Assembly (NCBI GenBank): GCA_014654705.1
Contig: JACVZY010000033.1
Span: 1 to 64,000 of the forward strand
Length of the DNA stretch: 64,000 nt
Reading direction: 5' to 3'
Source of the DNA: Ignavibacteria bacterium
Lineage (GTDB): Bacteria; Bacteroidota; Ignavibacteria; Kapaibacteriales; UBA4661
Shown here: positions 1 through 64,000 of the stretch, in pieces
Layout: the number at the start of each line of letters is the position of its first letter
Position numbering within the stretch: position 1 is the first letter of the stretch
Position numbers and translations under genes: made by a program
The notes under the pieces: model-generated
What the model was told of the DNA's origin: nothing
The model's database searches: none
The model's input: the letters and a program-made list of their open reading frames with translations, nothing else

Positions 1-1603
1 TTGCCGCAACATTACCCTTAGGTGTGCGGAAGTCCGGCGCAATCTGCCCTGCCGATAGCAAGCGCGAGTTAAGCGCCTCAATATCACGCTTTGCTTTGGC
101 GAAAACACGCACATCCGCACCACGAAAGCGGTAAATACTTTGCTTGGGGTCGCCGACGATAAAGAGATTTGTGCCGGAGGCTGATATTTCCTCTTCCGGC
201 GAAGGTGGTTCACCTAAGCGCCCAATGATTTTTTTTGCTAAACGATACTGTAATTCGTTGGTGTCTTGAAATTCATCTATCATCAAGAACCGAGTTTTCA
301 TGCGGATTCGGGCACATACGTCGTCATTATCCAACAGTTTGTCCACCTTGAGTTCCAAATCGTCAAAGTCAAGCGCACCCAAGCGCTCTTTTTCCTCCCG
401 CACCAGCTTCCATGCGTCGGCGGCAAGTGCCAGAAGGATATGAATAATTTCCAGCATCGCGCGGTCATGCGTGTAGTGTGGCATCACTCCAGCCATCGCC
501 GCCATTTCAAGAAAAAGTGCGTTTGCTTCGTAATTCAGATGCAGATAACGTTCGCGGTCAACGAAATTTTTCTCGGATTTTTTACTAACACTCGTGCCGC
601 TTATTGTGCCTGTGGACTTCGATACTAAGCCGCTTTCAAACATCGCCGAACAGAAACGATTCCAAAACTCTTCCGCTGTCCGCCATGTACCTTCAGGGGA
701 TAGTGCCGGACGTTGGGTGTTGAGTGCTAAGTTTGCTCGCTCGTTTGCTGGCTCGGGGGCAAGGTCTTGTAATGACGCAAGTTGATGCCGGAGAACGCCC
801 AGCGTGGAATCAAGTGCCTCCAATTTAGGCAGGGTCGTCTTGGAAAAAGCACTGAAATCAAGTGCTCTGAGCGCACCGTCCAGCGTTGAGCAATACTCAT
901 CGGCAGTCTTGAAAAAGCGCTGCACAAAGATTTTTTCGGTCATCTGCAAGAGGGAATCTATGTTGTGGCGGCGATACAATTCCTCCAATTCGTGAAACTG
1001 CTCTGCGCTTCCCAACAATGTTTTGAGCATTTCCACCAACTCTTTTTTGCCGAAGAGCATCCACACACGTCGTGCGTCGAGTTGCTTTGCAGACGGTTCC
1101 GCTTCTACTTTTTGTGCCTCACGTTTTCCCTTCGACGGCGCTTCTGTCTTCTCCTCCAGCCATTCTTCCAGCGTTTCCATGATGGCGTGTTCCTTCATCT
1201 GTGCGCCTTCGTGTTCCTCAATCTCGGTGAAATTTGGGTTTACGCCCGCTTCGATGGGAAATTCACGCAGCAACCGCGCACAAAAGCTGTGAATGGTCGA
1301 GATATTGGCGCTAGAAAAACGTTCGCGCACGGCTTTGATGCGCCCCCACTGCGGCTTGTAGTCGGGGTCAGCAAGGCGCTTTTCAATTTCTTGGCTAATG
1401 CGGTGGTGCATTTCCGCAGCCGCCTTGCGCGTGAAGGTAATAGCGGTGATGCTCCGCACGTCGGCGCGAATAACGTCGTCAAAAAGGAGATACACAAAAC
1501 GCTGCACCAGAACGCTCGTTTTGCCTGCTCCGGCTCCGGCGGTAACAGCCAAGTGACGGTCAGCGCTTTGAGCAATTTTTTGTTCGCGAGTGAAGTTGGA
1601 CAT
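1..1603 (-). CDS. RecB/AddA-like UvrD-family helicase, C-terminus beyond window
   Basis: This is the N-terminal 534 codons of a superfamily 1A DNA helicase of the RecB/AddA type; the ORF is open to position 1, so the rest lies outside the window. It starts at ATG 1603. Visible motifs in order are the Walker A motif AGAGAGKTS near residues 22-30, TAITFTRKAAAEM (motif Ia), a long insert at about residues 110-330, LDFDDL, the Walker B box LMIDEFQDTN, and FIVGDPKQSIYRFRGAD (motif III), with a motif IV-like FRTP segment near the edge. The family unwinds DNA from breaks during recombinational repair, usually with an AddB or RecC partner and often with a C-terminal nuclease domain, neither of which can be seen here. 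The patatin gene lies 43 bp upstream on the same strand, so the two are probably co-transcribed. Confidence 0.9.
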   Translation of the reverse strand, partial: MSNFTREQKIAQSADRHLAVTAGAGAGKTSVLVQRFVYLLFDDVIRADVRSITAITFTRKAAAEMHHRISQEIEKRLADPDYKPQWGRIKAVRERFSSANISTIHSFCARLLREFPIEAGVNPNFTEIEEHEGAQMKEHAIMETLEEWLEEKTEAPSKGKREAQKVEAEPSAKQLDARRVWMLFGKKELVEMLKTLLGSAEQFHELEELYRRHNIDSLLQMTEKIFVQRFFKTADEYCSTLDGALRALDFSAFSKTTLPKLEALDSTLGVLRHQLASLQDLAPEPANERANLALNTQRPALSPEGTWRTAEEFWNRFCSAMFESGLVSKSTGTISGTSVSKKSEKNFVDRERYLHLNYEANALFLEMAAMAGVMPHYTHDRAMLEIIHILLALAADAWKLVREEKERLGALDFDDLELKVDKLLDNDDVCARIRMKTRFLMIDEFQDTNELQYRLAKKIIGRLGEPPSPEEEISASGTNLFIVGDPKQSIYRFRGADVRVFAKAKRDIEALNSRLLSAGQIAPDFRTPKGNVAA

Positions 1604-1646
1604 AATCGAAAAAGAATGATAGGAAACAAAGTTGTCAACCGATGAT

Positions 1647-2891
1647 TTAACGACGATAATGCTTGATGTAATCGTGGAAATTCCACGTTGCGAGCTTATC
1701 CAACGCGGCACGTACTCCGTTGTGGAAAAGCTGAATTTTCTCGTCGTCGCTGAGATTGAAGTCAATCGCACTGACAAAATGCTCTTTTCCCGCCCGATGA
1801 ATACGATTGCTGATATGCACAATCCGTGCGGCGTTCTGCGGATTGCTGTGAATGTAACCCTTGTCGCCGTGCTGAGAGGCGGTTTGGAAAATTGCCAAAC
1901 CGATTTTTACCAGATTGTCCAGTTCTTGATTATCCGCTTGAGGCGAATCATCTTCAATGGTCAATCCAAAGGTAGGACATTGTGGCGGACGAGCAAAATC
2001 TGATACGTCAAAAATAGAAAGCGGGAAATTGGAAACAATAAAACCATCCACAAAGCAAGTAGAAAGCGGCGCTTTGATATTTTCGGGCGAAGTAGAAAAA
2101 TCACCCAGACGAAAGGGCGAAAAAAACATTGGGATGGAAGCGGAAGCCCGCACCAAATCTGCAACGAGAATAGAATTGGCATCGCGGACATAATCTTCCA
2201 AATCCAGCGGGAAGACCACTTTGCGGCGTTGAGAGATATTCGTCGCCACGACTTGAAAATCTTGCTCAAGATATTCGCCGTCTATCATAATCGCATCACG
2301 CCGCCACTTGCGCCGAAGCGAGCCGACGGTAAATTCCTCACCACGATTAAGCTTCTCAAACTCGGAACACAAAAAACCTTTCAAGCGCCCACCCGGATTT
2401 AACCCCAAGCGCACAATCACCTCATTCAAATTCCGCAGCATAGCAACAGTTGTTTTTGCGCGATTCATAAAGGTTTCGAGGGCACTATCATTATTGGGAA
2501 GCGTCAAAAGACGCACCACTGCTTGTGCGTCGTCGCCACCATCAGCAAAGCGTAGAAAATCTATATTTGCCAGCACCCGCAGCAATTGTGAGGTTCTGTG
2601 GTCGGCGGCGCTCCGCCCTGCACACGCCAAAAAAGCGGCATTGAGCGCACCGGCACTTGTACCGGCAATCTTACGAAAGCGCAGACCACACTCCTCTAAC
2701 GCAAAAAGCGCACCCAGTGCCGCAATACCCTTCACACCGCCGCCTTCGATAACCACGTCCGTGAACCCAACGCGCTCACCATCATTGGGCGTTGTGTAAA
2801 GAAGGTCGGTGGCGGCGGCAAGGTTGAAGTCGCGCTTGAAAGCGGCTATCTCGTCACGGACATCATTGGTGAAATCGTGGGTAGTGAGCAT
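1647..2891 (-). CDS. patatin-like phospholipase
   Basis: A 414-residue patatin-family acyl hydrolase, predicted to cleave acyl chains from (phospho)lipids with a Ser-Asp dyad. The oxyanion loop is EGGGVKG at residues 49-55, the nucleophile elbow is GTSAG with Ser79, and the catalytic Asp is D282 in VDGFIVSNFP. There is no signal peptide, so it is probably cytoplasmic or delivered by other means. It is followed after 43 bp by the RecB-like helicase on the same strand. Start ATG 2891 is the only good candidate. The family includes general lipid-turnover enzymes, secreted effectors and anti-phage effectors; the sequence alone does not decide among them. Confidence 0.88.
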   Translation of the reverse strand: MLTTHDFTNDVRDEIAAFKRDFNLAAATDLLYTTPNDGERVGFTDVVIEGGGVKGIAALGALFALEECGLRFRKIAGTSAGALNAAFLACAGRSAADHRTSQLLRVLANIDFLRFADGGDDAQAVVRLLTLPNNDSALETFMNRAKTTVAMLRNLNEVIVRLGLNPGGRLKGFLCSEFEKLNRGEEFTVGSLRRKWRRDAIMIDGEYLEQDFQVVATNISQRRKVVFPLDLEDYVRDANSILVADLVRASASIPMFFSPFRLGDFSTSPENIKAPLSTCFVDGFIVSNFPLSIFDVSDFARPPQCPTFGLTIEDDSPQADNQELDNLVKIGLAIFQTASQHGDKGYIHSNPQNAARIVHISNRIHRAGKEHFVSAIDFNLSDDEKIQLFHNGVRAALDKLATWNFHDYIKHYRR

Positions 2892-2946
2892 GGTAAGGGA
2901 AGTGTTCGTTATACCATTTTAATCGGATTTTTCTACTCTTGATTTC

Positions 2947-2970
2947 ACCAAGGCAGCATACTACCTTGGT
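2947..2970. repeat. short inverted repeat in the gap 2892-3017
   Basis: ACCAAGG(c)AG and CT(a)CCTTGGT form a 10-bp stem with one mismatch around a 4-nt loop. No T-run follows on either strand, so it is not a convincing intrinsic terminator. It lies between the 3' end of the outer-membrane protein gene and the start of the patatin gene, both on the minus strand. It may be a weak attenuator or have no function. Confidence 0.35.
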
Positions 2971-3017
2971 TGACAAAGAATGGGAAATAAGTATTTCAAA
3001 ATAAAAATAGTATAATT

Positions 3018-3710
3018 CTAAAGACCAACTCGCAAAAACAGACTTGCCGATGCTGTCCCGTCGGCGAATACTTTCACAGGGTCATCCCCAGTTAGACGGA
3101 GAAGCAAGACGTGTGCTTGCGTACGTAGCCCAATATCAATCGTTTTTGAAAGCGGAATAACATAATCAATTTTCAGATGCCCGCCAAACACCAAGCCATT
3201 ACTATATGCGTATGACGAGGGTGGGTAGGTGCGCAGCACAGCAGCAAGTGAGTCGGGCAATAGCCGCTGAGACACTGGTACTGTGCTGACAGAACCTCGC
3301 TCGCGGAATTGAAATGTCGCGCCCGCTCCAAACCGAAATCCTGATAAAAAGCCGTTGCTGAATGGTGCGAGCAGCACCGTTCCGTCAATCGTTGAATAAT
3401 TCCGGAAGTATATGGAATAGTCGGGAAGGCTGTTTTGCGTCGGCGGGTCTCCAAATGTCCTAGAAAGGGCGGAGTGCTGAAACGAAAGTTCCAGTTCCAC
3501 GCCCTGAAGAATTGACCGCGTGTACATTGCCGACAAGAGCGCCGATGAACCGTCGCTGGTCGCACCGAGAATCCCGATGGCAACACCAAGCCGATTGGAG
3601 ACCTCGTTTTGTGCTGCGCCCATGTTTTGCAAAGGATTTGTTTCTTGGGCGGCAAGGGACAGAACTGCTCCAAGTAGCAACAAACCTGAGAGGAAAGTTC
3701 GTTTCAGCAT
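3018..3710 (-). CDS. predicted outer-membrane beta-barrel protein, paralogue A
   Basis: A 230-residue protein with a Sec signal peptide (MLKRTFLSGLLLLGAVLSLAAQ, cut after about residue 22) and alternating hydrophobic and aromatic segments with a hydrophobic C-terminus ending in VGL. I infer an outer-membrane beta-barrel; no specific family is recognised. It is clearly paralogous to the next gene upstream (3753-4463): both contain LLSAMYxRS, FRFGxGATxQxRE and GGxxKxDYxxPLS at the same relative positions. The gap between the two is 42 bp, so they form an operon that arose by tandem duplication. A porin or adhesin role cannot be decided. Confidence 0.6.
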   Translation of the reverse strand: MLKRTFLSGLLLLGAVLSLAAQETNPLQNMGAAQNEVSNRLGVAIGILGATSDGSSALLSAMYTRSILQGVELELSFQHSALSRTFGDPPTQNSLPDYSIYFRNYSTIDGTVLLAPFSNGFLSGFRFGAGATFQFRERGSVSTVPVSQRLLPDSLAAVLRTYPPSSYAYSNGLVFGGHLKIDYVIPLSKTIDIGLRTQAHVLLLRLTGDDPVKVFADGTASASLFLRVGL

Positions 3711-3752
3711 AGTTTTTCAAAAAGATGAGTGGGAATATATTTTAATTGTTTC

Positions 3753-4463
3753 TTAAAAGCGGACGCTCAGAAAAGCCAGCGCCGAGCCTTGCATATCGGG
3801 AACTATACGCGGCGGTTCGTAGCCGATGCCACTGGCAAACAAGACGTGCCATTGCGCCCGTAAGCCCGCGTCCAGTATGGGCGAAAGTGGCAGCAAATAA
3901 TCAACCTTGATGTTACCGCCCAGAGAAACGTTCTGGTAATGATAAAACTGTGGACGCGAACCCTGCGTAAAATTGAGAATATCCGTCGCGGAGGTCTGCT
4001 CACGCACTTGCACCGTTGCACCAATGCCAAAACGAAATCCTACCGGTGCGGGCGAAAAAAGCATCGCCATATCAACACTCGTACAATTCCACGAGTAGAA
4101 ATTATTGAACTCATCTGCCGCAAGCACAAACCTTGGAGATACAGAGCTGACAAACCTCGTCGTACTAACGCCGGAGTGATGCTGTACGGCGGCTTCCACT
4201 TCCAAGCCCGGCAGGAGAGAACGGGAATACATCGCCGAAAGTAAAAATCCGGGGCTAATTTTGTCGGTCGGCAAGAAGATAGCCCCTACGCCAGCGCTCA
4301 ATCTGCTATCGGGAAAAACCGAAGTGGGAGCCTCCTCAGCGTTGATTTTTTCCTTAGCGCTCTCATTACGTATTTCTGCCAGCGGTGAAACACCTGCTAC
4401 TTGCGCTGCAAGCGGAAGGCTGCTTGCAGACATGAGCAATACGACCAATGCACGTCGAAGCAT
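3753..4463 (-). CDS. predicted outer-membrane beta-barrel protein, paralogue B
   Basis: A 236-residue secreted protein. I chose the ATG at 4463 rather than the in-frame codon at 4496: it has a clear Shine-Dalgarno sequence (AGGAG, 6 nt upstream) and starts a proper signal peptide (MLRRALVVLLMSASSLPLAAQ). The mature part has the same repeated barrel-like motifs as its downstream paralogue at 3018-3710, for example LLSAMYSRSLLPGLEVEA and GGNIKVDYLLPLSP. It is the first gene of a two-gene tandem duplication. The function is unknown; an outer-membrane location is inferred from the signal peptide and beta-rich pattern. Confidence 0.6.
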   Translation of the reverse strand: MLRRALVVLLMSASSLPLAAQVAGVSPLAEIRNESAKEKINAEEAPTSVFPDSRLSAGVGAIFLPTDKISPGFLLSAMYSRSLLPGLEVEAAVQHHSGVSTTRFVSSVSPRFVLAADEFNNFYSWNCTSVDMAMLFSPAPVGFRFGIGATVQVREQTSATDILNFTQGSRPQFYHYQNVSLGGNIKVDYLLPLSPILDAGLRAQWHVLFASGIGYEPPRIVPDMQGSALAFLSVRF

Positions 4464-4668
4464 AAAAAATCTCCTAGAAAAATGGAAAAAGCACACGACA
4501 AGCGACCACGAAGCCGTGATGCGGAATTTGAGGAAAACAGACGGTACGTTTTGCGTATAGGAATTTCTGTTCAGTGTGAAAGAAAATGCAATGTGTGACT
4601 AGATATGACGAGGCGGCAGAGTGGAAACCCATGCGCACGTAAGGCAATCGGAAAGGCTACATAGTGAG

Positions 4669-4710
4669 AAAAAACAAGAAGCCCCGTTTATGACACATAA
4701 ACGAGGCTTC
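4669..4710 (-). terminator. intrinsic terminator of sucC
   Basis: On the minus strand GAAGCC(t)CGTTTA pairs with TAAACG(g)GGCTTC, giving a 13-bp stem with one internal mismatch and a 7-nt loop. It is followed by TTGTTTTTT. It lies just 3' of the sucC stop codon. Confidence 0.85.
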
Positions 4711-4723
4711 CGAATGAAGACAA

Positions 4724-5965
4724 TTACAATTTATCCACAGTCTCTTTGACTTTCCGCGCTGCTTCTTCAAGCGTGGAGCCGACGGAGAAGGTCAAGCCGG
4801 ATTTTTCCAAGATTTCGCGGGCTTCCACGGCGTTTGTGCCGTCAAGGCGAATAATACACGGCACGTTCAGGCTCACTTGCTGTGAGGCTTGGATGATGCC
4901 GTTTGCAACGCGGTCGCAACGCACGATACCGCCGAAGATATTGATAAAGACCGCTTTTACATTCGGGTCGGAAAGCATAATCCGGAATGCGTTGGAAATA
5001 CGGTTCACATTCGCTCCACCCCCTACGTCCAAGAAGTTCGCGGGTTTGCCACCTGCCAGTTGAATCACGTCCATCGTCGCCATCGCCAAGCCTGCGCCGT
5101 TGACCATACAACCGACGTTTCCGTCCAGTTTGATATAGTTCAGGTCGTACTTGGAAGCCTCGATTTCAAGCGGTTCTTCTTCTTCAAGGTCGCGGAGTTC
5201 AGCGTAATCGGGGTGACGGTAGAGCGCATTGTCGTCGAAGGTTACTTTTGCATCCAACGCGATAAATTTATCATCGCCCGTGCGCACAAGCGGGTTCACT
5301 TCCAGCATTGCGCAGTCCATTTCCTCGTATGCGCGGTAGAGTTTTTGGATGAAATCCACAAAGCTCTTGAGCGCATCGCCCGCAAGACCAAGACCGATGC
5401 CCAAACGGCGGGCTTGGAAGCCACGGAAGCCCGTCACGGGGTCAACGTATTCACGGAGAATTTTTTCGGGTGAGTGTTCTGCGACTTCTTCAATTTCCAC
5501 GCCGCCCTCAGTAGAAGCCATGATGAGGTTTTGCGAGGTCTGGCGGTCGAGCAGAATACTCAAATAGTATTCTTGGGCAATGTTCATGCCTTCTTCGATG
5601 AACATACGACGTACGATTTTGCCTTCTGCGCCGGTTTGGATGGTAACGAGTTTGTTGCCAATGGTGGCTTGTGCGATTCTGTACGCACGGTCAGCAAGAT
5701 TGCCGTCGAGCAGCACCGACACGCCGCGCACTTGCTTGCCGTCTATTTCGCGTGCAGCACCTGTTTGGATGTCATGCACAACGCCTTTACCACGCCCGCC
5801 GGCATGAATTTGTGATTTGATAACAATCACTTTTTGTCCTTTTTGGACGAACTCTTTGTAGGCAATCTCACCAGCTTGCTCCGGCGAATGGACTACAAAT
5901 CCAGTCGGCACAGGAACGCCGTATTTACGGAGCAGCGCTTTGGCTTGATACTCGTGAATGTTCAT
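4724..5965 (-). CDS. sucC: succinate-CoA ligase (ADP/GDP-forming) subunit beta
   Basis: A 413-residue ATP-grasp subunit of succinyl-CoA synthetase, the TCA-cycle enzyme that makes ATP or GTP from succinyl-CoA. It begins with the hallmark MNIHEYQAKALLRKYGVPVP, has the nucleotide-binding HAGGRGKG segment near residues 55-62, LEVNPLV, and the C-terminal LDVGGGAN and NIFGGIVRCD motifs. The length is slightly above the usual ~390 residues. The alpha subunit gene sucD is not adjacent, so the two subunits are encoded separately here. It has its own terminator and appears monocistronic. Confidence 0.96.
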   Translation of the reverse strand: MNIHEYQAKALLRKYGVPVPTGFVVHSPEQAGEIAYKEFVQKGQKVIVIKSQIHAGGRGKGVVHDIQTGAAREIDGKQVRGVSVLLDGNLADRAYRIAQATIGNKLVTIQTGAEGKIVRRMFIEEGMNIAQEYYLSILLDRQTSQNLIMASTEGGVEIEEVAEHSPEKILREYVDPVTGFRGFQARRLGIGLGLAGDALKSFVDFIQKLYRAYEEMDCAMLEVNPLVRTGDDKFIALDAKVTFDDNALYRHPDYAELRDLEEEEPLEIEASKYDLNYIKLDGNVGCMVNGAGLAMATMDVIQLAGGKPANFLDVGGGANVNRISNAFRIMLSDPNVKAVFINIFGGIVRCDRVANGIIQASQQVSLNVPCIIRLDGTNAVEAREILEKSGLTFSVGSTLEEAARKVKETVDKL

Positions 5966-6058
5966 AGCATTTGTTGGGATGTGTGAAAAAATTTGTACGA
6001 ACTGTCTGTATGAAGAGGGGTCAATATAAGGAATGATGAGTCTTTTTGGCAGTCAAAG

Positions 6059-6098
6059 GCTAACAAAAACCCAAAAGACTTGCAAATTTACAAGTCTT
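6059..6098 (-). terminator. intrinsic terminator of the TPR/esterase gene
   Basis: On the minus strand AAGACTTG-TAAATTTG-CAAGTCTT forms a perfect 8-bp stem followed by a T-rich stretch (TTGGGTTTTTGTT). It lies about 80 bp downstream of the 6177 stop codon and upstream of sucC. The rest of the 5966-6176 gap shows nothing else recognisable. Confidence 0.65.
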
Positions 6099-6176
6099 CG
6101 AGGTGATTTCAAACTATTTGCTTTAGTCAGAGCAAAAAAGACGAGTTGAAAGCGTGGAATTTATTCCTGCTCTATT

Positions 6177-8741
6177 TTACGGCGTCGCTTCTATCGGTAC
6201 ATTGTGGAATGTCAATGCCCCCACACCGCGCCGCGTCGTGAGCCACGGACCTTCATAGACCTGACAAGGTGCTTCTGGAGCGGAAGCATAGCAACGGTCG
6301 GGCACATAACCGATTGTTTGAGCGGCAATTGCCGAATTGAGGCTCAGAACAATCGTATTGCTATTTTCCACCCTAACCGATGCAGCTTTTATCGGCTTAC
6401 CGTCCAGCAAAAAGGCATCGTTGGCAAGAGAGCGGATTTTTCCGCCCGCACTTGTATCTTTGCCTATTACGAGGGAATCATTGGTTGTAAAAACCAACGC
6501 AATTTCTTTTTTCTCCGGCGTTGTCCAATACGCACGGCGCAGATTCGGGGATGCTATACCAACGGTGTCCTTCGCGCTGTAGAAATCTCGTGCAAGTAGG
6601 CTGTAGAGTTGGTTACCCAGCGTGATATATCCTTCATTTCCGAAGTGGCAGCCGTCGTGCGTCGGGAGTCCTGCCGAAGCAAGCACTTCCACATCGGGGA
6701 ATTTCTGCGCGAAATTGCGCTGCTGCTCACGCAGGGAGGAATGGTCTGTTTGTCCGCAATCGGAAGGGCGTATCTGTACGACGTAGATTTTTTTCAAGCC
6801 TTGATAATCTTGCTTCCACGCATTGTAGAGCCGCATAAATTTTTCGGTATATCCGGCACCTTGGTTCGATTCGCCTTGATACCAAATCATTGCTTTTGCG
6901 GATTTCCAAAGAGCGCTTGCCTCTGCCCGCCAGTACAGACGAGTGTACCACGATTTTTGGTCGGTTGGCGTGGCGTCATTGCGAAAATGCTGCTCTATTG
7001 TCGAACCGCTCAAGCCTCCGTTGATGACGCAGACAGGTACGTTTTGTGCGGCAGCAATACGTTCCTGCACTTGCAGTGCGAAGCCGCCTACATTGTAATC
7101 GTCTGTATTGTTATTCGCTGCTGCGAAGCCCCAGAAAGAGTCATTGTAACCCATGTAAAAAGTGCGAAGGTACTCGTTATGCGGTGTGCGAGCACTGCTT
7201 CCTAGGACGCTATTGGATTGTCCGCTCACAAGCAGCACATCGCCACAGACCAAGCTGTCGCGCACCGCCAGCACAGTATCGCGTGTGGCGGATTTCACAC
7301 CAAATCGCACGGAATACTCTGCCAATTCGGCATGAATCCTCACACCCGCCGATATGATTGTCTGAGGAATACTTTCTGTGCCGCGCAAAATGTAGTTGTA
7401 TTGAATTGGTCGCGCTGTGCGTCCCACTTGTACGCCGTTTTTGTAGAGCAATGTGTACACCGAGTCGAATCCCCCTTGAGTAAGCGTACCGGAAAGCGAT
7501 ACAAACGCAGAATCATTGCTGTTGCGTGGATAAAACTGAAGGTTTGCGGGAAAGTTTGGTGAAGGCATAAAAACACCCGTCGGGGCGCAAACGGCAGGAC
7601 GTTGCTGTTCTGCATTCGTATTCCCCAGTATTCCTGCTTTGGTCAAATCACTGCACGCGCCGCTCACATTACCCAGGTCAGCACGGGCTTTTGCGCGAAT
7701 GGCAAAAATATCAGCGTTTACAAAATCCTCACTTAGTAGCTGCGCCTGTACTGCGCCGCCGGCATTAGTAAATGCCTTCGCATCTTGAGGGTTACTTTGA
7801 AGCAACCTCCGCGTTTCTGCCAAGATTTCTTTGACCTGCCCAAGCGATTGCATTGCTAAAAGCCGTTTTACGCTTGCACGGAGCATAGTCGAGTCCAGTG
7901 TAATCGCTGCAGTAAAGTCTTTAATGGCATTGTCGTACTGCTGAAGGGTGCTGTACAAATAACCACGATTGTAGAAGTTGAGTTTGTTTGGCGGAGTGTT
8001 TTTGATGAGGTAAGTGTAATCTTCAATTGCTCCCTTGTAATCATTCAGCATACCCTTTGCTGTGGCGTTATTGATGTATGCGTTGAGGTTTGCGGGGTCA
8101 AGCTGAATTGCTTTTGTGTAATCTCGGATGGCTTCCCGATACTTATTTTGAAGACGGTAGATATTTCCACGCTCATAATAGCCTGATGCTTCTTTCGGCT
8201 TCACTTGTATAGCCTTTGAAAGCGTCACAAGTGCATCGGGATATTTTTGTAAAAGATTTTGGACGACTCCCAAATTCCGAAGATAATCATAGTTTGTCGG
8301 CTCCAAACGCGCAGAAGCCTGTAAGTCTGACTCTGCCTGAGTGAGAAGTTGTTGATTAAGATAACACGCCCCACGATAAAAATAGGCAAACGCCATTTTG
8401 GGCGCACGCTCAATAGCGCTTGTGAAATCAGCCTTAGCCGCAGCTAAATTATTCAAGCTAAAATATATTCGCCCCCGATAGCAGTAGAAAGCAGCTTCTT
8501 GCGGTACAAGTTCTATTGCTTGCGTGAATGCCTGAATTGCCACCTGTGGGTTGGTAGATTGCTGCTGAAGTCCTTGCTGAATGAGTGCTTGGATTTGGCT
8601 TGATTGCTGGGGTGTGAGGCGGACTTTTTTTGCTGGTTGCTGCTGGGCAAAAACGTTGGGCGCATTGATGCACGCAAGCAAAAGCCCAATAGTCAAGAAC
8701 GTAGGCAGCAAGCGCTGTGAGAGCTGAAGAGAGAAAGGCAT
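6177..8741 (-). CDS. exported TPR-repeat / sialate O-acetylesterase-like fusion protein
   Basis: An 854-residue protein. The start is placed at ATG 8741, where a signal peptide begins (MPFSLQLSQRLLPTFLTIGL... cut after FAQ), rather than 40 codons upstream. Residues ~45-380 are about nine TPR units (for example AFYCYRGRIYFSLNNLAAAKADF). The C-terminal half is an SGNH hydrolase of the sialate O-acetylesterase (SASA/DUF303) type: block I GDVLLVSGQSN with the nucleophile Ser near residue 503, the diagnostic MIWYQGESNQG near 622, and the catalytic THDGCHF near 695. It probably deacetylates an exported or dietary polysaccharide in the periplasm or outside the cell, with the TPR part as a protein-docking scaffold. 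This pairing is unusual. Confidence 0.85.
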   Translation of the reverse strand: MPFSLQLSQRLLPTFLTIGLLLACINAPNVFAQQQPAKKVRLTPQQSSQIQALIQQGLQQQSTNPQVAIQAFTQAIELVPQEAAFYCYRGRIYFSLNNLAAAKADFTSAIERAPKMAFAYFYRGACYLNQQLLTQAESDLQASARLEPTNYDYLRNLGVVQNLLQKYPDALVTLSKAIQVKPKEASGYYERGNIYRLQNKYREAIRDYTKAIQLDPANLNAYINNATAKGMLNDYKGAIEDYTYLIKNTPPNKLNFYNRGYLYSTLQQYDNAIKDFTAAITLDSTMLRASVKRLLAMQSLGQVKEILAETRRLLQSNPQDAKAFTNAGGAVQAQLLSEDFVNADIFAIRAKARADLGNVSGACSDLTKAGILGNTNAEQQRPAVCAPTGVFMPSPNFPANLQFYPRNSNDSAFVSLSGTLTQGGFDSVYTLLYKNGVQVGRTARPIQYNYILRGTESIPQTIISAGVRIHAELAEYSVRFGVKSATRDTVLAVRDSLVCGDVLLVSGQSNSVLGSSARTPHNEYLRTFYMGYNDSFWGFAAANNNTDDYNVGGFALQVQERIAAAQNVPVCVINGGLSGSTIEQHFRNDATPTDQKSWYTRLYWRAEASALWKSAKAMIWYQGESNQGAGYTEKFMRLYNAWKQDYQGLKKIYVVQIRPSDCGQTDHSSLREQQRNFAQKFPDVEVLASAGLPTHDGCHFGNEGYITLGNQLYSLLARDFYSAKDTVGIASPNLRRAYWTTPEKKEIALVFTTNDSLVIGKDTSAGGKIRSLANDAFLLDGKPIKAASVRVENSNTIVLSLNSAIAAQTIGYVPDRCYASAPEAPCQVYEGPWLTTRRGVGALTFHNVPIEATP

Positions 8742-8866
8742 AGTGTAGTAATTCAAGGTAACAAAATTTCGAGGTCGCCATGCGTAACAACGCAATATAT
8801 AGCAACGGAGCGTGTAGCAATTATGCGGTTTGTGGACAAGGTCATCGAGGGTACCAGCCAAAGTAC

Positions 8867-9826
8867 TTATCGCACCGACACAACGCGCGGCTGTCCATCC
8901 GCCAAACGCGAGATGTAGAGTGTACCTTCGGTACAGGCTTCCGTGAGGGCATTGTGCATGGCTGTACCGATGCGCTCTGCCGCCTCATGTGAGGTGGAAA
9001 GGGCGAATATAGACGGACCTGAACCGGAAATACTGCAACCAAGCGCACCAGCAACAAGCGCTGCCTGCTGTATGGCATAGAAGCCCGGAATAAGTGCTGC
9101 CCTATACGGCTCGGCGACAACATCCCTTAGTGAACGAGCAATCAAGCCATCGTCACGCTTGAGCAAGCCTGCAATCAAACCCGCAAGATTACCCCACTGC
9201 GTAATTGCCGTTTTCATGGGGATTTCCTTTGGTAAAATGGTACGGGCTTCTTTGGTCGAAACTTCGCAGTGTGGGCGCAGGACAGTGCAATGCAGGTGTG
9301 GCGGCGCGTCTATGCGAACTACATCCGTAGGGTTATAGCCGCGAATAAGCACAATGCCGCCCATAATGGCGGGCGCTACGTTGTCGGCGTGCTCCGAGCC
9401 GCTTGCGATTGCCTCGCCTTTCATGCCGTAATCAACAAGTTCTTCAGGCGAAAGTGGCTTCTCAACAAGTGCATTGAGCGCGACAAGTGCTGCTGCTGCA
9501 CTGGCAGCGCTTGACCCCATACCGCTTCCGGCTGGCATCCGCTTGCGAATGGACATTTCTACACCAAAATCTGCACCGATTCCCTCCAGATACGCAATGA
9601 CCGCGCCACCGGCGGTGTTCTCGTGCGGGTTTGTGGGCAGATTGAGTTCGGGCAAGCCGTCATCACTTGCAATGCTTGTGATTTTTACGCCGCGCTCTGT
9701 GGTAATGCGCACCGTCACTTCATCGCCCGGAGATTCCAGCGCAAAGCCAAGCACGTCAAACCCACAGGCAACATTTGCCACCGTCGCCGGAGCAAAGGCA
9801 GTTGCTTCTGTTCGTACTGCTTTCAT
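8867..9826 (-). CDS. thrB: homoserine kinase
   Basis: A 319-residue GHMP-family kinase that phosphorylates L-homoserine on the way to threonine. Motif 1 is FAPATVANVACGFDVLGFA (residues 12-30), the ATP loop is MPAGSGMGSSAASAAAAL near residues 98-115, and the C-terminal GHMP motif is GCSISGSGPSIFAL. Its ATG lies 2 bp after the rsfS stop, so translation is probably coupled with rsfS. Other threonine genes (thrA, thrC) are not nearby. Confidence 0.94.
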   Translation of the reverse strand: MKAVRTEATAFAPATVANVACGFDVLGFALESPGDEVTVRITTERGVKITSIASDDGLPELNLPTNPHENTAGGAVIAYLEGIGADFGVEMSIRKRMPAGSGMGSSAASAAAALVALNALVEKPLSPEELVDYGMKGEAIASGSEHADNVAPAIMGGIVLIRGYNPTDVVRIDAPPHLHCTVLRPHCEVSTKEARTILPKEIPMKTAITQWGNLAGLIAGLLKRDDGLIARSLRDVVAEPYRAALIPGFYAIQQAALVAGALGCSISGSGPSIFALSTSHEAAERIGTAMHNALTEACTEGTLYISRLADGQPRVVSVR

Positions 9827-9828
9827 CC

Positions 9829-10698
9829 TTACTTCGCGCTCACTTTCTTAACGCTTGCTTTCGCTTTCGGTGCAGCTTCCGCTTTCGGTGCAGCTTTTTT
9901 AGGCTTTGTGGCGGTTACAACTTTTGTTTCGTCACCCTCAGAGGCTTTCTGTGTAGTGCGTTTTAATTTTGGTGCTTCTACACTTGCTTGAGCGCTTGTT
10001 TCAGCATTTGTTTTCGTGGAAGTCTTCACGGTTTTTTTTGCCGCTGCCGTCGCAGATACTACTTTAGAAATGGCTTTAGCAGGCGCTTTTGCTGCTGCTT
10101 TTTTCGCGGTAGTTTTTTCTACGTCTGCTTCTTTTGTCACCTTCTCTTTTATTGTCTTTTCTTTTATTGCTTTTTCTTTTGCAGCCTTCGGCGTAGTTAC
10201 TTTGGAAGATGCTGTTTTGGCAGAGTTTACTTTGGAAGCAGCAGTTGGTTTTGCTGCCGCCGTTTTTGCGCTTGGAACTTTTGTAGCTTCTGTTTTTGTA
10301 GTGTCTGCTTTTGCAGATTTTTGTTTAGCAGCTTTCGGTTTTTCAATCAATTGCTTCAAGTCCAGCGCCGGAGCGTCGCCCCAGAGTTTTTCAAGTTTGT
10401 AGTATTCGCGGGCAGTGGTGCGAAAGATATGTACCACCACGTCGAAATAATCCAGCAAGACCCATTCGCCGGTGTCGCGCCCTTCGGTGCGGGGGCGGCG
10501 TTCACCTACGCTGACGGTAACGCGAGCGAGCGCGTCGGTCAAGGCACGGGCGTGGGTTTCGGAATTAGCACTGCAAATCACAAAATAATCGGCAGGTGAA
10601 GAATCTACATTGCGCAAATCAAGAGCGATGATGTTTTCCGCCTTGAGGTTGTCTAATGTGCGAGCGCAAAGCGCTGTGAGTTCAGTAGAAGCTGTCAT
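9829..10698 (-). CDS. rsfS: ribosomal silencing factor RsfS with a long Lys/Ala-rich tail
   Basis: Residues 1-~115 are a standard RsfS/YbeB/Iojap domain (NVDSSPADYFVICSANSETHARALTD, GEWVLLDYFDVVVHIF, YYKLEKLWGDAP), which binds ribosomal protein uL14 and blocks subunit joining in starving cells. The family is normally about 105-130 residues. Here it is 289 because of a ~170-residue C-terminal tail made mostly of K, A, T, S, E and V with repeated KAxxK and AAAKK-type units, resembling histone H1 or other bacterial lysine-rich tails. The tail is predicted to be disordered and nucleic-acid binding. It keeps the reading frame up to the stop overlapping the thrB leader. The partner upstream is the LytR_C-domain gene. 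Confidence 0.92.
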   Translation of the reverse strand: MTASTELTALCARTLDNLKAENIIALDLRNVDSSPADYFVICSANSETHARALTDALARVTVSVGERRPRTEGRDTGEWVLLDYFDVVVHIFRTTAREYYKLEKLWGDAPALDLKQLIEKPKAAKQKSAKADTTKTEATKVPSAKTAAAKPTAASKVNSAKTASSKVTTPKAAKEKAIKEKTIKEKVTKEADVEKTTAKKAAAKAPAKAISKVVSATAAAKKTVKTSTKTNAETSAQASVEAPKLKRTTQKASEGDETKVVTATKPKKAAPKAEAAPKAKASVKKVSAK

Positions 10699-10748
10699 TA
10701 AAAAGTAGAGTACAAATGAAGAATTATGAAATTATTATGCAAAAGAAG

Positions 10749-11210
10749 TTATTGAAACGGCTTGAGTGTGCGGTAATCCCTGCCAATCACTACACTGGCA
10801 CGGATGTACAAGGTCGAATCAATCCGAAGAACACGCAGCGAATCGGCAATACCAAGCGCTTTGGCGGTCTTCATGGCAGAAAGGGAGTCGCCAACGCGGT
10901 CAATTACAAACGAGCGCTGGACAGAAAAGCGCGAGTAATTATCAATTTCAACCACGTCAAAGCCTGATGAACGCAAGTAATTCATCATGCGCCGTGCTAC
11001 GCCTTGGTCACCACAGCCATTCAGCAAATTTACTTGAATTTGATCGCCCTGCCGAACTAAATCGTCAGATTGCTCGATAATGGGATTCACCGACGGTGCA
11101 AGGCTTTTATGTACTGCAGATGCAATAATGAGCGCAGCAAAGCCCACCAAAATTGCCACGCTGACAACAATCGTGATATTTCTTCCGTGAAAGTAGCGTC
11201 GAATGTCCAT
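10749..11210 (-). CDS. LytR C-terminal-domain membrane protein
   Basis: A 153-residue protein with one N-terminal membrane helix (about residues 13-32, ITIVVSVAILVGFAALIIAS) followed by an extracytoplasmic LytR_C domain: VNLLNGCGDQGVARRMMNYL, SGFDVVEIDN and a C-terminal SVVIGRDY. The LCP phosphotransferase domain that this module accompanies in LytR proteins is absent. The gene sits directly upstream of rsfS, 50 bp away, in an apparent LytR_C-rsfS-thrB operon. The role is unknown; a cell-envelope function is inferred from the domain. Confidence 0.8.
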   Translation of the reverse strand: MDIRRYFHGRNITIVVSVAILVGFAALIIASAVHKSLAPSVNPIIEQSDDLVRQGDQIQVNLLNGCGDQGVARRMMNYLRSSGFDVVEIDNYSRFSVQRSFVIDRVGDSLSAMKTAKALGIADSLRVLRIDSTLYIRASVVIGRDYRTLKPFQ

Positions 11211-11222
11211 TACAAAAAAGTA

Positions 11223-11328
11223 GTGTTGAATGTTGGGTGTTGAGTTTTGATTGCATCACCTGAATCATGCTTCGTTCTTGGCGTTGTAGGCTCTTGAACA
11301 CAACACTCAACATCCAAGAACTTACAAC
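11223..11328. repeat. GTTGAGT-type dispersed inverted repeat, copy A
   Basis: Two imperfect inverted arms (11223-11250 and 11294-11328) built from TGTTGAATG/TGTTGAG units fill the gap between ruvB and the LytR_C gene. The segment 11301-11317, read on the minus strand, is a perfect 17-nt match to 53617-53633. A related single arm occurs at 13528-13560. These are short non-coding dispersed repeats. Confidence 0.7.
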
Positions 11329-11353
11329 TATCCCAAAATATACTTGTGAGAAC

Positions 11354-12433
11354 TTAGAATGTGCCAAAAAGTGTTTCGGCTTTCCCTTGCTGGCTGATAC
11401 CAAAGTGCTTGTATGCCAGTTCAGTTGCCTCGCGCCCGCGCGGGGTGCGATTCAAAAAGCCCTGCTGAATGAGAAATGGTTCATAGACCTCTTCAATTGT
11501 TCCAGCTTCTTCGCCCACAGCGACTGCAACCGTATTCAAACCAACTGGACCGCCGTTGAATTTCAGCATAATCGTTTGCATGATGCGCTTGTCCATGTCA
11601 TCCAAGCCGTATTCGTCCACTTCCAACGCCACGAGCGCTATATTGGCAATGTCTTGTGTGATAGTGCCGTCGCCTTTTATTTCAGCAAAGTCGCGTGTAC
11701 GGCGCAGAAGGCGGTTTGCAATGCGTGGCGTACCACGTGAACGCTTGGCGATTTCCATTGCGCCACCGTCTTCGATAGGCGAAGTCAAAATGCCAGAAGA
11801 ACGGCGTACAACCTTGAAGAGTTCTTCGGAAGAATAATAGTCCAAGCGGCTAATCACTCCAAAGCGTGAGCGCAGGGGCGCTGTCAACAAACCCGCACGA
11901 GTGGTAGCGCCGACAAGCGTAAATCGCGGCAAGGATAATTTCACTGAGCGAGCCGACGGACCGGAATCAATCATAATGTCCAACGAATAATCTTCCATTG
12001 CCGAGTACAAATACTCTTCCACCACAGGCGAGAGACGGTGTATCTCGTCAATAAACAAAATATCGCCTTCGTCCAAATTCGTAAGCAAACCAGCTAAATC
12101 ACCGGGCTTCTCCAGCACCGGACCTGATGTAACCTTGATGTCGGCGTGCATTTCGCGGGCGACGATGTGGCTGAGTGTCGTTTTGCCCAGTCCCGGCGGA
12201 CCAGTCAGAAGCACGTGGTCAAGCGCTTCCCCACGTTTGAGCGCGGCGGCAATAAAAATTTTGAGATTGCCGATGATTTTTTCCTGCCCTACAAATTCAT
12301 CAAAACCCGAAGGGCGCAGCGACACCTCAATATCGTCCTCCGGTGGACGCGAGGTATTGAGAGCCTCGGCGCGAGTGGGCGCTTTGGGAGGGATAGCATC
12401 CGTGTTTCCGGCAAGTATGTTTTTTTTCGCCAT
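11354..12433 (-). CDS. ruvB: Holliday junction branch migration helicase RuvB
   Basis: A 359-residue AAA+ motor that drives branch migration of Holliday junctions together with RuvA. Seen are [12 protein letters not shown] (residues 39-50), Walker [10 protein letters not shown] at 78-86, Walker B with DEIHRLSP at 129-136, sensor 1 and the arginine-finger loop [19 protein letters not shown], and the C-terminal winged helix ending [20 protein letters not shown]. About 20 extra residues precede the usual N-terminus. ruvA and ruvC are not adjacent. Confidence 0.97.
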
Positions 12434-12562
12434 TTGTGAAGGCAGTCAGTGGTTGCAAGGGCGAGGCAAGTTGTATCTGTATGATTTTAATAAATACAGA
12501 ACTGCAAAATACGGCGACAAATAGGATTCTACAACGAGAATCATTACTTCACACTATGAAGC

Positions 12563-12596
12563 AAAAACGAGGAGAAATATTGAATATTTCCCCTCG
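12563..12596 (-). terminator. intrinsic terminator after the 12627 gene
   Basis: CGAGGGGAAATATT / AATATTTCTCCTCG forms a long stem with one mismatch around a minimal loop, followed on the minus strand by GTTTTTGC. On the plus strand it is also followed by a short T-rich run. It ends the minus-strand gene at 12627 and precedes the ruvB leader. Confidence 0.8.
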
Positions 12597-12626
12597 CTCT
12601 TTTTCAATTCTATCTGCCATGATAAA

Positions 12627-13514
12627 TTAAATTTCAGCAACTGCCCGCTCAATCAACCGACGCCCAACGGTCTGAACGCCCGTGTAATCGAAATAGTTCG
12701 TGGTTGCGTCGAGGAAGCCTGCAACGTAATCCAGTTTGTCGTCCGCAATGTCAATGTAGTTCTTCAAACTGCCCACGACACCTTCTGCGGTGATGCCTTT
12801 GGACGACACAAAATTGCCCATCCAACCTTTGATGCTGTTGAAGCCTTGCTGTACAAAGCCTAATTGTCCTTCAGCGCCACCACCCGGAATCATGGACGAA
12901 ACCGCGCTGAAAGCAGGGTTGCTCGTGAGGTCATTCGGAACTAAACCAGAGATAAATTCTTCGATTTTGCGCAAGAAATCCGGTCCAAGTGGAATCAAGC
13001 CGTCGAAGCACGTAAGTGCGGCAAGGCGCATGATGGATTCTTTGCCGTAATCGCCTACAGCCCCCATAAATTCAGCTACACCGTCGCCCGGAATCCCATT
13101 GATTTTTGCATATGCAATAATTTCTGCCGCGACTTTGATAGAAAAATCAATTGCTTGCGCTTTGTCGGCTTTCGGAGTGATTTTTTCAAGAAAACTGAGG
13201 AACGAAACGCTTTCGCCGATTTTATTTGCCAGCGCCGCCGCGCCGAGTTTGCCGCCAATGCTGTTTGCGGTCTGGTAAAGCCAAACTGCGCGTTGGTAGC
13301 CTTCGGCAGGGTCGTTGTAGAGCGTGATGGCGCGCTCACCAATTTGCTGAATCATCGCTTGGTCGCTTTCGCCCGTTACGAGCGTAATCATATTTTCAAA
13401 GCCGGATATGTTCTGCCACTCGCCCGGAACAATGTAATCAAGCGCTTTTAAGGACATAACGGTCACGCCGCTTGTGGGCAATTCGTTGATAAGTTCAAAG
13501 ATAGATTGACTCAT
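12627..13514 (-). CDS. conserved-looking hypothetical protein, 295 aa
   Basis: I do not recognise this protein. It is 295 residues, mostly alpha-helical by composition, without a signal peptide or obvious membrane span, and begins MSQSIFELINELPTSG. It is acidic with a Gly/Pro-rich stretch near residues 205-215 (SSMIPGGGAEGQ). Codon use matches the neighbours and it has its own terminator, so it is very likely a real gene. The next gene upstream on the same strand (lipoprotein, 13571) is separated by a short gap containing a dispersed repeat, which may make the two a unit. Confidence 0.7.
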   Translation of the reverse strand: MSQSIFELINELPTSGVTVMSLKALDYIVPGEWQNISGFENMITLVTGESDQAMIQQIGERAITLYNDPAEGYQRAVWLYQTANSIGGKLGAAALANKIGESVSFLSFLEKITPKADKAQAIDFSIKVAAEIIAYAKINGIPGDGVAEFMGAVGDYGKESIMRLAALTCFDGLIPLGPDFLRKIEEFISGLVPNDLTSNPAFSAVSSMIPGGGAEGQLGFVQQGFNSIKGWMGNFVSSKGITAEGVVGSLKNYIDIADDKLDYVAGFLDATTNYFDYTGVQTVGRRLIERAVAEI

Positions 13515-13527
13515 AGCTTTTCGGAAA

Positions 13528-13560
13528 TGTTGAGTTTTGAAGGTTGAGTTTTTAAGTTCG
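13528..13560. repeat. GTTGAGT-type dispersed repeat, copy B (single arm)
   Basis: The stretch TGTTGAGTTTTGAAGGTTGAGTTTTTAAG is made of two GTTGAGTTTT units and resembles the arms of copies A (11223-11328) and C (53607-53714). It fills the gap between the hypothetical protein and the lipoprotein gene. Confidence 0.6.
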
Positions 13561-13570
13561 TTTGTTTACA

Positions 13571-14098
13571 TTACTTCATCGCTGCCAAGCCCGCCAAGTT
13601 TACCTTCTGAAGCCACGCTTCGCGGTTTGCTTTGGAGAAGGAGGCATCGCGCGAAAGAACTTTTACTTGGAAGCGCCCGCCAACGAGAACGGCTGTGGCT
13701 GTGCTGCCTTGGTCAACCGCAGGGAAACCGCCTATCATCTTGGTTGAGGACTTGAATTTGTCAGCCGCTTGCGGGTTATTGGCAACGTCCGAAATGGCAA
13801 TCATTGCCAAATCTTTGCCGTCTTTTTTGAGTTTGTACTCTGCAAAGCCCGTTTTTTCTTGACTGGCAATCATTTCAAATCCCGGCTCATTTTTCGGGAA
13901 AAATTTATTGAAGGAACCGCCTTCTTCAGGTTTTGGCAGTGCGCCCGACTCCTGTGCTTGTTTCTTGGCTTCGATAGCTTCTTTACTTTTTTTGTCTGCT
14001 TCCGACCAACGCGGGTCTTCTTTTTTGCAGGCGGTAAGACTTACGAAGAGAACGCAGAGCAGAAGCGCCGTGCGCAAAAGGTATTTTGTCATTGTCAT
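13571..14098 (-). CDS. predicted lipoprotein, unknown function
   Basis: A 175-residue lipoprotein: the signal sequence MTMTKYLLRTALLLCVLFVSLTAC carries a lipobox LTAC with the acylated Cys at residue 24, followed by a charged linker rich in Lys and Glu (residues 25-60) and a compact domain. No family is recognised. The position after Cys is Lys-Lys, so there is no Asp retention signal; anchoring in the outer membrane is possible. It lies between rdgB and the 12627 hypothetical gene, all on the minus strand. Confidence 0.7.
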   Translation of the reverse strand: MTMTKYLLRTALLLCVLFVSLTACKKEDPRWSEADKKSKEAIEAKKQAQESGALPKPEEGGSFNKFFPKNEPGFEMIASQEKTGFAEYKLKKDGKDLAMIAISDVANNPQAADKFKSSTKMIGGFPAVDQGSTATAVLVGGRFQVKVLSRDASFSKANREAWLQKVNLAGLAAMK

Positions 14099-14177
14099 AG
14101 TCCCAAAAACAGTGAGAAATGTGAGGATTATTCATTAGGCATTGTGGGGATGCGCCACAATCTACACAATGCGGTTT

Positions 14178-14801
14178 TTACGGCAAAGGTTTTTCCAATT
14201 CGTCCGTGTGATAAGAATGTAAAATTTCCGCAAAGCGCTTCAATGCTTGCCCACGATGGCTAACGCGATGCTTTTCGTCGGCATTCATTTCGGCAAATGT
14301 GCGGTCGAATCCCTGCGGAATAAAGATTGCATCATAGCCAAACCCCGCTTCACCACGTTCTTTGGCGGCAATATGTCCTTCGCAAATACCTTCGGCAAAG
14401 CAGACACGGAAGTGGTCGTGATAGCAAATCACCGTGCGAAAGCGTGCTGTACGCTGCTCCGGCGGAACATCACGCAGTTCCGCAAGCATTTTTGTACGGT
14501 TCTCGGCATAGCTCGCATGCTCGCCCGCATAACGCGCTGTGTGTACTCCCGGTGCACCGCCTAAAGCATCCACTTCCAAGCCCGTGTCGTCAGCAATGCA
14601 GATGCGCCCAGTTGCCTGAAAAATAGTCACTGCCTTGATATACGCATTTTCTTCCAGCGTTGCTCCGGTTTCGGGGATGTCTGTCGGGAAACCTTGTACA
14701 TCGCTTGGCATTAAGAGGTGCGCCAAGCCTTGCGCTTCGACGATTGCCCGCATTTCCTCTGCTTTGTGGGTGTTGTTTGAGCCGATAAGAAGATGAATCA
14801 T
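14178..14801 (-). CDS. rdgB: non-canonical purine NTP pyrophosphatase (RdgB/HAM1)
   Basis: A 207-residue enzyme that hydrolyses ITP, dITP and XTP to keep deaminated purines out of nucleic acids. It shows the family signature in order: IGSNNTHKAEEM (residues 6-17), ETGATLEENAYIKA, CIADDTGLEVDALGGAPGV with the catalytic Asp, the GFGYDAIFIP motif and the C-terminal HRVSHRGQALKRF. The length is normal. Start ATG 14801 gives the usual N-terminus. Confidence 0.95.
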   Translation of the reverse strand: MIHLLIGSNNTHKAEEMRAIVEAQGLAHLLMPSDVQGFPTDIPETGATLEENAYIKAVTIFQATGRICIADDTGLEVDALGGAPGVHTARYAGEHASYAENRTKMLAELRDVPPEQRTARFRTVICYHDHFRVCFAEGICEGHIAAKERGEAGFGYDAIFIPQGFDRTFAEMNADEKHRVSHRGQALKRFAEILHSYHTDELEKPLP

Positions 14802-14872
14802 ATATGGTTGAATGATAAAAATGTGCTAAAAAGACTCATATTCTTCTTGAGTTCAATCTTTGATGTACCGAA

Positions 14873-15673
14873 CTATTTACCAACCATTTTCGCCATGCGA
14901 AGCGCACGTTTTTGCGGGTCGGGATGCGTAGAAAACATTTTTTGCACGAAGTTAGAGCGTCCAGTGCTCAGTTTTGCCAATTTTTGTAACGCCGTTGCCA
15001 TCGCGCGAGGATTATAGCCGTTACGCTTCAGGAATTGCAAGCCGTAATCGTCTGCATCGGTTTCTTGGGATTGAGAGAACTTTGCGTTCACGAGGTTTTC
15101 CGCCACTGCCCCGACGGCTGAGGTCGCCATTTGTCCCAGCATACTGTTGGATGTAGCAGCAGCCTTGCGTGCCGCCGAACTAAGAAGCGCAGTGCGGAGT
15201 TTGTCTTTGTGATCGTTATTTTTGACGTGTCCAATTTCATGCCCGATTACGCCCAGCACCTCTTCGTCGGTCATATAATCCATCAGCCCTGAATACACGC
15301 GCACCGTACCATCGGCAAGAGCAAACGCATTAATTTGCGGCGAAATGTAGGCGCGGAAATTGAATCGCATTCCGTCTTCCAAAATATGCCGTCCGGTGAG
15401 CTTCGCAAGCCGCACAGAATAAGGGTTAGTGGGCGGAGCAAGTTGGTTTTGCATATCCATTTGTGCGGCATACTGACTGGCAACACCCATAATTTCTCGA
15501 TTGGATAGCGTCATGGCGCGAAAAGCATCCATGCCCGCACCAATCCAATTAGCGGAATTGCCCGGCATGACCGGGGTTTGGGGGAGTTGTGCTCTGCTAT
15601 GCGGCGTAAAACTGCACAGCACTACAAAGCAGCACATCAAAAACCGATAAGCGGGACGAGTGAAAAAGGTCAT
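14873..15673 (-). CDS. M48-family metalloprotease (exported)
   Basis: A 266-residue zinc protease. The start chosen is ATG 15673, which begins a signal peptide (MTFFTRPAYRFLMCCFVVLC... cut near SRAQ). The zinc motif is GHEIGH with the downstream Glu in QETDADDYGLQFL, and STHPDPQKRA follows, as in YfgC/LoiP-type M48 proteases of envelope quality control. The reading frame is open for another 72 codons upstream to a TTG at 15889, directly after a stop; that part has no good start and would place a signal peptide internally. A second M48 gene lies at 43581. Confidence 0.88.
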   Translation of the reverse strand: MTFFTRPAYRFLMCCFVVLCSFTPHSRAQLPQTPVMPGNSANWIGAGMDAFRAMTLSNREIMGVASQYAAQMDMQNQLAPPTNPYSVRLAKLTGRHILEDGMRFNFRAYISPQINAFALADGTVRVYSGLMDYMTDEEVLGVIGHEIGHVKNNDHKDKLRTALLSSAARKAAATSNSMLGQMATSAVGAVAENLVNAKFSQSQETDADDYGLQFLKRNGYNPRAMATALQKLAKLSTGRSNFVQKMFSTHPDPQKRALRMAKMVGK

Positions 15674-16106
15674 AGTTGTCAAGATGGTATTGTTGATTGG
15701 AACATTGTGGTTGCTTAGCCAAGTTTTGATGCGTATAGTGGAAAACTCTTTCCGTAATGAGTAGAGAATCTCGTTACGACTAACCCAACCATAATCATGA
15801 ATTTGCTGTTGTGCGATGAGCGAAACAATACTGGGGGCTTCAATGGAGTGTTGAGCAATCTTTGTAGCGGACACAATTTCGATGTTCAACTAAGGGTTTC
15901 ATACAACTTGAATTCAAGCAATCTCCCGGGAACAATTGTGAAACAAAGTGTGAGTATCTGCTAATCAATGCGGTAGTCTCAAACTACCTGCTCCACAATG
16001 TTACTATTTCGCAGGAACGTTTGCAAGACTTTTGTGAGCAGTGTGCATATTCAGACATATTCACGATTGTGCTCGTTTTTCGAGGCAAAATGTTCTGAAT
16101 TTAGGG
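15674..16106. other. intergenic stretch upstream of the M48 gene
   Basis: About 430 bp without a convincing gene. The part 15674-15889 is an in-frame open extension of the M48 reading frame (72 codons, TTG start) that could be a remnant or a long leader. The rest, to the rpsU terminator, shows only short AT-rich motifs. I see no tRNA or repeat in it. Confidence 0.5.
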
Positions 16107-16152
16107 TACGAAAAACACAAAGCGGCGACTACAAAATTTGTAGCCACCGCTT
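16107..16152 (-). terminator. intrinsic terminator of rpsU
   Basis: On the minus strand AAGCGGTGGCTAC pairs with GTAGTCGCCGCTT (mismatch in the middle) around a 7-nt loop, followed by TGTGTTTTTCG. It lies just 3' of rpsU. Confidence 0.8.
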
Positions 16153-16188
16153 CGGATAGATTATCGACATCTGATTGCTATTGTCGCT

Positions 16189-16383
16189 TTATTCTTGTTC
16201 CATCGTAACGCGCATCTGGCGGCGAACAGCTTTCATTCTTGCCATACGGCGCTGAATGGACGGCTTGGTAAAGTACGCACGTTTTTTGAACTCTTTAAGA
16301 ACGCCGCTGCGCTCATATTTTTTCTTAAAGCGACGCAGTGCTTTGTCAATCGACTCGCTGGTTTGGATAGTAACACCAATCAC
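16189..16383 (-). CDS. rpsU: 30S ribosomal protein bS21
   Basis: A 64-residue basic protein with the bS21 pattern: SIDKALRRFKKKYERSGVL, EFKKRAYFTKPSIQRRMARMKAVRR. It belongs to the small subunit platform near the anti-Shine-Dalgarno region of 16S rRNA. The start is GTG at 16383 with AAGGA 8 nt upstream. It has its own terminator. Normal length for the family. Confidence 0.96.
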   Translation of the reverse strand: MIGVTIQTSESIDKALRRFKKKYERSGVLKEFKKRAYFTKPSIQRRMARMKAVRRQMRVTMEQE

Positions 16384-16449
16384 TTGACTAATCCTTGAAA
16401 ATGTTTGACAGATAAAAGTGTGAATTATAGACGATGTGTGTAATATAGC

Positions 16450-16875
16450 TTAGTTGCTGAGTTTTTCAATTAAGCGTTTTTCTGTTTTGTCCTCGAACTG
16501 CACCACAATCGCATGACTGCCGTTGCTGGTGATTTCTTTGCGAATGACTCGCCCGATAGTATTCCAAACTTCGTGCGCGATGGTGTCTCCGATGTTGTAC
16601 TCATTGCGCGGATTGTAGGAAACAGCATTCTCGCGGATAATCAAAATTTCTTCATCTTTGCTGTTTGCTTTTGCTTCCAACTCGTCCAAATCTACCAATT
16701 GTGAGTGATGCGTCCGTGTGCAACGCGCCCACTGCTGCCGCCTACCACCATTTTCTATCGGTTCACCGATAAGCTCGTGTTTCGTTTCTTTCATCAGAAA
16801 CGGCGAGTGGAGCGTAATATACTTGTTTTTGCGAGTGCGACGTTTACGAGGTGCTGTCGTCGTAGCTGTGGACAT
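16450..16875 (-). CDS. hypothetical small basic protein
   Basis: A 141-residue protein. ATG 16875 is preferred over an ORF start 23 codons upstream because it has GGAG 6 nt before it and a promoter at the proper distance. The N-terminus is basic (APRKRRTRKNKY), the centre carries WARCTRTHHSQLVDLDELEAKA, and the C-terminal ~50 residues (YNIGDTIAHEVWNTIGRVIRK ... QFEDKTEKRLIEKL) look like a small SH3/Tudor-type barrel such as that at the end of PcrA helicases. I infer a nucleic-acid-associated role, but the family is not recognised. It is divergent from rlmB. Confidence 0.7.
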   Translation of the reverse strand: MSTATTTAPRKRRTRKNKYITLHSPFLMKETKHELIGEPIENGGRRQQWARCTRTHHSQLVDLDELEAKANSKDEEILIIRENAVSYNPRNEYNIGDTIAHEVWNTIGRVIRKEITSNGSHAIVVQFEDKTEKRLIEKLSN

Positions 16876-16933
16876 GAATGCTCCGCAAGAGTAGTGTGAA
16901 AAAGTACAGTCAAAAAGACACTGAAAAGAGGTA

Positions 16934-16963
16934 CAAATATACACATTTTTTAGGCTATTACAA
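16934..16963 (-). promoter_or_regulatory. Bacteroidota-type promoter of the 16450-16875 gene
   Basis: On the minus strand TTG (16961-16963), a 19-nt spacer, and TATATTTG (16934-16941) match the TTG-N19-21-TAnnTTTG consensus of the Bacteroidota primary sigma factor. It lies about 60 bp upstream of the ATG at 16875. Confidence 0.7.
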
Positions 16964-16978
16964 AATTTAGCATGAATA

Positions 16979-17938
16979 ATGAAGAGTATTTGTGCAGAAT
17001 TTCACGTGAAAAATATGCAGAAAAAGCCTACGCACGGAGATAAAACACGTAAAATTCACAGACTTTTGTTATTTTTCGCAAAATGTGAAGAACCAAGCAT
17101 CACAAAAACGGTAATTCGCTTCACACTCTTGCCCACTCATTCGTTCCATACTGTGTACATTTTTGGTCGAAATACTGTTGCCGAAGCTCTTGCATCAGGC
17201 AAAAAAATTGAGAAAATTTTCTGTCAATACGGCGCAGAAGGCTCACCCATTACGGCGCTGCGTATCCAAGCCGAAACTGCACGTATCCCCTTTGCCCTCA
17301 TGGACAGGCAGAAGTTCAGGACGCTCGAACGTGAAGTTTGTGGTGAGAATGAAAATGCACAAGGTGTGATTGCTCTTGTGTCAGCAGTAAAGACTCTGAG
17401 CATCGGAGAACTTATTGAACAGGCTTTTGCTGCTTCCGAGCAGCCGCTCTTAATTGCGCTGGATGGTATCACAGACCCCCACAATGTCGGTGCCATTGCA
17501 CGGTCTGCCGAGTGCGCAGGATTTCACGGCATTATCGTCCCCGAACTTCGGGCAGCGCCCCTGAGTGGTACGGCTATGAAAACGTCTGCCGGAGCATTAC
17601 AGCATCTTGCCGTAGCTAAAACAAGCAATCTTGCCAAAGCACTCGAAGACTGCCGTAATGCAGATTTTCGCATTATTGCACTGGAATCCGAAGCTGAGCA
17701 GGACTATTCCAATGCACTTCACGAGGGCGCTCTCTTCAATGAGCCAATCGTGGTTGTGGTTGGCAGTGAAGGCGCGGGAATACAACGCGCTGTCCGCCGC
17801 GTCTGTACCGATGCTGTTTCTATACCGCTTCAGGGGCGTGTGGCTTCGCTCAATGCCTCGGTTGCTTCCGGTATTGTCATGTTTGAAATTATGCGCCAGC
17901 GCTTGCAAGCACAGGCTCATACTGCTTCGGAATCGTAA
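16979..17938 (+). CDS. rlmB: 23S rRNA (guanosine-2'-O-)-methyltransferase RlmB / TrmH family
   Basis: A 319-residue SPOUT-class RNA 2'-O-methyltransferase. The substrate-binding domain starts at VYIFGRNTVAEAL (residue ~59). The knotted catalytic domain has ALDGITDPHNVGAIARSAEC, KTSAGALQHL, VVVVGSEGAGI and IPLQGRVASLNASVASGIVMFE, the three SPOUT motifs. The first ~55 residues after ATG 16979 have no counterpart in the usual family, so the true start could be further in; no clearly better start with a Shine-Dalgarno sequence is seen. Confidence 0.9.
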   Translation: MKSICAEFHVKNMQKKPTHGDKTRKIHRLLLFFAKCEEPSITKTVIRFTLLPTHSFHTVYIFGRNTVAEALASGKKIEKIFCQYGAEGSPITALRIQAETARIPFALMDRQKFRTLEREVCGENENAQGVIALVSAVKTLSIGELIEQAFAASEQPLLIALDGITDPHNVGAIARSAECAGFHGIIVPELRAAPLSGTAMKTSAGALQHLAVAKTSNLAKALEDCRNADFRIIALESEAEQDYSNALHEGALFNEPIVVVVGSEGAGIQRAVRRVCTDAVSIPLQGRVASLNASVASGIVMFEIMRQRLQAQAHTASES

Positions 17939-18006
17939 TTGTCCTCAATATCTTCAATAAGCTGTTCGCTTTCCCTCATTTGCTCACTTTTTGTCGCAGA
18001 TTTAAC

Positions 18007-18495
18007 GTGGAAAACCATTCTTACCCTGCCATAAAACTACACGCCCTTCTTGTCGAAGATTCGGCGCTGGATGCCGACGTGCTTATTCGTTTTCTGCGCT
18101 ATCACGATATTGACATCAGCTATGAACGAGTAGATACTATGCCGCAACTCAAAGCTGCCTTACATCAGGAGTGGGATATTATTTTCTGTGATTACAACAT
18201 CCACACGGGCTTTACCGGCATGGATGCACTGATAACTATTCGCCAGTTTGAGCAAGAGCGAGGTAATATTCCCGGCAAACCAGCGATTCGTGTCCCGATT
18301 ATTATGATTTCCAGTATCTTGAATGAGCCTTCTATCGTTGCCGCCATGAACGCTGGCGCGTCGGATTTCATCATCAAAGGGTATCTCGAGAGGCTTGTCC
18401 CAATGCTCCACCGCGAAATTGGCTACATCCGAACTATCCAGCATTACCACGCTGCATGGCAAAGCGCGAGCGAACAATTACAGCAGGCTCACTAA
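18007..18495 (+). CDS. stand-alone response regulator receiver domain
   Basis: A CheY-like single-domain response regulator. The acidic pair is in ALLVEDSALDAD, the phosphoacceptor Asp in IIFCDYNIHTGFTG, the switch Ser in IIMISS and the conserved Lys in SDFIIKG, so all key residues are present. There is no output domain; after the receiver there is only a short helical tail. The start is uncertain: GTG 18007 is annotated, TTG 17980 in frame is possible, and no ATG is available. It is followed by a histidine kinase whose N-terminal pseudo-receiver is clearly its paralogue, so it is a likely partner. Confidence 0.82.
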   Translation: MENHSYPAIKLHALLVEDSALDADVLIRFLRYHDIDISYERVDTMPQLKAALHQEWDIIFCDYNIHTGFTGMDALITIRQFEQERGNIPGKPAIRVPIIMISSILNEPSIVAAMNAGASDFIIKGYLERLVPMLHREIGYIRTIQHYHAAWQSASEQLQQAH

Positions 18496-18656
18496 AGTTA
18501 ATGAAGTTTGAGAAACGGAATGCCAGATTGCGTGAGAACGAAAGAATTGCACCACAAGCATCCGTAACAAAAAGTATGGAGCACCCGTAAAACAAGCGCC
18601 CGTAAACACCGCACCCCTTGTGACCTTGAATTTCACGCTCATTCCGCCTCAAGAAT

Positions 18657-21290
18657 ATGCACATCGAAACCGAACATATTGCCCCTGATGCTGACAGCCC
18701 ATTAGTTCCCCGGACTCTGCCGAATGGGTCGGTGGTGGAAAGTATTCGTGTGCTCATTGCGGTCGAGTTTTTTGGCGAAGGATCTGCACTGCTGAAAGCG
18801 CTTGAGGCGGCTCATTATGCGCCTGACTACCTGATGGTTTTGAATAATGACTACTTCGCCTCAGCGCTGACCGCAGAGACATGGGACGCTGTGCTGTGCA
18901 ATGGTGATGCTGCAAATTTCAGTGTCCGTGAGATGCTCAGTCTTGCCCAAGCCTGTGACGCGAAACGTGCAAAGAAAGTGCTTGATACACCAAACGCAAC
19001 TACAAGCGCGACGACGACGGAAACTGCTCTTCTTAACAGCCCTCCGCCAACACTCTTTTTTGTTCTCTCCGATACTCTCTCAGCGGAAAGTGCTATTGAC
19101 CTCATCAAAGCTGGTGCGACGGATGTGATCCGTCGTGGTAACTCTGAACGCTTGTGCAATAGTCTCCGCCGTGAGTTGGCACAGATTCGACAGCATTCCC
19201 GCACCGATACATCGCTCGCGGAAGCTGTGGGGCAAGACGATGACAAATCTGTCCCAAAAGAGCAAAGTGCCGACAATACTGTTCCTACGTGGCACGGTAA
19301 TCGTGATAATAATGAGCATTTCCGCTATCTTGTGCAACATTCGCGGGATATTATTTCCATTTTAGATGAGAGTTGGTGCATCGTCTATCAAAGCCCCGCA
19401 TTTTATCGCCTTTTTCATTACCGTGAAGAAGATGTTATCGGGTTGCCGGCATTGAATATCGTTCACCCCGACGACAAAGAGACTATTGCGGATGCTTTAC
19501 GGATGTCGGCTGCCTCGCCCGATACACAGATTACGGCAACCTTCCGCGCCCGCACTGCCGAAGGCAAATACCGAACCATCGAAGGCATAGCGACGAATCG
19601 CCTTGCGAACCCGACGATTCGTGCAATCATCGTGAATTCGCGCGATATTAGCGACCGAACCGGTATGGAAGGCGCATTGCGCGAAAGCGAGCAACAATAT
19701 AGAACGCTTGTCGAAAACTTGTCGGAAGGTATCATCATTACCGACAAAGACGATAAATTTATTTTCGTCAATCCCGCCGCTGAACAGACTTTTGGCGTAG
19801 AGCGTGGACAGCTTCTGGGACAAACAATCGAACCCTTCATCAAGCCCGAAACGAAGGCACTGGTGGACGACCAAAATGCCGAGCGTCGTGCCGGAAAACC
19901 GGGACGATACGAATTGGAAATTATTCGCGCTAATGGTACCAAGCGCTGGCAGACCATCAACTCCACTCCACGCTTCGATGAGAATGGCACGTTTATGGGG
20001 TCGTTCGTGATTTTCAACGACATCACCGAGCGAAAAAGCAACGAAGAAGCAAATGTTCTTTTTAGCCAATTTCTGGAACGCCGTATCAATGAACGCACCG
20101 AAGCGCTCAAACGTGCGAATGCAGAACTCAAGCATGAAATCGCCGAGCGCAAACGTATCGAAGAAATGCTGCTCCAAAGCGGTGAGCGATTGAATAGCCT
20201 TTTGCGTAACTCGTCCGATGTTATCACGATTGTGGAAGAAAATGGCGATATTACGTACGAATCGCCGGCGACTGAAAAAGTTTTTGGATTTGAGCCGTTT
20301 GAGCGTATTGGGCAGAACTTCCTTGAGCGAGTCTCACCCGATGACCAAGAATCTGTGCGCTTGTTTCTGCATGACGTCGTTCACCAGCCCGATGCGATTC
20401 GCACAATTGAGTTTTTGCACCGCTCCAATAAAAAAAATGATTATGAATGGATAGAAGTAACTGCCAGTAACCAACTTCACAATGCGGCTGTGGGCGGAAT
20501 CGTCCTCAACTCCCGTGATATTGCCACGCGCAAAGCTGCTGAGCAAGAGTTAAAACGTGCTTTGCAGCAGGAAAAAGAACTCAACGACTTGAAAAGCCGC
20601 TTTATCACGATGGTATCGCACGAATTCCGTACGCCGCTTACTGTCATTAATTCATCAGCAGAAATTCTGCACCTGAGCGCCGGGAAAATGCCTGTGGACA
20701 AGCAAATCATCCACCTGGAGCGCATGATGGCATCGTCGGGGCGTATTGAGCAAATGCTGAATGATGTTCTCTTGCTGGCTCGCGGCGAAGCAGGCAAGAC
20801 ACAGGCTGTGTTCGCAACATTGGCACTGAAGGAATTTTGCGAGGAGATAGTGGGTGAGCTTCACTCGGCAATCGGTGGTAAACACCGCATTGAATCACGC
20901 TTTAGCTCTTCATCTACTACGAATCCGGCGCTAGACGAAAAACTCATGCGCTCAATCATTACCAATCTGCTCTCGAATGCCCTGAAATACTCCGAGGGAG
21001 CAATTTTTCTTGACGTGGACTGCACGCCAAGCACCATCACGATTCGCGTCGAAGACCGAGGCATTGGCATACCAGCCGACGATCAAAAGCATATGTTCGA
21101 GGCATTTCATCGTGCCCATAATGCCCTCAATATCAAAGGCACCGGTATTGGTATGTCCATTGTCAAATATGCGGTGGATGCCCACGAAGGTACGATTGAT
21201 TTTACCAGCATCGAAAACGAAGGTACAACCTTCACTGTGCGTCTGCCCTTCCGCACACAATCTATCGAATCCGTCATTGACCGTAGTTGA
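18657..21290 (+). CDS. PAS-domain histidine kinase with degenerate N-terminal receiver
   Basis: An 877-residue cytoplasmic sensor kinase. The order is: pseudo-receiver (about 25-175), PAS1 (about 218-335), PAS2 (about 343-460), a coiled coil, PAS3 (about 505-625), HisKA with phospho-acceptor His655 in MVSHEFRTPLT, and HATPase (N box NLLSNALKYSEG, G1 EDRGIGIP, G2 GTGIGMSIVKY). No membrane helices are seen. The N-terminal receiver has lost its catalytic residues: the expected Asp in DAVLCNGD is Asn and the Lys after beta-5 is Arg. It is followed by the propeller-cyclase gene 13 bp downstream, so the sensor, receiver and cyclase genes probably form one signalling operon. Confidence 0.93.
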   Translation: MHIETEHIAPDADSPLVPRTLPNGSVVESIRVLIAVEFFGEGSALLKALEAAHYAPDYLMVLNNDYFASALTAETWDAVLCNGDAANFSVREMLSLAQACDAKRAKKVLDTPNATTSATTTETALLNSPPPTLFFVLSDTLSAESAIDLIKAGATDVIRRGNSERLCNSLRRELAQIRQHSRTDTSLAEAVGQDDDKSVPKEQSADNTVPTWHGNRDNNEHFRYLVQHSRDIISILDESWCIVYQSPAFYRLFHYREEDVIGLPALNIVHPDDKETIADALRMSAASPDTQITATFRARTAEGKYRTIEGIATNRLANPTIRAIIVNSRDISDRTGMEGALRESEQQYRTLVENLSEGIIITDKDDKFIFVNPAAEQTFGVERGQLLGQTIEPFIKPETKALVDDQNAERRAGKPGRYELEIIRANGTKRWQTINSTPRFDENGTFMGSFVIFNDITERKSNEEANVLFSQFLERRINERTEALKRANAELKHEIAERKRIEEMLLQSGERLNSLLRNSSDVITIVEENGDITYESPATEKVFGFEPFERIGQNFLERVSPDDQESVRLFLHDVVHQPDAIRTIEFLHRSNKKNDYEWIEVTASNQLHNAAVGGIVLNSRDIATRKAAEQELKRALQQEKELNDLKSRFITMVSHEFRTPLTVINSSAEILHLSAGKMPVDKQIIHLERMMASSGRIEQMLNDVLLLARGEAGKTQAVFATLALKEFCEEIVGELHSAIGGKHRIESRFSSSSTTNPALDEKLMRSIITNLLSNALKYSEGAIFLDVDCTPSTITIRVEDRGIGIPADDQKHMFEAFHRAHNALNIKGTGIGMSIVKYAVDAHEGTIDFTSIENEGTTFTVRLPFRTQSIESVIDRS

Positions 21291-21303
21291 GAAAGGATTC
21301 GGA

Positions 21304-24300
21304 ATGAGGGACAACGCCAGAAAGAATATATTTCTCATGACGACACTTCCCATACGTTGTTGCTGTACGCTTGTCCTTTTACTCTTGAGCGTTTGTGCTG
21401 CTTTTGCCGCTGAACGTTCTCCCAATATGATGAGCGGCAGACAAGACGACGATATTGTTTTTCGTCGGCTTAACACCGAGCAAGGCTTATCCCAGAGCAA
21501 TGTCTATGCCATTGTGCAAGACCAGATGGGTTTTATCTGGATAGCCACTGCCGATGGTCTCTCTCGCTATGACGGCTCAGGCTTCAAAATATATCGCCAC
21601 AGCGCCACCGACAAGAAAACCCTTTCGGACAATTTTGTAACCTCGCTGGCGCTAGACCGCACCGGAGCGCTTTGGATAGGCACTCACGACGGTGGACTGA
21701 ATAAGTTCGACCACGCAAGCGGTACCTTTGCCGTTTTCAAGAATAATCCCAAGTCTGCCACAAGTCTATCGAGCAACTACATCACAGCGCTCTACTACGA
21801 CAAACAAGGTGTACTCTGGGTTGGCACAGATAATGGACTCAACCGATTCAACCCCGCAACAAATTCCTTCACCGTCTTTTCGCACGTTGTCGGCAATCCC
21901 GCGAGCATTAGCAACAACAGCATTTCTGCATTTTTGGAAGATAGCAAAGGGAATTTCTGGGTCGGCACCGACAACGGTTTGAATATATTCAACCGCACAA
22001 CTACTGCCTGCCGTCTTGTGCGGGGCACAATGCAGCGCTCACCAGGGTTAAGCGGCAATGAAGTTGTGACGGCATTGGCAGAGGATGTCCACGGCAATAT
22101 CTGGATGGGAACAGAAACGACGGGCTTATACCGCATAGATAATGGTACGGAGAGCGTTTTAGAACATTTTCAGGTTAATTCTCGTGCGCCTTCCGGCGGT
22201 CTTCTCTCCAATAATATCCGCACACTGCACCGCGATAGTAAAAACGAACTATGGGTCGGTACTGCCAGTGGTGGCTTGCATCTTTACAATTCCGAGAAAG
22301 ACACCTTTACGCATTATCGCTACGACCCGGCAAACAGCCGCTCACTCAGCGGCAATATCGTATTTTCGTTTTATGAAGACCGTAGTGGTGCGTATTGGGT
22401 GGGTACATATGGCAACGGCTTGAATGTTTTTCACGCACAAGCAAATGTGTTCCAAACTACCGTCTGCAATCCGCAGAACCCCAATGATATGTTTTCCAAT
22501 TCCGTTTACGCACTTTTGGAAGACAGTCGCGGCTTGGTGTGGATTGGCACTGAGCAAGGTCTGGTACGCTACAATCGTCTTACAAAGCAAATGCTTCTTG
22601 TGCCGAATATGGTCAGGGACAAGAATAGCTCCACGTCCAATTTTGTAAGGAACATCACCGAGACAAACGACGGTATGATTTGGATTGCGACGGAAGGCGG
22701 CTTGCAAAAATTAGACCCTGCCACTCTGCGCCGAACCGTGTACAAAGGGACAGTAGTGGCGCAAGACGGCTCTCTACGACAACGCTTACAGGCGCTTGAT
22801 ATGCGGCTTATTGACCAGACGTTTGTGCTCCACGAAAGCCGAGATGGTATGCTGTGGATAGGGACGCGCGGTATAGGGGTGAAGGTCTTCAATCCTCGCA
22901 CCGAAGAGTTTGTTGCGCATTACCTCTCCGACCCCGCCAAACCCTCGCTTGGACACAATTTCGTGCGGTGCATTAAGGAAGATAGCACGGGGCGACTCTG
23001 GTTCGGCACGCGCGGTGGTGGTCTTAGTCGCTTCAATCCTCGCACTGGGGAATGGAAAACGTATCGGCATGATGACAGCAACCCGAACAGCCTCAGCCAC
23101 GATGCCATTTTTTCGCTGCATTTTTCGACAAATAATCTGCTCTGGATTGGCACGCAAGGCGGTGGCGTGTGCTGTATGGACGTAGAGCGAGAACAGTTTG
23201 TAACGTGGAAGGAAGAGCACGGACTGGTCAACAACGTTGTCTATGCTGTGCTGGAAGATGCACGGGGTGATTTGTGGATGAGCACGCACCAAGGCTTGTC
23301 GCGCATGACCATGCCGCCGGCTCACAAACTTGCCCAGAAGCCGCTCACTACTGATGCAGCTAAAGCGTACTCGCCATTTCGGAATTACAATGTTGGTGAT
23401 GGATTACAAAATAACGAATTCAATTCCGGTGCATATTGCAAAGGTGCAAGCGGGCGATTGTATTTTGGCGGCTTGCAAGGCTTCAATGACTTCTTTGCTG
23501 ATAGCGTGCGGGTCAATTCGTACATTCCGCCCATCGTTTTAACGGGCTATCGGCGCTTTGGTGAAGAAGTGGCGTTGGAACGAGATATTTCTTTCATGGA
23601 CACGCTCTGCATTTCATACAAAGACAATGTTTTTTCGCTGGAATTTGCAGCACTCAGTTTTGTGCAGTCCGATGAAAATCGCTTCAAATATATGCTCGAA
23701 GGCGTTGACAGCAAATGGATAAGTAGCGGCACGCGCCATGAAGCTCGCTATACCAATCTCACTGGCGGTGATTATATTTTCCGCGTCAAGGCATCCAATA
23801 ACGACGGCATTTGGAATGAAAGCGGCAAAACGCTTGTGGTGCGCGTCATGCCGCCATTGTGGGAGCGGTGGTGGTTTCGGCTTGGGGCGGTGCTGGCGTT
23901 TGGTTTTGTCGGTATTCTTGGTTACAAAGCGCGTGTTCGCATTATTGAGCGCCGTGCAAAGGAATTGGAGCATGAAGTGGCAGTGCGAACTGCCGAACTC
24001 CGCGAAAGCAATGAGCGCCTGCACGGTGCGAACGAGGAAATCCAGCGTCAAATAGCGCTTCTTGACGAGCAGACCCGCGAAATCGAAATTGCCAATGCTT
24101 CCCTGCAAGAAAAGAATCTGGAACTGGAAGAAGAGCGTAATACCTCGGAAGGCTTGATTCTGAACGTTCTGCCGCCACTCATTGCCAAGCGTCTTCGCGC
24201 AGGCGAACAGAATATTGCTGACGGCTTCGACAGCGTTACGGTACTCTTTGCCGATATTGTGGGCTTTACGGAACTTGCCACCAAGCAATCTCCGCATGAG

Positions 24301-24768
24301 GTCGTTGATATTTTGAATACGGTGTTCTCGGCGTTTGATATTTTTTCGGAGCGTTATTTGCTGGAGAAAATCAAGACCATTGGTGATGCGTATATGATTG
24401 TAGGCGGTGTGCCGGAGCCGATAGACGACCACATTGGTGCGATTGCCGACATGGCACTGGAGATGCTGCAAACGCTGGAAATACTACGCTTCACCTTGCA
24501 GATACCACTTGAAGTGCGTATCGGCGTTCATACCGGACCTGTCGTAGCAGGGATTATCGGGCAGAAAAAGTTTTCCTACGATCTCTGGGGCGACACAGTA
24601 AACACGGCAAGCCGCATGGAATCGCATGGAGAAAGCGGAAAAATCCATTGCACGCGGGAAATATTTCTTGCCCTCCAAGACCGCTATGATTTTGAACCGC
24701 CCCGTTATCTCGATGTAAAGGGCAAAGGCGTTATGGAGACGTATTTTCTGACAGGAAAGAAGAAATAG
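21304..24768 (+). CDS. two-component-regulator-type beta-propeller / class III adenylate cyclase
   Basis: A 1154-residue one-pass membrane receptor. ATG 21304 has AGAAAGGA upstream and leads into a signal peptide (MTTLPIRCCCTLVLLLLSVC...); the frame is open further upstream inside the kinase gene, but that part is not used. The periplasmic part has about a dozen Reg_prop repeats with the LWxGTxxGLxxF pattern forming propeller blades, then a Y_Y_Y domain (YMLEGVDSKWISSG ... RVKASNNDGIWNE). A membrane helix sits near 857-880, followed by a coiled coil and a guanylate-cyclase-type domain at ~979-1105. Metal Asp residues are in LFADIVGF and IGDAYM; the purine-specifying Lys (LEKIKTIGD) and Asp (SYDLWGDTVN) predict ATP rather than GTP, hence cAMP. 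Confidence 0.93.
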   Translation: MRDNARKNIFLMTTLPIRCCCTLVLLLLSVCAAFAAERSPNMMSGRQDDDIVFRRLNTEQGLSQSNVYAIVQDQMGFIWIATADGLSRYDGSGFKIYRHSATDKKTLSDNFVTSLALDRTGALWIGTHDGGLNKFDHASGTFAVFKNNPKSATSLSSNYITALYYDKQGVLWVGTDNGLNRFNPATNSFTVFSHVVGNPASISNNSISAFLEDSKGNFWVGTDNGLNIFNRTTTACRLVRGTMQRSPGLSGNEVVTALAEDVHGNIWMGTETTGLYRIDNGTESVLEHFQVNSRAPSGGLLSNNIRTLHRDSKNELWVGTASGGLHLYNSEKDTFTHYRYDPANSRSLSGNIVFSFYEDRSGAYWVGTYGNGLNVFHAQANVFQTTVCNPQNPNDMFSNSVYALLEDSRGLVWIGTEQGLVRYNRLTKQMLLVPNMVRDKNSSTSNFVRNITETNDGMIWIATEGGLQKLDPATLRRTVYKGTVVAQDGSLRQRLQALDMRLIDQTFVLHESRDGMLWIGTRGIGVKVFNPRTEEFVAHYLSDPAKPSLGHNFVRCIKEDSTGRLWFGTRGGGLSRFNPRTGEWKTYRHDDSNPNSLSHDAIFSLHFSTNNLLWIGTQGGGVCCMDVEREQFVTWKEEHGLVNNVVYAVLEDARGDLWMSTHQGLSRMTMPPAHKLAQKPLTTDAAKAYSPFRNYNVGDGLQNNEFNSGAYCKGASGRLYFGGLQGFNDFFADSVRVNSYIPPIVLTGYRRFGEEVALERDISFMDTLCISYKDNVFSLEFAALSFVQSDENRFKYMLEGVDSKWISSGTRHEARYTNLTGGDYIFRVKASNNDGIWNESGKTLVVRVMPPLWERWWFRLGAVLAFGFVGILGYKARVRIIERRAKELEHEVAVRTAELRESNERLHGANEEIQRQIALLDEQTREIEIANASLQEKNLELEEERNTSEGLILNVLPPLIAKRLRAGEQNIADGFDSVTVLFADIVGFTELATKQSPHEVVDILNTVFSAFDIFSERYLLEKIKTIGDAYMIVGGVPEPIDDHIGAIADMALEMLQTLEILRFTLQIPLEVRIGVHTGPVVAGIIGQKKFSYDLWGDTVNTASRMESHGESGKIHCTREIFLALQDRYDFEPPRYLDVKGKGVMETYFLTGKKK

Positions 24769-24844
24769 GTGCCCATAGAACCTCGTGTTGTATTCTTTTC
24801 CATAGCATCATACAACATTTGCTCACGATATTCACACCCACGCA

Positions 24845-25342
24845 ATGCATACAGTCCTGCAAACCTATACTCGCACCAACATTCTTCGCGGCATGACTGT
24901 CTATGCCGTCGGCGATACCGTTGCCATGATTATTTTGGGCAAGTTCGTCGTCTGGCGCGTTCTGGGAATGATCGTGGTGGGCGGAGTTCTCTATGCGTTG
25001 GAAATTCCGGCGTACTTTGCGTGGATTGCCCGCACCACTGCTGCCTTGACGCGGTGGCGCGGTGCGCTTGCAAGAACGGTGCTGGCGTGGGCATACTTCA
25101 ACCCGCTCTGGATTGCACGGCATTTGGTCTTTGTCAAAATTTTTTCGGGCGCATCGAGCGATATTTCATGGGCACTTCTAACAACGGCTTCGTATTCATT
25201 TTTAGGTAGCATCCCAATTTCGCTTGTCGGCAATTTTATTATTCAGAACCGCCTCCCCGAACGGCACCGATTCTTGGGAAGCGCGATTTTCTCAGGCTTG
25301 ACGGCAGTCTATTATGCTCTCAGTGCGGTCTGGTTTGCCTGA
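24845..25342 (+). CDS. small integral membrane protein, unknown function
   Basis: A 165-residue protein with about four hydrophobic helices (YAVGDTVAMIILGKFVVW, MIVVGGVLYALEIPAYF, SYSFLGSIPISLVGNFII and a C-terminal SGLTAVYYALSAVW). No signal peptide is needed. GD in the first helix and NFxIQNxLPxxxR before the last loosely recall Mpv17/PMP22-family four-helix proteins, but I would not call it that without a search. It lies upstream of xdhC, 27 bp from its start, and may be co-transcribed with it. Confidence 0.6.
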   Translation: MHTVLQTYTRTNILRGMTVYAVGDTVAMIILGKFVVWRVLGMIVVGGVLYALEIPAYFAWIARTTAALTRWRGALARTVLAWAYFNPLWIARHLVFVKIFSGASSDISWALLTTASYSFLGSIPISLVGNFIIQNRLPERHRFLGSAIFSGLTAVYYALSAVWFA

Positions 25343-25369
25343 AATTTTCCCTCTGTTTCTTTGACGACT

Positions 25370-26401
25370 ATGAACAATCAGACCTTTTGGAATGCTATTC
25401 TTCAGCATATTGAATCGACCGCCTCTCCGCTTGTGCTCTATGTTGTTGTGGCATCGAAGAAAGGTTCTCCGGGCAACCCGGGTTTTACAATGACAGTAGC
25501 AATGAAGGGTGAGAAAGAGTCAGTCATCGGCACAATTGGCGGTGGTATCATGGAGCAATCATTGATAAACGAGGCAGTCAATTCTTTGCGCAAGGGTGAG
25601 CAGATGCACTGGATTCGGACATTGCAGCACCGAAAACGCGAAACTGGTACAAGTTCTGCAAGTGAAGATTTTACACCGTCGGGCTTGATTTGTGCCGGTT
25701 CGCAGACCGTAGTAGCCTGTACGCTTACTCTCAAGGACACTCCAATTCTCTCTCTCATTGGCAACGCCACCAGCAACAATACACCGCTTGTGATGCAGCT
25801 TTCGCCCACAGGAATTGCGGTGCGCTTCGGAAGCGGTACCGATTCAAGCGTCTCGTTTTCACGGTTTTCATTGCGCCACGAATCCGTTACCGATTGGCTT
25901 TACGAGGAGCTTTTGGGTGCGCCCGACACCGTAGTTATTGCGGGCGGCGGTCATGTAGGGCTTGCTCTCTCTCGCCAAATGGCGCTTTTGGGCTGGTATG
26001 TGCTTGTTTGTGATGACCGTGAACATCTTGAGACCATGACGAATAATACCGTTGCAAACGAGCGCATCACTCAGCCCTACGAGCAGCTTGGAAGTACGGT
26101 TTCTCAACAGATACACGCTGGGCGACGTACTTTCGTTGTCGTGGCGACGACCGCCTACAATAGTGATATTACCGCCCTCAGAGCACTGGCAAAAATGCCG
26201 GAACAACCTGAATACATAGGCATAATGGGTAGTCGGGCAAAAATCCACACCATTTTTCGAGAAGCCGAAGCAAACGGAGTTTCCCGGAAGTGGTTGCAAA
26301 CCTTACACGCACCTATCGGTGTGGGTATCAATAGCGACACACCGGAGGAAATCGCGGTTAGCATCGCCGCAGAACTCATCGGCGTAAAAAACGCCCGATA
26401 A
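25370..26401 (+). CDS. xdhC: XdhC/CoxI-family molybdenum hydroxylase maturation factor
   Basis: A 343-residue protein that binds the molybdenum cofactor and delivers its sulfurated form to xanthine dehydrogenase-type enzymes. The N-terminal XdhC_CoxI domain has the KKGSPGNPGFTM and GTIGGGIMEQ motifs; the C-terminal Rossmann domain has DTVVIAGGGHVGLAL, CDDRE and the family hallmark YIGIMGSRAKI, with TPEEIAVSIAAELI at the end. The ATG at 25370 is preferred to a TTG 9 nt earlier. It is followed at 208 bp by the iron-sulfur/FAD subunit gene. Confidence 0.9.
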   Translation: MNNQTFWNAILQHIESTASPLVLYVVVASKKGSPGNPGFTMTVAMKGEKESVIGTIGGGIMEQSLINEAVNSLRKGEQMHWIRTLQHRKRETGTSSASEDFTPSGLICAGSQTVVACTLTLKDTPILSLIGNATSNNTPLVMQLSPTGIAVRFGSGTDSSVSFSRFSLRHESVTDWLYEELLGAPDTVVIAGGGHVGLALSRQMALLGWYVLVCDDREHLETMTNNTVANERITQPYEQLGSTVSQQIHAGRRTFVVVATTAYNSDITALRALAKMPEQPEYIGIMGSRAKIHTIFREAEANGVSRKWLQTLHAPIGVGINSDTPEEIAVSIAAELIGVKNAR

Positions 26402-26437
26402 AAACACTGGTCGGAAAGCATTCGCCATTATTTTTCC

Positions 26438-26493
26438 CTTCAAAAATCTGCGCATACCCGCCCAATACGGGCTGTTCGCGTTCAACGTACGCT
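26438..26493. repeat. 56-bp dispersed repeat, copy 1
   Basis: Aligns without gaps over 56 bp to 40072-40127; both start CTTCAAAAATCTGCGC and end CGCGTTCAACrTACGCT, with differences in the middle. It is non-coding and lies between xdhC and xdhA. Unlike the second copy it has no obvious opposite arm here. The rest of the gap 26402-26609 shows nothing else. Confidence 0.7.
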
Positions 26494-26609
26494 TGTAGCC
26501 TGCACTGTTGCAAAATTTGAACTGAGTCGTGAAAAGCGCTTGGCTATTGACAGGCTCTTTTGTAAGTTCACGCAATTAATACTCCACCGACAATTTCCCA
26601 CAATACCGC

Positions 26610-28115
26610 ATGAATACGATTCGCTTCATTCTCAATAACCACGAAATCACAACAACCGAACACCCCGCCACGACCGTGCTTGATTTTGTGCGGCGCTCGG
26701 CTCATCTGACGGGTACGAAAGAAGGCTGCCGCGAAGGAGACTGCGGCGCGTGTACGGTTTTGGTCGGAGAGCGCAAAGGTACGGACAGTACGGCATCGGT
26801 AGAATACATTTCCGCTAATTCTTGCCTGTTGCCGCTTGGCGATATGCAGGGCAAACACGTCGTTACGGTCGAAGGCATCACGCTTGCCGCACAAAGTGCC
26901 CCAAATAGCTCGCAGCCCTCATTAAATCTTGTTCAGCAAGCAATGGCTGACGAAGGTGGTGCGCAGTGCGGTTTTTGTACGCCCGGATTTATTGTTTCCA
27001 TGACGGGCTATTCGCTCACCGCACAGAATCTCACTTCTGAGGGCATGACCCAAGCAATAGACGGAAACGTCTGCCGATGCACGGGCTATGCGTCTATCAA
27101 ACGCGCCATAGACCGCGTTATTACCGAACTTGCGGATTCTCCACTTGCCGACTCTCCTTCCCACGATGAGCAGCGTATTTCGAGGCTCGTCCGTAAGCGG
27201 CTTTTGCCGGACTACTTTGTTGCAATTCCCGAGCGCCTTTCGGTACTTCAAGAGCGCATCAAGACTGATGTGGCGAATAATGGAGCGGGGCTGGTTCACA
27301 CAGCGAAATTTGCCATTGGCGGCGGAACGGATTTATTTGTCCAAAAGCCCGAAGCGCTCTTAAAATCTCACGTTCAGCTCTTGGGTTCGCCGCGAGCACC
27401 GATTATGCGCGTTCACGACGAAGACGGTTGGTGCGTGATGGATGCGCGAACGCCTGTGGCGGACGTTCTCGCTTCGCCGCTCGTTCAAAGCCACATCCCA
27501 CAAATGCAGAAGTTTCTCACGCTTTTTGCCTCTACTCCTATTCGCAACCGCGCCACGCTGGGCGGCAATATCAACAACGCCTCGCCAATTGGGGACATGA
27601 CTGCAATACTGCTTGCGCTAAATACCGAACTCACACTTCTGGCTCCCGATGGCACAGAACGGCGCGTTTTGCTGCGGAATTATTACAAAGGCTACAAAAC
27701 GCTTGACCGCAAGCCTGATGAAATCGTCGAGATGCTGCGTTTCAAGCTGCCCGACGACGACACCGTGTTCAATTACGAAAAAGTCTCGCGCCGTACTTAT
27801 TTGGATATTGCCAGCGTGAACACCGCATTGCAACTGCGTTTGAAAGAAGGCACGATTACAGAGGCACACGCTTCGGCGGGCGGCGTGGCGGCTATTCCGC
27901 TCTACCTTGCAGAAACCGTGTCGTACCTTATTGGCAAGCATATCTCAACGGAAACATTTCTCGAAGCTGCTTCTATCGCTGTTTCTGAAACGTCGCCAAT
28001 TTCGGATGCGCGCGGAAGCACTGATTACAAGCGGCTCCTGCTCAGGCAGCTTTTCTACGCACACGCTGTGAGTTTATTCCCCAAGAAACTAAATGTGGGT
28101 ACATTTGTCAGTTAA
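26610..28115 (+). CDS. xdhA: xanthine dehydrogenase small subunit (2x[2Fe-2S] and FAD)
   Basis: A 501-residue subunit of the XdhA type, joining an N-terminal ferredoxin-like part and a C-terminal FAD domain. The [2Fe-2S] ligands are in CREGDCGACTVLV and the SANSCLLPL region, the second cluster is in CGFCTPGF and CRCTGY, and FAD contacts are KFAIGGGTDLFVQ and NRATLGGNINNASPIGDM. The enzyme normally hydroxylates xanthine or hypoxanthine and needs a molybdopterin subunit (XdhB) of ~780 residues. No XdhB gene follows; instead there is a 370-bp stretch with palindromic repeats and then an unrelated lipoprotein gene. Confidence 0.93.
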   Translation: MNTIRFILNNHEITTTEHPATTVLDFVRRSAHLTGTKEGCREGDCGACTVLVGERKGTDSTASVEYISANSCLLPLGDMQGKHVVTVEGITLAAQSAPNSSQPSLNLVQQAMADEGGAQCGFCTPGFIVSMTGYSLTAQNLTSEGMTQAIDGNVCRCTGYASIKRAIDRVITELADSPLADSPSHDEQRISRLVRKRLLPDYFVAIPERLSVLQERIKTDVANNGAGLVHTAKFAIGGGTDLFVQKPEALLKSHVQLLGSPRAPIMRVHDEDGWCVMDARTPVADVLASPLVQSHIPQMQKFLTLFASTPIRNRATLGGNINNASPIGDMTAILLALNTELTLLAPDGTERRVLLRNYYKGYKTLDRKPDEIVEMLRFKLPDDDTVFNYEKVSRRTYLDIASVNTALQLRLKEGTITEAHASAGGVAAIPLYLAETVSYLIGKHISTETFLEAASIAVSETSPISDARGSTDYKRLLLRQLFYAHAVSLFPKKLNVGTFVS

Positions 28116-28130
28116 GCATCTGGACGGTAA

Positions 28131-28223
28131 TATCTTGGAACACAGACAGGAATGTCTGTGCTACCGAAGCCAGATTTTATGCCGTAGCACAGACATTTTT
28201 GTCTGTGTAGATAGTTCAAGATA
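28131..28223. repeat. palindromic REP/MITE-like element 1
   Basis: A 93-bp element with near-palindromic structure. The arms 28140-28164 and 28184-28208 (ACACAGACA-nnnn-TGTCTGTGCTAC and its complement) are 25 bp with two mismatches, and each arm is itself a small palindrome. The outer ends TATCTTGgAA and TTCAAGATA are also inverted. There is no coding potential. It lies just behind xdhA, in the gap to 28485. Confidence 0.8.
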
Positions 28224-28389
28224 ATTTCGTTCAATACCTTAGTATGGAATACCGCGTGATGCAGTGATGTAGCGTCGAATCAACCGTCTCCAGAGGCAAA
28301 TCCATTTTTCGCCGTGCTGTTCGCCGCTTTTTGCGTAGTTTTGTGCTGGCAAATTTTTACTTAGGCTGCTCAAAAACAAGTCGTCAAAT

Positions 28390-28450
28390 TGGAGCGCGAA
28401 CGGAAGTTCGCAAGCATTCAAACCTCTTGCGAACTTCCGTTCGCACTCCA
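28390..28450. repeat. palindromic REP-like element 2
   Basis: Two 25-nt arms (28390-28414 and 28426-28450) pair with a single mismatch around an 11-nt loop. The core GAACGGAAGTTC is itself palindromic. The sequence is unrelated to element 1, which lies 170 bp upstream in the same gap. No T-run follows, so this is not a standard terminator. The gene after it starts at 28486. Confidence 0.8.
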
Positions 28451-28485
28451 GCATTTATTATGCCATCAATCCCAACCTACACAGT

Positions 28486-29283
28486 ATGCGTTTTCTCGTT
28501 CACTTCATCGCCCTGTACCTCCTTGTTGCCTTGAGTTCATGCGCTGCACAGCAAACGATGAACACTCTTGACCGCACTGCACTCAGCGAATACGCATTTG
28601 GTTTGCCGGAGTATGGCTCTTCGCAAGGCGCACCGGAGCGGCTTCTCTGGGCAACGCAATACTACGTTCATTATGCAGAAGCCACCAACGCCAATGGTCA
28701 TGCGCTTTTGGATATGAACGGTCATAGTTTTGGTGTGAACCTCAGCGAGTCTGACTGGTGTTTTGGTGCAGTGGAAGGAACGATTCAGGTAAAAGACTCG
28801 TCCGGCAGAGTGCGCACCTACAACTACGCAGGGCGCGGCAAGGATTTGCAGGTAGATTGTGCGAAATACTTCAAAGGACCGCTCATCAAGCCTGAAGCTA
28901 TCGGGCGGACACGCTATACCTACGCGCGGGGCGAGTTTGGTGATGGGGTAAAAGGGCTTATTCTCGTACCGTTTCGCACGATTGCCGTGGACACTACGAC
29001 GTATCCGATTGGGACTGTTCTCTACATTCCTTCCGCACGGGGGCTTGAAATAGAACTTCCGTCCGGCAAAAAAGTGCTGCATGACGGCTATTTCTTTGCG
29101 GGCGACATTGGCGGCGCAATCAAAGGCAACCACATTGACGTATTTACAGGTGTTTATCGCAAAAATCCATTCCCGAAAGTCGTGCAAAGCAAATCCAGTG
29201 CGACCTTTGGGGCAATGACGGTAAGCGATAGACGATTCATTGAGATTTTACGCGGCTTGCACGAATACCAAGAAAAGAAATAA
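28486..29283 (+). CDS. 3D-domain lipoprotein (MltA/RlpA-like fold)
   Basis: A 265-residue lipoprotein with signal MRFLVHFIALYLLVALSSC, lipobox LSSC and acylated Cys at residue 19. The C-terminal 3D domain shows GTVLYIPSARGLEI and DGYFFAGDIGGAIKGNHID, with the Asp residues that define this double-psi barrel. In MltA this domain is part of a lytic transglycosylase acting on peptidoglycan; here the rest of MltA is absent, so hydrolytic activity is possible but unproven. It probably acts at the outer membrane or periplasm. Confidence 0.82.
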   Translation: MRFLVHFIALYLLVALSSCAAQQTMNTLDRTALSEYAFGLPEYGSSQGAPERLLWATQYYVHYAEATNANGHALLDMNGHSFGVNLSESDWCFGAVEGTIQVKDSSGRVRTYNYAGRGKDLQVDCAKYFKGPLIKPEAIGRTRYTYARGEFGDGVKGLILVPFRTIAVDTTTYPIGTVLYIPSARGLEIELPSGKKVLHDGYFFAGDIGGAIKGNHIDVFTGVYRKNPFPKVVQSKSSATFGAMTVSDRRFIEILRGLHEYQEKK

Positions 29284-29385
29284 TGAATGGCAGCAAAATA
29301 AGTAAATAAAGTTCCTCGGCTTTGGTACACCGAAGAAGATTGTGCTCTTATTTTTGAACCATTCCTAATCATCACTCAGTCAGTT

Positions 29386-31776
29386 ATGTCCAAACTCATT
29401 CTTAAACCTCTCGACCAGCAAGCGCCTGCAAATACGCCACTTGCGCAAGCAAGTTCGTACAGCGCTATTCTGGATGGACTGAACCCCACGCAACGCGAGG
29501 CGGCAGCTGTTATCAACGGACCACTGCTCATACTGGCGGGTGCGGGCAGCGGCAAGACGCGCGTGCTGACCTACCGCATTGCCTACATGATTGAAAAAGG
29601 CGTGCAGCCGTGGAATATCCTTGCGCTTACCTTCACGAACAAGGCTGCGGGCGAGATGCAAGAGCGTATCGCTGCGCTTGTGGGCGAGGATAAGGCGCGG
29701 CGTATTTGGGCGGGAACGTTTCACTCCGTCTTTGCGCGGATTCTACGGCGCGAAGCGGAGCAAATCGGCTTTACGTCTGCTTTCTCCATCTACGATGCCG
29801 ATGATTCCTTGTCGGTCATCAAAGCAATTATGAATGGGCTTGGTATATCGCAGCAAAATTATAACCCCACCGCCGTGCGTGGTGCTATTTCCAGCGCAAA
29901 AAATAAAATGCTCTCGTGGCAGGAATATCAGCGCGAAGCCGGTTCGCTCTTTGAGAAACAAGTCGGCATGATTTACAAAGACTACGAAAAGCGACTTGCC
30001 AAAAACAACGCAATGGATTTCGATGATTTGCTGCTGAATATGATTCGCCTCTTGCGGAACAACGCCGGAGCGCTGGAGCGCTACCAAGACCAGTTTCGCT
30101 ATATTCTCATTGATGAATACCAAGACACCAACAAGGCGCAATACGAAGTAGTGAATCTGCTTGCCCGCAAGTACCGCAACATCTGCGTCGTTGGCGACGA
30201 CGCGCAGAGCATTTACAAGTGGCGCGGCGCGGATATTCGCAACATTCTTGATTTTGAGCGGGATTACGCCGATGCGAACGTAGTGCGTCTGGAGCAAAAT
30301 TACCGCTCGACGAAAGTGATTCTGGAAGCGGCAAATGACGTAATTAACCGCAACAGCCGCCAAATCAAGAAAGCGCTGTGGACAGATAATGCAGAAGGCG
30401 CAAAAATCCAACTTTTGCGCTGCCGCGACGACCGCGAAGAAGCTGAAATTATCGCCCGTACAGCCAAGAACGGGCAAGCCAAGCACGGACGCAGTCTTGA
30501 GGACTATGCTGTGCTTTACCGCACCAATGCTCAATCGCAGGCAATTGAGGACGCACTTCGTCGTGAGAATATTCCGTATCTGATTGTAGGCGGGGTGTCG
30601 TTCTACAAGCGCAAGGAAGTCAAGGACACCATTGCATACCTGCGGGCAGTTGTCAATCCGCAGGATGATGAAAGTTTGCTCCGCATTGTGAACGAACCGC
30701 CGCGTGGGCTTGGCAAGACTTCCATCGACCATTTGCAGCAGTTTGCCGAAGCGAGTAATCTCTCGCTTTTGGAGGCATTTCAGCAAGCCGAGCAGGTAGA
30801 AGCACTGCAAAAACGCGCTCAGACAGCTGCACAGGGCTTCGCAACAATTCTCCAACGCGCAGCCTCGCACCAAAGCGCCGCCCGCGCCGATGAAGTCGCC
30901 AAAATGCTTATGGAATCAAGCGGCTTGCTCAAAATGTATGAAGACGACGGCTCAGAAGAAGCACTCGACCGGTGGAACAACATTCAGCGCGTTCTCTCGC
31001 ACTTGGCGGAATACTGCGAGCGCCGTGCCGCCGAAGGCGAAAGCGCCACGCTTGAGCAGTATTTGCAAGAAATAGCACTCATTGCCGATATTGACGTGAT
31101 GAAGGCAGGCGGGAAGCACGTTACGCTGATGACGATTCATTCCGCCAAAGGGCTGGAGTTTCCGGTGGTGTTTATTGCCGGTATGGAGCGGGGCTTGTTC
31201 CCCGGCACTCGTGCCGAGCAGCAGCAAGACGAAATGGAAGAAGAACGTCGTCTTTTCTACGTCGGCATTACCCGCGCCGAAGAGCAGCTGTATCTGACGC
31301 ACACCGAAAAGCGCTACCGCTTTGGCGAACTTACCTACCCGCTTCCCTCGCCATTTCTGAGCGAAATCCGTGCGGAGTTGCTTGAGCACGGCGGCACCAG
31401 TATTCAGAGTCGCTTTAGTTCGGGAACAAATGTGGGTGCGGCTTCCCAAGGCAGAACGTACCAGTCTTCCAGTCATTCGTCAACGCAATCACAAACCAGA
31501 GGGATGTCCTATTGGCAGAAGCCCGCCGAAGCAGCACCGAAGCGCGATTTTGACGATATCCCCGCAGAAGAAAACTACTCGCAAGCCTCACCGGATGACT
31601 CTTTTGACGATATTCCACTCCGCGTCGGCTCTCGCGTTCGGCATCAGATGTTTGGCGACGGAAAAGTTGCCAAGCTCACCGGAGCAGACGAAACGTCGCA
31701 AGTGGAAGTAGATTTTGCCAGCGTCGGACGAAAGAAACTGGTACTGAAATTTGCTAAACTAACCGTTTTGTCGTGA
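29386..31776 (+). CDS. pcrA: ATP-dependent DNA helicase PcrA/UvrD
   Basis: A 796-residue superfamily 1A 3'-5' helicase for excision repair and for clearing proteins from DNA. Motifs include LNPTQREAAAVINGPLLI, the Walker A motif AGAGSGKTR near residue 51, LTFTNKAAGEMQERI, YILIDEYQDTN, CVVGDDAQSIYKWRGAD, LEQNYRST, VTLMTIHSAKGLEFPVV and YVGITRAEEQLYLTH. The C-terminal ~55 residues carry the Tudor-like RVRHQMFGDGKVAKL...VEVDF segment that binds RNA polymerase in PcrA. Start ATG 29386. Confidence 0.96.
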   Translation: MSKLILKPLDQQAPANTPLAQASSYSAILDGLNPTQREAAAVINGPLLILAGAGSGKTRVLTYRIAYMIEKGVQPWNILALTFTNKAAGEMQERIAALVGEDKARRIWAGTFHSVFARILRREAEQIGFTSAFSIYDADDSLSVIKAIMNGLGISQQNYNPTAVRGAISSAKNKMLSWQEYQREAGSLFEKQVGMIYKDYEKRLAKNNAMDFDDLLLNMIRLLRNNAGALERYQDQFRYILIDEYQDTNKAQYEVVNLLARKYRNICVVGDDAQSIYKWRGADIRNILDFERDYADANVVRLEQNYRSTKVILEAANDVINRNSRQIKKALWTDNAEGAKIQLLRCRDDREEAEIIARTAKNGQAKHGRSLEDYAVLYRTNAQSQAIEDALRRENIPYLIVGGVSFYKRKEVKDTIAYLRAVVNPQDDESLLRIVNEPPRGLGKTSIDHLQQFAEASNLSLLEAFQQAEQVEALQKRAQTAAQGFATILQRAASHQSAARADEVAKMLMESSGLLKMYEDDGSEEALDRWNNIQRVLSHLAEYCERRAAEGESATLEQYLQEIALIADIDVMKAGGKHVTLMTIHSAKGLEFPVVFIAGMERGLFPGTRAEQQQDEMEEERRLFYVGITRAEEQLYLTHTEKRYRFGELTYPLPSPFLSEIRAELLEHGGTSIQSRFSSGTNVGAASQGRTYQSSSHSSTQSQTRGMSYWQKPAEAAPKRDFDDIPAEENYSQASPDDSFDDIPLRVGSRVRHQMFGDGKVAKLTGADETSQVEVDFASVGRKKLVLKFAKLTVLS

Positions 31777-33206
31777 ACATGAACGAGCGCTTAAACGCAC
31801 TATCACTATCATTACCACGCCCACAGACCGATGCCGTGCTGCTGTCCTTGCTGGCAGCGTCGGCTTCAGCCGTGGCAATTCTCATTGACCCGCTTGCTGC
31901 TTTAGCAGTGGTGCTGCTTCCGGCGCTTGTGCTGGTCGTTATGCTTTTTGTGCGGTACCCGCGCATTTGGCTCTATACGGGCGCTGTGGTGAATTACTTT
32001 TGGATTTCGTCAGGCAAAGGCGATACAGACATAACGATAGCGGAATATGCCCTCGTTGCGTTTTACATTGGCGGGCTATGGATTTGGCTCTTTGCTATGG
32101 TATGTATCAAGCGCAAACGCATCGTGCGGAACATTGCCGATAGAGTCTTGCTTATTGCTATCGGAGCAGCTTCGGTAACGATTGTGCTGGCGCTTGCGAA
32201 CGACGAATCCTCGCCACTCAACTGGCTACGTGAGTATCTGCTCTTTTCCATGATGCTCTATTATTTCCCATGGCGTGAGCATTTTACCGAACGCAAGCAT
32301 ATTCTCACGTTCTTGACCATAACGGCAGGTGTTTTTATCTATATCGGTGTGATGAACCTTTGGCAATATGTCAAGGCTGCGTCGAATATTCTCTATGCTT
32401 TCGAGGTTTGGTCTTCTCGCAAAACACTTAATACGCACGTTTTTCTCTGTGCCATGATTATGTGTTTTATGGGCACATTTTTTTCCGGTACTCGCAAGGC
32501 ACGCATGGGAATGCTGATACTCACAGCGTTTTATACGCTGGTGGTGGTGGTGAGCTTCTCGCGTGGATTTTGGATTTCCGGGGTCGTTGGCATCGTAGCG
32601 ACGCTGTGGATTCTCGACAAACGTAAAGTGTTGATGTTCGCCTTGTATGGCGTGGTGGGCGCTATTATTTTTGTTTCTGTCGTCCAGCTGATGTTTCCTG
32701 AGCGAGCAGAACTCATTCTCAAGGTACTTCAGGCACGTCTTGCCTCGTCAACGGCAGGAACTCAAGATTTATCCGTCTTGTCTCGCGTATATGAAACAAG
32801 GGTTATCTTGGACACCATAGCTCGCTACACGATTGGTGGCGCAGGCTTAGGAGCGACGATTGTTATTTATGATCCCCTCATCAAAAGTTTCACGCGAGTC
32901 GGTTTTATTCATAACGGTTATCTGTACATTTGGATGAAACTGGGCTTGCCCTTCTTTTTGGCGTTTTATTTTGTTTGGTTCTACACGATGCGTCGTGCAT
33001 ACATTGTCGCACGAAAAGCAACCGAACCATTGTACCGTATTTTTGCCGGTGCTGCATTTGGGTCGTTAGTGGCTTTTTCACTTCTCAACGTTACCAGCGC
33101 AATTCCGGAAGTACGTGTTGGTTTTTATTGTTTGTCGGTGTTATTTCTGGCAATAAGTTACGCCGAAGCACCGCCGGAAGGTCATCGTTTAAGCATCACA
33201 TCGTAA
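31773..33206 (+). CDS. O-antigen ligase/polymerase-like (Wzy/WaaL) membrane protein
   Basis: A 477-residue multi-pass membrane protein with about ten helices and the O-antigen ligase-type pattern. It has a large periplasmic loop around residues 310-370 (SRVYETRVILDTIARYTIGGAGLGAT ... HNGYLYIWMKLGLPFF), the part that usually carries the essential Arg/His. The start GTG 31773 overlaps the pcrA stop in GTGA; ATG 31779 is the alternative. It heads a polysaccharide gene cluster of GT2 and GT39-type genes. It would join or ligate lipid-linked glycans outside the membrane. Confidence 0.8.
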   Translation: MNMNERLNALSLSLPRPQTDAVLLSLLAASASAVAILIDPLAALAVVLLPALVLVVMLFVRYPRIWLYTGAVVNYFWISSGKGDTDITIAEYALVAFYIGGLWIWLFAMVCIKRKRIVRNIADRVLLIAIGAASVTIVLALANDESSPLNWLREYLLFSMMLYYFPWREHFTERKHILTFLTITAGVFIYIGVMNLWQYVKAASNILYAFEVWSSRKTLNTHVFLCAMIMCFMGTFFSGTRKARMGMLILTAFYTLVVVVSFSRGFWISGVVGIVATLWILDKRKVLMFALYGVVGAIIFVSVVQLMFPERAELILKVLQARLASSTAGTQDLSVLSRVYETRVILDTIARYTIGGAGLGATIVIYDPLIKSFTRVGFIHNGYLYIWMKLGLPFFLAFYFVWFYTMRRAYIVARKATEPLYRIFAGAAFGSLVAFSLLNVTSAIPEVRVGFYCLSVLFLAISYAEAPPEGHRLSITS

Positions 33207-33222
33207 TTTTTCTCCATTCTTT

Positions 33223-34200
33223 GTGTCGCCGTTTCGCACCGGTTCGCTCACTTTTTCTGCTGCTTCTGTGGTTCCAATAGTATCCATTATCATCGTCAGC
33301 TACAACGTCGCCGCTATTATGCGCGATTGCCTCCTTTCCATTGCCAAAGAAACGACCGCAGCGCACGAAATTATCATCGTTGACAATGCTTCGACCGATG
33401 ATTCTTGTGCAATGGTGGAACGTGAATTTCCTCAGGTGCGGCTTATTCGCAATGAAGAGAATCAAGGATTTGCTAAAGCGAATAATCAGGGCTTGCGCGA
33501 GGCAAAAGGCGAATTTGTCCTCTTTCTCAATCCCGATACCGTCATTCTGAACAGCGCCATTGATAGAATGCTCGATTTCCTGCGCCCACGACAGGAACTT
33601 GGCGTTATCGGTCCGCACACCTTCAACGCGGACGGCATAACGACACAAGCCACTGCCTTGCGCCATCCGACGCTCCTTCGCGCATTTCACGCCTATATTC
33701 CGCTCTGGCGACTTGTACCGGTGTGGCAGCCCGCGCTTTTAGGCGAATATGTTCCCGCGTCGTCGGGGGCGGTAGAAATTGTCAAAGGTTCGTGTATGCT
33801 CATGCGGACGCAGCTTGCGCGGGAAATTGGCGGCATGAACGAATTGTATTTTATGTACTCAGAGGAAATTGACCTCTGCGAGGCAGTTCGTGGGCGTGGT
33901 CTGGCGGTGTATTATTATTCTGAGGCAAGTATTATTCATCTTGGTGGCGCATCCACCGAAGCGGTTTCCGACGCTATGACTGTTCATTTGCATCGCAGCA
34001 TGAAGAAATTTTTTGCCCGTGCCTATCATGACTCTTTTCCGGCGCTTCAGGCATTGCGCGGAATTCTTTTTTTTGGTAGTTTGTGGCGGTTGTCTGTGTG
34101 GAAGTGTCTGGAACTCCTAGGTATCAAGGCAGAAGAAGCTCGTTCTAAACAAGGTAATCACAAGGCTCTTCTTCGATGGCTCGCGAGGGAGTATTCGTAA
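33223..34200 (+). CDS. glycosyltransferase family 2 (rhamnosyltransferase-like)
   Basis: A 325-residue GT-A enzyme starting at GTG 33223. The donor-binding pattern is VSIIIVSYN, IIIVDNASTDDS and EFVLFLNPDTVI (DxD variant NPDT), with KGSCMLMRTQLAREIGGMNE and FMYSEEIDLCEAVRGRG as the acceptor/catalytic ED segment. Such enzymes add rhamnose or a related sugar in O-antigen or exopolysaccharide building. It lies 16 bp after the Wzy-like gene. Confidence 0.88.
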   Translation: MSPFRTGSLTFSAASVVPIVSIIIVSYNVAAIMRDCLLSIAKETTAAHEIIIVDNASTDDSCAMVEREFPQVRLIRNEENQGFAKANNQGLREAKGEFVLFLNPDTVILNSAIDRMLDFLRPRQELGVIGPHTFNADGITTQATALRHPTLLRAFHAYIPLWRLVPVWQPALLGEYVPASSGAVEIVKGSCMLMRTQLAREIGGMNELYFMYSEEIDLCEAVRGRGLAVYYYSEASIIHLGGASTEAVSDAMTVHLHRSMKKFFARAYHDSFPALQALRGILFFGSLWRLSVWKCLELLGIKAEEARSKQGNHKALLRWLAREYS

Positions 34201-34250
34201 TTTAATTGTTGTTTTTCACTGTGGAGTTTTTTAGCGGAAGGAATGCTTCT

Positions 34251-36347
34251 ATGGCATGGCATAACATTGCATTTATCAATCACTGTTTCGATACTGTACG
34301 AAAACTATTCATTGACATTGCGGGATTGTATGCAACTTTCGCCCTTGTTGTAATTCTCTCCTCTCTCGCTACTGCACAGCAGCAACAATGGTACCCTTCT
34401 CGGGTTTCGCAATGGGATGCCTTTGAAGCCGTAAAAACAGCACAGTTTGCCTACACTAATCCTATTGATAGCGTTGAGTGGGTAGCCACATTCACAAGCC
34501 CAAGCGGTCTGTCGTATCGGCAAATTGGTTTTTGGGATGGCGGAAAAGTCTGGAAAGTACGCTTCCGCCCGAATGAACTCGGTAAATGGCAGTTCCGTGT
34601 GCTGTGCAATAAGACACAAGATGAAAATTTGCATTGGGTTGGAGGAGAATTTGAATGTATGCCTGGGGACACAGCTAATCCTTTACTCAAGCATGGATAT
34701 TTGAAGAAAAGTGCCAATAACCGCTATTTTACTTACAACGACGGAACGCCATTTTTCTGGATGGGCGATAACGTTTGGGCAATTTCTAATCGAGCTACTT
34801 TGAGCGAGCTGGAACACTATCTGAAAGACCGCTCACAAAAACGATTTAATGTTATCACAGCCCAAGCAACAGGCTGTTATGCGCTTGATGGGGAGTTTGG
34901 TAAAAATCGTAACGGAGAATCACAATTTATCAATGATGATTATGACTTTCCCAATCCGGCATATTTTCGCCTTATTGACTCTATGGCAGCGACAATCAAT
35001 CAGAAAGGAATGTTATTGCTTTTCAATCTGGTGTGGACATCGGTACACTCACAAGTACATCGTCCTGATGTAACATGGAAATTACTCTCTCCGAAGCAAT
35101 GCGCACGCCTTGCCAGATACATTGCCTCACGATTAGCAGCCTATCATGCTGTTTGGCTTGTTGGCGCTGACGATGACGACAAGTCAGAAGCAGAAAAAAA
35201 TTGTATTCGCGCAATGGCGCTTGCTGTGAAGGAATCGGATGCGATGAATAATTTGACATCGCACCACCCACGCGGTTGGACGACGACATTTGACTCTTTC
35301 CCCTTCGATACATGGCTTGACTTCCATTGTGTGCAGGCTTCGCACGACATTGGTGGTCTGCATGGTGCATATAACCTTGTTGCTCCACTCTATTACACAA
35401 CACCTGTCAAACCATTTTTTGACGAAGAAGCTGCTTTTGAGGATATAACCGATGCTTTCTGGCTTAATGATTCGACACGCCCGAAGTTGGATGATTATCA
35501 CGTCCGCAAAGCTCATTATTACGGCATTTTCGCAGGTTCTTTTGGTGTTAATTATGGTGCAGACGGACTTTGGCAGTGGGCGATACCAAACCGAAAATTG
35601 CCAGGTGGTATTATTGTTTCGCGCTTGTCGTGGGATAAAGCATTAGAGCTAAAAGGCTCTTCCCAAATGCAGTATCTACGTGGCATCATGGAATCTTTAC
35701 CTTGGTATCGCATGAAGCCGTTTAATGGTGTGGTACAAGACGCAAAAACATTAGAGCCGGACGGCAAGACCCCCAAGATCGTTAGTATGATTCGAGACGA
35801 TAACCAAATCGCGGTCTTTTACGCACCCAATAATCCTTTGTTTCAAGTCAATATACCATCCATACCGCAGAACGTAGCCGTTTCTTGGTATAATCCACGT
35901 ATTGGTACATTCGTCAAAACCGATACGGTTACTCACAGTGGGACACTAACATTGCAGCGACCACCAACGCCAAGTACTCCTAAAGACACGCTTGATTGGC
36001 TTGTGCATATTCGCGCCATTGCTCCATCGCCAAGTATCATACAGCCGACAGCTCCACTACAGACAATACTAATGATACAGTCAACATTTCCCAATCCTGC
36101 CTCATTCAAAGATGCCGTTACAATTTCGTTCATTGCAAACCGAAGTAATATGGAGCCAGCAAAAATAACAGTAATTGATGTTCTCGGCAGAGTTGTGTTT
36201 CGTGATGAAATAGCCTCGGTATCTCAGGGAGCAAATACATACATTCTGAGCAGCACAATTACTTCACGCTTTGCACAAGGGCTGTATAGCGTTGTCATTC
36301 AGTCCGGCACGGAAAAAGCCTCAAGTTTTATTTCGTACCAGCATTAA
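34251..36347 (+). CDS. secreted DUF5060/DUF4038 glycoside hydrolase with T9SS sorting domain
   Basis: A 698-residue secreted enzyme. ATG 34251 with GGAAGGA upstream is preferred over the TTG 45 nt before it. A signal peptide or anchor region precedes a DUF5060 beta-sandwich ([10 protein letters not shown] ... [12 protein letters not shown]). It is followed by a DUF4038-type TIM barrel ([28 protein letters not shown], later EEAAFED and WQWAIPN) related to putative apiosidase/endoglucanase-like enzymes. The C-terminus has [17 protein letters not shown] and [12 protein letters not shown], the pattern of the type IX secretion type A sorting domain. It is therefore likely exported across the outer membrane. 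It sits in the glycan cluster. Confidence 0.82.
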
Positions 36348-36444
36348 GAAATTTCACACAACCGGCTCAATTAATCCAGTCTTTTTCGTTGTTGCATTAT
36401 ATCTGTTCGCTATAAAACATATTCTTTATTTTCCTTTTCTCCCT

Positions 36445-37158
36445 ATGAAACTTTCCATAGTTATTCCGGTGTACAACGAAGAGCGTTACATACACACTGC
36501 ACTGGAGCGCGTTCTGGCTAGCGATGTCTCCTCGCTGGGACTGGAGCGCGAAGTTGTTGTGGTCAATGATTGCTCCAAAGATGCGACCGCAAAAGAACTG
36601 CAGCGCTATGCGCATCACGACACCGTGCGGGTTTTCCATCACGATGTCAACCAAGGCAAAGGCGCTGCCCTGCGCACAGGCTTCAGTAAGGCAACGGGTG
36701 ACATTATGCTCATCCAAGATGCTGATTTTGAATACGACCCCGCCGACTATCCCAAACTCTTGCAACCAATCCTAGACGGCAAGGCAGATGTGGTCTTCGG
36801 TTCACGCTTCGCAGGTGGCGAACCGCATCGTGTGCTGTATTATTGGCACTCGGTGGGCAATAAATTCCTTACGCTGCTCTCGAATATGATGACCGATATT
36901 AACCTGACAGACATGGAGACCTGCTACAAAGTCTTTCGGAGCGGCATCATTCGGCAAATTACCATACAAGAGAATCGCTTTGGATTCGAGCCGGAAATTA
37001 CCGCAAAAGTCGCGCGGCTGGCACGCGAGGGTTCTTGTAAAATCTATGAAGTCGGCATTTCCTACAACGGACGCACATACGCCGAAGGCAAAAAAATCAC
37101 GTGGAAAGATGGTTTCTCAGCGCTTAAGTGCATTATCAAGTATAATCTTTTTGCGTAG
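36445..37158 (+). CDS. glycosyltransferase family 2 (dolichol-phosphate mannosyltransferase-like)
   Basis: A 237-residue GT2 enzyme. The start is ATG 36445 ([15 protein letters not shown]); the open frame upstream of it overlaps the preceding gene. It shows [40 protein letters not shown] with the DxD motif, VFGSRF, and the DPM-type [11 protein letters not shown] and [14 protein letters not shown] segments. It would transfer a sugar to a polyprenyl phosphate, supplying the GT39-like enzyme encoded next. Confidence 0.9.
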
Positions 37159-37319
37159 GCAGTATCGGATTATTCGGCTTGAATTCAAGCGGTAATAGAC
37201 TACCGCCAAGAGCGCAAAGAATGTGCAAGCGGCTTGGCGCAAAGCCCGCAAAGGAAGGTAGCATAAAAAAGGCATGGAACTCCATTTCAGATATTTTCTT
37301 ACTCCTCACTCTACAACGC

Positions 37320-38702
37320 ATGATAGCATCATTCTTTGACTTTATCTTTACTTCCCCTCGTCGGCGATTTCTCTGGGGTGTTGTAGTTCTCGCGTTTGCC
37401 ATTCGCCTAGCATTGATGCTGCTTCTGGGCGACCCCGCAAAACCCGAAATGTACGAAATGGGAGCAATCGCTTCCAATATGCTGCATGGACACGGTTACG
37501 GGATGCACTGGCTTACCTATGTGCCTATTGAGCCAGTGCGCAAGGCAATGGTGGAAGCGCACCTGCCACCACCCTACGAAGGCGCATGGCAACCGCCGTT
37601 ACAAACGTATATTGTGTACTACGCTTTTCGGCTTTTTGGAGAAACGCCCACCGCTGCCTCAATGCTAATGCTGCTGAATGTGTTGTGGAGTACGCTTATC
37701 CCGCTTGTGGTCTATCGTTGTACGCTTCTTCTTGGTGCAAGCATAGATGCCATAGAGAAGCCTGCTCGCCTCAGCGCTCTCTTTGCTACGTTTTTTCTGC
37801 CTGCCGCGTACGCAGTCGTAACCTACTCCGGCTCAAGTTTGTATCAACTTGTCTTTTTGCTGTTTTTCTGGATGTTGGTGCTCGCTCTCCGGCTCCAAAA
37901 CATGAAGTATTTACTGGCTGCAGGCATTTTCGCCGGAATACAAATGCTGCTGCGAAGCGAATTTTTGGTGCTGGGTATGGGGATGCTGCTACTGACGGGG
38001 CTTGTCGCTGCATGGCAATTGAAGAACTGGCGCTTTCTCATGTCGTCCGTTGTGGGATGTGTGCTGGCGCTTCTTGTTATCATGCCTTGGATGGTGCGCA
38101 ATTACACCGTGTTCGGGAAGGTAGTGCCGATTGTAAGCCGTCCGTGGTTCGAGATTTGGCGCGGCAATAATCCCGATGCCACGGGTGCAGCATGGAAAAA
38201 GGACGGTTCGTGGTACTGCTCTGTGCTTACGGATTCAAGCAATATCAATCTCACGCGCGAATTTGATGCTATTCCCTATACGAATGATTTCGAGCTACGA
38301 GCAAATGAAATTATGAAGCGAGAAGCTCTCGCTTTCATGAGGGAGCATCCCGAGCAGGCACTACTGCTTGCCGGACAAAAAATCGTTTTCCTCTGGATTC
38401 ACGACCTTTACAATCCACAAAGCCAAAAGCTGCCGTATATCGCTTCGATGCTCTTTTTTAGTATCTTGATTTGGTGCGGCGCTTGGACGCTATGGAATGT
38501 GCATGGCAAGCAAATGAAGGACGGAGCAATACTTCTCTACGGAGCGTACATTCTCTTTTACACAGGAATTTTTGCCCTGACATTTATTTTGCCACGTTAC
38601 CGCGTGTATGTATTTTCGGGGTTGTTGCCACTTACAGGGCTAGGCGCGTTCCGGCTCTGGCAGCTATTCCACTACCGATTCCATCGCAAACAGAAGACCT
38701 AA
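37320..38702 (+). CDS. GT39/ArnT-like polyprenyl-phosphate glycosyltransferase, membrane
   Basis: A 460-residue protein with about ten membrane helices. ATG 37320 is preferred over a TTG 141 nt earlier, because membrane sequence begins soon after it. The first periplasmic loop contains the acidic segment PAKPEMYEMGAIASNMLHGHGYG, the position of the catalytic Asp/Glu in PMT/GT39 enzymes. It would use the lipid-linked sugar from the adjacent GT2 to glycosylate a protein or lipid on the periplasmic side. Its stop TAA overlaps the ATG of the porin gene (TAATG). Confidence 0.8.
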   Translation: MIASFFDFIFTSPRRRFLWGVVVLAFAIRLALMLLLGDPAKPEMYEMGAIASNMLHGHGYGMHWLTYVPIEPVRKAMVEAHLPPPYEGAWQPPLQTYIVYYAFRLFGETPTAASMLMLLNVLWSTLIPLVVYRCTLLLGASIDAIEKPARLSALFATFFLPAAYAVVTYSGSSLYQLVFLLFFWMLVLALRLQNMKYLLAAGIFAGIQMLLRSEFLVLGMGMLLLTGLVAAWQLKNWRFLMSSVVGCVLALLVIMPWMVRNYTVFGKVVPIVSRPWFEIWRGNNPDATGAAWKKDGSWYCSVLTDSSNINLTREFDAIPYTNDFELRANEIMKREALAFMREHPEQALLLAGQKIVFLWIHDLYNPQSQKLPYIASMLFFSILIWCGAWTLWNVHGKQMKDGAILLYGAYILFYTGIFALTFILPRYRVYVFSGLLPLTGLGAFRLWQLFHYRFHRKQKT

Positions 38703-39937
38703 TGCTGAACAGATTTCTGCCCCACCGTGTACTTCGTAGCTACGTTCTTGCTCTTGTTGTACTTTTTTTTGCAGCTGCACATCTTTCCTTGCAAGGGCAA
38801 GAAGACATAAGCGAAAATGGCGATCGTATGTGGCTCCGCGGGGGCGTTAACTTTTTGGCGGCAGATAGTTCGATGATGCTCACTCTGCGCCTTCGAATGC
38901 AAAATCAAGCCTCGCTGGAAACTGTGTCGGCAAGCGACCTCACTATCAATGATGCACAATTCCTTATTCGCCGAGTGCGCTTGCGTTTGAATGGCTTTGT
39001 TGTTGACCCGCGCTTGACGTTCTTGCTCCAACTCGGCTTCACACGCGGCGATGCAGACTTTGACAATACACAATTTTTCAATGTTCTGCGCGATGCGATG
39101 ATTATTTACCGCGTTCTGCCTAATTTTCACGTCGGCTTTGGTTTGGGGAAATTGCCGGGCAACCGCGAGCGCGTGATTTCATCGGGTGAGCAGCAATTCG
39201 TTGACCGCTCTCTTGTGAACCGCACGTTCAATCTTGACCGCGATGTCGGCTTGAACGCTTATTATTCTCACACATTCGGCACCAATATCGACACCGACCC
39301 TCGCGCAAGCCTCCGCATGGCGCTCACCACCGGCGAGGGACGTAATCCCCTCCGTGCATTGTCTGGTCTCATGTACACCGCCCGACTCTCCTTTTTTCCG
39401 TTTGGAAGTTTTACAAACAATGGCGATTATTTTGTCAGCGACCTTGCCTTCGAGAAAACGCCGAAACTCTACATCGCGGGCGTGATCTCGCGCAATGACA
39501 ATGCCACGCGAACAGGAGGCACAATCGGGCTACCGCTCTACGCGCAGCGTACCATGGAAAATTATTTTGTAGACGGCATTTTCAAATATCGAGGCTTTTC
39601 GGTCTATGGCGAGTATTCGCGGCGGTTTGTACAAGACCCCGTTACACGCGATGGTGCAAGTGTCCGTGCTGCTTTTGCAGGTACGGGATTGAATGTGCAG
39701 GCGGGATATATGTTTGCAGAACACTGGGAAGCTGCGCTGCGCTATTCCTCGGTGGAGCCTATTGCAGAGGTAAAGCCTTTCACGCCCGGGCAAACGCAAT
39801 TCACGCTCTGCTTGACGCGCTTTCTGAACGGGCATCGCGTGAAAGCGCAAACAGATTTGACCTACAATATCCTGCGCACAAGTGCCGCAGAGCAGGCGAC
39901 GTGGATATTGCGGTTTCAGGTTGAATTGGGGTTATAG
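38702..39937 (+). CDS. outer-membrane porin, phosphate-selective OprO/OprP-like
   Basis: A 411-residue outer-membrane protein starting at ATG 38702, overlapping the previous stop codon. The signal peptide is MLNRFLPHRVLRSYVLALVV... cut near SLQGQ. The barrel shows the OprO/P pattern: RRVRLRLNGFVVDPRLTFLLQLGF, LGKLPGNRERV, QQFVDRSLVNRTFNLDRDVG and VQAGYMFAEHWEAALRYS, ending in an aromatic-poor LGL. It probably admits small anions or phosphate. The link to the upstream glycan genes is by position only. Confidence 0.8.
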   Translation: MLNRFLPHRVLRSYVLALVVLFFAAAHLSLQGQEDISENGDRMWLRGGVNFLAADSSMMLTLRLRMQNQASLETVSASDLTINDAQFLIRRVRLRLNGFVVDPRLTFLLQLGFTRGDADFDNTQFFNVLRDAMIIYRVLPNFHVGFGLGKLPGNRERVISSGEQQFVDRSLVNRTFNLDRDVGLNAYYSHTFGTNIDTDPRASLRMALTTGEGRNPLRALSGLMYTARLSFFPFGSFTNNGDYFVSDLAFEKTPKLYIAGVISRNDNATRTGGTIGLPLYAQRTMENYFVDGIFKYRGFSVYGEYSRRFVQDPVTRDGASVRAAFAGTGLNVQAGYMFAEHWEAALRYSSVEPIAEVKPFTPGQTQFTLCLTRFLNGHRVKAQTDLTYNILRTSAAEQATWILRFQVELGL

Positions 39938-39984
39938 AGACATTGAATCAAGGAAGACGGCAACTTTCGGGTTTTTCTTGAAAG

Positions 39985-40118
39985 AACGCAGATAGAGCGG
40001 ATTGGGCGAATCATAACGGCTTTGTTTCTGATGAGAAAGCGGATAAGTCAAGCATCCGTCGTTATGATTGTCTTCAAAAATCTGCGCGTATCCGCTAAAT
40101 CTGTACTATCCGCGTTCA
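39985..40118. repeat. dispersed inverted-repeat element carrying 56-bp repeat copy 2
   Basis: The outer arms GAACGCAGATAG (39985 onward) and CTATCCGCGTTC (40107-40118) and the inner arms AATCATAACGG and CGTTATGATT form a nested inverted repeat. The 3' part contains 40072-40127, which aligns over 56 bp with 26438-26493. It is non-coding and lies between the porin and the bidirectional terminator. Confidence 0.7.
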
Positions 40119-40156
40119 ACATACGCTGTCATCTGAACAGATACAAAAGATACCAA

Positions 40157-40207
40157 TAAAAAAAACCGCCGGACTGCGATAGAGAGCGCTGTCTGGCGGT
40201 TTTTGTA
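40157..40207. terminator. bidirectional terminator between porin and yceI
   Basis: The stem AACCGCCgGAC ... GTCtGGCGGTT is flanked by an A-run on the left and a T-run on the right. It can therefore end both the plus-strand porin gene and the minus-strand yceI gene that converge here. Confidence 0.85.
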
Positions 40208-40263
40208 TTTGTAGGATTATCATTCAACGGCTATCACGTACGGGGTCAAGCGATAGCAAGCAA

Positions 40264-40791
40264 TTACGCAGCTTTGACCATTTGGACATTCAAGAAGAGT
40301 TTCACCTCATCGCTGACGACGATACCGCCCGCTTCAGTGGTAGCGCTCCACATCAAACCGAAATCTTTACGGTTGATAACGCCTTCCAGCTCAAAGCCTG
40401 CTTTTACTTGACCGTAAGGGTCAGTAACAGTGCCGCCGTAATGTGTTTTGAGGCTCACAGCACGCGATTTGTCGCGGATGGTCAGGTTACCAATGATGAC
40501 GTACGAATCATCACTTTTTTTCTCAATGCCGGTCGAAACAAAGCGCAACGAGGGGAACTGAGCAGCGTTGAAGAAGTCGTCGCTTTTCAGGTGTCCGTCG
40601 CGTTGTTCGTTGTTGGTCGAAATGCTGTTCACATCAGCCTCAAAGGTGATTTTCGCATCGCTGAAGTCCGCCGAAGCGCTCTCAAGCGTCGCATCAAACT
40701 TCGTGAACGAACCGGTAACGGTTGTAATCATCAGGTGCTTCACTTTGAACGTGATTTCAGAGTGCGCGGGGTCAATTTTGTATGTTGCCAT
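40264..40791 (-). CDS. YceI-family lipid-binding protein, no signal peptide
   Basis: A 175-residue YceI/TT1927b lipocalin-like protein that binds polyisoprenoid or similar long lipids. It begins MATYKIDPAHSEITFKVKHLMI and contains NEQRDGHLKSDDFFNAAQFP, GNLTIRDKSRAVSLKT and FELEGVINRKDFGL, all family hallmarks. No signal peptide is present, so it is probably cytoplasmic, unlike its neighbour. The exported paralogue lies 69 bp upstream on the same strand. Confidence 0.9.
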   Translation of the reverse strand: MATYKIDPAHSEITFKVKHLMITTVTGSFTKFDATLESASADFSDAKITFEADVNSISTNNEQRDGHLKSDDFFNAAQFPSLRFVSTGIEKKSDDSYVIIGNLTIRDKSRAVSLKTHYGGTVTDPYGQVKAGFELEGVINRKDFGLMWSATTEAGGIVVSDEVKLFLNVQMVKAA

Positions 40792-40860
40792 TGTGGTGGT
40801 GGTAATGAAAAGTGAGTAGGGAAGCTAATTGACAATGATATTGGCTATGCTTTCGCTTAA

Positions 40861-41481
40861 TTATGCTTTTGCTTTTGTCAATTCAATATTTGCGGTGATT
40901 TTTATTTCTTTGCCAACCACAGCGCCGCCAGCTTCGAGCATCGTATTCCATTTCAAATTGTAATCAAAGCGATTGATGGACGTTACAGCTTTGAATCCCG
41001 CTTTGGTATTGCCCCATGGATCTTTTACCACACCGCCGAAATCAACATCGAAGGTAACGGTCTTTGTCACGTCGCGGATGGTCAGTTCGCCTGTCAATTT
41101 ATATTTGTTTTTGCCAGCTTTTTTGAAGGACTTGCCGACAAATTTCATTTGTGGAAATTTTTCTGCGTTGAAGAAATCATCGCTTTTAAGGTGCCCATCG
41201 CGTTTTTCATCGTCAGTGTTGATGCTGGCTACGTCTGCGGTAAACTCAATTTGTGCATCAGCAAATGTATCGTCTTTTGCTTTCACCGAACCTGTAAAAT
41301 TCTTAAACGAGCCTTCTACTTCCGATACCACAAGGTGCTTCACGCCAAATTTCAAGCTAGAATGGCTCTTATCCAATGACCAAGAGTTCTGTGCCAGTGC
41401 ACTTTGCACCATTACGCTTTGTGCAAAAAAAGCAACCAGCGCTACCAGTGCGCTACCAAGGAAAATATTCATGCGTTTCAT
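40861..41481 (-). CDS. YceI-family protein, exported
   Basis: A 206-residue YceI protein with a signal peptide (MKRMNIFLGSALVALVAFFAQSVMVQSALAQ). The ATG at 41481 is preferred over an ORF start 37 codons upstream, which would begin inside the promoter. The mature part has SWSLDKSHSSLKFGVKHLVV, KRDGHLKSDDFFNAEKFP, GELTIRDVTKTVTF and FDYNLKWN. It is the first gene of a two-gene duplication with the cytoplasmic copy and is driven by a well-formed Bacteroidota promoter with an internal operator-like palindrome. Confidence 0.9.
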   Translation of the reverse strand: MKRMNIFLGSALVALVAFFAQSVMVQSALAQNSWSLDKSHSSLKFGVKHLVVSEVEGSFKNFTGSVKAKDDTFADAQIEFTADVASINTDDEKRDGHLKSDDFFNAEKFPQMKFVGKSFKKAGKNKYKLTGELTIRDVTKTVTFDVDFGGVVKDPWGNTKAGFKAVTSINRFDYNLKWNTMLEAGGAVVGKEIKITANIELTKAKA

Positions 41482-41535
41482 CGTTATGACTTTCAGTAAA
41501 TGTAAAAAAGAGAGTAGTGAATTGATTACCTGATA

Positions 41536-41566
41536 CAAATATACGTTGTAACTTTTAATGTTACAA
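41536..41566 (-). promoter_or_regulatory. Bacteroidota-type promoter of yceI operon
   Basis: On the minus strand TTG (41564-41566), a 20-nt spacer and TATATTTG (41536-41543) match the TTG-N19-21-TAnnTTTG consensus. The predicted transcript begins about 45-50 nt upstream of ATG 41481. Confidence 0.8.
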
Positions 41567-41567
41567 C
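41545..41567. promoter_or_regulatory. palindromic operator inside the yceI promoter
   Basis: GTTGTAAC-N7-GTTACAAC is a perfect 8-bp inverted repeat, 23 bp in all. It overlaps the -33 TTG and fills the spacer down to the -7 element, exactly where a repressor would block RNA polymerase. The regulator is not identifiable; MarR- or TetR-type repressors bind sites of this shape. Confidence 0.6.
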
Positions 41568-41578
41568 ATTTATTTTGC

Positions 41579-41617
41579 AAAAAAAAATGCACTTATTGAT
41601 TTTTATTTCAATAAGCG
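41579..41617 (-). terminator. intrinsic terminator of the 41785 gene
   Basis: On the minus strand GCGCTTATTG pairs with CAATAAGTGC (one mismatch) around a 10-nt AT loop, followed by ATTTTTTTTT. It lies about 170 bp 3' of the D-threonine aldolase-like gene and upstream of the yceI promoter. Nothing else is recognisable in 41618-41784. Confidence 0.75.
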
Positions 41618-41784
41618 CTTCAATACTGGGCTGCACACAAAAAATATGTTTGGTACGGTGGCGAATCTTCATTCCTCAGTTCTTTCGTCAGGGAATGTAG
41701 AATTGAGCGGATAACTTGGAATTTGTTTCTGTGAAAGAGCAGACAAGTAATGAACACTATCCCTTGAACACATCACGATTGCTA

Positions 41785-42915
41785 TTACACCGTTATCCGC
41801 CGCTTCCGCGCCAATACATCTTTCACGCCTGTCACTACGCTGTTTTCTACCCAGTACGCTTCGTCATACAAATTCACCGTTGGGCAGACGTGGTAAGGAA
41901 CACCGTACAGCACATCACCGACCTGAGCCAGCTCCCAAGCGCCTTCATCGCTGAGACGGATAACGCTGTGTTCTTCGCTTTGGCTTACAAGTTCGTAGTT
42001 TTCGAGGTTCAAAAAACGAATGCGTTTATCTATCGGGTTTTCGGCAGCAACGGCTTTGTGTCCCATATCTACCGCAATTAAGCCACGATGCGGCTTCGAT
42101 ATGATGCGCGTTAGCACCAGTGCTGCATACTCGTACTGCTGCTCCGGCAGTATTGCTTCGTACCCCCAGTCCCACAGCACGCACGTTCCGGGGCTGCAAA
42201 AGCGCTCCAAATGGGCGCTGTGTACGGAAAAAGCCGGAGTCCCACCCGCAATAATCATCGGCGGCTTGCCGTATTCTTGTTCAATGCTTTTACAAAGTGC
42301 TTCGATGCCCGTGAAGCCTAATTCTATCTTGTCCCGTCGCTCAGTGAATTTATCGTCCCGAATATGCCCGTCGTAGCCATGGATGCCGTGAAGCCGCACA
42401 TTTGGTAAAGCAATAATGTGGCGGTACAGTTCCAAGGTACTGCCGTCAAGCACCGTGCCAGATCTGTTCATACCATTGTTTACGTCCAGAAATACGTCAC
42501 TCGTCGCATTGTGCTGCACAAAAAAATCGCTGTGTTGCTGCGCCGTGTGGAGGTTATCCAGCAACGAAGCAAAAAACACGTTGGGGTATTTCCGCTTGAG
42601 CGCAAGCAATCGTGCGATTTTCGGAGGCACGAGCTGATGGGCAATTACCACGTATTGCGCACCGGTCATGGCAAGCATTTCCGCCTCCGCAATCGTCGCG
42701 CACTTAAAGCGTGAGATCCCTGCTGACAGCATCAACTGCACGACAGCAGGCATTTTATTCGTTTTGACGTGCGGAATAAGATGCTCTACGCCGTGTGCAA
42801 CATCAATCATACGCTTGATATTACGCTGCACTCGCTCCGCATAGATGATAAGTGATGGAGAATCAAGCGTCTGAACGTTTTCTAAGGCGAACCATGGAGA
42901 AGAAGTTATAGCCAT
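41785..42915 (-). CDS. D-threonine aldolase-like PLP enzyme (alanine racemase fold)
   Basis: A 376-residue fold-type III PLP enzyme. The PLP Lys is in HVKTNKMP near residue 50, the barrel motifs are DVFLDVNNGMNRSG and LHGIHGYDGHI, and the C-terminal metal-binding motif PYHVCPTVNLYDEAYWVEN is typical of metal-dependent D-threonine aldolases and D-serine dehydratases. It would split D-threonine or similar beta-hydroxy-D-amino acids to glycine and an aldehyde. ATG 42915 is preferred over TTG 42927. The Uma2 gene ends 14 bp upstream on the same strand. Confidence 0.87.
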   Translation of the reverse strand: MAITSSPWFALENVQTLDSPSLIIYAERVQRNIKRMIDVAHGVEHLIPHVKTNKMPAVVQLMLSAGISRFKCATIAEAEMLAMTGAQYVVIAHQLVPPKIARLLALKRKYPNVFFASLLDNLHTAQQHSDFFVQHNATSDVFLDVNNGMNRSGTVLDGSTLELYRHIIALPNVRLHGIHGYDGHIRDDKFTERRDKIELGFTGIEALCKSIEQEYGKPPMIIAGGTPAFSVHSAHLERFCSPGTCVLWDWGYEAILPEQQYEYAALVLTRIISKPHRGLIAVDMGHKAVAAENPIDKRIRFLNLENYELVSQSEEHSVIRLSDEGAWELAQVGDVLYGVPYHVCPTVNLYDEAYWVENSVVTGVKDVLARKRRITV

Positions 42916-42929
42916 ACTCGTTTTCAAAG

Positions 42930-43433
42930 TTATTGAAGTTCTTCGTGAAAAATAGCCTCAACAGTGAGCGGCTCACGCAAGAAGCGATTTGTTAAGACTT
43001 CGCCCTCGTGCCGCACAAAACGACGCTCTTTCGTACAAACGGTAATGCTTTCGTTTGCCGGTTCCACAATCCAGCATTCTTCTACACCGCTTGCAATCAT
43101 GCCTTCACATTTTTTCACCATGTCGCGTATAGTTTGCCCGGGACTGATAATTTCGATTGCCCAGAGAGGCGGTAACTCCTCCGTCGCGCTTTCTGCAAAA
43201 TGCGCGGTGGAGATAGTCGGATAAATGCTGATATCAGGTGTATAACGCTGCGCAAGACCCTTGAATGTTACCGGTGGAAAGGCTTCCGTACCGCTTACAA
43301 GATACCTCACAAAAAGTTCTATAAAACGGCGTTGGAGCCAGCTGTGCATTCGTGTGGGCATTTCGTCATCTTCCTCAATACTTGTATCGTAATTGTGGAC
43401 TAAAACATCATCTTCATATTCTTCGGTAGCCAT
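42930..43433 (-). CDS. Uma2-family (DUF820) putative endonuclease
   Basis: A 167-residue PD-(D/E)XK-like protein of the Uma2/DUF820 family. It shows YTPDISIYP, LPPLWAIEIISPGQT with the Asp/Glu and the E-x-x-SP block, and KKCEGMIASGVEECWIVEP, which gives the Lys and the family's Y/W-VDP-like end. The physiological role of this family is unsettled; nuclease activity is predicted only from the fold. It lies directly upstream of the D-threonine aldolase-like gene, probably in one transcript. Confidence 0.85.
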   Translation of the reverse strand: MATEEYEDDVLVHNYDTSIEEDDEMPTRMHSWLQRRFIELFVRYLVSGTEAFPPVTFKGLAQRYTPDISIYPTISTAHFAESATEELPPLWAIEIISPGQTIRDMVKKCEGMIASGVEECWIVEPANESITVCTKERRFVRHEGEVLTNRFLREPLTVEAIFHEELQ

Positions 43434-43518
43434 AATAGTTCTCCAAATTATTGAGCAAAAACGCTATTTCCAAACAGCAATCTACAATCTCGTACACTTT
43501 TCTGCAAACCTTCCCCAG

Positions 43519-43556
43519 CAAAAAGAAAAGGCGCATAGAAAGAATGTATGCGCCTT
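43519..43556 (-). terminator. intrinsic terminator of the 43581 M48 gene
   Basis: AAGGCGCATA and TATGCGCCTT form a perfect 10-bp stem with a 9-nt loop. On the minus strand it is followed by TTTTCTTTTT. Confidence 0.9.
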
Positions 43557-43580
43557 GCTGAGTTTTTTGCGGTGTAGATT

Positions 43581-44465
43581 TTAAGGAAGCATCCGCTTAA
43601 TTTGCTGGTATGGTTGCGCTCGCAGATTCGTTTCGCTGGGCGGCGGCAGTTTTGCTTCTTCGATACGCTTATTGGTAGCATCTATGCGGTCTTGCGGGAG
43701 TGGGTGCGTGGAGAGCAAGCGCTCGACGCTTGTGGCAATGTTAGGAATGACGCCCTGCGCACCGCTCGGCGCTTTGCCGCTTGCCGCCGTGATTTTCTCG
43801 AAGAAAAACTTAATCGAACCGGCATACCAGCGTGTTGATTGAAGGTATTTGAAGGAATATACGTCCGCATCTTCCTCGTCTAAACGGCTATTTTTGAGTA
43901 AGGCAAGTCCGCCAAAAAGGTTTGCACCCAGTGTTGCAAGTTGGCTTGGACTCTGCCCCAGAGCAATTTGAGTGATAATTTGCAAGCCATATGCTTTGGT
44001 CATACGCGAGGTACCATGCCGACGCTCGGCGTGTGCAATCTCATGTCCCATCACCCCCGCCAGCGTTGCCTCGTTGTCCAAAGCCTTCATCAGCCCAGTG
44101 TACACGTAGATATAGCCGCCCGGTGTACAGAAAGCATTGATAGTTTTATCGTCTTGAATCACTTCCACAACATAAGGGAATTTCCCGCGATACTGCACGT
44201 GCTCGGAACGGACAATTTCATCGGTCATCGTTTGAAGATATTGCTTCACCGCAGGATTACCTCTAAAAATCGGATATTCTGCGGAGTTCTGGCGGATTTG
44301 GTCATCCATTTGTTTGCCGAGTTGCGTGTCGGTATCGGTGCCGTACAGGTTCAGCCCGCCGCCGGAGCAACTCACAACAAAAGCCGTCAAGCCGAGAGAA
44401 AACGTGATTGCCAGCGCAAGCCGCCGGATGAAAAAAGCTGATGTGGTCAATGTTGATGTGGTCAT
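43581..44465 (-). CDS. M48-family metalloprotease lipoprotein
   Basis: A 294-residue lipoprotein protease. ATG 44465 with AAGGAA upstream is chosen over an ORF start 40 codons further up. The signal sequence ends in a lipobox-like FVVSC. The zinc motif is MGHEIAHAERRHG, the third ligand Glu lies in LDEEDADVYSFKYL, and LLSTHPLPQDRI follows, as in the LoiP/YcaL group of outer-membrane quality-control proteases. It is the second M48 gene of the window; the first (14873-15673) is shorter and has a plain signal peptide. Confidence 0.9.
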   Translation of the reverse strand: MTTSTLTTSAFFIRRLALAITFSLGLTAFVVSCSGGGLNLYGTDTDTQLGKQMDDQIRQNSAEYPIFRGNPAVKQYLQTMTDEIVRSEHVQYRGKFPYVVEVIQDDKTINAFCTPGGYIYVYTGLMKALDNEATLAGVMGHEIAHAERRHGTSRMTKAYGLQIITQIALGQSPSQLATLGANLFGGLALLKNSRLDEEDADVYSFKYLQSTRWYAGSIKFFFEKITAASGKAPSGAQGVIPNIATSVERLLSTHPLPQDRIDATNKRIEEAKLPPPSETNLRAQPYQQIKRMLP

Positions 44466-44548
44466 GGTGTTTCCTTGAAAATGAAAATACTGGTGTGCTC
44501 TGTGTGAGTAATAGGGATTGGACGCAGCAAAGCAGCAAAACGTTGATT

Positions 44549-44580
44549 CAAAAGTACAAAAAGCTACTCTCTTCACCCAA
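44549..44580 (-). promoter_or_regulatory. Bacteroidota-type promoter of the M48 lipoprotein gene
   Basis: On the minus strand TTG (44578-44580), a 21-nt spacer and TACTTTTG (44549-44556) match TTG-N19-21-TAnnTTTG, about 85 bp upstream of ATG 44465. Confidence 0.6.
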
Positions 44581-44611
44581 TCCATACACGAAGTATTTGT
44601 GCCTGCTAGGC

Positions 44612-46900
44612 TTAGCCTACGGGTACAATCTCGGTTTTATGTGCTTCGTCGGCACAAATAACCGCCATACTCACAATTTCTGCCACGTCTGCAGTGCGTT
44701 CCAGCACGTGAACCGGGCGATTCATGCCCATCATAATCGGTCCGATATATTCCGCGCCGCCAATGGAAAGAAGCATCTTGTAGGCGATATTGGCAGAATT
44801 GAGGTCGGGGAAAATGAGAACATTTGCATTGCCCTTGATGGCGCTGAAAGGGAATTGCTCGCTGACTTTCGACTCGTCAAATGCGGTGTCCGCTTGCATT
44901 TCGCCGTCAATAATAAGATGCGGGCGCTTTTGCTTGACTATTTGATATGCCTTGCGCACAGCTTTGGCATTGCCTTCATCGGATGAACCGAAATCGCTGA
45001 AGGAGAGCATAGCTACACGCGGTAGAATATCGAAACGCTCCGCCACATCCGCCGTCATCATCGCAATATCGGCAAGGTCTTCGGCGGTCGGGTGAACGCT
45101 CACGGTCGTATCGGCAAAAAAGAGCGTGTCGCCTTGCTTCGTGATAATAATGTGAATGCCGGCAAGACGCGAATAGCGCTTGTCTATGCCGATAATTTGC
45201 AGCGCAGGACGCACCGTTTCGTCATAGCGCATATTCAAGCCTGAAATCATGCCGTCTGCGTCGCCCATTGCCACCATCAGCGTTCCGTAGTAAATTCGCC
45301 GCGTCAGCAATCGCTGTGCTTGCTGAATCGTCATGCCGCGCCGCGCACGTTCACTTGCAAGGAACGTGGCATAGCGCTCAATATCAGGCGACTTTAAGGT
45401 GTCAATAATGCGAATGCTCTCCAAATTGATGTTTTGTTCTGCGGCAACGCGCTGAATTACTTCCGTGCGACCAATCAATATCGGCGAGGCAATGCCGTCG
45501 TCAGCAATAATTTCCGCCGCACGAATAATCTTCGGTTCTTCGCCCTCGGTGAGTACAATGCGCTTTTTGTCGTTGCGGGTCTGCAAGCCAATGGCAATAT
45601 TCGAGAGCAGTTGACGCTTCTTTGCCTGTCGCCCCTCAAGTTGCTGCTTGTATGCCTGCAAGTCCAGTGTGGTAATTCGTGCCACGCCGCTATCTATCGC
45701 TGCTTTCGCCACTGCGGGCGCCACAGCCGTAAGTACACGGGAATCAAACGGCTTCGGGATGATGTACTCTTTGCCAAAACGAATCGCCTCGCCGCCGTAG
45801 GCACGAAGTACCGAATCCGGCACGGATTCTTTTGTGAGCTTGGCAATGGCATAGACCGCTGCAAGTTTCATCTCGTCGTTGACCGCTTTGGCGCGTACGT
45901 CCAGCGCACCGCGAAAAATGTACGGGAAGCCGAGTACATTATTCACCTGATTCGGATTGTCGCTGCGCCCCGTTGCGCAAATAATGTCATTTCTCACCGA
46001 TGCGGCTTCGTAGTATGGAATTTCGGGGTCGGGATTGGCGAGGGCAAATAAAATCGGCTTGGGGGGCATAGAGGCAACCATTTCTTTCGAGATTAAACCG
46101 CCCTTGCTCAAGCCCAAGAACACGTCAGCAAATTTCATCGCATCGACGAGTGAAATATCTTTGTCGCCGTTGATAAATGCAGCTTTTGGCTCATCGGCTT
46201 CAATAGTACGCCCCCTGTGGACAAGACCTTTACTATCGAACATGAAAATATTCTCGCGCTTTACGCCGAGCTTGATGTACAAATTCGAGCACGCAATCGC
46301 CGACGCACCTGCACCACTGACGATCACTTTAATTTCCTCCAGCTTTTTGCCCTGAATCTCGCAAGCGTTCAGCAATCCCGCACTGCTGATAATCGCCGTG
46401 CCGTGCTGGTCGTCGTGCATGACCGGAATATTCATGCGACGTTGAAGCTCTTGCTCAATATAAAAACACTCCGGAGCTTTGATATCTTCTAGGTTGATGC
46501 CACCAAAGGTCGGCTCCAAATTTGCAACTGTGTTGATAAATTCTTCTGGATCTTGGGTTTTGATTTCGATATCGAATACATCAATATCAGCAAATTTTTT
46601 GAAGAGAACGCCCTTGCCCTCCATCACAGGTTTGCCTGCCGAAGCACCAATATTTCCTAGACCCAAAACGGCAGTGCCGTTAGAAATTACCGCCACAAGA
46701 TTGCCTTTGGCGGTGTATTCATAGACTAATTCTTCATTTTCGGCAATAGCGCGGCACGGCTCTGCCACGCCCGGCGAATATGCAAGCGAGAGGTCAAACT
46801 GAGTATTGCAGGGTTTGGTCGGGATAACTTCAATTTTCCCTTTGCGCCCCGATGAATGATACTCCAGAGCTTCTTCGACGCGGATTTTACGCTGTTTCAT
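44612..46900 (-). CDS. maeB: NADP-dependent malic enzyme with phosphotransacetylase-like domain
   Basis: A 762-residue MaeB-type enzyme that converts malate to pyruvate and CO2 with NADP+ reduction. Residues 1-~420 are the malic enzyme ([12 protein letters not shown], the [26 protein letters not shown] region, [15 protein letters not shown](P) loop [15 protein letters not shown]). Residues ~430-762 are a phosphate acetyltransferase-like domain ([18 protein letters not shown] ... [12 protein letters not shown]) that in MaeB proteins is regulatory and binds acetyl-CoA. The gene is preceded by an inverted repeat. Confidence 0.95.
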
Positions 46901-46911
46901 GGTTCATTACG

Positions 46912-47038
46912 AATTACGAATGAGGAATTACGAGTGAATTTTATGTTGCAAAAGAAAGAATACATCTGAATTGGCGCATTAGCAAACGTTCCGAACTACG
47001 CACACAATCGCGCAGTTCGTTATTCCTAATTCGTCATT
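46912..47038. repeat. ATTACGAAT-type inverted repeat upstream of maeB
   Basis: The arms 46912-46936 and 47014-47038 pair at 21 of 25 positions (AATTACGAATGAGGAATTACG and its near complement). The left arm also contains tandem ATTACGA units. It occupies the whole gap between maeB and mazF and would place a large imperfect hairpin in or near the maeB promoter. Confidence 0.65.
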
Positions 47039-47042
47039 TTCT

Positions 47043-47363
47043 TCAAAGATCCAGCCAGCGATACAGGCATTTTTCCACCGAATCCATATCTTGCGGCACA
47101 AGTACGCCTAAATGCTGGAGAAATTGTTCGGCACGAAGGGCGCAGAGGCGTTGCACATTAAAAACTCCTTCGCTGATAAAACGTGTTGTGACGGTTGCAT
47201 CGAACTCAGTTTCGGCTTGGCGCGCCTCGTGGGGAACGACGGCAACAAAAGGCATTACGCCATCCTCATCTTCGTGGCTCACAATTAGCGCCAGCGAGGG
47301 AGTTGCATTCTCTGTAATGCGCACGAACCATACGTCGCCGCGATGAAACTGCTGATGATTCAT
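47043..47363 (-). CDS. MazF/PemK-like endoribonuclease toxin, no antitoxin seen
   Basis: A 106-residue protein of the MazF/PemK fold. The start is ATG 47363 with CAGGAG 9 nt upstream; an in-frame TTG at 47381 is less likely. It shows RGDVWFVRITE at the N-terminus (usual RGDIwwv), the ALIVSHE strand, the TTRFISEGVFNVQRLCALRAEQ block with the conserved T/S and QI-like positions, and a long C-terminal helix. The family cleaves mRNA and is normally paired with a small antitoxin gene directly upstream; none is visible in the next 300 bp. Confidence 0.75.
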   Translation of the reverse strand: MNHQQFHRGDVWFVRITENATPSLALIVSHEDEDGVMPFVAVVPHEARQAETEFDATVTTRFISEGVFNVQRLCALRAEQFLQHLGVLVPQDMDSVEKCLYRWLDL

Positions 47364-47522
47364 AGCAAAAACTCCTGACAATCACAACGTAAGGTTAAAA
47401 AGGGCTTTACAACAACACATTATTCTCGAACGGTAGTAAGATACACGAAAAGCCACTCTTTTCAAAGATTTTCTTTTGAGTGCGTTTGCAAAATCAGCAA
47501 GAAAAACAGCTAATTGCAGTGA

Positions 47523-47858
47523 TATTTTTACTACAAGCAGATATTTGTTGAAAATTTCGAATGTCGGAGTTGTAGCACTAATACTCAAAACGACATTGCA
47601 ATGGATACCTCGCGCTACTATGCCGCCATTGAGCAAGCCAATAATTACGATGATTCTTCGACATCGGCAACAATTTTGTATCTGTCGTAGTAGAAGCCTA
47701 AAGCGCTCGTTTCTAGCCAACAATCAAATGTGGAGTCATCAGCAGCAATAGCCGCAAAAGAAATTTTTCACGATGAACAAGGGCGACAATACTTTTCATA
47801 CCTCAAAAAAAATCACTATATTTCCCAAAATCTAAGTGTGTCAAATCATGTTTCGTAA
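47523..47858 (+). pseudogene. possible decayed small ORF in the mazF-doxX gap
   Basis: In one plus-strand frame the reading is open from 47523 to 47687 (55 codons), meets TAG TAG at 47688-47693, and is open again to TAA 47856. The second part can start at GTG 47730 (VESSAAIAAKEIFHDEQG... 42 residues). Amino-acid composition looks protein-like in both parts, but there is no ATG or ribosome-binding site for the whole. It may be a gene inactivated by two adjacent stops, or chance. Nothing else is recognisable in the ~650-bp gap 47364-48010 apart from the hairpin at 47975. Confidence 0.25.
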
Positions 47859-47974
47859 TTTCTTGAGCCTTGGGTATGAGACCTGAAACGTTGGAAGTCG
47901 TCATGGTGACAACGGCTGCACAATCACATATCGGCTTGGTACTTTGATAATTTTTTTGTGTTCATGGCAGGAAA

Positions 47975-47994
47975 GGCGCATGAATAGTTGCGCC
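47975..47994 (+). promoter_or_regulatory. hairpin abutting the doxX ribosome-binding site
   Basis: GGCGCA-N8-TGCGCC forms a perfect 6-bp GC-rich stem in the leader. It ends two bases before the AAGGAGG Shine-Dalgarno sequence (47997-48003), itself 7 nt before ATG 48011. It could modulate initiation or stabilise the mRNA 5' region. Confidence 0.4.
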
Positions 47995-48010
47995 GAAGGA
48001 GGATAACTCT

Positions 48011-48472
48011 ATGCAATTCGCTCAACGAATGACTCATCTGCCGGAAGTCTGGCAGCAACGACTGGGCTACGTGATGGATGTTATGCGGATAGCCTTGGGT
48101 GTGATTTTGGTATCGAAGGCAATTTCGTTCATTGGCAACAAAGAGTATCTGGATGGGCTTTTTGCTAATGCAAAAGACCTTTGGTTTATTCCGGCAATGA
48201 TTACGCACTTCGTCATTTTAGCGCACTTGGCTGGCGGTGCAATGTTGGTTATCGGCTTGTTCTCACGTCTGGCGGCATTGGTGCAAGTTCCTATTTTGCT
48301 GGGCGCAATTTTTTATGTACAGCTTCCCCAGATGCTCCACGCCAACGAGCCGCAGCAGCTTGAATATGCCATCATGGTACTGCTGATGCTTGGGGTAGTG
48401 CTCTTGCACGGCGGCGGCACGCTTTCGGTTGACCACTATGTCTGGGGCGAACAAGCCACTGATACGCCCTAA
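48011..48472 (+). CDS. DoxX-family membrane protein
   Basis: A 153-residue protein with four predicted membrane helices and the DoxX pattern: VMDVMRIALGVILVSKAISFIGN, AHLAGGAMLVIGLFSRLAALVQVPILLGAIFYV and MVLLMLGVVLLHGGGTLSVDHYV. The role of the family is loosely tied to respiratory or redox functions. It has an unusually strong Shine-Dalgarno sequence for this genome (AAGGAGG), suggesting high expression. Confidence 0.85.
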   Translation: MQFAQRMTHLPEVWQQRLGYVMDVMRIALGVILVSKAISFIGNKEYLDGLFANAKDLWFIPAMITHFVILAHLAGGAMLVIGLFSRLAALVQVPILLGAIFYVQLPQMLHANEPQQLEYAIMVLLMLGVVLLHGGGTLSVDHYVWGEQATDTP

Positions 48473-48585
48473 AAGCATTATCTGACCTTTAGTTTTACAA
48501 GATTTCTCATCTATCTCCGGTATTTGCCGCAGATAGATTTTTTTTGCAGCCAACAAATTTTGCAATCAACAAACCGACTTGATAT

Positions 48586-49794
48586 ATGACCATGCTTACC
48601 GTTAAAAATCGCCATAATACGCGCCTTCGTGCCGGACATCTGTGGGTGTTCAGCAATGAACTCGAATCCATCCCTACCGATCTTCCCGCCGGGAGTCTGG
48701 TGGAGGTGCGCAGTGCAGGTGGGCACAGCTACGGTACGGCATTATTCAATCCGAATAGCCTCATTGCGGCACGGCTGCTGGTCTCAGATGCACAAGAGCT
48801 AGATGTGAAATTTTTTGCGCAGCGCCTTGGCGAGGCACTTGCGCTACGGCAACGCGTCTTTCCACACGAGACCAGTTACCGCCTTGTGTTCGGAGAATCT
48901 GATTTTTTACCCGGCTTGGTGATAGATCGCTACGCCGACGGCTCGACAGGAAGCGACTATTTTGTTTTGCAAACACTGTCGGTCGGTATGGATATTCGGA
49001 AAGATGCCATTGCAGAAGCGCTTCGTACGGTCTTTCCCCAGACAAAAGCTATCATCGAAAAAAACAACTCCGCACTCCGCAAGCACGACGGCTTAGACCA
49101 ACGAGAGGGCGTTCTTTGGGGCGCAGTGCCGACGGAAATCCAAATGACGGAAAACGGTGTGCTGTCGGCGCTTTCGCTGATGGAGGGGCAAAAAACCGGC
49201 TACTTTCTTGACCAAAAATTGAATCGCCTCAAGATCAAGGAACTCTCGAAGGGGTTACGTGTACTGGATTGCTTCACGAATCAAGGCGGCTTTGCGCTCC
49301 ATGCCGTTGCGGGCGGTGCAGTGTCTGCTCTGGGGCTGGATTCGTCTCTGTCAGCGATTGAACGTTGCCGCTTGAATGCAGAGCGGAACGATATGGTAGG
49401 CAAAGCAACTTTTGAATGTGAAGAGGTCTTGGATTATCTTCACGCAGCCGCAGAGCGCTTCACAGCAAGCGGCGAAAAGCCGTGGGATATGATTATCCTT
49501 GACCCACCGGCTTTTGCCAAATCTCGTGCGCAAGTATCACAAGCAAAACGCGGTTACGCAAAAATCAACCGTATGGCGCTCCGAATCTTGCCTCGTGGCG
49601 GTTTTTTGGTAACGGGCAGCTGCTCGCACCATGTATCGGAGGAAACGCTTTTGGGGGTAATTCAGGAGGAAGCACAACGAGAGCGCCGCCGCTTGCGTCT
49701 GGTCTTTCGCGGCGGACAATCGCCGTGCCACCCTGTGCTGGCGAGTATGCCGGAGACGGCGTATCTGAAATTTTTTATTTTTGAGGTGGTGTAA
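48586..49794 (+). CDS. rlmI: class I SAM-dependent rRNA methyltransferase (RlmI/RlmK-like)
   Basis: A 402-residue enzyme that methylates a cytosine of 23S rRNA at C5 in the RlmI group. An N-terminal PUA domain (RHNTRLRAGHLWVFSNELES) is followed by an EEHEE insert and a Rossmann methyltransferase: motif I VLDCFTNQGGFALHA near residue 227, LDSS for SAM binding, and motif IV ILDPPAFAKS; a SCSHH segment follows. The start is ATG 48586; ATG 48592 is also possible. Confidence 0.92.
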   Translation: MTMLTVKNRHNTRLRAGHLWVFSNELESIPTDLPAGSLVEVRSAGGHSYGTALFNPNSLIAARLLVSDAQELDVKFFAQRLGEALALRQRVFPHETSYRLVFGESDFLPGLVIDRYADGSTGSDYFVLQTLSVGMDIRKDAIAEALRTVFPQTKAIIEKNNSALRKHDGLDQREGVLWGAVPTEIQMTENGVLSALSLMEGQKTGYFLDQKLNRLKIKELSKGLRVLDCFTNQGGFALHAVAGGAVSALGLDSSLSAIERCRLNAERNDMVGKATFECEEVLDYLHAAAERFTASGEKPWDMIILDPPAFAKSRAQVSQAKRGYAKINRMALRILPRGGFLVTGSCSHHVSEETLLGVIQEEAQRERRRLRLVFRGGQSPCHPVLASMPETAYLKFFIFEVV

Positions 49795-49825
49795 AGTACT
49801 TCGAGTACAAGGGCATTATTGACTT

Positions 49826-50395
49826 TTACGCTGCACTTTGCACAATGCCATACAGAACACAATCCTGAAACTCGCCCCATTTGCAGAAATGTCGTCTCAG
49901 CACGCCTTCGTACTGCATACCAATTTTTTCCAAAACTCGTCCTGACTGGGGATTGCGAGCAAAATGTTTTGCATAGACTCGCTCCAGAGTCATTTCTTCC
50001 AGAGCATACTGCACCGCAGCACGGGCGGCTTCGGTGGCGTAACCTCGTCCCCAAAACTCTCTCCCAATCCAGTACCCAAGCTCTGCGTTGCTATGCTCTA
50101 TGCTAATATCATGCAAGCCGATTGCGCCTATTAGCGTTGTTGGATGAAGCGGTGCAGTATTGAGCGTTATCGCCCACACGCGATGGGTTCCTGCCCCGTG
50201 GAGCGCGGGTAGCTTTTCAAGCCACTCCAGAGCCATCTCAGGCAGGTAAGGGTGTGGCAAGGACGCAAGATTTTGCGCAACCTCACGGTCATTGGCAAGG
50301 GGATGTATTTTTGCCGCATCGTCGGTCATAAAAGCGCGAAGGCTTAGTCGCTCTGTTTGGAGAGCGGACAAGGTATAGAGTGGTGTAGATTCCAT
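49826..50395 (-). CDS. GNAT-family N-acetyltransferase (RimJ/RimL-like)
   Basis: A 189-residue GNAT enzyme of the RimJ/RimL type that acetylates protein N-termini or small amines with acetyl-CoA. It has QTERLSLRAFMTDDAAKI at the N-terminus, LIGAIGLHDIS, the acetyl-CoA loop YWIGREFWGRGYATEAARA (Q/RxxGxG/A variant), and NPQSGRVLEKIGMQYEG at the end. The gene is convergent with rlmI (31-bp gap) and divergent from the amidohydrolase gene. Confidence 0.92.
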   Translation of the reverse strand: MESTPLYTLSALQTERLSLRAFMTDDAAKIHPLANDREVAQNLASLPHPYLPEMALEWLEKLPALHGAGTHRVWAITLNTAPLHPTTLIGAIGLHDISIEHSNAELGYWIGREFWGRGYATEAARAAVQYALEEMTLERVYAKHFARNPQSGRVLEKIGMQYEGVLRRHFCKWGEFQDCVLYGIVQSAA

Positions 50396-50514
50396 ACGGC
50401 AAATTTACCCGAAAAATCCTCAGAAAAAAAATCTGGCACAGCGTCTTAAAGATTGTTATTTTACGCGCTTTGGCATGGAACAATTTTCTTATTCACCGTC
50501 ATCGCAACCCCATT

Positions 50515-53500
50515 ATGAAGCGCATTGTTTCGACCTTCTTCGCCTTTACCCTTCTTTTTGCCCTCATGTTCGCTGGCGCACAAAGTTTGACAGCCCAAGA
50601 GAGCTTCCCCGCAAGCAAGGGCGAAGCCGCAGATAAAAAGCCGGAGTGTTATGCTCTGACAAATGTTCGCATCGTCGTTAGCCCCACAAACACGATAGAA
50701 TCGGGAACGGTTGTGATACGCGAAGGGATTATCGAATCGGTCGGCGCGAAAATTACGATTCCGCCTGATGCTGTTATCTATGACCTCAAAGGCAAGGTGG
50801 TCTATCCGTCGTTTATTGAAATGGATAGCGATTATGGTATGCCTGCGCAGCCACCGCCGACTGCACCACAGTTCGGTCGTCGTGGAGCAGAACCGCAATA
50901 CGATTCCAAAACGCAAGGCGCGTACTCATGGAATGAATCACTCAAGCCCGAAAAGCAAGCAAGTGCAGTGTTTGTTGCCAATCCCAAAGCCGCCGATGAA
51001 CTTCGCCGCTTGGGATTTGGTGCTACGCTTTCCTTCCAGCATGACGGTATTGCGCGTGGCGTGGCAGCATTTGTTTCCTTGGGCGATGGCAAAGAAAATA
51101 CGCTCATTCTCAAAGACCGCGCCGCGGCTGAGTTGTCATTGAATCGTGGTTCGTCGCGTCAGGAATATCCGGGTTCGCTCATGGGTGTTCTTGCGCTTTT
51201 GCGCCAAACCTATCTTGATGGCGCATGGTACAAACAAGCTCGTGCTCAGGAGCCACTCAAAACCGAAACAAATCTTTCGCTTGAAGCGTGGAACGCGCTC
51301 CAGTCCTTGCCGCAAATTATGGACGTTTCCGGTAATCGCTTGAATGCATTCCGCGCTGACCGCGTTGGCGATGAAGCAGGCGTACAGTACATATTGCGCA
51401 CCTATGGCGATGAGTATGCGTACATTGAGGATGTAAAGAAGACACAAGCACCGTTTATTACCTCGCTCAATTTTCCGCTTGCCTATAATCTTGACGACCC
51501 GCTTGATGCCTTGAATGTAACACTCATGGAACTCAAAAATTGGGAACTTGCACCCACGAATCCAGCAGCTCTGGAAAAAGCAGGTGTTCAATTTGCTCTT
51601 ACCACTGCGGGTCTTCGCGCGAAGACTGATTTTATGCCGAACCTGCGGACAGCAATTAAGTACGGACTTTCCAAACAGCAAGCACTTGCAGCGCTGACGA
51701 CCGTTCCGGCACAACTTCTCAAAATGGCTGATAAAATTGGTACGATTGAAAAAGGCAAAGTGGCAAACTTGCTCGTTGCATCGGGTGATATTTTTGAAGC
51801 AGAAACGACCATTTTCCACAACTGGGTACAAGGCAAACTGTACGAACTTGCGAACCCTGCCAATGGTGACCTGCGCGGCACGTACACACTCTCACTTGCA
51901 AACGTTGGCGAATATACCTTGACCGTCAAAGGCACTGTGGCAGCACTGCAGACGGAGCTTGTGCAGCCTAACGACACCGTAAAAATCCCCGTGACAATCG
52001 ACCGCACCGGCGGCGGAAACCTTATCACGTTACGCTTTGCTAAAAAAGCTGGCGTAAAAAGCGAAATGGCACTGACGGGCTGGATTGACAGCAAAACAAA
52101 TGGTGACGCATGGTCAGGCAAAGGGCAGGACGAAGCGGGCGTGTGGTTCGCATGGTCGGCAAAGCGCGTGAAGGCTTTTGAAGCACCAGCCCCGAAACCC
52201 GACACGACCAATCCGCTTGCCAAATTGGGCAAACGCTCCTTTCCACCGGTGGAATACGGCTTCACAGCGCTTCCTAAGCAAGAAACCGTTCTCATCAAAA
52301 ATGCAACGCTTTGGACAGCGGAGAAAGACGGTGTTTTGAAGAATACCGATATTGTGCTCAAGGGCGGTAAAATTGCTGCTATCGGGAAAAATCTGACCGA
52401 AGCAGGCGCAACCATCATTGACGGTACGGGCAAACACGTTTCGCCCGGAATTATTGACGAACACTCGCATATCGCGCTGCAAGCTATCAACGAAAGTGGT
52501 CAGACCATAACCTGCGAAGTGCGTGAGGGCGATGTACTCAACCCAGAAGATATTAACATTTACCGCCAGCTTGCCGGAGGCGTTACAACATCGCACCTTT
52601 TGCATGGCTCGGCAAATTCAATTGGCGGGCAAACGCAGATTATCAAACTGCGCTGGGGTTTGGGAGCTGAACAGCTCAAGTTTGAAGGCGCTCCGGGCTT
52701 TGTGAAATTTGCTCTTGGCGAAAACGTGAAGCAAGCGAATTGGGGTGATGCCTACAATGTGCGCTTCCCGCAAACGCGCATGGGCGTTGAGCAAGTATTC
52801 GTCGATGCCTTTACCCGCGCCCGCGAATACGAAGCCGAATGGAAGAATTTTTCTGCTGCAAAGAACACATCAGCTATCGCACCGCGCCGCGACTTGGAGT
52901 TGGACGCATTGGTGGAGATTATCAATAGCAAGCGACTTATTACTTGCCATTCCTACGTTCAGTCCGAGATCACCATGCTGATGCGCGTTACAGAGCAGTT
53001 CGGTTTCCGCGTGAACACCTTTACGCACATTTTGGAAGGCTACAAAGTGGCAGACAAAATGAAAGCGCACGGCGCAAATGCTTCGTCGTTCTCGGATTGG
53101 TGGGCGTACAAAATGGAGGTTGCCGACGCTATCCCTTACAACGGCGCAATCTTGCACGCAATGGGGCTTAATGTTGCCTTCAATTCGGATGATGCCGAAA
53201 TGGCACGTCGCCTGAACCAAGAAGCCGCAAAAGCCGTTAAATACGGCGGTGTGCCGGAAGAAGAGGCATTGAAATTTGTAACGCTCAATCCGGCAAAAAT
53301 GCTGCACATTGACGCAAAGGTTGGAAGCCTGAAAGTCGGCAAAGATGCAGACGTGGTGCTATGGTCGGACAACCCTCTTTCTATCTATGCCCGCGCCGAA
53401 AAAACGTTTGTGGATGGAACACTCTACTACGACCGTGAGCGCGACGCGCAAGTACGCGAAGAAATTCGCCAAGAACGCGCCCGCCTGACACAAGCAATGA

Positions 53501-53598
53501 TGCAAGCAAAAAAAGGTGGCGCTCCCACGCAAGCAGCACCGCCACGCCGCAATTTTGAAAAAATTCATTGCGACACCATTGGCGAAGTGGGCTGGTGA
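50515..53598 (+). CDS. exported tandem amidohydrolase (degenerate plus active halves)
   Basis: A 1027-residue secreted protein starting at ATG 50515, with signal peptide MKRIVSTFFAFTLLFALMFA... cut near LTAQ. Two amidohydrolase (imidazolonepropionase/dihydroorotase-like) units are fused. In the first (~40-470) the metal motif that should read PGFIDxHxH is PSFIEMDSDYG, lacking both His, so it is probably inactive. In the second (~600-1000) the motif is PGIIDEHSHIAL (His near 650), then RLITCHSY, NTFTHILEG and NVAFNSDDAEM supply the remaining ligands. The substrate is unknown; large amidohydrolases of this architecture are typical of Bacteroidota. Confidence 0.9.
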   Translation: MKRIVSTFFAFTLLFALMFAGAQSLTAQESFPASKGEAADKKPECYALTNVRIVVSPTNTIESGTVVIREGIIESVGAKITIPPDAVIYDLKGKVVYPSFIEMDSDYGMPAQPPPTAPQFGRRGAEPQYDSKTQGAYSWNESLKPEKQASAVFVANPKAADELRRLGFGATLSFQHDGIARGVAAFVSLGDGKENTLILKDRAAAELSLNRGSSRQEYPGSLMGVLALLRQTYLDGAWYKQARAQEPLKTETNLSLEAWNALQSLPQIMDVSGNRLNAFRADRVGDEAGVQYILRTYGDEYAYIEDVKKTQAPFITSLNFPLAYNLDDPLDALNVTLMELKNWELAPTNPAALEKAGVQFALTTAGLRAKTDFMPNLRTAIKYGLSKQQALAALTTVPAQLLKMADKIGTIEKGKVANLLVASGDIFEAETTIFHNWVQGKLYELANPANGDLRGTYTLSLANVGEYTLTVKGTVAALQTELVQPNDTVKIPVTIDRTGGGNLITLRFAKKAGVKSEMALTGWIDSKTNGDAWSGKGQDEAGVWFAWSAKRVKAFEAPAPKPDTTNPLAKLGKRSFPPVEYGFTALPKQETVLIKNATLWTAEKDGVLKNTDIVLKGGKIAAIGKNLTEAGATIIDGTGKHVSPGIIDEHSHIALQAINESGQTITCEVREGDVLNPEDINIYRQLAGGVTTSHLLHGSANSIGGQTQIIKLRWGLGAEQLKFEGAPGFVKFALGENVKQANWGDAYNVRFPQTRMGVEQVFVDAFTRAREYEAEWKNFSAAKNTSAIAPRRDLELDALVEIINSKRLITCHSYVQSEITMLMRVTEQFGFRVNTFTHILEGYKVADKMKAHGANASSFSDWWAYKMEVADAIPYNGAILHAMGLNVAFNSDDAEMARRLNQEAAKAVKYGGVPEEEALKFVTLNPAKMLHIDAKVGSLKVGKDADVVLWSDNPLSIYARAEKTFVDGTLYYDRERDAQVREEIRQERARLTQAMMQAKKGGAPTQAAPPRRNFEKIHCDTIGEVGW

Positions 53599-53606
53599 TT
53601 GGGAAA

Positions 53607-53714
53607 GTGTTAAGTTTTGGATGTTGAGTGTTGGGTTTACGAGCCTGCAAGCCTGGCAAGAAAGCCTTGTCTAAGGAGGCGTACAACCTAAGAACTCAAC
53701 ACCCAAAACTTACC
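53607..53714. repeat. GTTGAGT-type dispersed inverted repeat, copy C
   Basis: The left arm 53607-53640 (GTGTTAAGTTTTGGATGTTG...) and the right arm 53688-53714 are imperfect inverted copies about 50 nt apart. 53617-53633 is a perfect 17-nt match to the minus strand of 11301-11317. It fills the gap after the amidohydrolase gene. Confidence 0.75.
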
Positions 53715-53795
53715 AATACTACGGTTCTTTGCAGCACAAATAGTTCTGTGTAATTTGTCCGTTCTGATTTGTTTCACATACCAGCGAGGAAAACG

Positions 53796-54128
53796 TTGAA
53801 ACTCAAACCCGAAAAACTTCTCGAAGAACTCAAGGTTATTGCCGAGACAATCGGTGTTCAGGTGATTATTGACAAAGGTAATTTTTCCGGTGGGCATTGC
53901 CTCGTGTACGACGAGCGCAAAATTGTCTTGAACAAACTCCTGCCGCCGGAGGTAAAAGCCGCAAAGCTCGCACAAAGCCTAACATTTTTCTCCTTGGAAG
54001 GCATCGAAATCAAGCCTGCGCTCCGCGACTTTCTGAATACCGAAAAGCAGCGCCTCGCCTCGCGCACGCAAGATGCTCTCAGCGATGAAGCACAAGCAGT
54101 CGTCAATGATGTTCTTGCGGGGGCATAA
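53796..54128 (+). CDS. small conserved-type hypothetical protein, 110 aa
   Basis: The start is placed at TTG 53796 with GAGG 6 nt before it (GAGGAAAACG); the open frame reaches 27 nt further up to another TTG. The product begins LKLKPEKLLEELKVIAETIGVQV, continues GNFSGGHCLVYDERKIVLNKLLPPEVKAAKLAQSL, and ends in a helical tail. The Gly-Gly-His-Cys motif and LNKLLPPE look conserved-type, but no characterised family is recognised. A promoter-like TTG-N19-TAATTTG lies 40-70 bp upstream. It is followed by the PEPCK-like gene after ~100 bp. Confidence 0.7.
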   Translation: MKLKPEKLLEELKVIAETIGVQVIIDKGNFSGGHCLVYDERKIVLNKLLPPEVKAAKLAQSLTFFSLEGIEIKPALRDFLNTEKQRLASRTQDALSDEAQAVVNDVLAGA

Positions 54129-54226
54129 AAGTACAGAAAAAGCATACAACAAAATCAATTACAGCATAATTTTTTCACACAACAGTCTTTGCTTCTCTAT
54201 TCCAGAGGTAAGACAATACAACACTC

Positions 54227-56749
54227 ATGGCACGAAAACCACCCTCCCGTATTCAGAAGAAGAAAGTGTCGGCAACGCAAGAATCTGCTCTGCCCATAGA
54301 AAATCTTACTTTGCAGCCTGCACCGCAACTCGCTCCGCAAGAAATTCCGATGCACGACTCACAACCAGAGCCTGTGCCTGCGGCACTTGCCGAGCCGCAG
54401 GCACAGGCTCCAAAAGGTGCAAAACCGAGACCAAGCCCTAAAAGTCAAGCGCCAAACCCTAAGCCGCAAGCGCTGAAGCAGCAAAGTGCCGAACCCGTAC
54501 AATCTGCTCCGGCAAAACCCAGTCCAAGAAAAAGCGAGCAGACGACGACGACGACAAAATCTACTCCAATCAAACCTGAGCCACTACCGCAGATTCTGCC
54601 GTTGCCGCAGTTTTTGGCGCAAAAACATGGTTTGCACAATCTTGGGCAAATCTTTTACAATCTTTCTACCCCCGAACTCTACGAGCATATTTTGTTCTTG
54701 CGCGAAGGTGTGATGTCAGCGCACGGTGCGGTGATGGTGGAAACGACCCCGAATACAAAACTTGCGGTACGTGATAAATTCATCGTCGAGGAAGACGTTC
54801 ACAAGGACAATATTGCGTGGGGCGAGGCAAATCGTGCTATTGAGTCGGTAAAATTCAACGCGCTCAAAGCACGCATTGGAGCGTACTTACAGAAACGCAA
54901 TGTCTATGTACAGGATTGTTTTGCGGGTTCTGATTCGCGCCTCAAAGTACCGATGCGCTTTGTTACCGAAAATGCGTGGCAGAGCCTTTTTGTACGCAAT
55001 ACATTCATTGAAGCACTGCCGGCGGAACTTCGTCAATTTGACCCCCGCATGACGATTATTGTTTTGCCCGGCTTCAAAGCAATTCCCGAAATAGACGGCA
55101 CACGCGCAGAGACATTTGTTCTGTACGACTTTTCGCAGCGCCTCGCCATCATCGGCGGAACGCGCCATGCGGAGGAAATTAAGAAAGCAGCCTTCACGGT
55201 AATGAGCTATGCGATGCCGCTCCGCCGTGTGCTGCCAATGCGCTGTGCGGCTACTACCGGCTCAAACGGTGACACACTTCTGCTTTTTGGTACCAACGGC
55301 GCAGGCAAAACCACACTTGCTGCCGATTCCACGCGGAATCTTATTGGTGATGACGCAAACGGTTGGGGCGATGAGGGTGTGTTTGCTTTTGAAAGCGGTG
55401 CTTACGCTAAGGCGCAAGGCGTTCTGCCTGAAACAGAACCCTCTATCTATGAGGCTTCACGGACATTTGGCACAATTCTCGAAAATGTGAAATTTGACCC
55501 CGCGACCCGTATTGCTAATCTTGCCGATACTTCTATCAGCGACAATGCGCGTATTTCTTACACACTTGGGCAACTTTCTCCGCAGCAACCGCTTGCTGCC
55601 AAGTTGCGCGGCGCACATCCGAAAAATGCAGTGTTTTTGGTGAATGATGCCTTCGGTGTGCTGCCCCCAGTGGCACGATTGACGCAAGAGCAGGCGCTCT
55701 TTTTCTATCTATCGGGCTATGCGGCAAAAAATCCCGTCGGCGAACCGAAAGGCGAACCGCGAGCCGTCTTCAGCGCGTGCTTCGGAGAAACGTTTATGGT
55801 GCAAGACCCGCTTACATACTCAAATCTCTTCCGTGAGCGCTTGCGCCGCAATAATACAAAAGTTTGGCTTGTCAATACGGGCTGGCAGGGTGGTACGCAA
55901 GCAACCGGCAGTCGAATTAAGCGTGATTATTCTCGTGCGATTATTGCAGCCATCACATCCGGTGCCCTCGACTCGGTACAGTACAACACTGACCCCGTTT
56001 TCAACCTGAGTGTTCCGGCGGTATGCCCTGGAGTTCCGGCAGCAATGCTGAATCCGCGCAATGCGTGGGCTGACCGTGCAGTGTACGAGAAAACTGCACA
56101 AAAACTGCTGCAACTGCTTACAGAAAATTTCAAAAAATACGCCTCGCGCGTTGATAAATCCGTCGTGCAAGCGCTTTCACCGACTTCGCAACAAGCTCCA
56201 CAGAAGCAGACTCCGCCCCAAACACAACCCACTAAGGCAAATGCTAAAACAGGCATTCAAACAAATGATCAAGCAAGTACGGAAGCGCCATTGGAAGTTC
56301 GTACAGTAGTTTCTGAAGTCGCTGCGCCTGATGATGAGATACTCACAGAAGCACCCACAGGCAAAAAAATTCCGGCAAAAAAAGTGAAGCCGACTAAGAA
56401 AACACTGCGTAAGCCAATTCATATTGACGACGACGAGGAAGAGGCAGAGGTTGGCGATACAGGCTCACTCGAAAACCTTGAGGAGCCATATATTGACGAC
56501 AGCGGCAATGGTGATGACAACGTTATCATTCCGCCAAGTCTCTTTGCGAGTGAGCCGGGCGGCGCATTCCGTCCAGATGACGAAATGCTGATAGCACCCG
56601 CTTTTGAGGAAGAAGAAGATGATAACGATGGCGAGGAATCGGAAAACACTATCGCCGCCGACGGCGGGGCAGAGCAAGATTCCGGTCAGACTGCCTTCAA
56701 GGGCGGTCGCCGTCGCAGAGGTGGTCGTGGTCGCCGTCGTCCGCGATGA
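54227..56749 (+). CDS. PEP carboxykinase (ATP)-like protein with long disordered extensions
   Basis: An 840-residue protein whose residues ~125-650 align with ATP-dependent PEP carboxykinase (IKKAAFTVMSYAMPLRRVLPM, Walker A-like GTNGAGKTT at 355-363, LIGDDANGWGDEGVFAFESG, DAFGVLPPVARLT, FSACFG, LVNTGWQGG). Conserved are the Lys pair 319/320, Lys361, Asp375/376 and the Arg of NARISY. Changed are the oxaloacetate Arg of GRSPKDK (here L179), the Tyr before GEMKK (H314) and the Mn ligand His of MHC (R339). An N-terminal ~115-residue Pro/Ala/Gln/Lys-rich tail and a C-terminal ~190-residue acidic tail ending GGRRRRGGRGRRRPR have no family counterpart. Carboxykinase activity is doubtful; a moonlighting or RNA-linked role is possible. 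Confidence 0.85.
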   Translation: MARKPPSRIQKKKVSATQESALPIENLTLQPAPQLAPQEIPMHDSQPEPVPAALAEPQAQAPKGAKPRPSPKSQAPNPKPQALKQQSAEPVQSAPAKPSPRKSEQTTTTTKSTPIKPEPLPQILPLPQFLAQKHGLHNLGQIFYNLSTPELYEHILFLREGVMSAHGAVMVETTPNTKLAVRDKFIVEEDVHKDNIAWGEANRAIESVKFNALKARIGAYLQKRNVYVQDCFAGSDSRLKVPMRFVTENAWQSLFVRNTFIEALPAELRQFDPRMTIIVLPGFKAIPEIDGTRAETFVLYDFSQRLAIIGGTRHAEEIKKAAFTVMSYAMPLRRVLPMRCAATTGSNGDTLLLFGTNGAGKTTLAADSTRNLIGDDANGWGDEGVFAFESGAYAKAQGVLPETEPSIYEASRTFGTILENVKFDPATRIANLADTSISDNARISYTLGQLSPQQPLAAKLRGAHPKNAVFLVNDAFGVLPPVARLTQEQALFFYLSGYAAKNPVGEPKGEPRAVFSACFGETFMVQDPLTYSNLFRERLRRNNTKVWLVNTGWQGGTQATGSRIKRDYSRAIIAAITSGALDSVQYNTDPVFNLSVPAVCPGVPAAMLNPRNAWADRAVYEKTAQKLLQLLTENFKKYASRVDKSVVQALSPTSQQAPQKQTPPQTQPTKANAKTGIQTNDQASTEAPLEVRTVVSEVAAPDDEILTEAPTGKKIPAKKVKPTKKTLRKPIHIDDDEEEAEVGDTGSLENLEEPYIDDSGNGDDNVIIPPSLFASEPGGAFRPDDEMLIAPAFEEEEDDNDGEESENTIAADGGAEQDSGQTAFKGGRRRRGGRGRRRPR

Positions 56750-56852
56750 AATAATTATCTCGCTTGAACGTGCGGGCGCAAGTTTGTACAAATGACCTTT
56801 GATACAGCTTTGCGCTCGTATTGTTTTTGAAGCGCTAAGAGACTCTCAAATC

Positions 56853-57521
56853 ATGAAGCTGTCGAAAAAAAATATTGGATTTCTTCTTCTACTCATGCTT
56901 TTTGCGGGCGTAGCCACTGCATTTTTTGTTCCTCGGCGTTTGGGTTTGCCCGCACAAGAACTGAGTGACGGGGCGGTAGAAATACGAGTGGCGCAATATC
57001 TTTATCACACAGGGATTATTATGCCGGTTCGCACGGCGGGCGTTGACTGGAGCGAGACGTTTCCCTGTTTGCGGGATAAGCGTTCTTTTGAAATTGGTTG
57101 GGGCGACCGTGATTTTTACATGAGCGGTAGCATCACAGCGGGCTTGGCGCTCACGGCACTTTTTCGGTCAAAAGCATCAGTAGTGAACGTAAGCGGCTTT
57201 GATGCGGACTTGGCGAATGATTTCCAGTCCACATCGCCCTTTTCGCAGAAAAAGCTGCGCCTCAGTGCTGCCAACTACAAGCGGATGGTCACATGGATGC
57301 TTGCTTCCGTTGTTTTTCAGCGCGAAAAGCCCGTTTTTCTCCGCGAAGGCTTTTGGGGCGCATCATCAGCATTTTATGAGGCAAGCACCATAAACGCAGG
57401 CACATACAGTATTGTCAATAACTGCAATGTTTGGAACAGCAAGGCGTTGGATGCTGCAAACCTTCCTGTTCCGATGTGGGCAGGCATTCCACAGCCACTT
57501 TTGTGGATGCTCTCCGAGTAG
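56853..57521 (+). CDS. DUF2459-family membrane-anchored protein
   Basis: A 222-residue protein starting at ATG 56853, with an N-terminal membrane anchor or signal (KKNIGFLLLLMLFAGVATAFFV). The domain shows YLYHTGIIMP, RSFEIGWGDRDFYMS and a late NNCNVWNSKALDAANLPVP, which are the DUF2459 landmarks (HtgIilP, iGWGdr.FY, tCNtW). The function is unknown in the family. It lies between the PEPCK-like and the ATP-grasp genes in the same orientation. Confidence 0.8.
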   Translation: MKLSKKNIGFLLLLMLFAGVATAFFVPRRLGLPAQELSDGAVEIRVAQYLYHTGIIMPVRTAGVDWSETFPCLRDKRSFEIGWGDRDFYMSGSITAGLALTALFRSKASVVNVSGFDADLANDFQSTSPFSQKKLRLSAANYKRMVTWMLASVVFQREKPVFLREGFWGASSAFYEASTINAGTYSIVNNCNVWNSKALDAANLPVPMWAGIPQPLLWMLSE

Positions 57522-57581
57522 GCAATCAATCTTCCTTGTACTTGAATTTTGTTGTATCACCATTTTCCGGGAGTACCGCGC

Positions 57582-59009
57582 ATGACGTTTCATTCCTACA
57601 ACCCCGAAGGCTTCTATGATGAGCTTTTTCAGCCCGACGGCACACCACGTGCGGGCGCAAAAAAGCTGGTGGACAAAATTAACTCGCTTGGCACAGACGA
57701 CATCCGCCTCCGTCAGCAAGCCGCCGAGAGTACACTTATGAACTTGGGTATTACCTTCAATGTCTATGGTGACGATGAAGGTGTGGAAAAAATCTTTCCC
57801 TTTGATCTCATTCCGCGTATCGTCGAGGCTGTGGAATGGCATAAGCTCCAAACGGGCTTATATCAACGTATCAAGGCGCTAAATCTCTTTTTGCAGGATA
57901 TTTACCATGAGCAAAAAATTCTCAAGGACGGCGTCATTCCTGAGTTTGTGATTTCCACAAGTAAAGCCTTTTTGCCACAATGCAAGGGATTGGAACCGCC
58001 CAAAGGCGTATGGTGTCATATCACCGGCACGGATATTATCCGCGACAAAGATGGTACGTTCTATGTGCTGGAAGATAATTTGCGCTGTCCCTCCGGTGTT
58101 TCCTACGTTCTGGAAAATCGTCAGGTAATGAAGCGCACGTTTCCTGAGGTCTTTGCTACGTCTAATGTTGTGCCCGTGGATGACTACTCTTCGCGCCTTC
58201 TGGACGTATTGCAGTGGCTTTCGGGGCGCACGAATCCTGTTTGCGCAGTACTCACGCCGGGCATCTATAATTCTGCCTACTTTGAGCATTCCTTTCTGGC
58301 GCGGCAAATGGGTATTGAACTTGTGGAAGGGCGTGATTTGGTTGTTGTCAATGGCATAGTACAAATGCGTACCACCAAAGGATTGCGCCCTGTGGACGTG
58401 ATTTATCGGCGCGTGGATGATACATTTCTGGACCCGACGGTTTTCAATCCTGATTCGCTTTTGGGCGTTCCGGGCATTATGGATGCGTACCGCAAAGGCA
58501 ACGTTGCGCTGGCAAATGCGCCCGGCACAGGGGTTGCGGACGACAAAGTTGTGTATGCGTACGTTCCCAAAATGATTCAATACTATTTGGACGAAGAAGC
58601 AATTTTACCCAATGTACCGACCTACGTGTGCTGGGACGATGCCGAGCGCGAATACGTGCTGGACAACATCGAACAACTCGTCGTGAAAGCTGCCAACGAG
58701 TCCGGCGGCTATGGAATGCTGGTAGGACCGCACGCTACAAAAGAAGACCACGCAAAATTTCGTGAATTAGTGGCTGCAAACCCGCGTAATTACATCGCGC
58801 AGCCGACCATTTCTCTCTCTCGTGTCCCCACTTTTGTTGACGAAGTTTTTGAGGGACGGCACGTGGACTTGCGCCCGTATATTCTCTATGGCGAAGATAT
58901 TTTCGTTATGCCGGGCGGACTGACTCGCGTGGCACTGCGCAAGGGTTCGCTGGTGGTAAACTCTTCACAAGGTGGCGGTAGCAAGGATACGTGGGTGCTG
59001 GGGAGTTAG
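57582..59009 (+). CDS. circularly permuted ATP-grasp protein (DUF404/407 type)
   Basis: A 475-residue protein of the circularly permuted ATP-grasp group. ATG 57582 is preferred over TTG 57549. It contains NPEGFYDELF near the N-terminus, PPKGVWCHITGTDIIRDKDGTFYVLEDNLRCPSGVSY, VIYRRVDDTFLDP, VVKAANESGGYGMLVGP and LRPYILYGEDIFVMPGGLTRVA. Members are normally encoded with an alpha-E (DUF403) protein and a transglutaminase and are thought to make a peptide-like product. Neither partner is present here; the next genes are the AT-rich cassette. Confidence 0.87.
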   Translation: MTFHSYNPEGFYDELFQPDGTPRAGAKKLVDKINSLGTDDIRLRQQAAESTLMNLGITFNVYGDDEGVEKIFPFDLIPRIVEAVEWHKLQTGLYQRIKALNLFLQDIYHEQKILKDGVIPEFVISTSKAFLPQCKGLEPPKGVWCHITGTDIIRDKDGTFYVLEDNLRCPSGVSYVLENRQVMKRTFPEVFATSNVVPVDDYSSRLLDVLQWLSGRTNPVCAVLTPGIYNSAYFEHSFLARQMGIELVEGRDLVVVNGIVQMRTTKGLRPVDVIYRRVDDTFLDPTVFNPDSLLGVPGIMDAYRKGNVALANAPGTGVADDKVVYAYVPKMIQYYLDEEAILPNVPTYVCWDDAEREYVLDNIEQLVVKAANESGGYGMLVGPHATKEDHAKFRELVAANPRNYIAQPTISLSRVPTFVDEVFEGRHVDLRPYILYGEDIFVMPGGLTRVALRKGSLVVNSSQGGGSKDTWVLGS

Positions 59010-59087
59010 ATTGTTGTTTGGCGAGAAAGCCTTTGTATTGCTGCTTTACTTGGAATTCAGGTTGTCTTGTATGAAGTGAGAGAAAAT

Positions 59088-59735
59088 ATGATAAACGTCC
59101 AAAATATTGATAGATTTGAGAAAATCTTGCACGTGCATCAGACTTTTTTGAGTGATATTCGAGTATCGTATCTCATTCGTATAAGTATCATTGTGGTATT
59201 AGCAAGCCTTCCATCATTTGGTATTGCATATATAACGAATGCTCTGGTGCCGCATAAAAGCGAGACGTACAATACAATTCTCATTGCAAATTTTGGTGTA
59301 ACACTAGGTATTGCTTTGTTCACTCTATTTGGGGAAAGGTATTCGTATCCTATCTCAATCTTTGATGTACCATTTCTTGAAGATGTGTCTATCGCCTCTA
59401 TTCTCAATTTTCCGAGCGTTATGCCTCAACAAATCATACAACAAGATGGGCAATCGGGGTATGATACCGCATGGATACAGAAACGACTACCCAAAGTCTA
59501 TATGAATTATTGCCGATATGTTATTGCAATGGGAATGCTTGGATTATGGTTCTTTGCCCTTGAAATGAGTTCAGGTAGGTTCCATATCTTGTCCGCGTTG
59601 AATTGCATTTGCCCTTTGATTGCAGTCTATTTCGGAGTCCGTAATTACCCGAGCAGTAAACGCTTAGAAGAAATATATGTGAATTTTTTTCGTGCTCAAC
59701 AACGCATTACAAGGATTTTTAAGTCAACGGAGTGA
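59088..59735 (+). CDS. four-helix membrane protein of the OLD cassette
   Basis: A 215-residue protein; ATG 59088 is preceded by GAGAG, and an in-frame TTG 59067 is the alternative. Four hydrophobic segments are visible (about 29-50, 63-82, 144-162 and 170-188), arranged as two hairpins around a ~60-residue polar loop. No family is recognised. The gene is visibly more AT-rich than its flanks, as is the following OLD-type nuclease gene (71-bp gap), and the two lack counterparts nearby. They probably arrived together and form one unit; the membrane protein could be the effector or an anchor. Confidence 0.65.
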   Translation: MINVQNIDRFEKILHVHQTFLSDIRVSYLIRISIIVVLASLPSFGIAYITNALVPHKSETYNTILIANFGVTLGIALFTLFGERYSYPISIFDVPFLEDVSIASILNFPSVMPQQIIQQDGQSGYDTAWIQKRLPKVYMNYCRYVIAMGMLGLWFFALEMSSGRFHILSALNCICPLIAVYFGVRNYPSSKRLEEIYVNFFRAQQRITRIFKSTE

Positions 59736-59806
59736 ATCGTTTTCGCGGTGATTATGAAAATGGCAAATAACGATGCAAGGTATAGAATAAATTTTTTGCA
59801 ACGATT

Positions 59807-61813
59807 ATGAAAATTAAAACTATTACATTTACCAATTTCAAAAGGCTTGCGAATCAAGAATTTGTCTGTAACGCAGGCATGAATGTATTTGTCGGCGCGA
59901 ATAACTCTGGCAAGACGAGTATTTTGCAGGCGATGGCAATGGTGATGCAACTGGATAAATATAACATCTCTATCTCGTCCGATACTCTTGTAAAGTATCT
60001 CACATATAAATTGCAAGGAACGGGGGAATGGAAAATTGGTTTGGAGGTACATTTCAGCAAAGATGAGTGGCAGCAGGTCATTTTTGCTGAAAGCACTGTG
60101 AATAAAAATTTTATTCTGCTACATCAAAACGAGCAATTATTAAATGAACTCACACAATCTACTACAAAAATTACAAGATCATGGAAATTTCAAAGCAATA
60201 AAATTACCGAAGGAAGGGTAACATCACCTATTGCTCCACTTCCCACACTATTACAAGAAGAAGAAGAACAATTAAATCTTAATGTTTTACAGGCAATTAT
60301 TCCACCAAAAGATTTTTATGCTGCATATGGACATCCGATTTTCCTTGATGCGCATAGTTTTGTTCCCTTCAAAGAACCATTTCGGTCCAAAAACGATTTG
60401 ATGAACGAGCGTACCGATGTCAGCACAGTACGTGGGCGACTCTTTTATTTGAAGCAAAGCGAACCAGAAGTATTTCAAGAACTGACGGCGCAGCTTATGG
60501 CTGCCTTTCCCGAAATAAAAAGCGTTGATGTTCGCTTAAATACCGATGAAGGTGTTTTCGAGTTTATTTTAACCGAAGATATTCCTGTCAATGGACACAG
60601 CATAGAAGCACAATATGATGCAGCTGATGTGGGGCTTGGGATGCAGAACCTGCTTATTTTAGTAGCAAATATTTTGCTCCTGAAACCATCGGTTGTTCTT
60701 ATGGACGAACCCGATGTCCATATGCACCCTGCCTTAGTACGAGATTTCGTAAGAATTATTAAGCAACTATCTCAGCAAACACAATTCTTTATCACGACAC
60801 ATAATATCGCCTTTATTGATGCCCTTGCGCCGGAAGATATTTTCACGGTCGTCTATCGTCCCGAAGAAAAAGGTAGTATTATTCGCCCTGTTGCAGAACG
60901 GAATGAAGTTTTAGATACGTTGCAGAATCTGGGTTTTAACCTTTCCAACAGTATTCTTTCTGGCAAGCCGAAAGTGTATGTGTTTGTAGAAGGCAATTCA
61001 GATGCTATGTATTTACTGCATTTTGCTCAACGTCTTGGCTATGCAAAGAGCGTTACCGCCTTCAATGTTGAGTTTGTGTCGATGAATGGAAAGGGTGAGC
61101 GTTTTAAGATGCTACGTCTTTTTGAACGTCTAGGAATGATAGAAACTCCGTTTTTCATGGTTCTTGACCAAGACGAAACATCTCCTGAAGAGATGGAAAC
61201 ACTACGAACAACCTATTTTACGAAGCATCCCGAACGCCTTATCTATTGGTCGAAGCGACAAATTGAAAATTACTTTTTGGATATCCCGACATTACAACAA
61301 CTTGTTCACAAGGAATTGAGTAAAAAAGCGAGTATGGATAGTTCTGCAAAAGTCGATTCATTTAATGTTTCAAGTGTATTGCACCAACTCGCTGAAGAGC
61401 AATCGGAACTCATTCGGGAACGCTGGTTGCGTGAAATGTTTGTAGATGAGTCATTTCTCTCACGCGAGATGTTGCGTAAGACCTACAAAGCTGTTAGTAA
61501 TATGCCTCTTGATGAGGCAGTTACCGAGTTTAATGCCGAACTTATCAAGTATTTCGCTAAAAACAGTATGCGCCTCTCGAAGGTGTCAGAATCCGCTATA
61601 CAACAATTTCAGGCTAAATGGAATGATCCTCAAACACGCCTTGATATGTGTGATGGAAGGAAGTTACTGACGGCATTACAGCGAGAATTACAAGAGCATT
61701 TTCACTGTTCGTTCAGCAATAGTGAAATTATTAGCGCAATGTCACAAGAATCTATTCACACCGATATTCGCACTTTACTTGATGCACTCCATATATTGAT
61801 TACAACTTATTAA
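59807..61813 (+). CDS. OLD-family ATPase/TOPRIM endonuclease
   Basis: A 668-residue protein. The N-terminal ABC-type ATPase has Walker A GANNSGKTS at 30-38, a signature-like VGLGMQNLLIL, Walker B VVLMDEPDVHMHP with D300/E301, and the H-loop FFITTHN. The TOPRIM nuclease domain follows with Glu395 in VFVEGNSD and the D454-Q-D456-E457 motif. A SKRQIENYFLD segment and a helical C-terminus follow, as in OLD proteins. The family cuts DNA or RNA under ATPase control and is the core of several anti-phage systems. The AT-rich composition, the paired membrane protein and the junction with leuS (21 bp) suggest acquisition by transfer. Confidence 0.9.
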   Translation: MKIKTITFTNFKRLANQEFVCNAGMNVFVGANNSGKTSILQAMAMVMQLDKYNISISSDTLVKYLTYKLQGTGEWKIGLEVHFSKDEWQQVIFAESTVNKNFILLHQNEQLLNELTQSTTKITRSWKFQSNKITEGRVTSPIAPLPTLLQEEEEQLNLNVLQAIIPPKDFYAAYGHPIFLDAHSFVPFKEPFRSKNDLMNERTDVSTVRGRLFYLKQSEPEVFQELTAQLMAAFPEIKSVDVRLNTDEGVFEFILTEDIPVNGHSIEAQYDAADVGLGMQNLLILVANILLLKPSVVLMDEPDVHMHPALVRDFVRIIKQLSQQTQFFITTHNIAFIDALAPEDIFTVVYRPEEKGSIIRPVAERNEVLDTLQNLGFNLSNSILSGKPKVYVFVEGNSDAMYLLHFAQRLGYAKSVTAFNVEFVSMNGKGERFKMLRLFERLGMIETPFFMVLDQDETSPEEMETLRTTYFTKHPERLIYWSKRQIENYFLDIPTLQQLVHKELSKKASMDSSAKVDSFNVSSVLHQLAEEQSELIRERWLREMFVDESFLSREMLRKTYKAVSNMPLDEAVTEFNAELIKYFAKNSMRLSKVSESAIQQFQAKWNDPQTRLDMCDGRKLLTALQRELQEHFHCSFSNSEIISAMSQESIHTDIRTLLDALHILITTY

Positions 61814-61834
61814 TTTTCCATATTACAACACTCT

Positions 61835-64000
61835 ATGCCCTACAACCACCAATCCATCGAAGCCAAATGGCAGCAATTCTGGGACACAAACCAGACCTTT
61901 CGTACCGCAACGGACACAACCAAGCCGAAATACTACGTCCTCGATATGTTCCCCTATCCAAGCGGTGCGGGACTGCACGTCGGACACCCCGAAGGCTATA
62001 CTGCCACCGATATTGTCAGCCGCTACAAACGCATGAAAGGCTTCAACGTTCTGCATCCGATGGGCTTTGATGCCTTCGGACTGCCGACCGAGCGTTATGC
62101 TATGACCACCGGCATTCACCCCGCAAAAGTAACGGCGGACAACATTGTGAACTTCACGCGCCAATTGAAGTCTATCGGCTTCGGCTACGATTGGGAGCGC
62201 GTCATCAATACCACTACGCCGGATTATTACAAATGGACGCAGTGGATATTTTTGCTTATCTACAACTCATGGTACGACGAAGCGCAGAAGAAGGCACGTC
62301 CTATCAGCGAACTCCCGATTCCGGCGGAATACACCACGCCGCTTCAGATTCAGGAATATCAAGACACGAAGCGTCTTGCGTTCATCGCTGAAATCCCCGT
62401 GAATTGGTGTGAAGCACTCGGAACGGTGCTTGCCAACGAGGAAGTGGACGAATGGACAAGCAAAGGCTACACCGTCGAGCGCCGACCGATGCGCCAATGG
62501 ATGCTGCGCATCACGGCGTATGCAGAGCGTTTGCTGAATGATTTGGCACTCGTAGAATGGCCCCAATCCACAATGGAAATGCAAAAGCATTGGATTGGGA
62601 AATCCGAAGGTGCGGAAGTGACATTCCCACTCGTCGGGCATGACGAAGGGATTACGGTTTACACCACGCGCCCCGATACGATTTTTGGCGTGTCCTACAT
62701 CGTGCTTGCGCCGGAGCATCCGCTTGTGGAGCGCATCACGACAGACGCGCAGCGCACCGCCGTCGAAGACTACAAACGCGCTGTTGCTCTCAAAAGCGAC
62801 CTTGAGCGCACCGAATTAGCGAAAGAGAAAAGCGGTGTTCCTACGGGTGCGTATGTGCTGAATCCCGTGAATGGCGAAAAAGTGCCTGTTTGGATCGCTG
62901 ATTACGTTCTTGCGCACTACGGCACGGGTTCGGTGATGGGTGTTCCTTCTGGCGACGTGCGCGACTTCGCTTTTGCAACGAAATTCGGCTTACCGATTCC
63001 TATTGTGCTCAAGCCCGCAGACGGCACAGAATGGGACTTCACGAAGGATGGCTATGACGATTACGAAAATGCGATTGCCATCAATTCTAAAAATGACAAA
63101 GTTTCGCTGGACGGCATGGAATCGAACAAAGCAAAAAAATGGATGACCATGTGGCTTGCAAGCGAGGGTTTGGGCAAATTGAAGGTGCAGTACAAACTGC
63201 GTGACTGGCTCTTCTCTCGTCAACGCTATTGGGGCGAGCCGGTTCCGATTATATTCTTCGAGGACGGCACACGCCGCGCTTTGGAAGCGGATGAACTGCC
63301 GTTGCAACTCCCGAACGTCAGCGACTTTCAGCCCGCCGGCACGGGCGAATCACCGCTCGCAAAGGTAGAAGAGTGGATAAACTTCACCGACAAAAAAACG
63401 GGCAAAAAAGCCCGTTATGAGACCAACACCATGCCGCAATGGGCAGGCTCGTGCTGGTATTATTTGCGCTTCATAGACCCCAGCAATGATGAGGTGTTTG
63501 TGGATTCTACGCTAGAAAAATACTGGATGGGAGCAGGGGAAAACGGAGGTATTGACCTTTACATGGGCGGTGCGGAACACGCCGTGCTACACCTTTTGTA
63601 CTCACGCTTTTGGCATAAAGTCTTGTTTGATTACGGCTATGTCTCAACGCCGGAACCGTTCAAAAAGCTGTTTCATCAGGGCTTGATTTTGGGCGAGGAT
63701 TCGGTCAAGATGTCGAAATCGCGTGGGAATGTGGTCAATCCCGACGACGTTATCAAGGAACACGGCGCGGACGCGCTTCGGATATTTGAAATGTTCATGG
63801 GACCTTTGGAAGCTGCAAAACCTTGGTCAACAAAAGGTGTAGAGGGCGTTGCGCGGTTTTTGAGCCGTTCCTATCGCATGATTGCGGACGAGGAAACGAG
63901 CAAACTTTCTGCCGACGTGCAGGATGTGGAACTTACCAAAGAGCAAGCATTCGTTCTGCATTACACCATCAAAAAAGTCGGCGAAGATATTGAAAACCTG
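61835..64000 (+). CDS. leuS: leucyl-tRNA synthetase, 3' end beyond window
   Basis: The first 722 codons of LeuRS, which charges tRNA-Leu; the frame is open at the window end. The start is ATG 61835. The HIGH-type motif is HVGH at residues 48-51, the synthetase core shows [20 protein letters not shown] and [10 protein letters not shown], the CP1 editing domain has VTFPLVG...[12 protein letters not shown], and KMSKS lies at 625-629 in [13 protein letters not shown]. The C-terminal anticodon-binding part is mostly outside the window. Confidence 0.97.

Follow-up and report, generated by a model that had tools for sequence, protein, structure and literature searches.

The window, that is, the whole 64,000-nucleotide stretch of DNA that was analyzed, carries at positions 54227−56749 of the forward strand an open reading frame of 840 codons plus a stop, with exactly the limits given in the first-pass annotation. 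The sole Pfam family on its product, P0001, is PEPCK_ATP (PF01293), which matches residues 141−605 with an E value of 8e-160 and a score of 533 bits against a gathering cut-off of 26.5, so that by sequence the protein belongs to the ATP-dependent PEP carboxykinases (ATP-PEPCKs). Six NCBIfam PEPCK models also match, and none of the six reaches its curated cut-off (495.8 against 590.05 for TIGR00224). The closest solved structure by sequence is the T. thermophilus ATP-PEPCK 1j3b (E 1e-145), and over the columns aligned to the E. coli enzyme P0001 is 45% identical to the T. thermophilus protein and 38% identical to that of E. coli. The features of the locus are collected in Table 1.

Table 1. Position of the PEPCK-like gene, its parts and its neighbors in the window
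Feature	Position	Strand	Basis
Candidate psi-PEPCK gene, a long-tailed ATP-PEPCK homologue whose active site is eroded	54227..56749	+	ORF, Pfam, alignments
N-terminal tail, aa 1−124: begins with basic MARKP..KKK and continues as a P/A/Q/S/T-rich linker lacking aromatics	54227..54598	+	predicted disordered
PEPCK-like core, about aa 125−645, predicted PEPCK fold	54599..56161	+	Pfam, alignment, AlphaFold2, Foldseek
L179 codon (place of E. coli Arg65)	54761..54763	+	alignment
H314 codon (place of Tyr207)	55166..55168	+	alignment
R339 codon (place of His232, Mn ligand)	55241..55243	+	alignment
P-loop GTNGAGKTT, aa 355−363	55289..55315	+	Gly, Lys and Thr of Walker A retained; changes at Leu249, Ser250 and Thr252
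C-terminal tail, about aa 646−840: Q/P/A-rich, KK-rich, acidic; motif around SLFASEPGGAFRPDD	56162..56746	+	predicted disordered
Terminal RG-rich block, 20 residues	56687..56746	+	sequence; genus comparison
1042-aa amidohydrolase-family protein, upstream	50470..53598		
119-aa protein, no Pfam family reaching cut-off, immediately upstream	53769..54128		
Circularly permuted ATP-grasp protein, downstream	57549..59009		

The gene is flanked by the amidohydrolase, the 119-aa protein, a DUF2459 protein and the ATP-grasp protein. An ORF like that of the 119-aa protein occurs in the loci of the related genomes G001, G002 and G004, and ORFs of similar length and ends lie beside the gene in the loci of the genus, part of which were scanned. 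The neighborhood was considered as a functional clue and set aside, as the flanking genes suggest no pathway. Scanning the window for Rfam families and for tRNAs gave no matches. The named loci closest to the window belong to assemblies of Candidatus Kapaibacterium sp. and Ignavibacteria bacterium and reach 67−71% identity in their best segment.

An AlphaFold2 model of P0001, built from an alignment of 9 sequences, has a mean pLDDT of 59.9, with most of the core between 70 and 90. Foldseek returned 1xkv_B as the best match of the model (E 8.9e-60, TM by target length 0.90). The pLDDT falls below 50 at residues 175−179, 357−366 and 499−522, and the model is thus uninformative on the geometry of the active site. 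The residue correspondence comes from alignments with 1j3b (T. thermophilus) and 1oen (E. coli).

These alignments bear out the first-pass annotation, which had proposed that an Arg, a Tyr and the Mn-ligand His of ATP-PEPCK are replaced while other catalytic residues remain. The places of Arg65, Tyr207 and His232 of the E. coli enzyme are occupied by L179, H314 and R339, and the three residues are not displaced elsewhere in the protein because the flanking columns align without gaps. Lys212/213 (K319/K320), Lys254/Thr255 (K361/T362), Asp268/269 (D375/D376), the Arg of the NARISY motif (R442, Arg333 in E. coli) and the equivalent of Lys288 are all kept. Further changes affect Gly209 (E316), Ser250 (Asn), Thr252, Glu270 (Ala) and His271 (Asn), and the near-invariant AGTxxG stretch at T. 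thermophilus 377−382, which we take to be part of the lid in ATP-type PEPCKs, is replaced. Arg65 presumably belongs to the oxaloacetate/CO2 site. Solved E. coli mutants whose titles name Arg65, Tyr207, Lys213, Lys254 and Asp269 (6crt, 6at3, 2py7, 6v2n and 6com) are among the structures listed by Foldseek, which marks these positions as sites of interest. In PEPCKs, one Lys, one His and one Asp residue make up metal site 1, and a mobile lid matters for catalysis (PMC4370629).

The distribution of these substitutions was followed in a survey of 99 genomes, the window's own (G000) included, in which G000−G007 represent the genus and G008 and G009 the other genera of the family. PEPCK_ATP is present in 93 of the 99, and when the search was restricted to the family, the gene turned up in all ten of its genomes. 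Arg, Tyr and His occupy the places of Arg65, Tyr207 and His232 in all 46 aligned rows outside the tailed lineage, and also in G009b, one of two high-scoring PEPCK_ATP proteins of G009. The combination R65L, Y207H and H232R is common to six of the eight genomes of the genus, counting G003, whose gene is split into two halves by contig ends; this, together with the 46 canonical outside rows, excludes chance or an assembly error as the source of the three substitutions.

Every genome of the genus, and G008, encodes a divergent PEPCK_ATP protein in a long frame together with a GTP-dependent PEPCK (GTP-PEPCK), the unsplit divergent copies scoring 179−535 bits. An eroded active site beside a GTP-PEPCK is thus found in nine of the ten family genomes, the tenth being G009, the third genus, which has no GTP-PEPCK. 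The eroded copies differ in what has been lost. G000, G001, G002, G004 and G007 have R65L, Y207H, H232R and E270A, and the two halves of G003 together show the same four changes. G005 and G006 have R65G, Y207H, K213N, R333I and E270A and have lost Lys288, with His232 kept. G008 has a gap at Arg65 and carries Y207G, K213Y, H232R, K254R (the Walker lysine), D268H and E270A; its assembly is 70% complete, and its branch in the tree is very long. Each branch has thus broken the metal and phosphate sites in its own combination; the H232R of G008 may have a common origin with that of the window's branch or have arisen separately.

In 47 rows including G009b, 121 near-invariant columns (at most one exception) were defined, and 23 of them were chosen as catalytic. 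P0001 is changed at 9 of the 23 and the eight unsplit eroded copies at 7−14; G009b, itself among the 47 defining rows, is changed at none. At the other 98 columns P0001 has 23 changes and the eight copies have 23−56. The excess at catalytic over other near-invariant positions is not significant in any of the eight (Fisher p 0.07−0.82), so that the active site is clearly eroded but the erosion is not confined to it.

G009b (locus L042) is canonical at the catalytic columns and carries a C-terminal extension of 187 residues. The two ATP-PEPCKs of G009 (L042 and L043) are both intact and of different subtypes, the second being untailed. A tree on 514 core columns and 55 rows, from which the G003 halves were omitted, as they were from a second one, places the eroded copies and G009b on one side of a branch with support of 98/99. 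In the second tree of 54 rows, which leaves out G008 (end branch 7.2), this support is 100/99, and the seven eroded rows of the genus separate from G009b with 100/100. G009a falls elsewhere, with L019 and L062. G009b is 66% identical to the canonical L014 and 54% to P0001, and this greater closeness to a canonical enzyme weighs against the pseudoenzyme reading given below. Its nearest rows are ATP-PEPCKs of the order, for which reason the lineage is read as the native enzyme. Orthology is supported by a PASTA-domain gene, which adjoins G009b and in G002 is found after the gene cluster.

A wider draw from the class gave a PEPCK_ATP match in 271 of 391 genomes. Outside the family, and apart from a weakly matching group of 614−623 aa proteins, the best E value was weaker than 1e-190 in 13 of the matching genomes; G031, G051 and G352 are pieces, and the rest are G112, G126, G175, G196, G236, G264, G354, G379, G381 and G393. 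Further eroded copies may therefore exist elsewhere in the class. The weak PF01293 matches in other families were considered as more dead PEPCKs and rejected, as four of the five loci read belong to a different group. These four (L090, L091, L093 and L094, from G204, G099, G203 and G105 of the same class) encode the 614−623 aa proteins, in which the PF01293 match is weak and partial (two of them were scanned and scored 87.9 and 85.6 bits); they have a GMTATGKST P-loop and a common C-terminal RPR[KR]PG.WRWR, and represent a distant PEPCK-like family distinct from the eroded tailed PEPCK.

The first-pass annotation had raised the question of a second canonical pckA in the genome. A search of the whole of G000 (5.72 Mb, 99% complete) found none of the ATP type, P0001 being the only PEPCK_ATP protein, and it did find a second PEPCK, a single canonical GTP-PEPCK that matches solved GTP-PEPCKs along its whole length (9e34, E 1.6e-283). 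PEPCK_GTP occurs in 11 of the 99 genomes surveyed, and nine of these are exactly the nine with an eroded ATP-PEPCK. The GTP-PEPCKs of G000−G008 are 68−95% identical to that of G000 or G008 and 28−31% identical to those of the other two genomes, G049 and G057, which makes a single acquisition in the ancestor of G000−G008 likely. G049 and G057, both outside the family, keep a high-scoring ATP-PEPCK beside the GTP-PEPCK, and a second PEPCK alone therefore does not cause erosion. The eroded copy of G008 is 29% identical to P0001, whereas the GTP-PEPCKs are 70% identical. At locus L041 of G008 the eroded frame (47−2536), the most eroded of the copies, precedes the GTP-PEPCK frame (2631−4631) on the same strand with 94 bases between them, an arrangement that is possibly an operon. 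The segment L041:47−4631 includes a run of N, with 44 X in the GTP-PEPCK translation.

Selection was estimated as dN/dS by the Nei−Gojobori method in six pairs. In the core of the eroded copies the values are 0.028−0.099, as against 0.011−0.071 for the GTP-PEPCKs of the same pairs. Core dS is above 1.5, close to saturation, in four of the six pairs; the two pairs with core dS below 1 are G002/G004 (dN/dS 0.028) and G005/G006 (0.099). For canonical PEPCKs the range is 0.018−0.112 (six of seven pairs with a value), in frames that include upstream sequence that is perhaps not part of the gene. The tails give 0.22−0.42 at the N-terminus (four of six pairs with a value) and 0.12−0.27 at the C-terminus (five of six). 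The protein is therefore very probably made and kept, tails included.

The long low-complexity tails and RG-rich end described in the first-pass annotation are also borne out: disorder is predicted for about 125 residues at the N-terminus and 190 at the C-terminus, with pLDDT below 50 for most of residues 1−129 and nearly all of 654−840. By alignment, 133 residues precede T. thermophilus residue 7 and 191 follow residue 524. A C-terminal tail of 172−215 aa is found in all ten family copies (for G003 in its C-terminal half), and one of 0−9 aa in all 43 other stop-terminated PEPCK frames, outside the tailed lineage; the count excludes three rows, namely, E. coli and T. thermophilus, which had been trimmed to the aligned segment, and L032, which runs off its contig. 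The N-terminal tail measures 66−214 aa in the eroded copies (for G003 in the N-terminal half) versus 5 residues in G009b. Among the sequences compared, the tails, predicted to be disordered, are specific to the family.

Within the genus, all eight members begin with MAR, all eight have an R- or RG-rich C-terminal end (with RGG in seven; that of G003 is R-rich without RGG), which is absent in G008, and all eight carry a variant of LF[AV]...[FY][RH]P in the C-terminal tail. When the C-terminal tails were compared against shuffled sequences, none of 300 shuffles scored as high for G000 against G007, the G003 C-terminal half or G005, or for G007 against G006, and 3 of 300 did so for G007 against G005, so that most of the pairs compared within the genus are related. 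The last pair showed no similarity above shuffles once the final 28−32 residues were removed (117 of 300), nor did the G003 C-terminal half against G005 (270 of 300). The G009b tail showed no similarity above shuffled controls to those of G000, G005 and G007 (125−190 of 300 as high) and gave a weak signal with G008 (11 of 300); comparisons with the G008 tail give weak signals at best, from 11 to 172 of 300. Since the G009b tail lacks clear similarity to those of the genus, neither a common origin of the tails nor a tail-first order is proven. In G000, the 190-aa C-terminal tail used as query matched only itself at E values up to 10. Two exact RG codon patterns had one match each in G000, both in the P0001 gene (reversed controls 4 and 3), which gives no support to a set of RG-tailed proteins.

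From these data, it appears probable that the gene represents the ATP-PEPCK native to the bacterial order and passed on vertically, that its job came to be covered by a second PEPCK, and that in one family it turned into a pseudoenzyme, retained for its fold and its tails. The protein descends from an active enzyme family and has lost key catalytic residues, as the trees and residue tables indicate, and the low dN/dS of the core in all six pairs indicates that it is kept by selection. The order of events is taken from the tree and the gene content. First, the ATP-PEPCK of the family would have carried a C-terminal disordered extension, as the intact copy of one genome, G009, does. Another PEPCK, of the GTP type in G000−G008 and a second ATP-type one in G009, is present in each genome and could carry the carboxykinase job. 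The equivalents of Arg65, Tyr207, Ser250 and Glu270 are lost in all eroded copies, and residues of the metal and phosphate sites in branch-specific combinations, including the Walker lysine in G008. Finally, purifying selection keeps the fold of the core and, less strictly, the tails. The last three steps are supported by the comparisons above, and the loss of carboxykinase activity in P0001 can be strongly inferred from its residues. That the tails preceded the loss of the active site is plausible, given the tail beside an intact site in G009, a single genome. In the window's branch (six genomes) the residues kept make nucleotide binding possible, and the core may be a noncatalytic, possibly ATP-binding globular hub, from which the basic N-terminal tail, the acidic C-terminal tail with its conserved short motif and the RG-rich end would contact partners, most likely RNA or another polyanion. 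An RNA- or protein-scaffold role is offered purely as a hypothesis, its RNA-linked part being suggested by the composition of the tails.

The first-pass annotation had left a choice between a changed phosphotransferase and a nucleotide-binding protein with a regulatory or RNA-linked role. A changed enzyme, which would still bind ATP and transfer phosphate to, or hydrolyze it on, a new small molecule or protein, would agree with the enzyme-like dN/dS of the core and with the retention of the Walker A Lys and Thr, Asp268/269, Lys288 and Arg333 in all five unsplit rows of the window's branch and in the C-terminal half of G003. However, the losses of Lys213, Arg333 and Lys288 in G005 and G006, and the Arg and His found in G008 for the Walker lysine and Asp268, limit a new enzymatic role to six of the nine eroded copies. 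This alternative is unlikely. The genomes favor a loss of carboxykinase function under continued purifying selection and argue against a single phosphotransferase activity conserved across the family, so that the earlier interpretation is supported in part.

Also improbable is a regulatory role in which the dead paralogue binds the GTP-PEPCK and tunes or localizes it. The two co-occur in nine of nine genomes and are closely spaced, with the eroded gene first, in G008; however, the same co-occurrence would be expected if the GTP-PEPCK had merely replaced the activity, the genes lie on different contigs in the eight genomes of the genus, and G009 has a tailed copy and no GTP-PEPCK. It is very improbable that P0001 still acts as a PEP carboxykinase through a rearranged site: the high Pfam score, the overall fold and the retention of Lys212/213, Asp269 and Arg333 in the window's branch would fit, but part of the lid has been replaced, as have residues canonical in 46 of 46 outside rows, all six NCBIfam models, TIGR00224 among them, stay below their cut-offs, and the same genome has a canonical GTP-PEPCK. 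A pseudogene in decay, to which the lost catalytic residues and the long branches of G008 and G005/G006 might point, can be dismissed, as the eight unsplit eroded copies have intact frames of 811−975 aa (G003 being cut by contig ends), start and end are similar within the genus, and dN/dS is 0.03−0.10 in the core and below 0.43 in the tails where computable.

Within the pseudoenzyme reading, the family may tentatively be seen as a living series of stages from enzyme to scaffold, although this extension is itself rather doubtful. It would run from the intact G009 copy to G000−G004 and G007, which would have lost substrate binding and could still hold a nucleotide, then to G005 and G006, with other metal and phosphate residues lost, and to G008, with nucleotide-binding residues lost. 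The tail function would have come first, the second PEPCK would have freed the core, and the series would end in a hub of gluconeogenic origin associated with RNA or RNP.

The best-known pseudoenzymes are eukaryotic signaling or RNA proteins, and no PEPCK pseudoenzyme was found in the open-access literature searched. If the reading is correct, a bacterial gluconeogenic enzyme has turned into a nonenzyme for which an intact tailed sister and several eroded stages exist, and the series would allow a direct test of whether a second function precedes the loss of catalysis. It would also be a warning for annotation, in that ATP-PEPCK activity does not necessarily follow from a PEPCK_ATP match far over the Pfam cut-off.

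Among known proteins, P0001 resembles the ATP-dependent PEP carboxykinase PckA (EC 4.1.1.49, PF01293) in its full-length domain match, its predicted fold and, in its branch, the P-loop and the Asp-Asp motif, but differs in Arg65, Tyr207, His232, Glu270 and part of the lid and in its two tails. The GTP-dependent enzyme (PF00821/PF17297) is related in fold to the model (TM by target length about 0.6), although Foldseek places the ATP type far above it, and it is present in the genome as a separate, canonical and conserved gene. The fungal pseudonucleases Ssd1/Dis3L2 are, like P0001 as read here, inactive descendants of enzymes in which regions besides the active site are conserved (PMC8097288). 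They differ in being unrelated, eukaryotic and, per the authors, RNA-binding (PMC8097288). By analogy, they may be regarded as the closest precedent in concept, as their authors propose that a second function arose before repeated loss of activity, via a bifunctional intermediate (PMC8097288).
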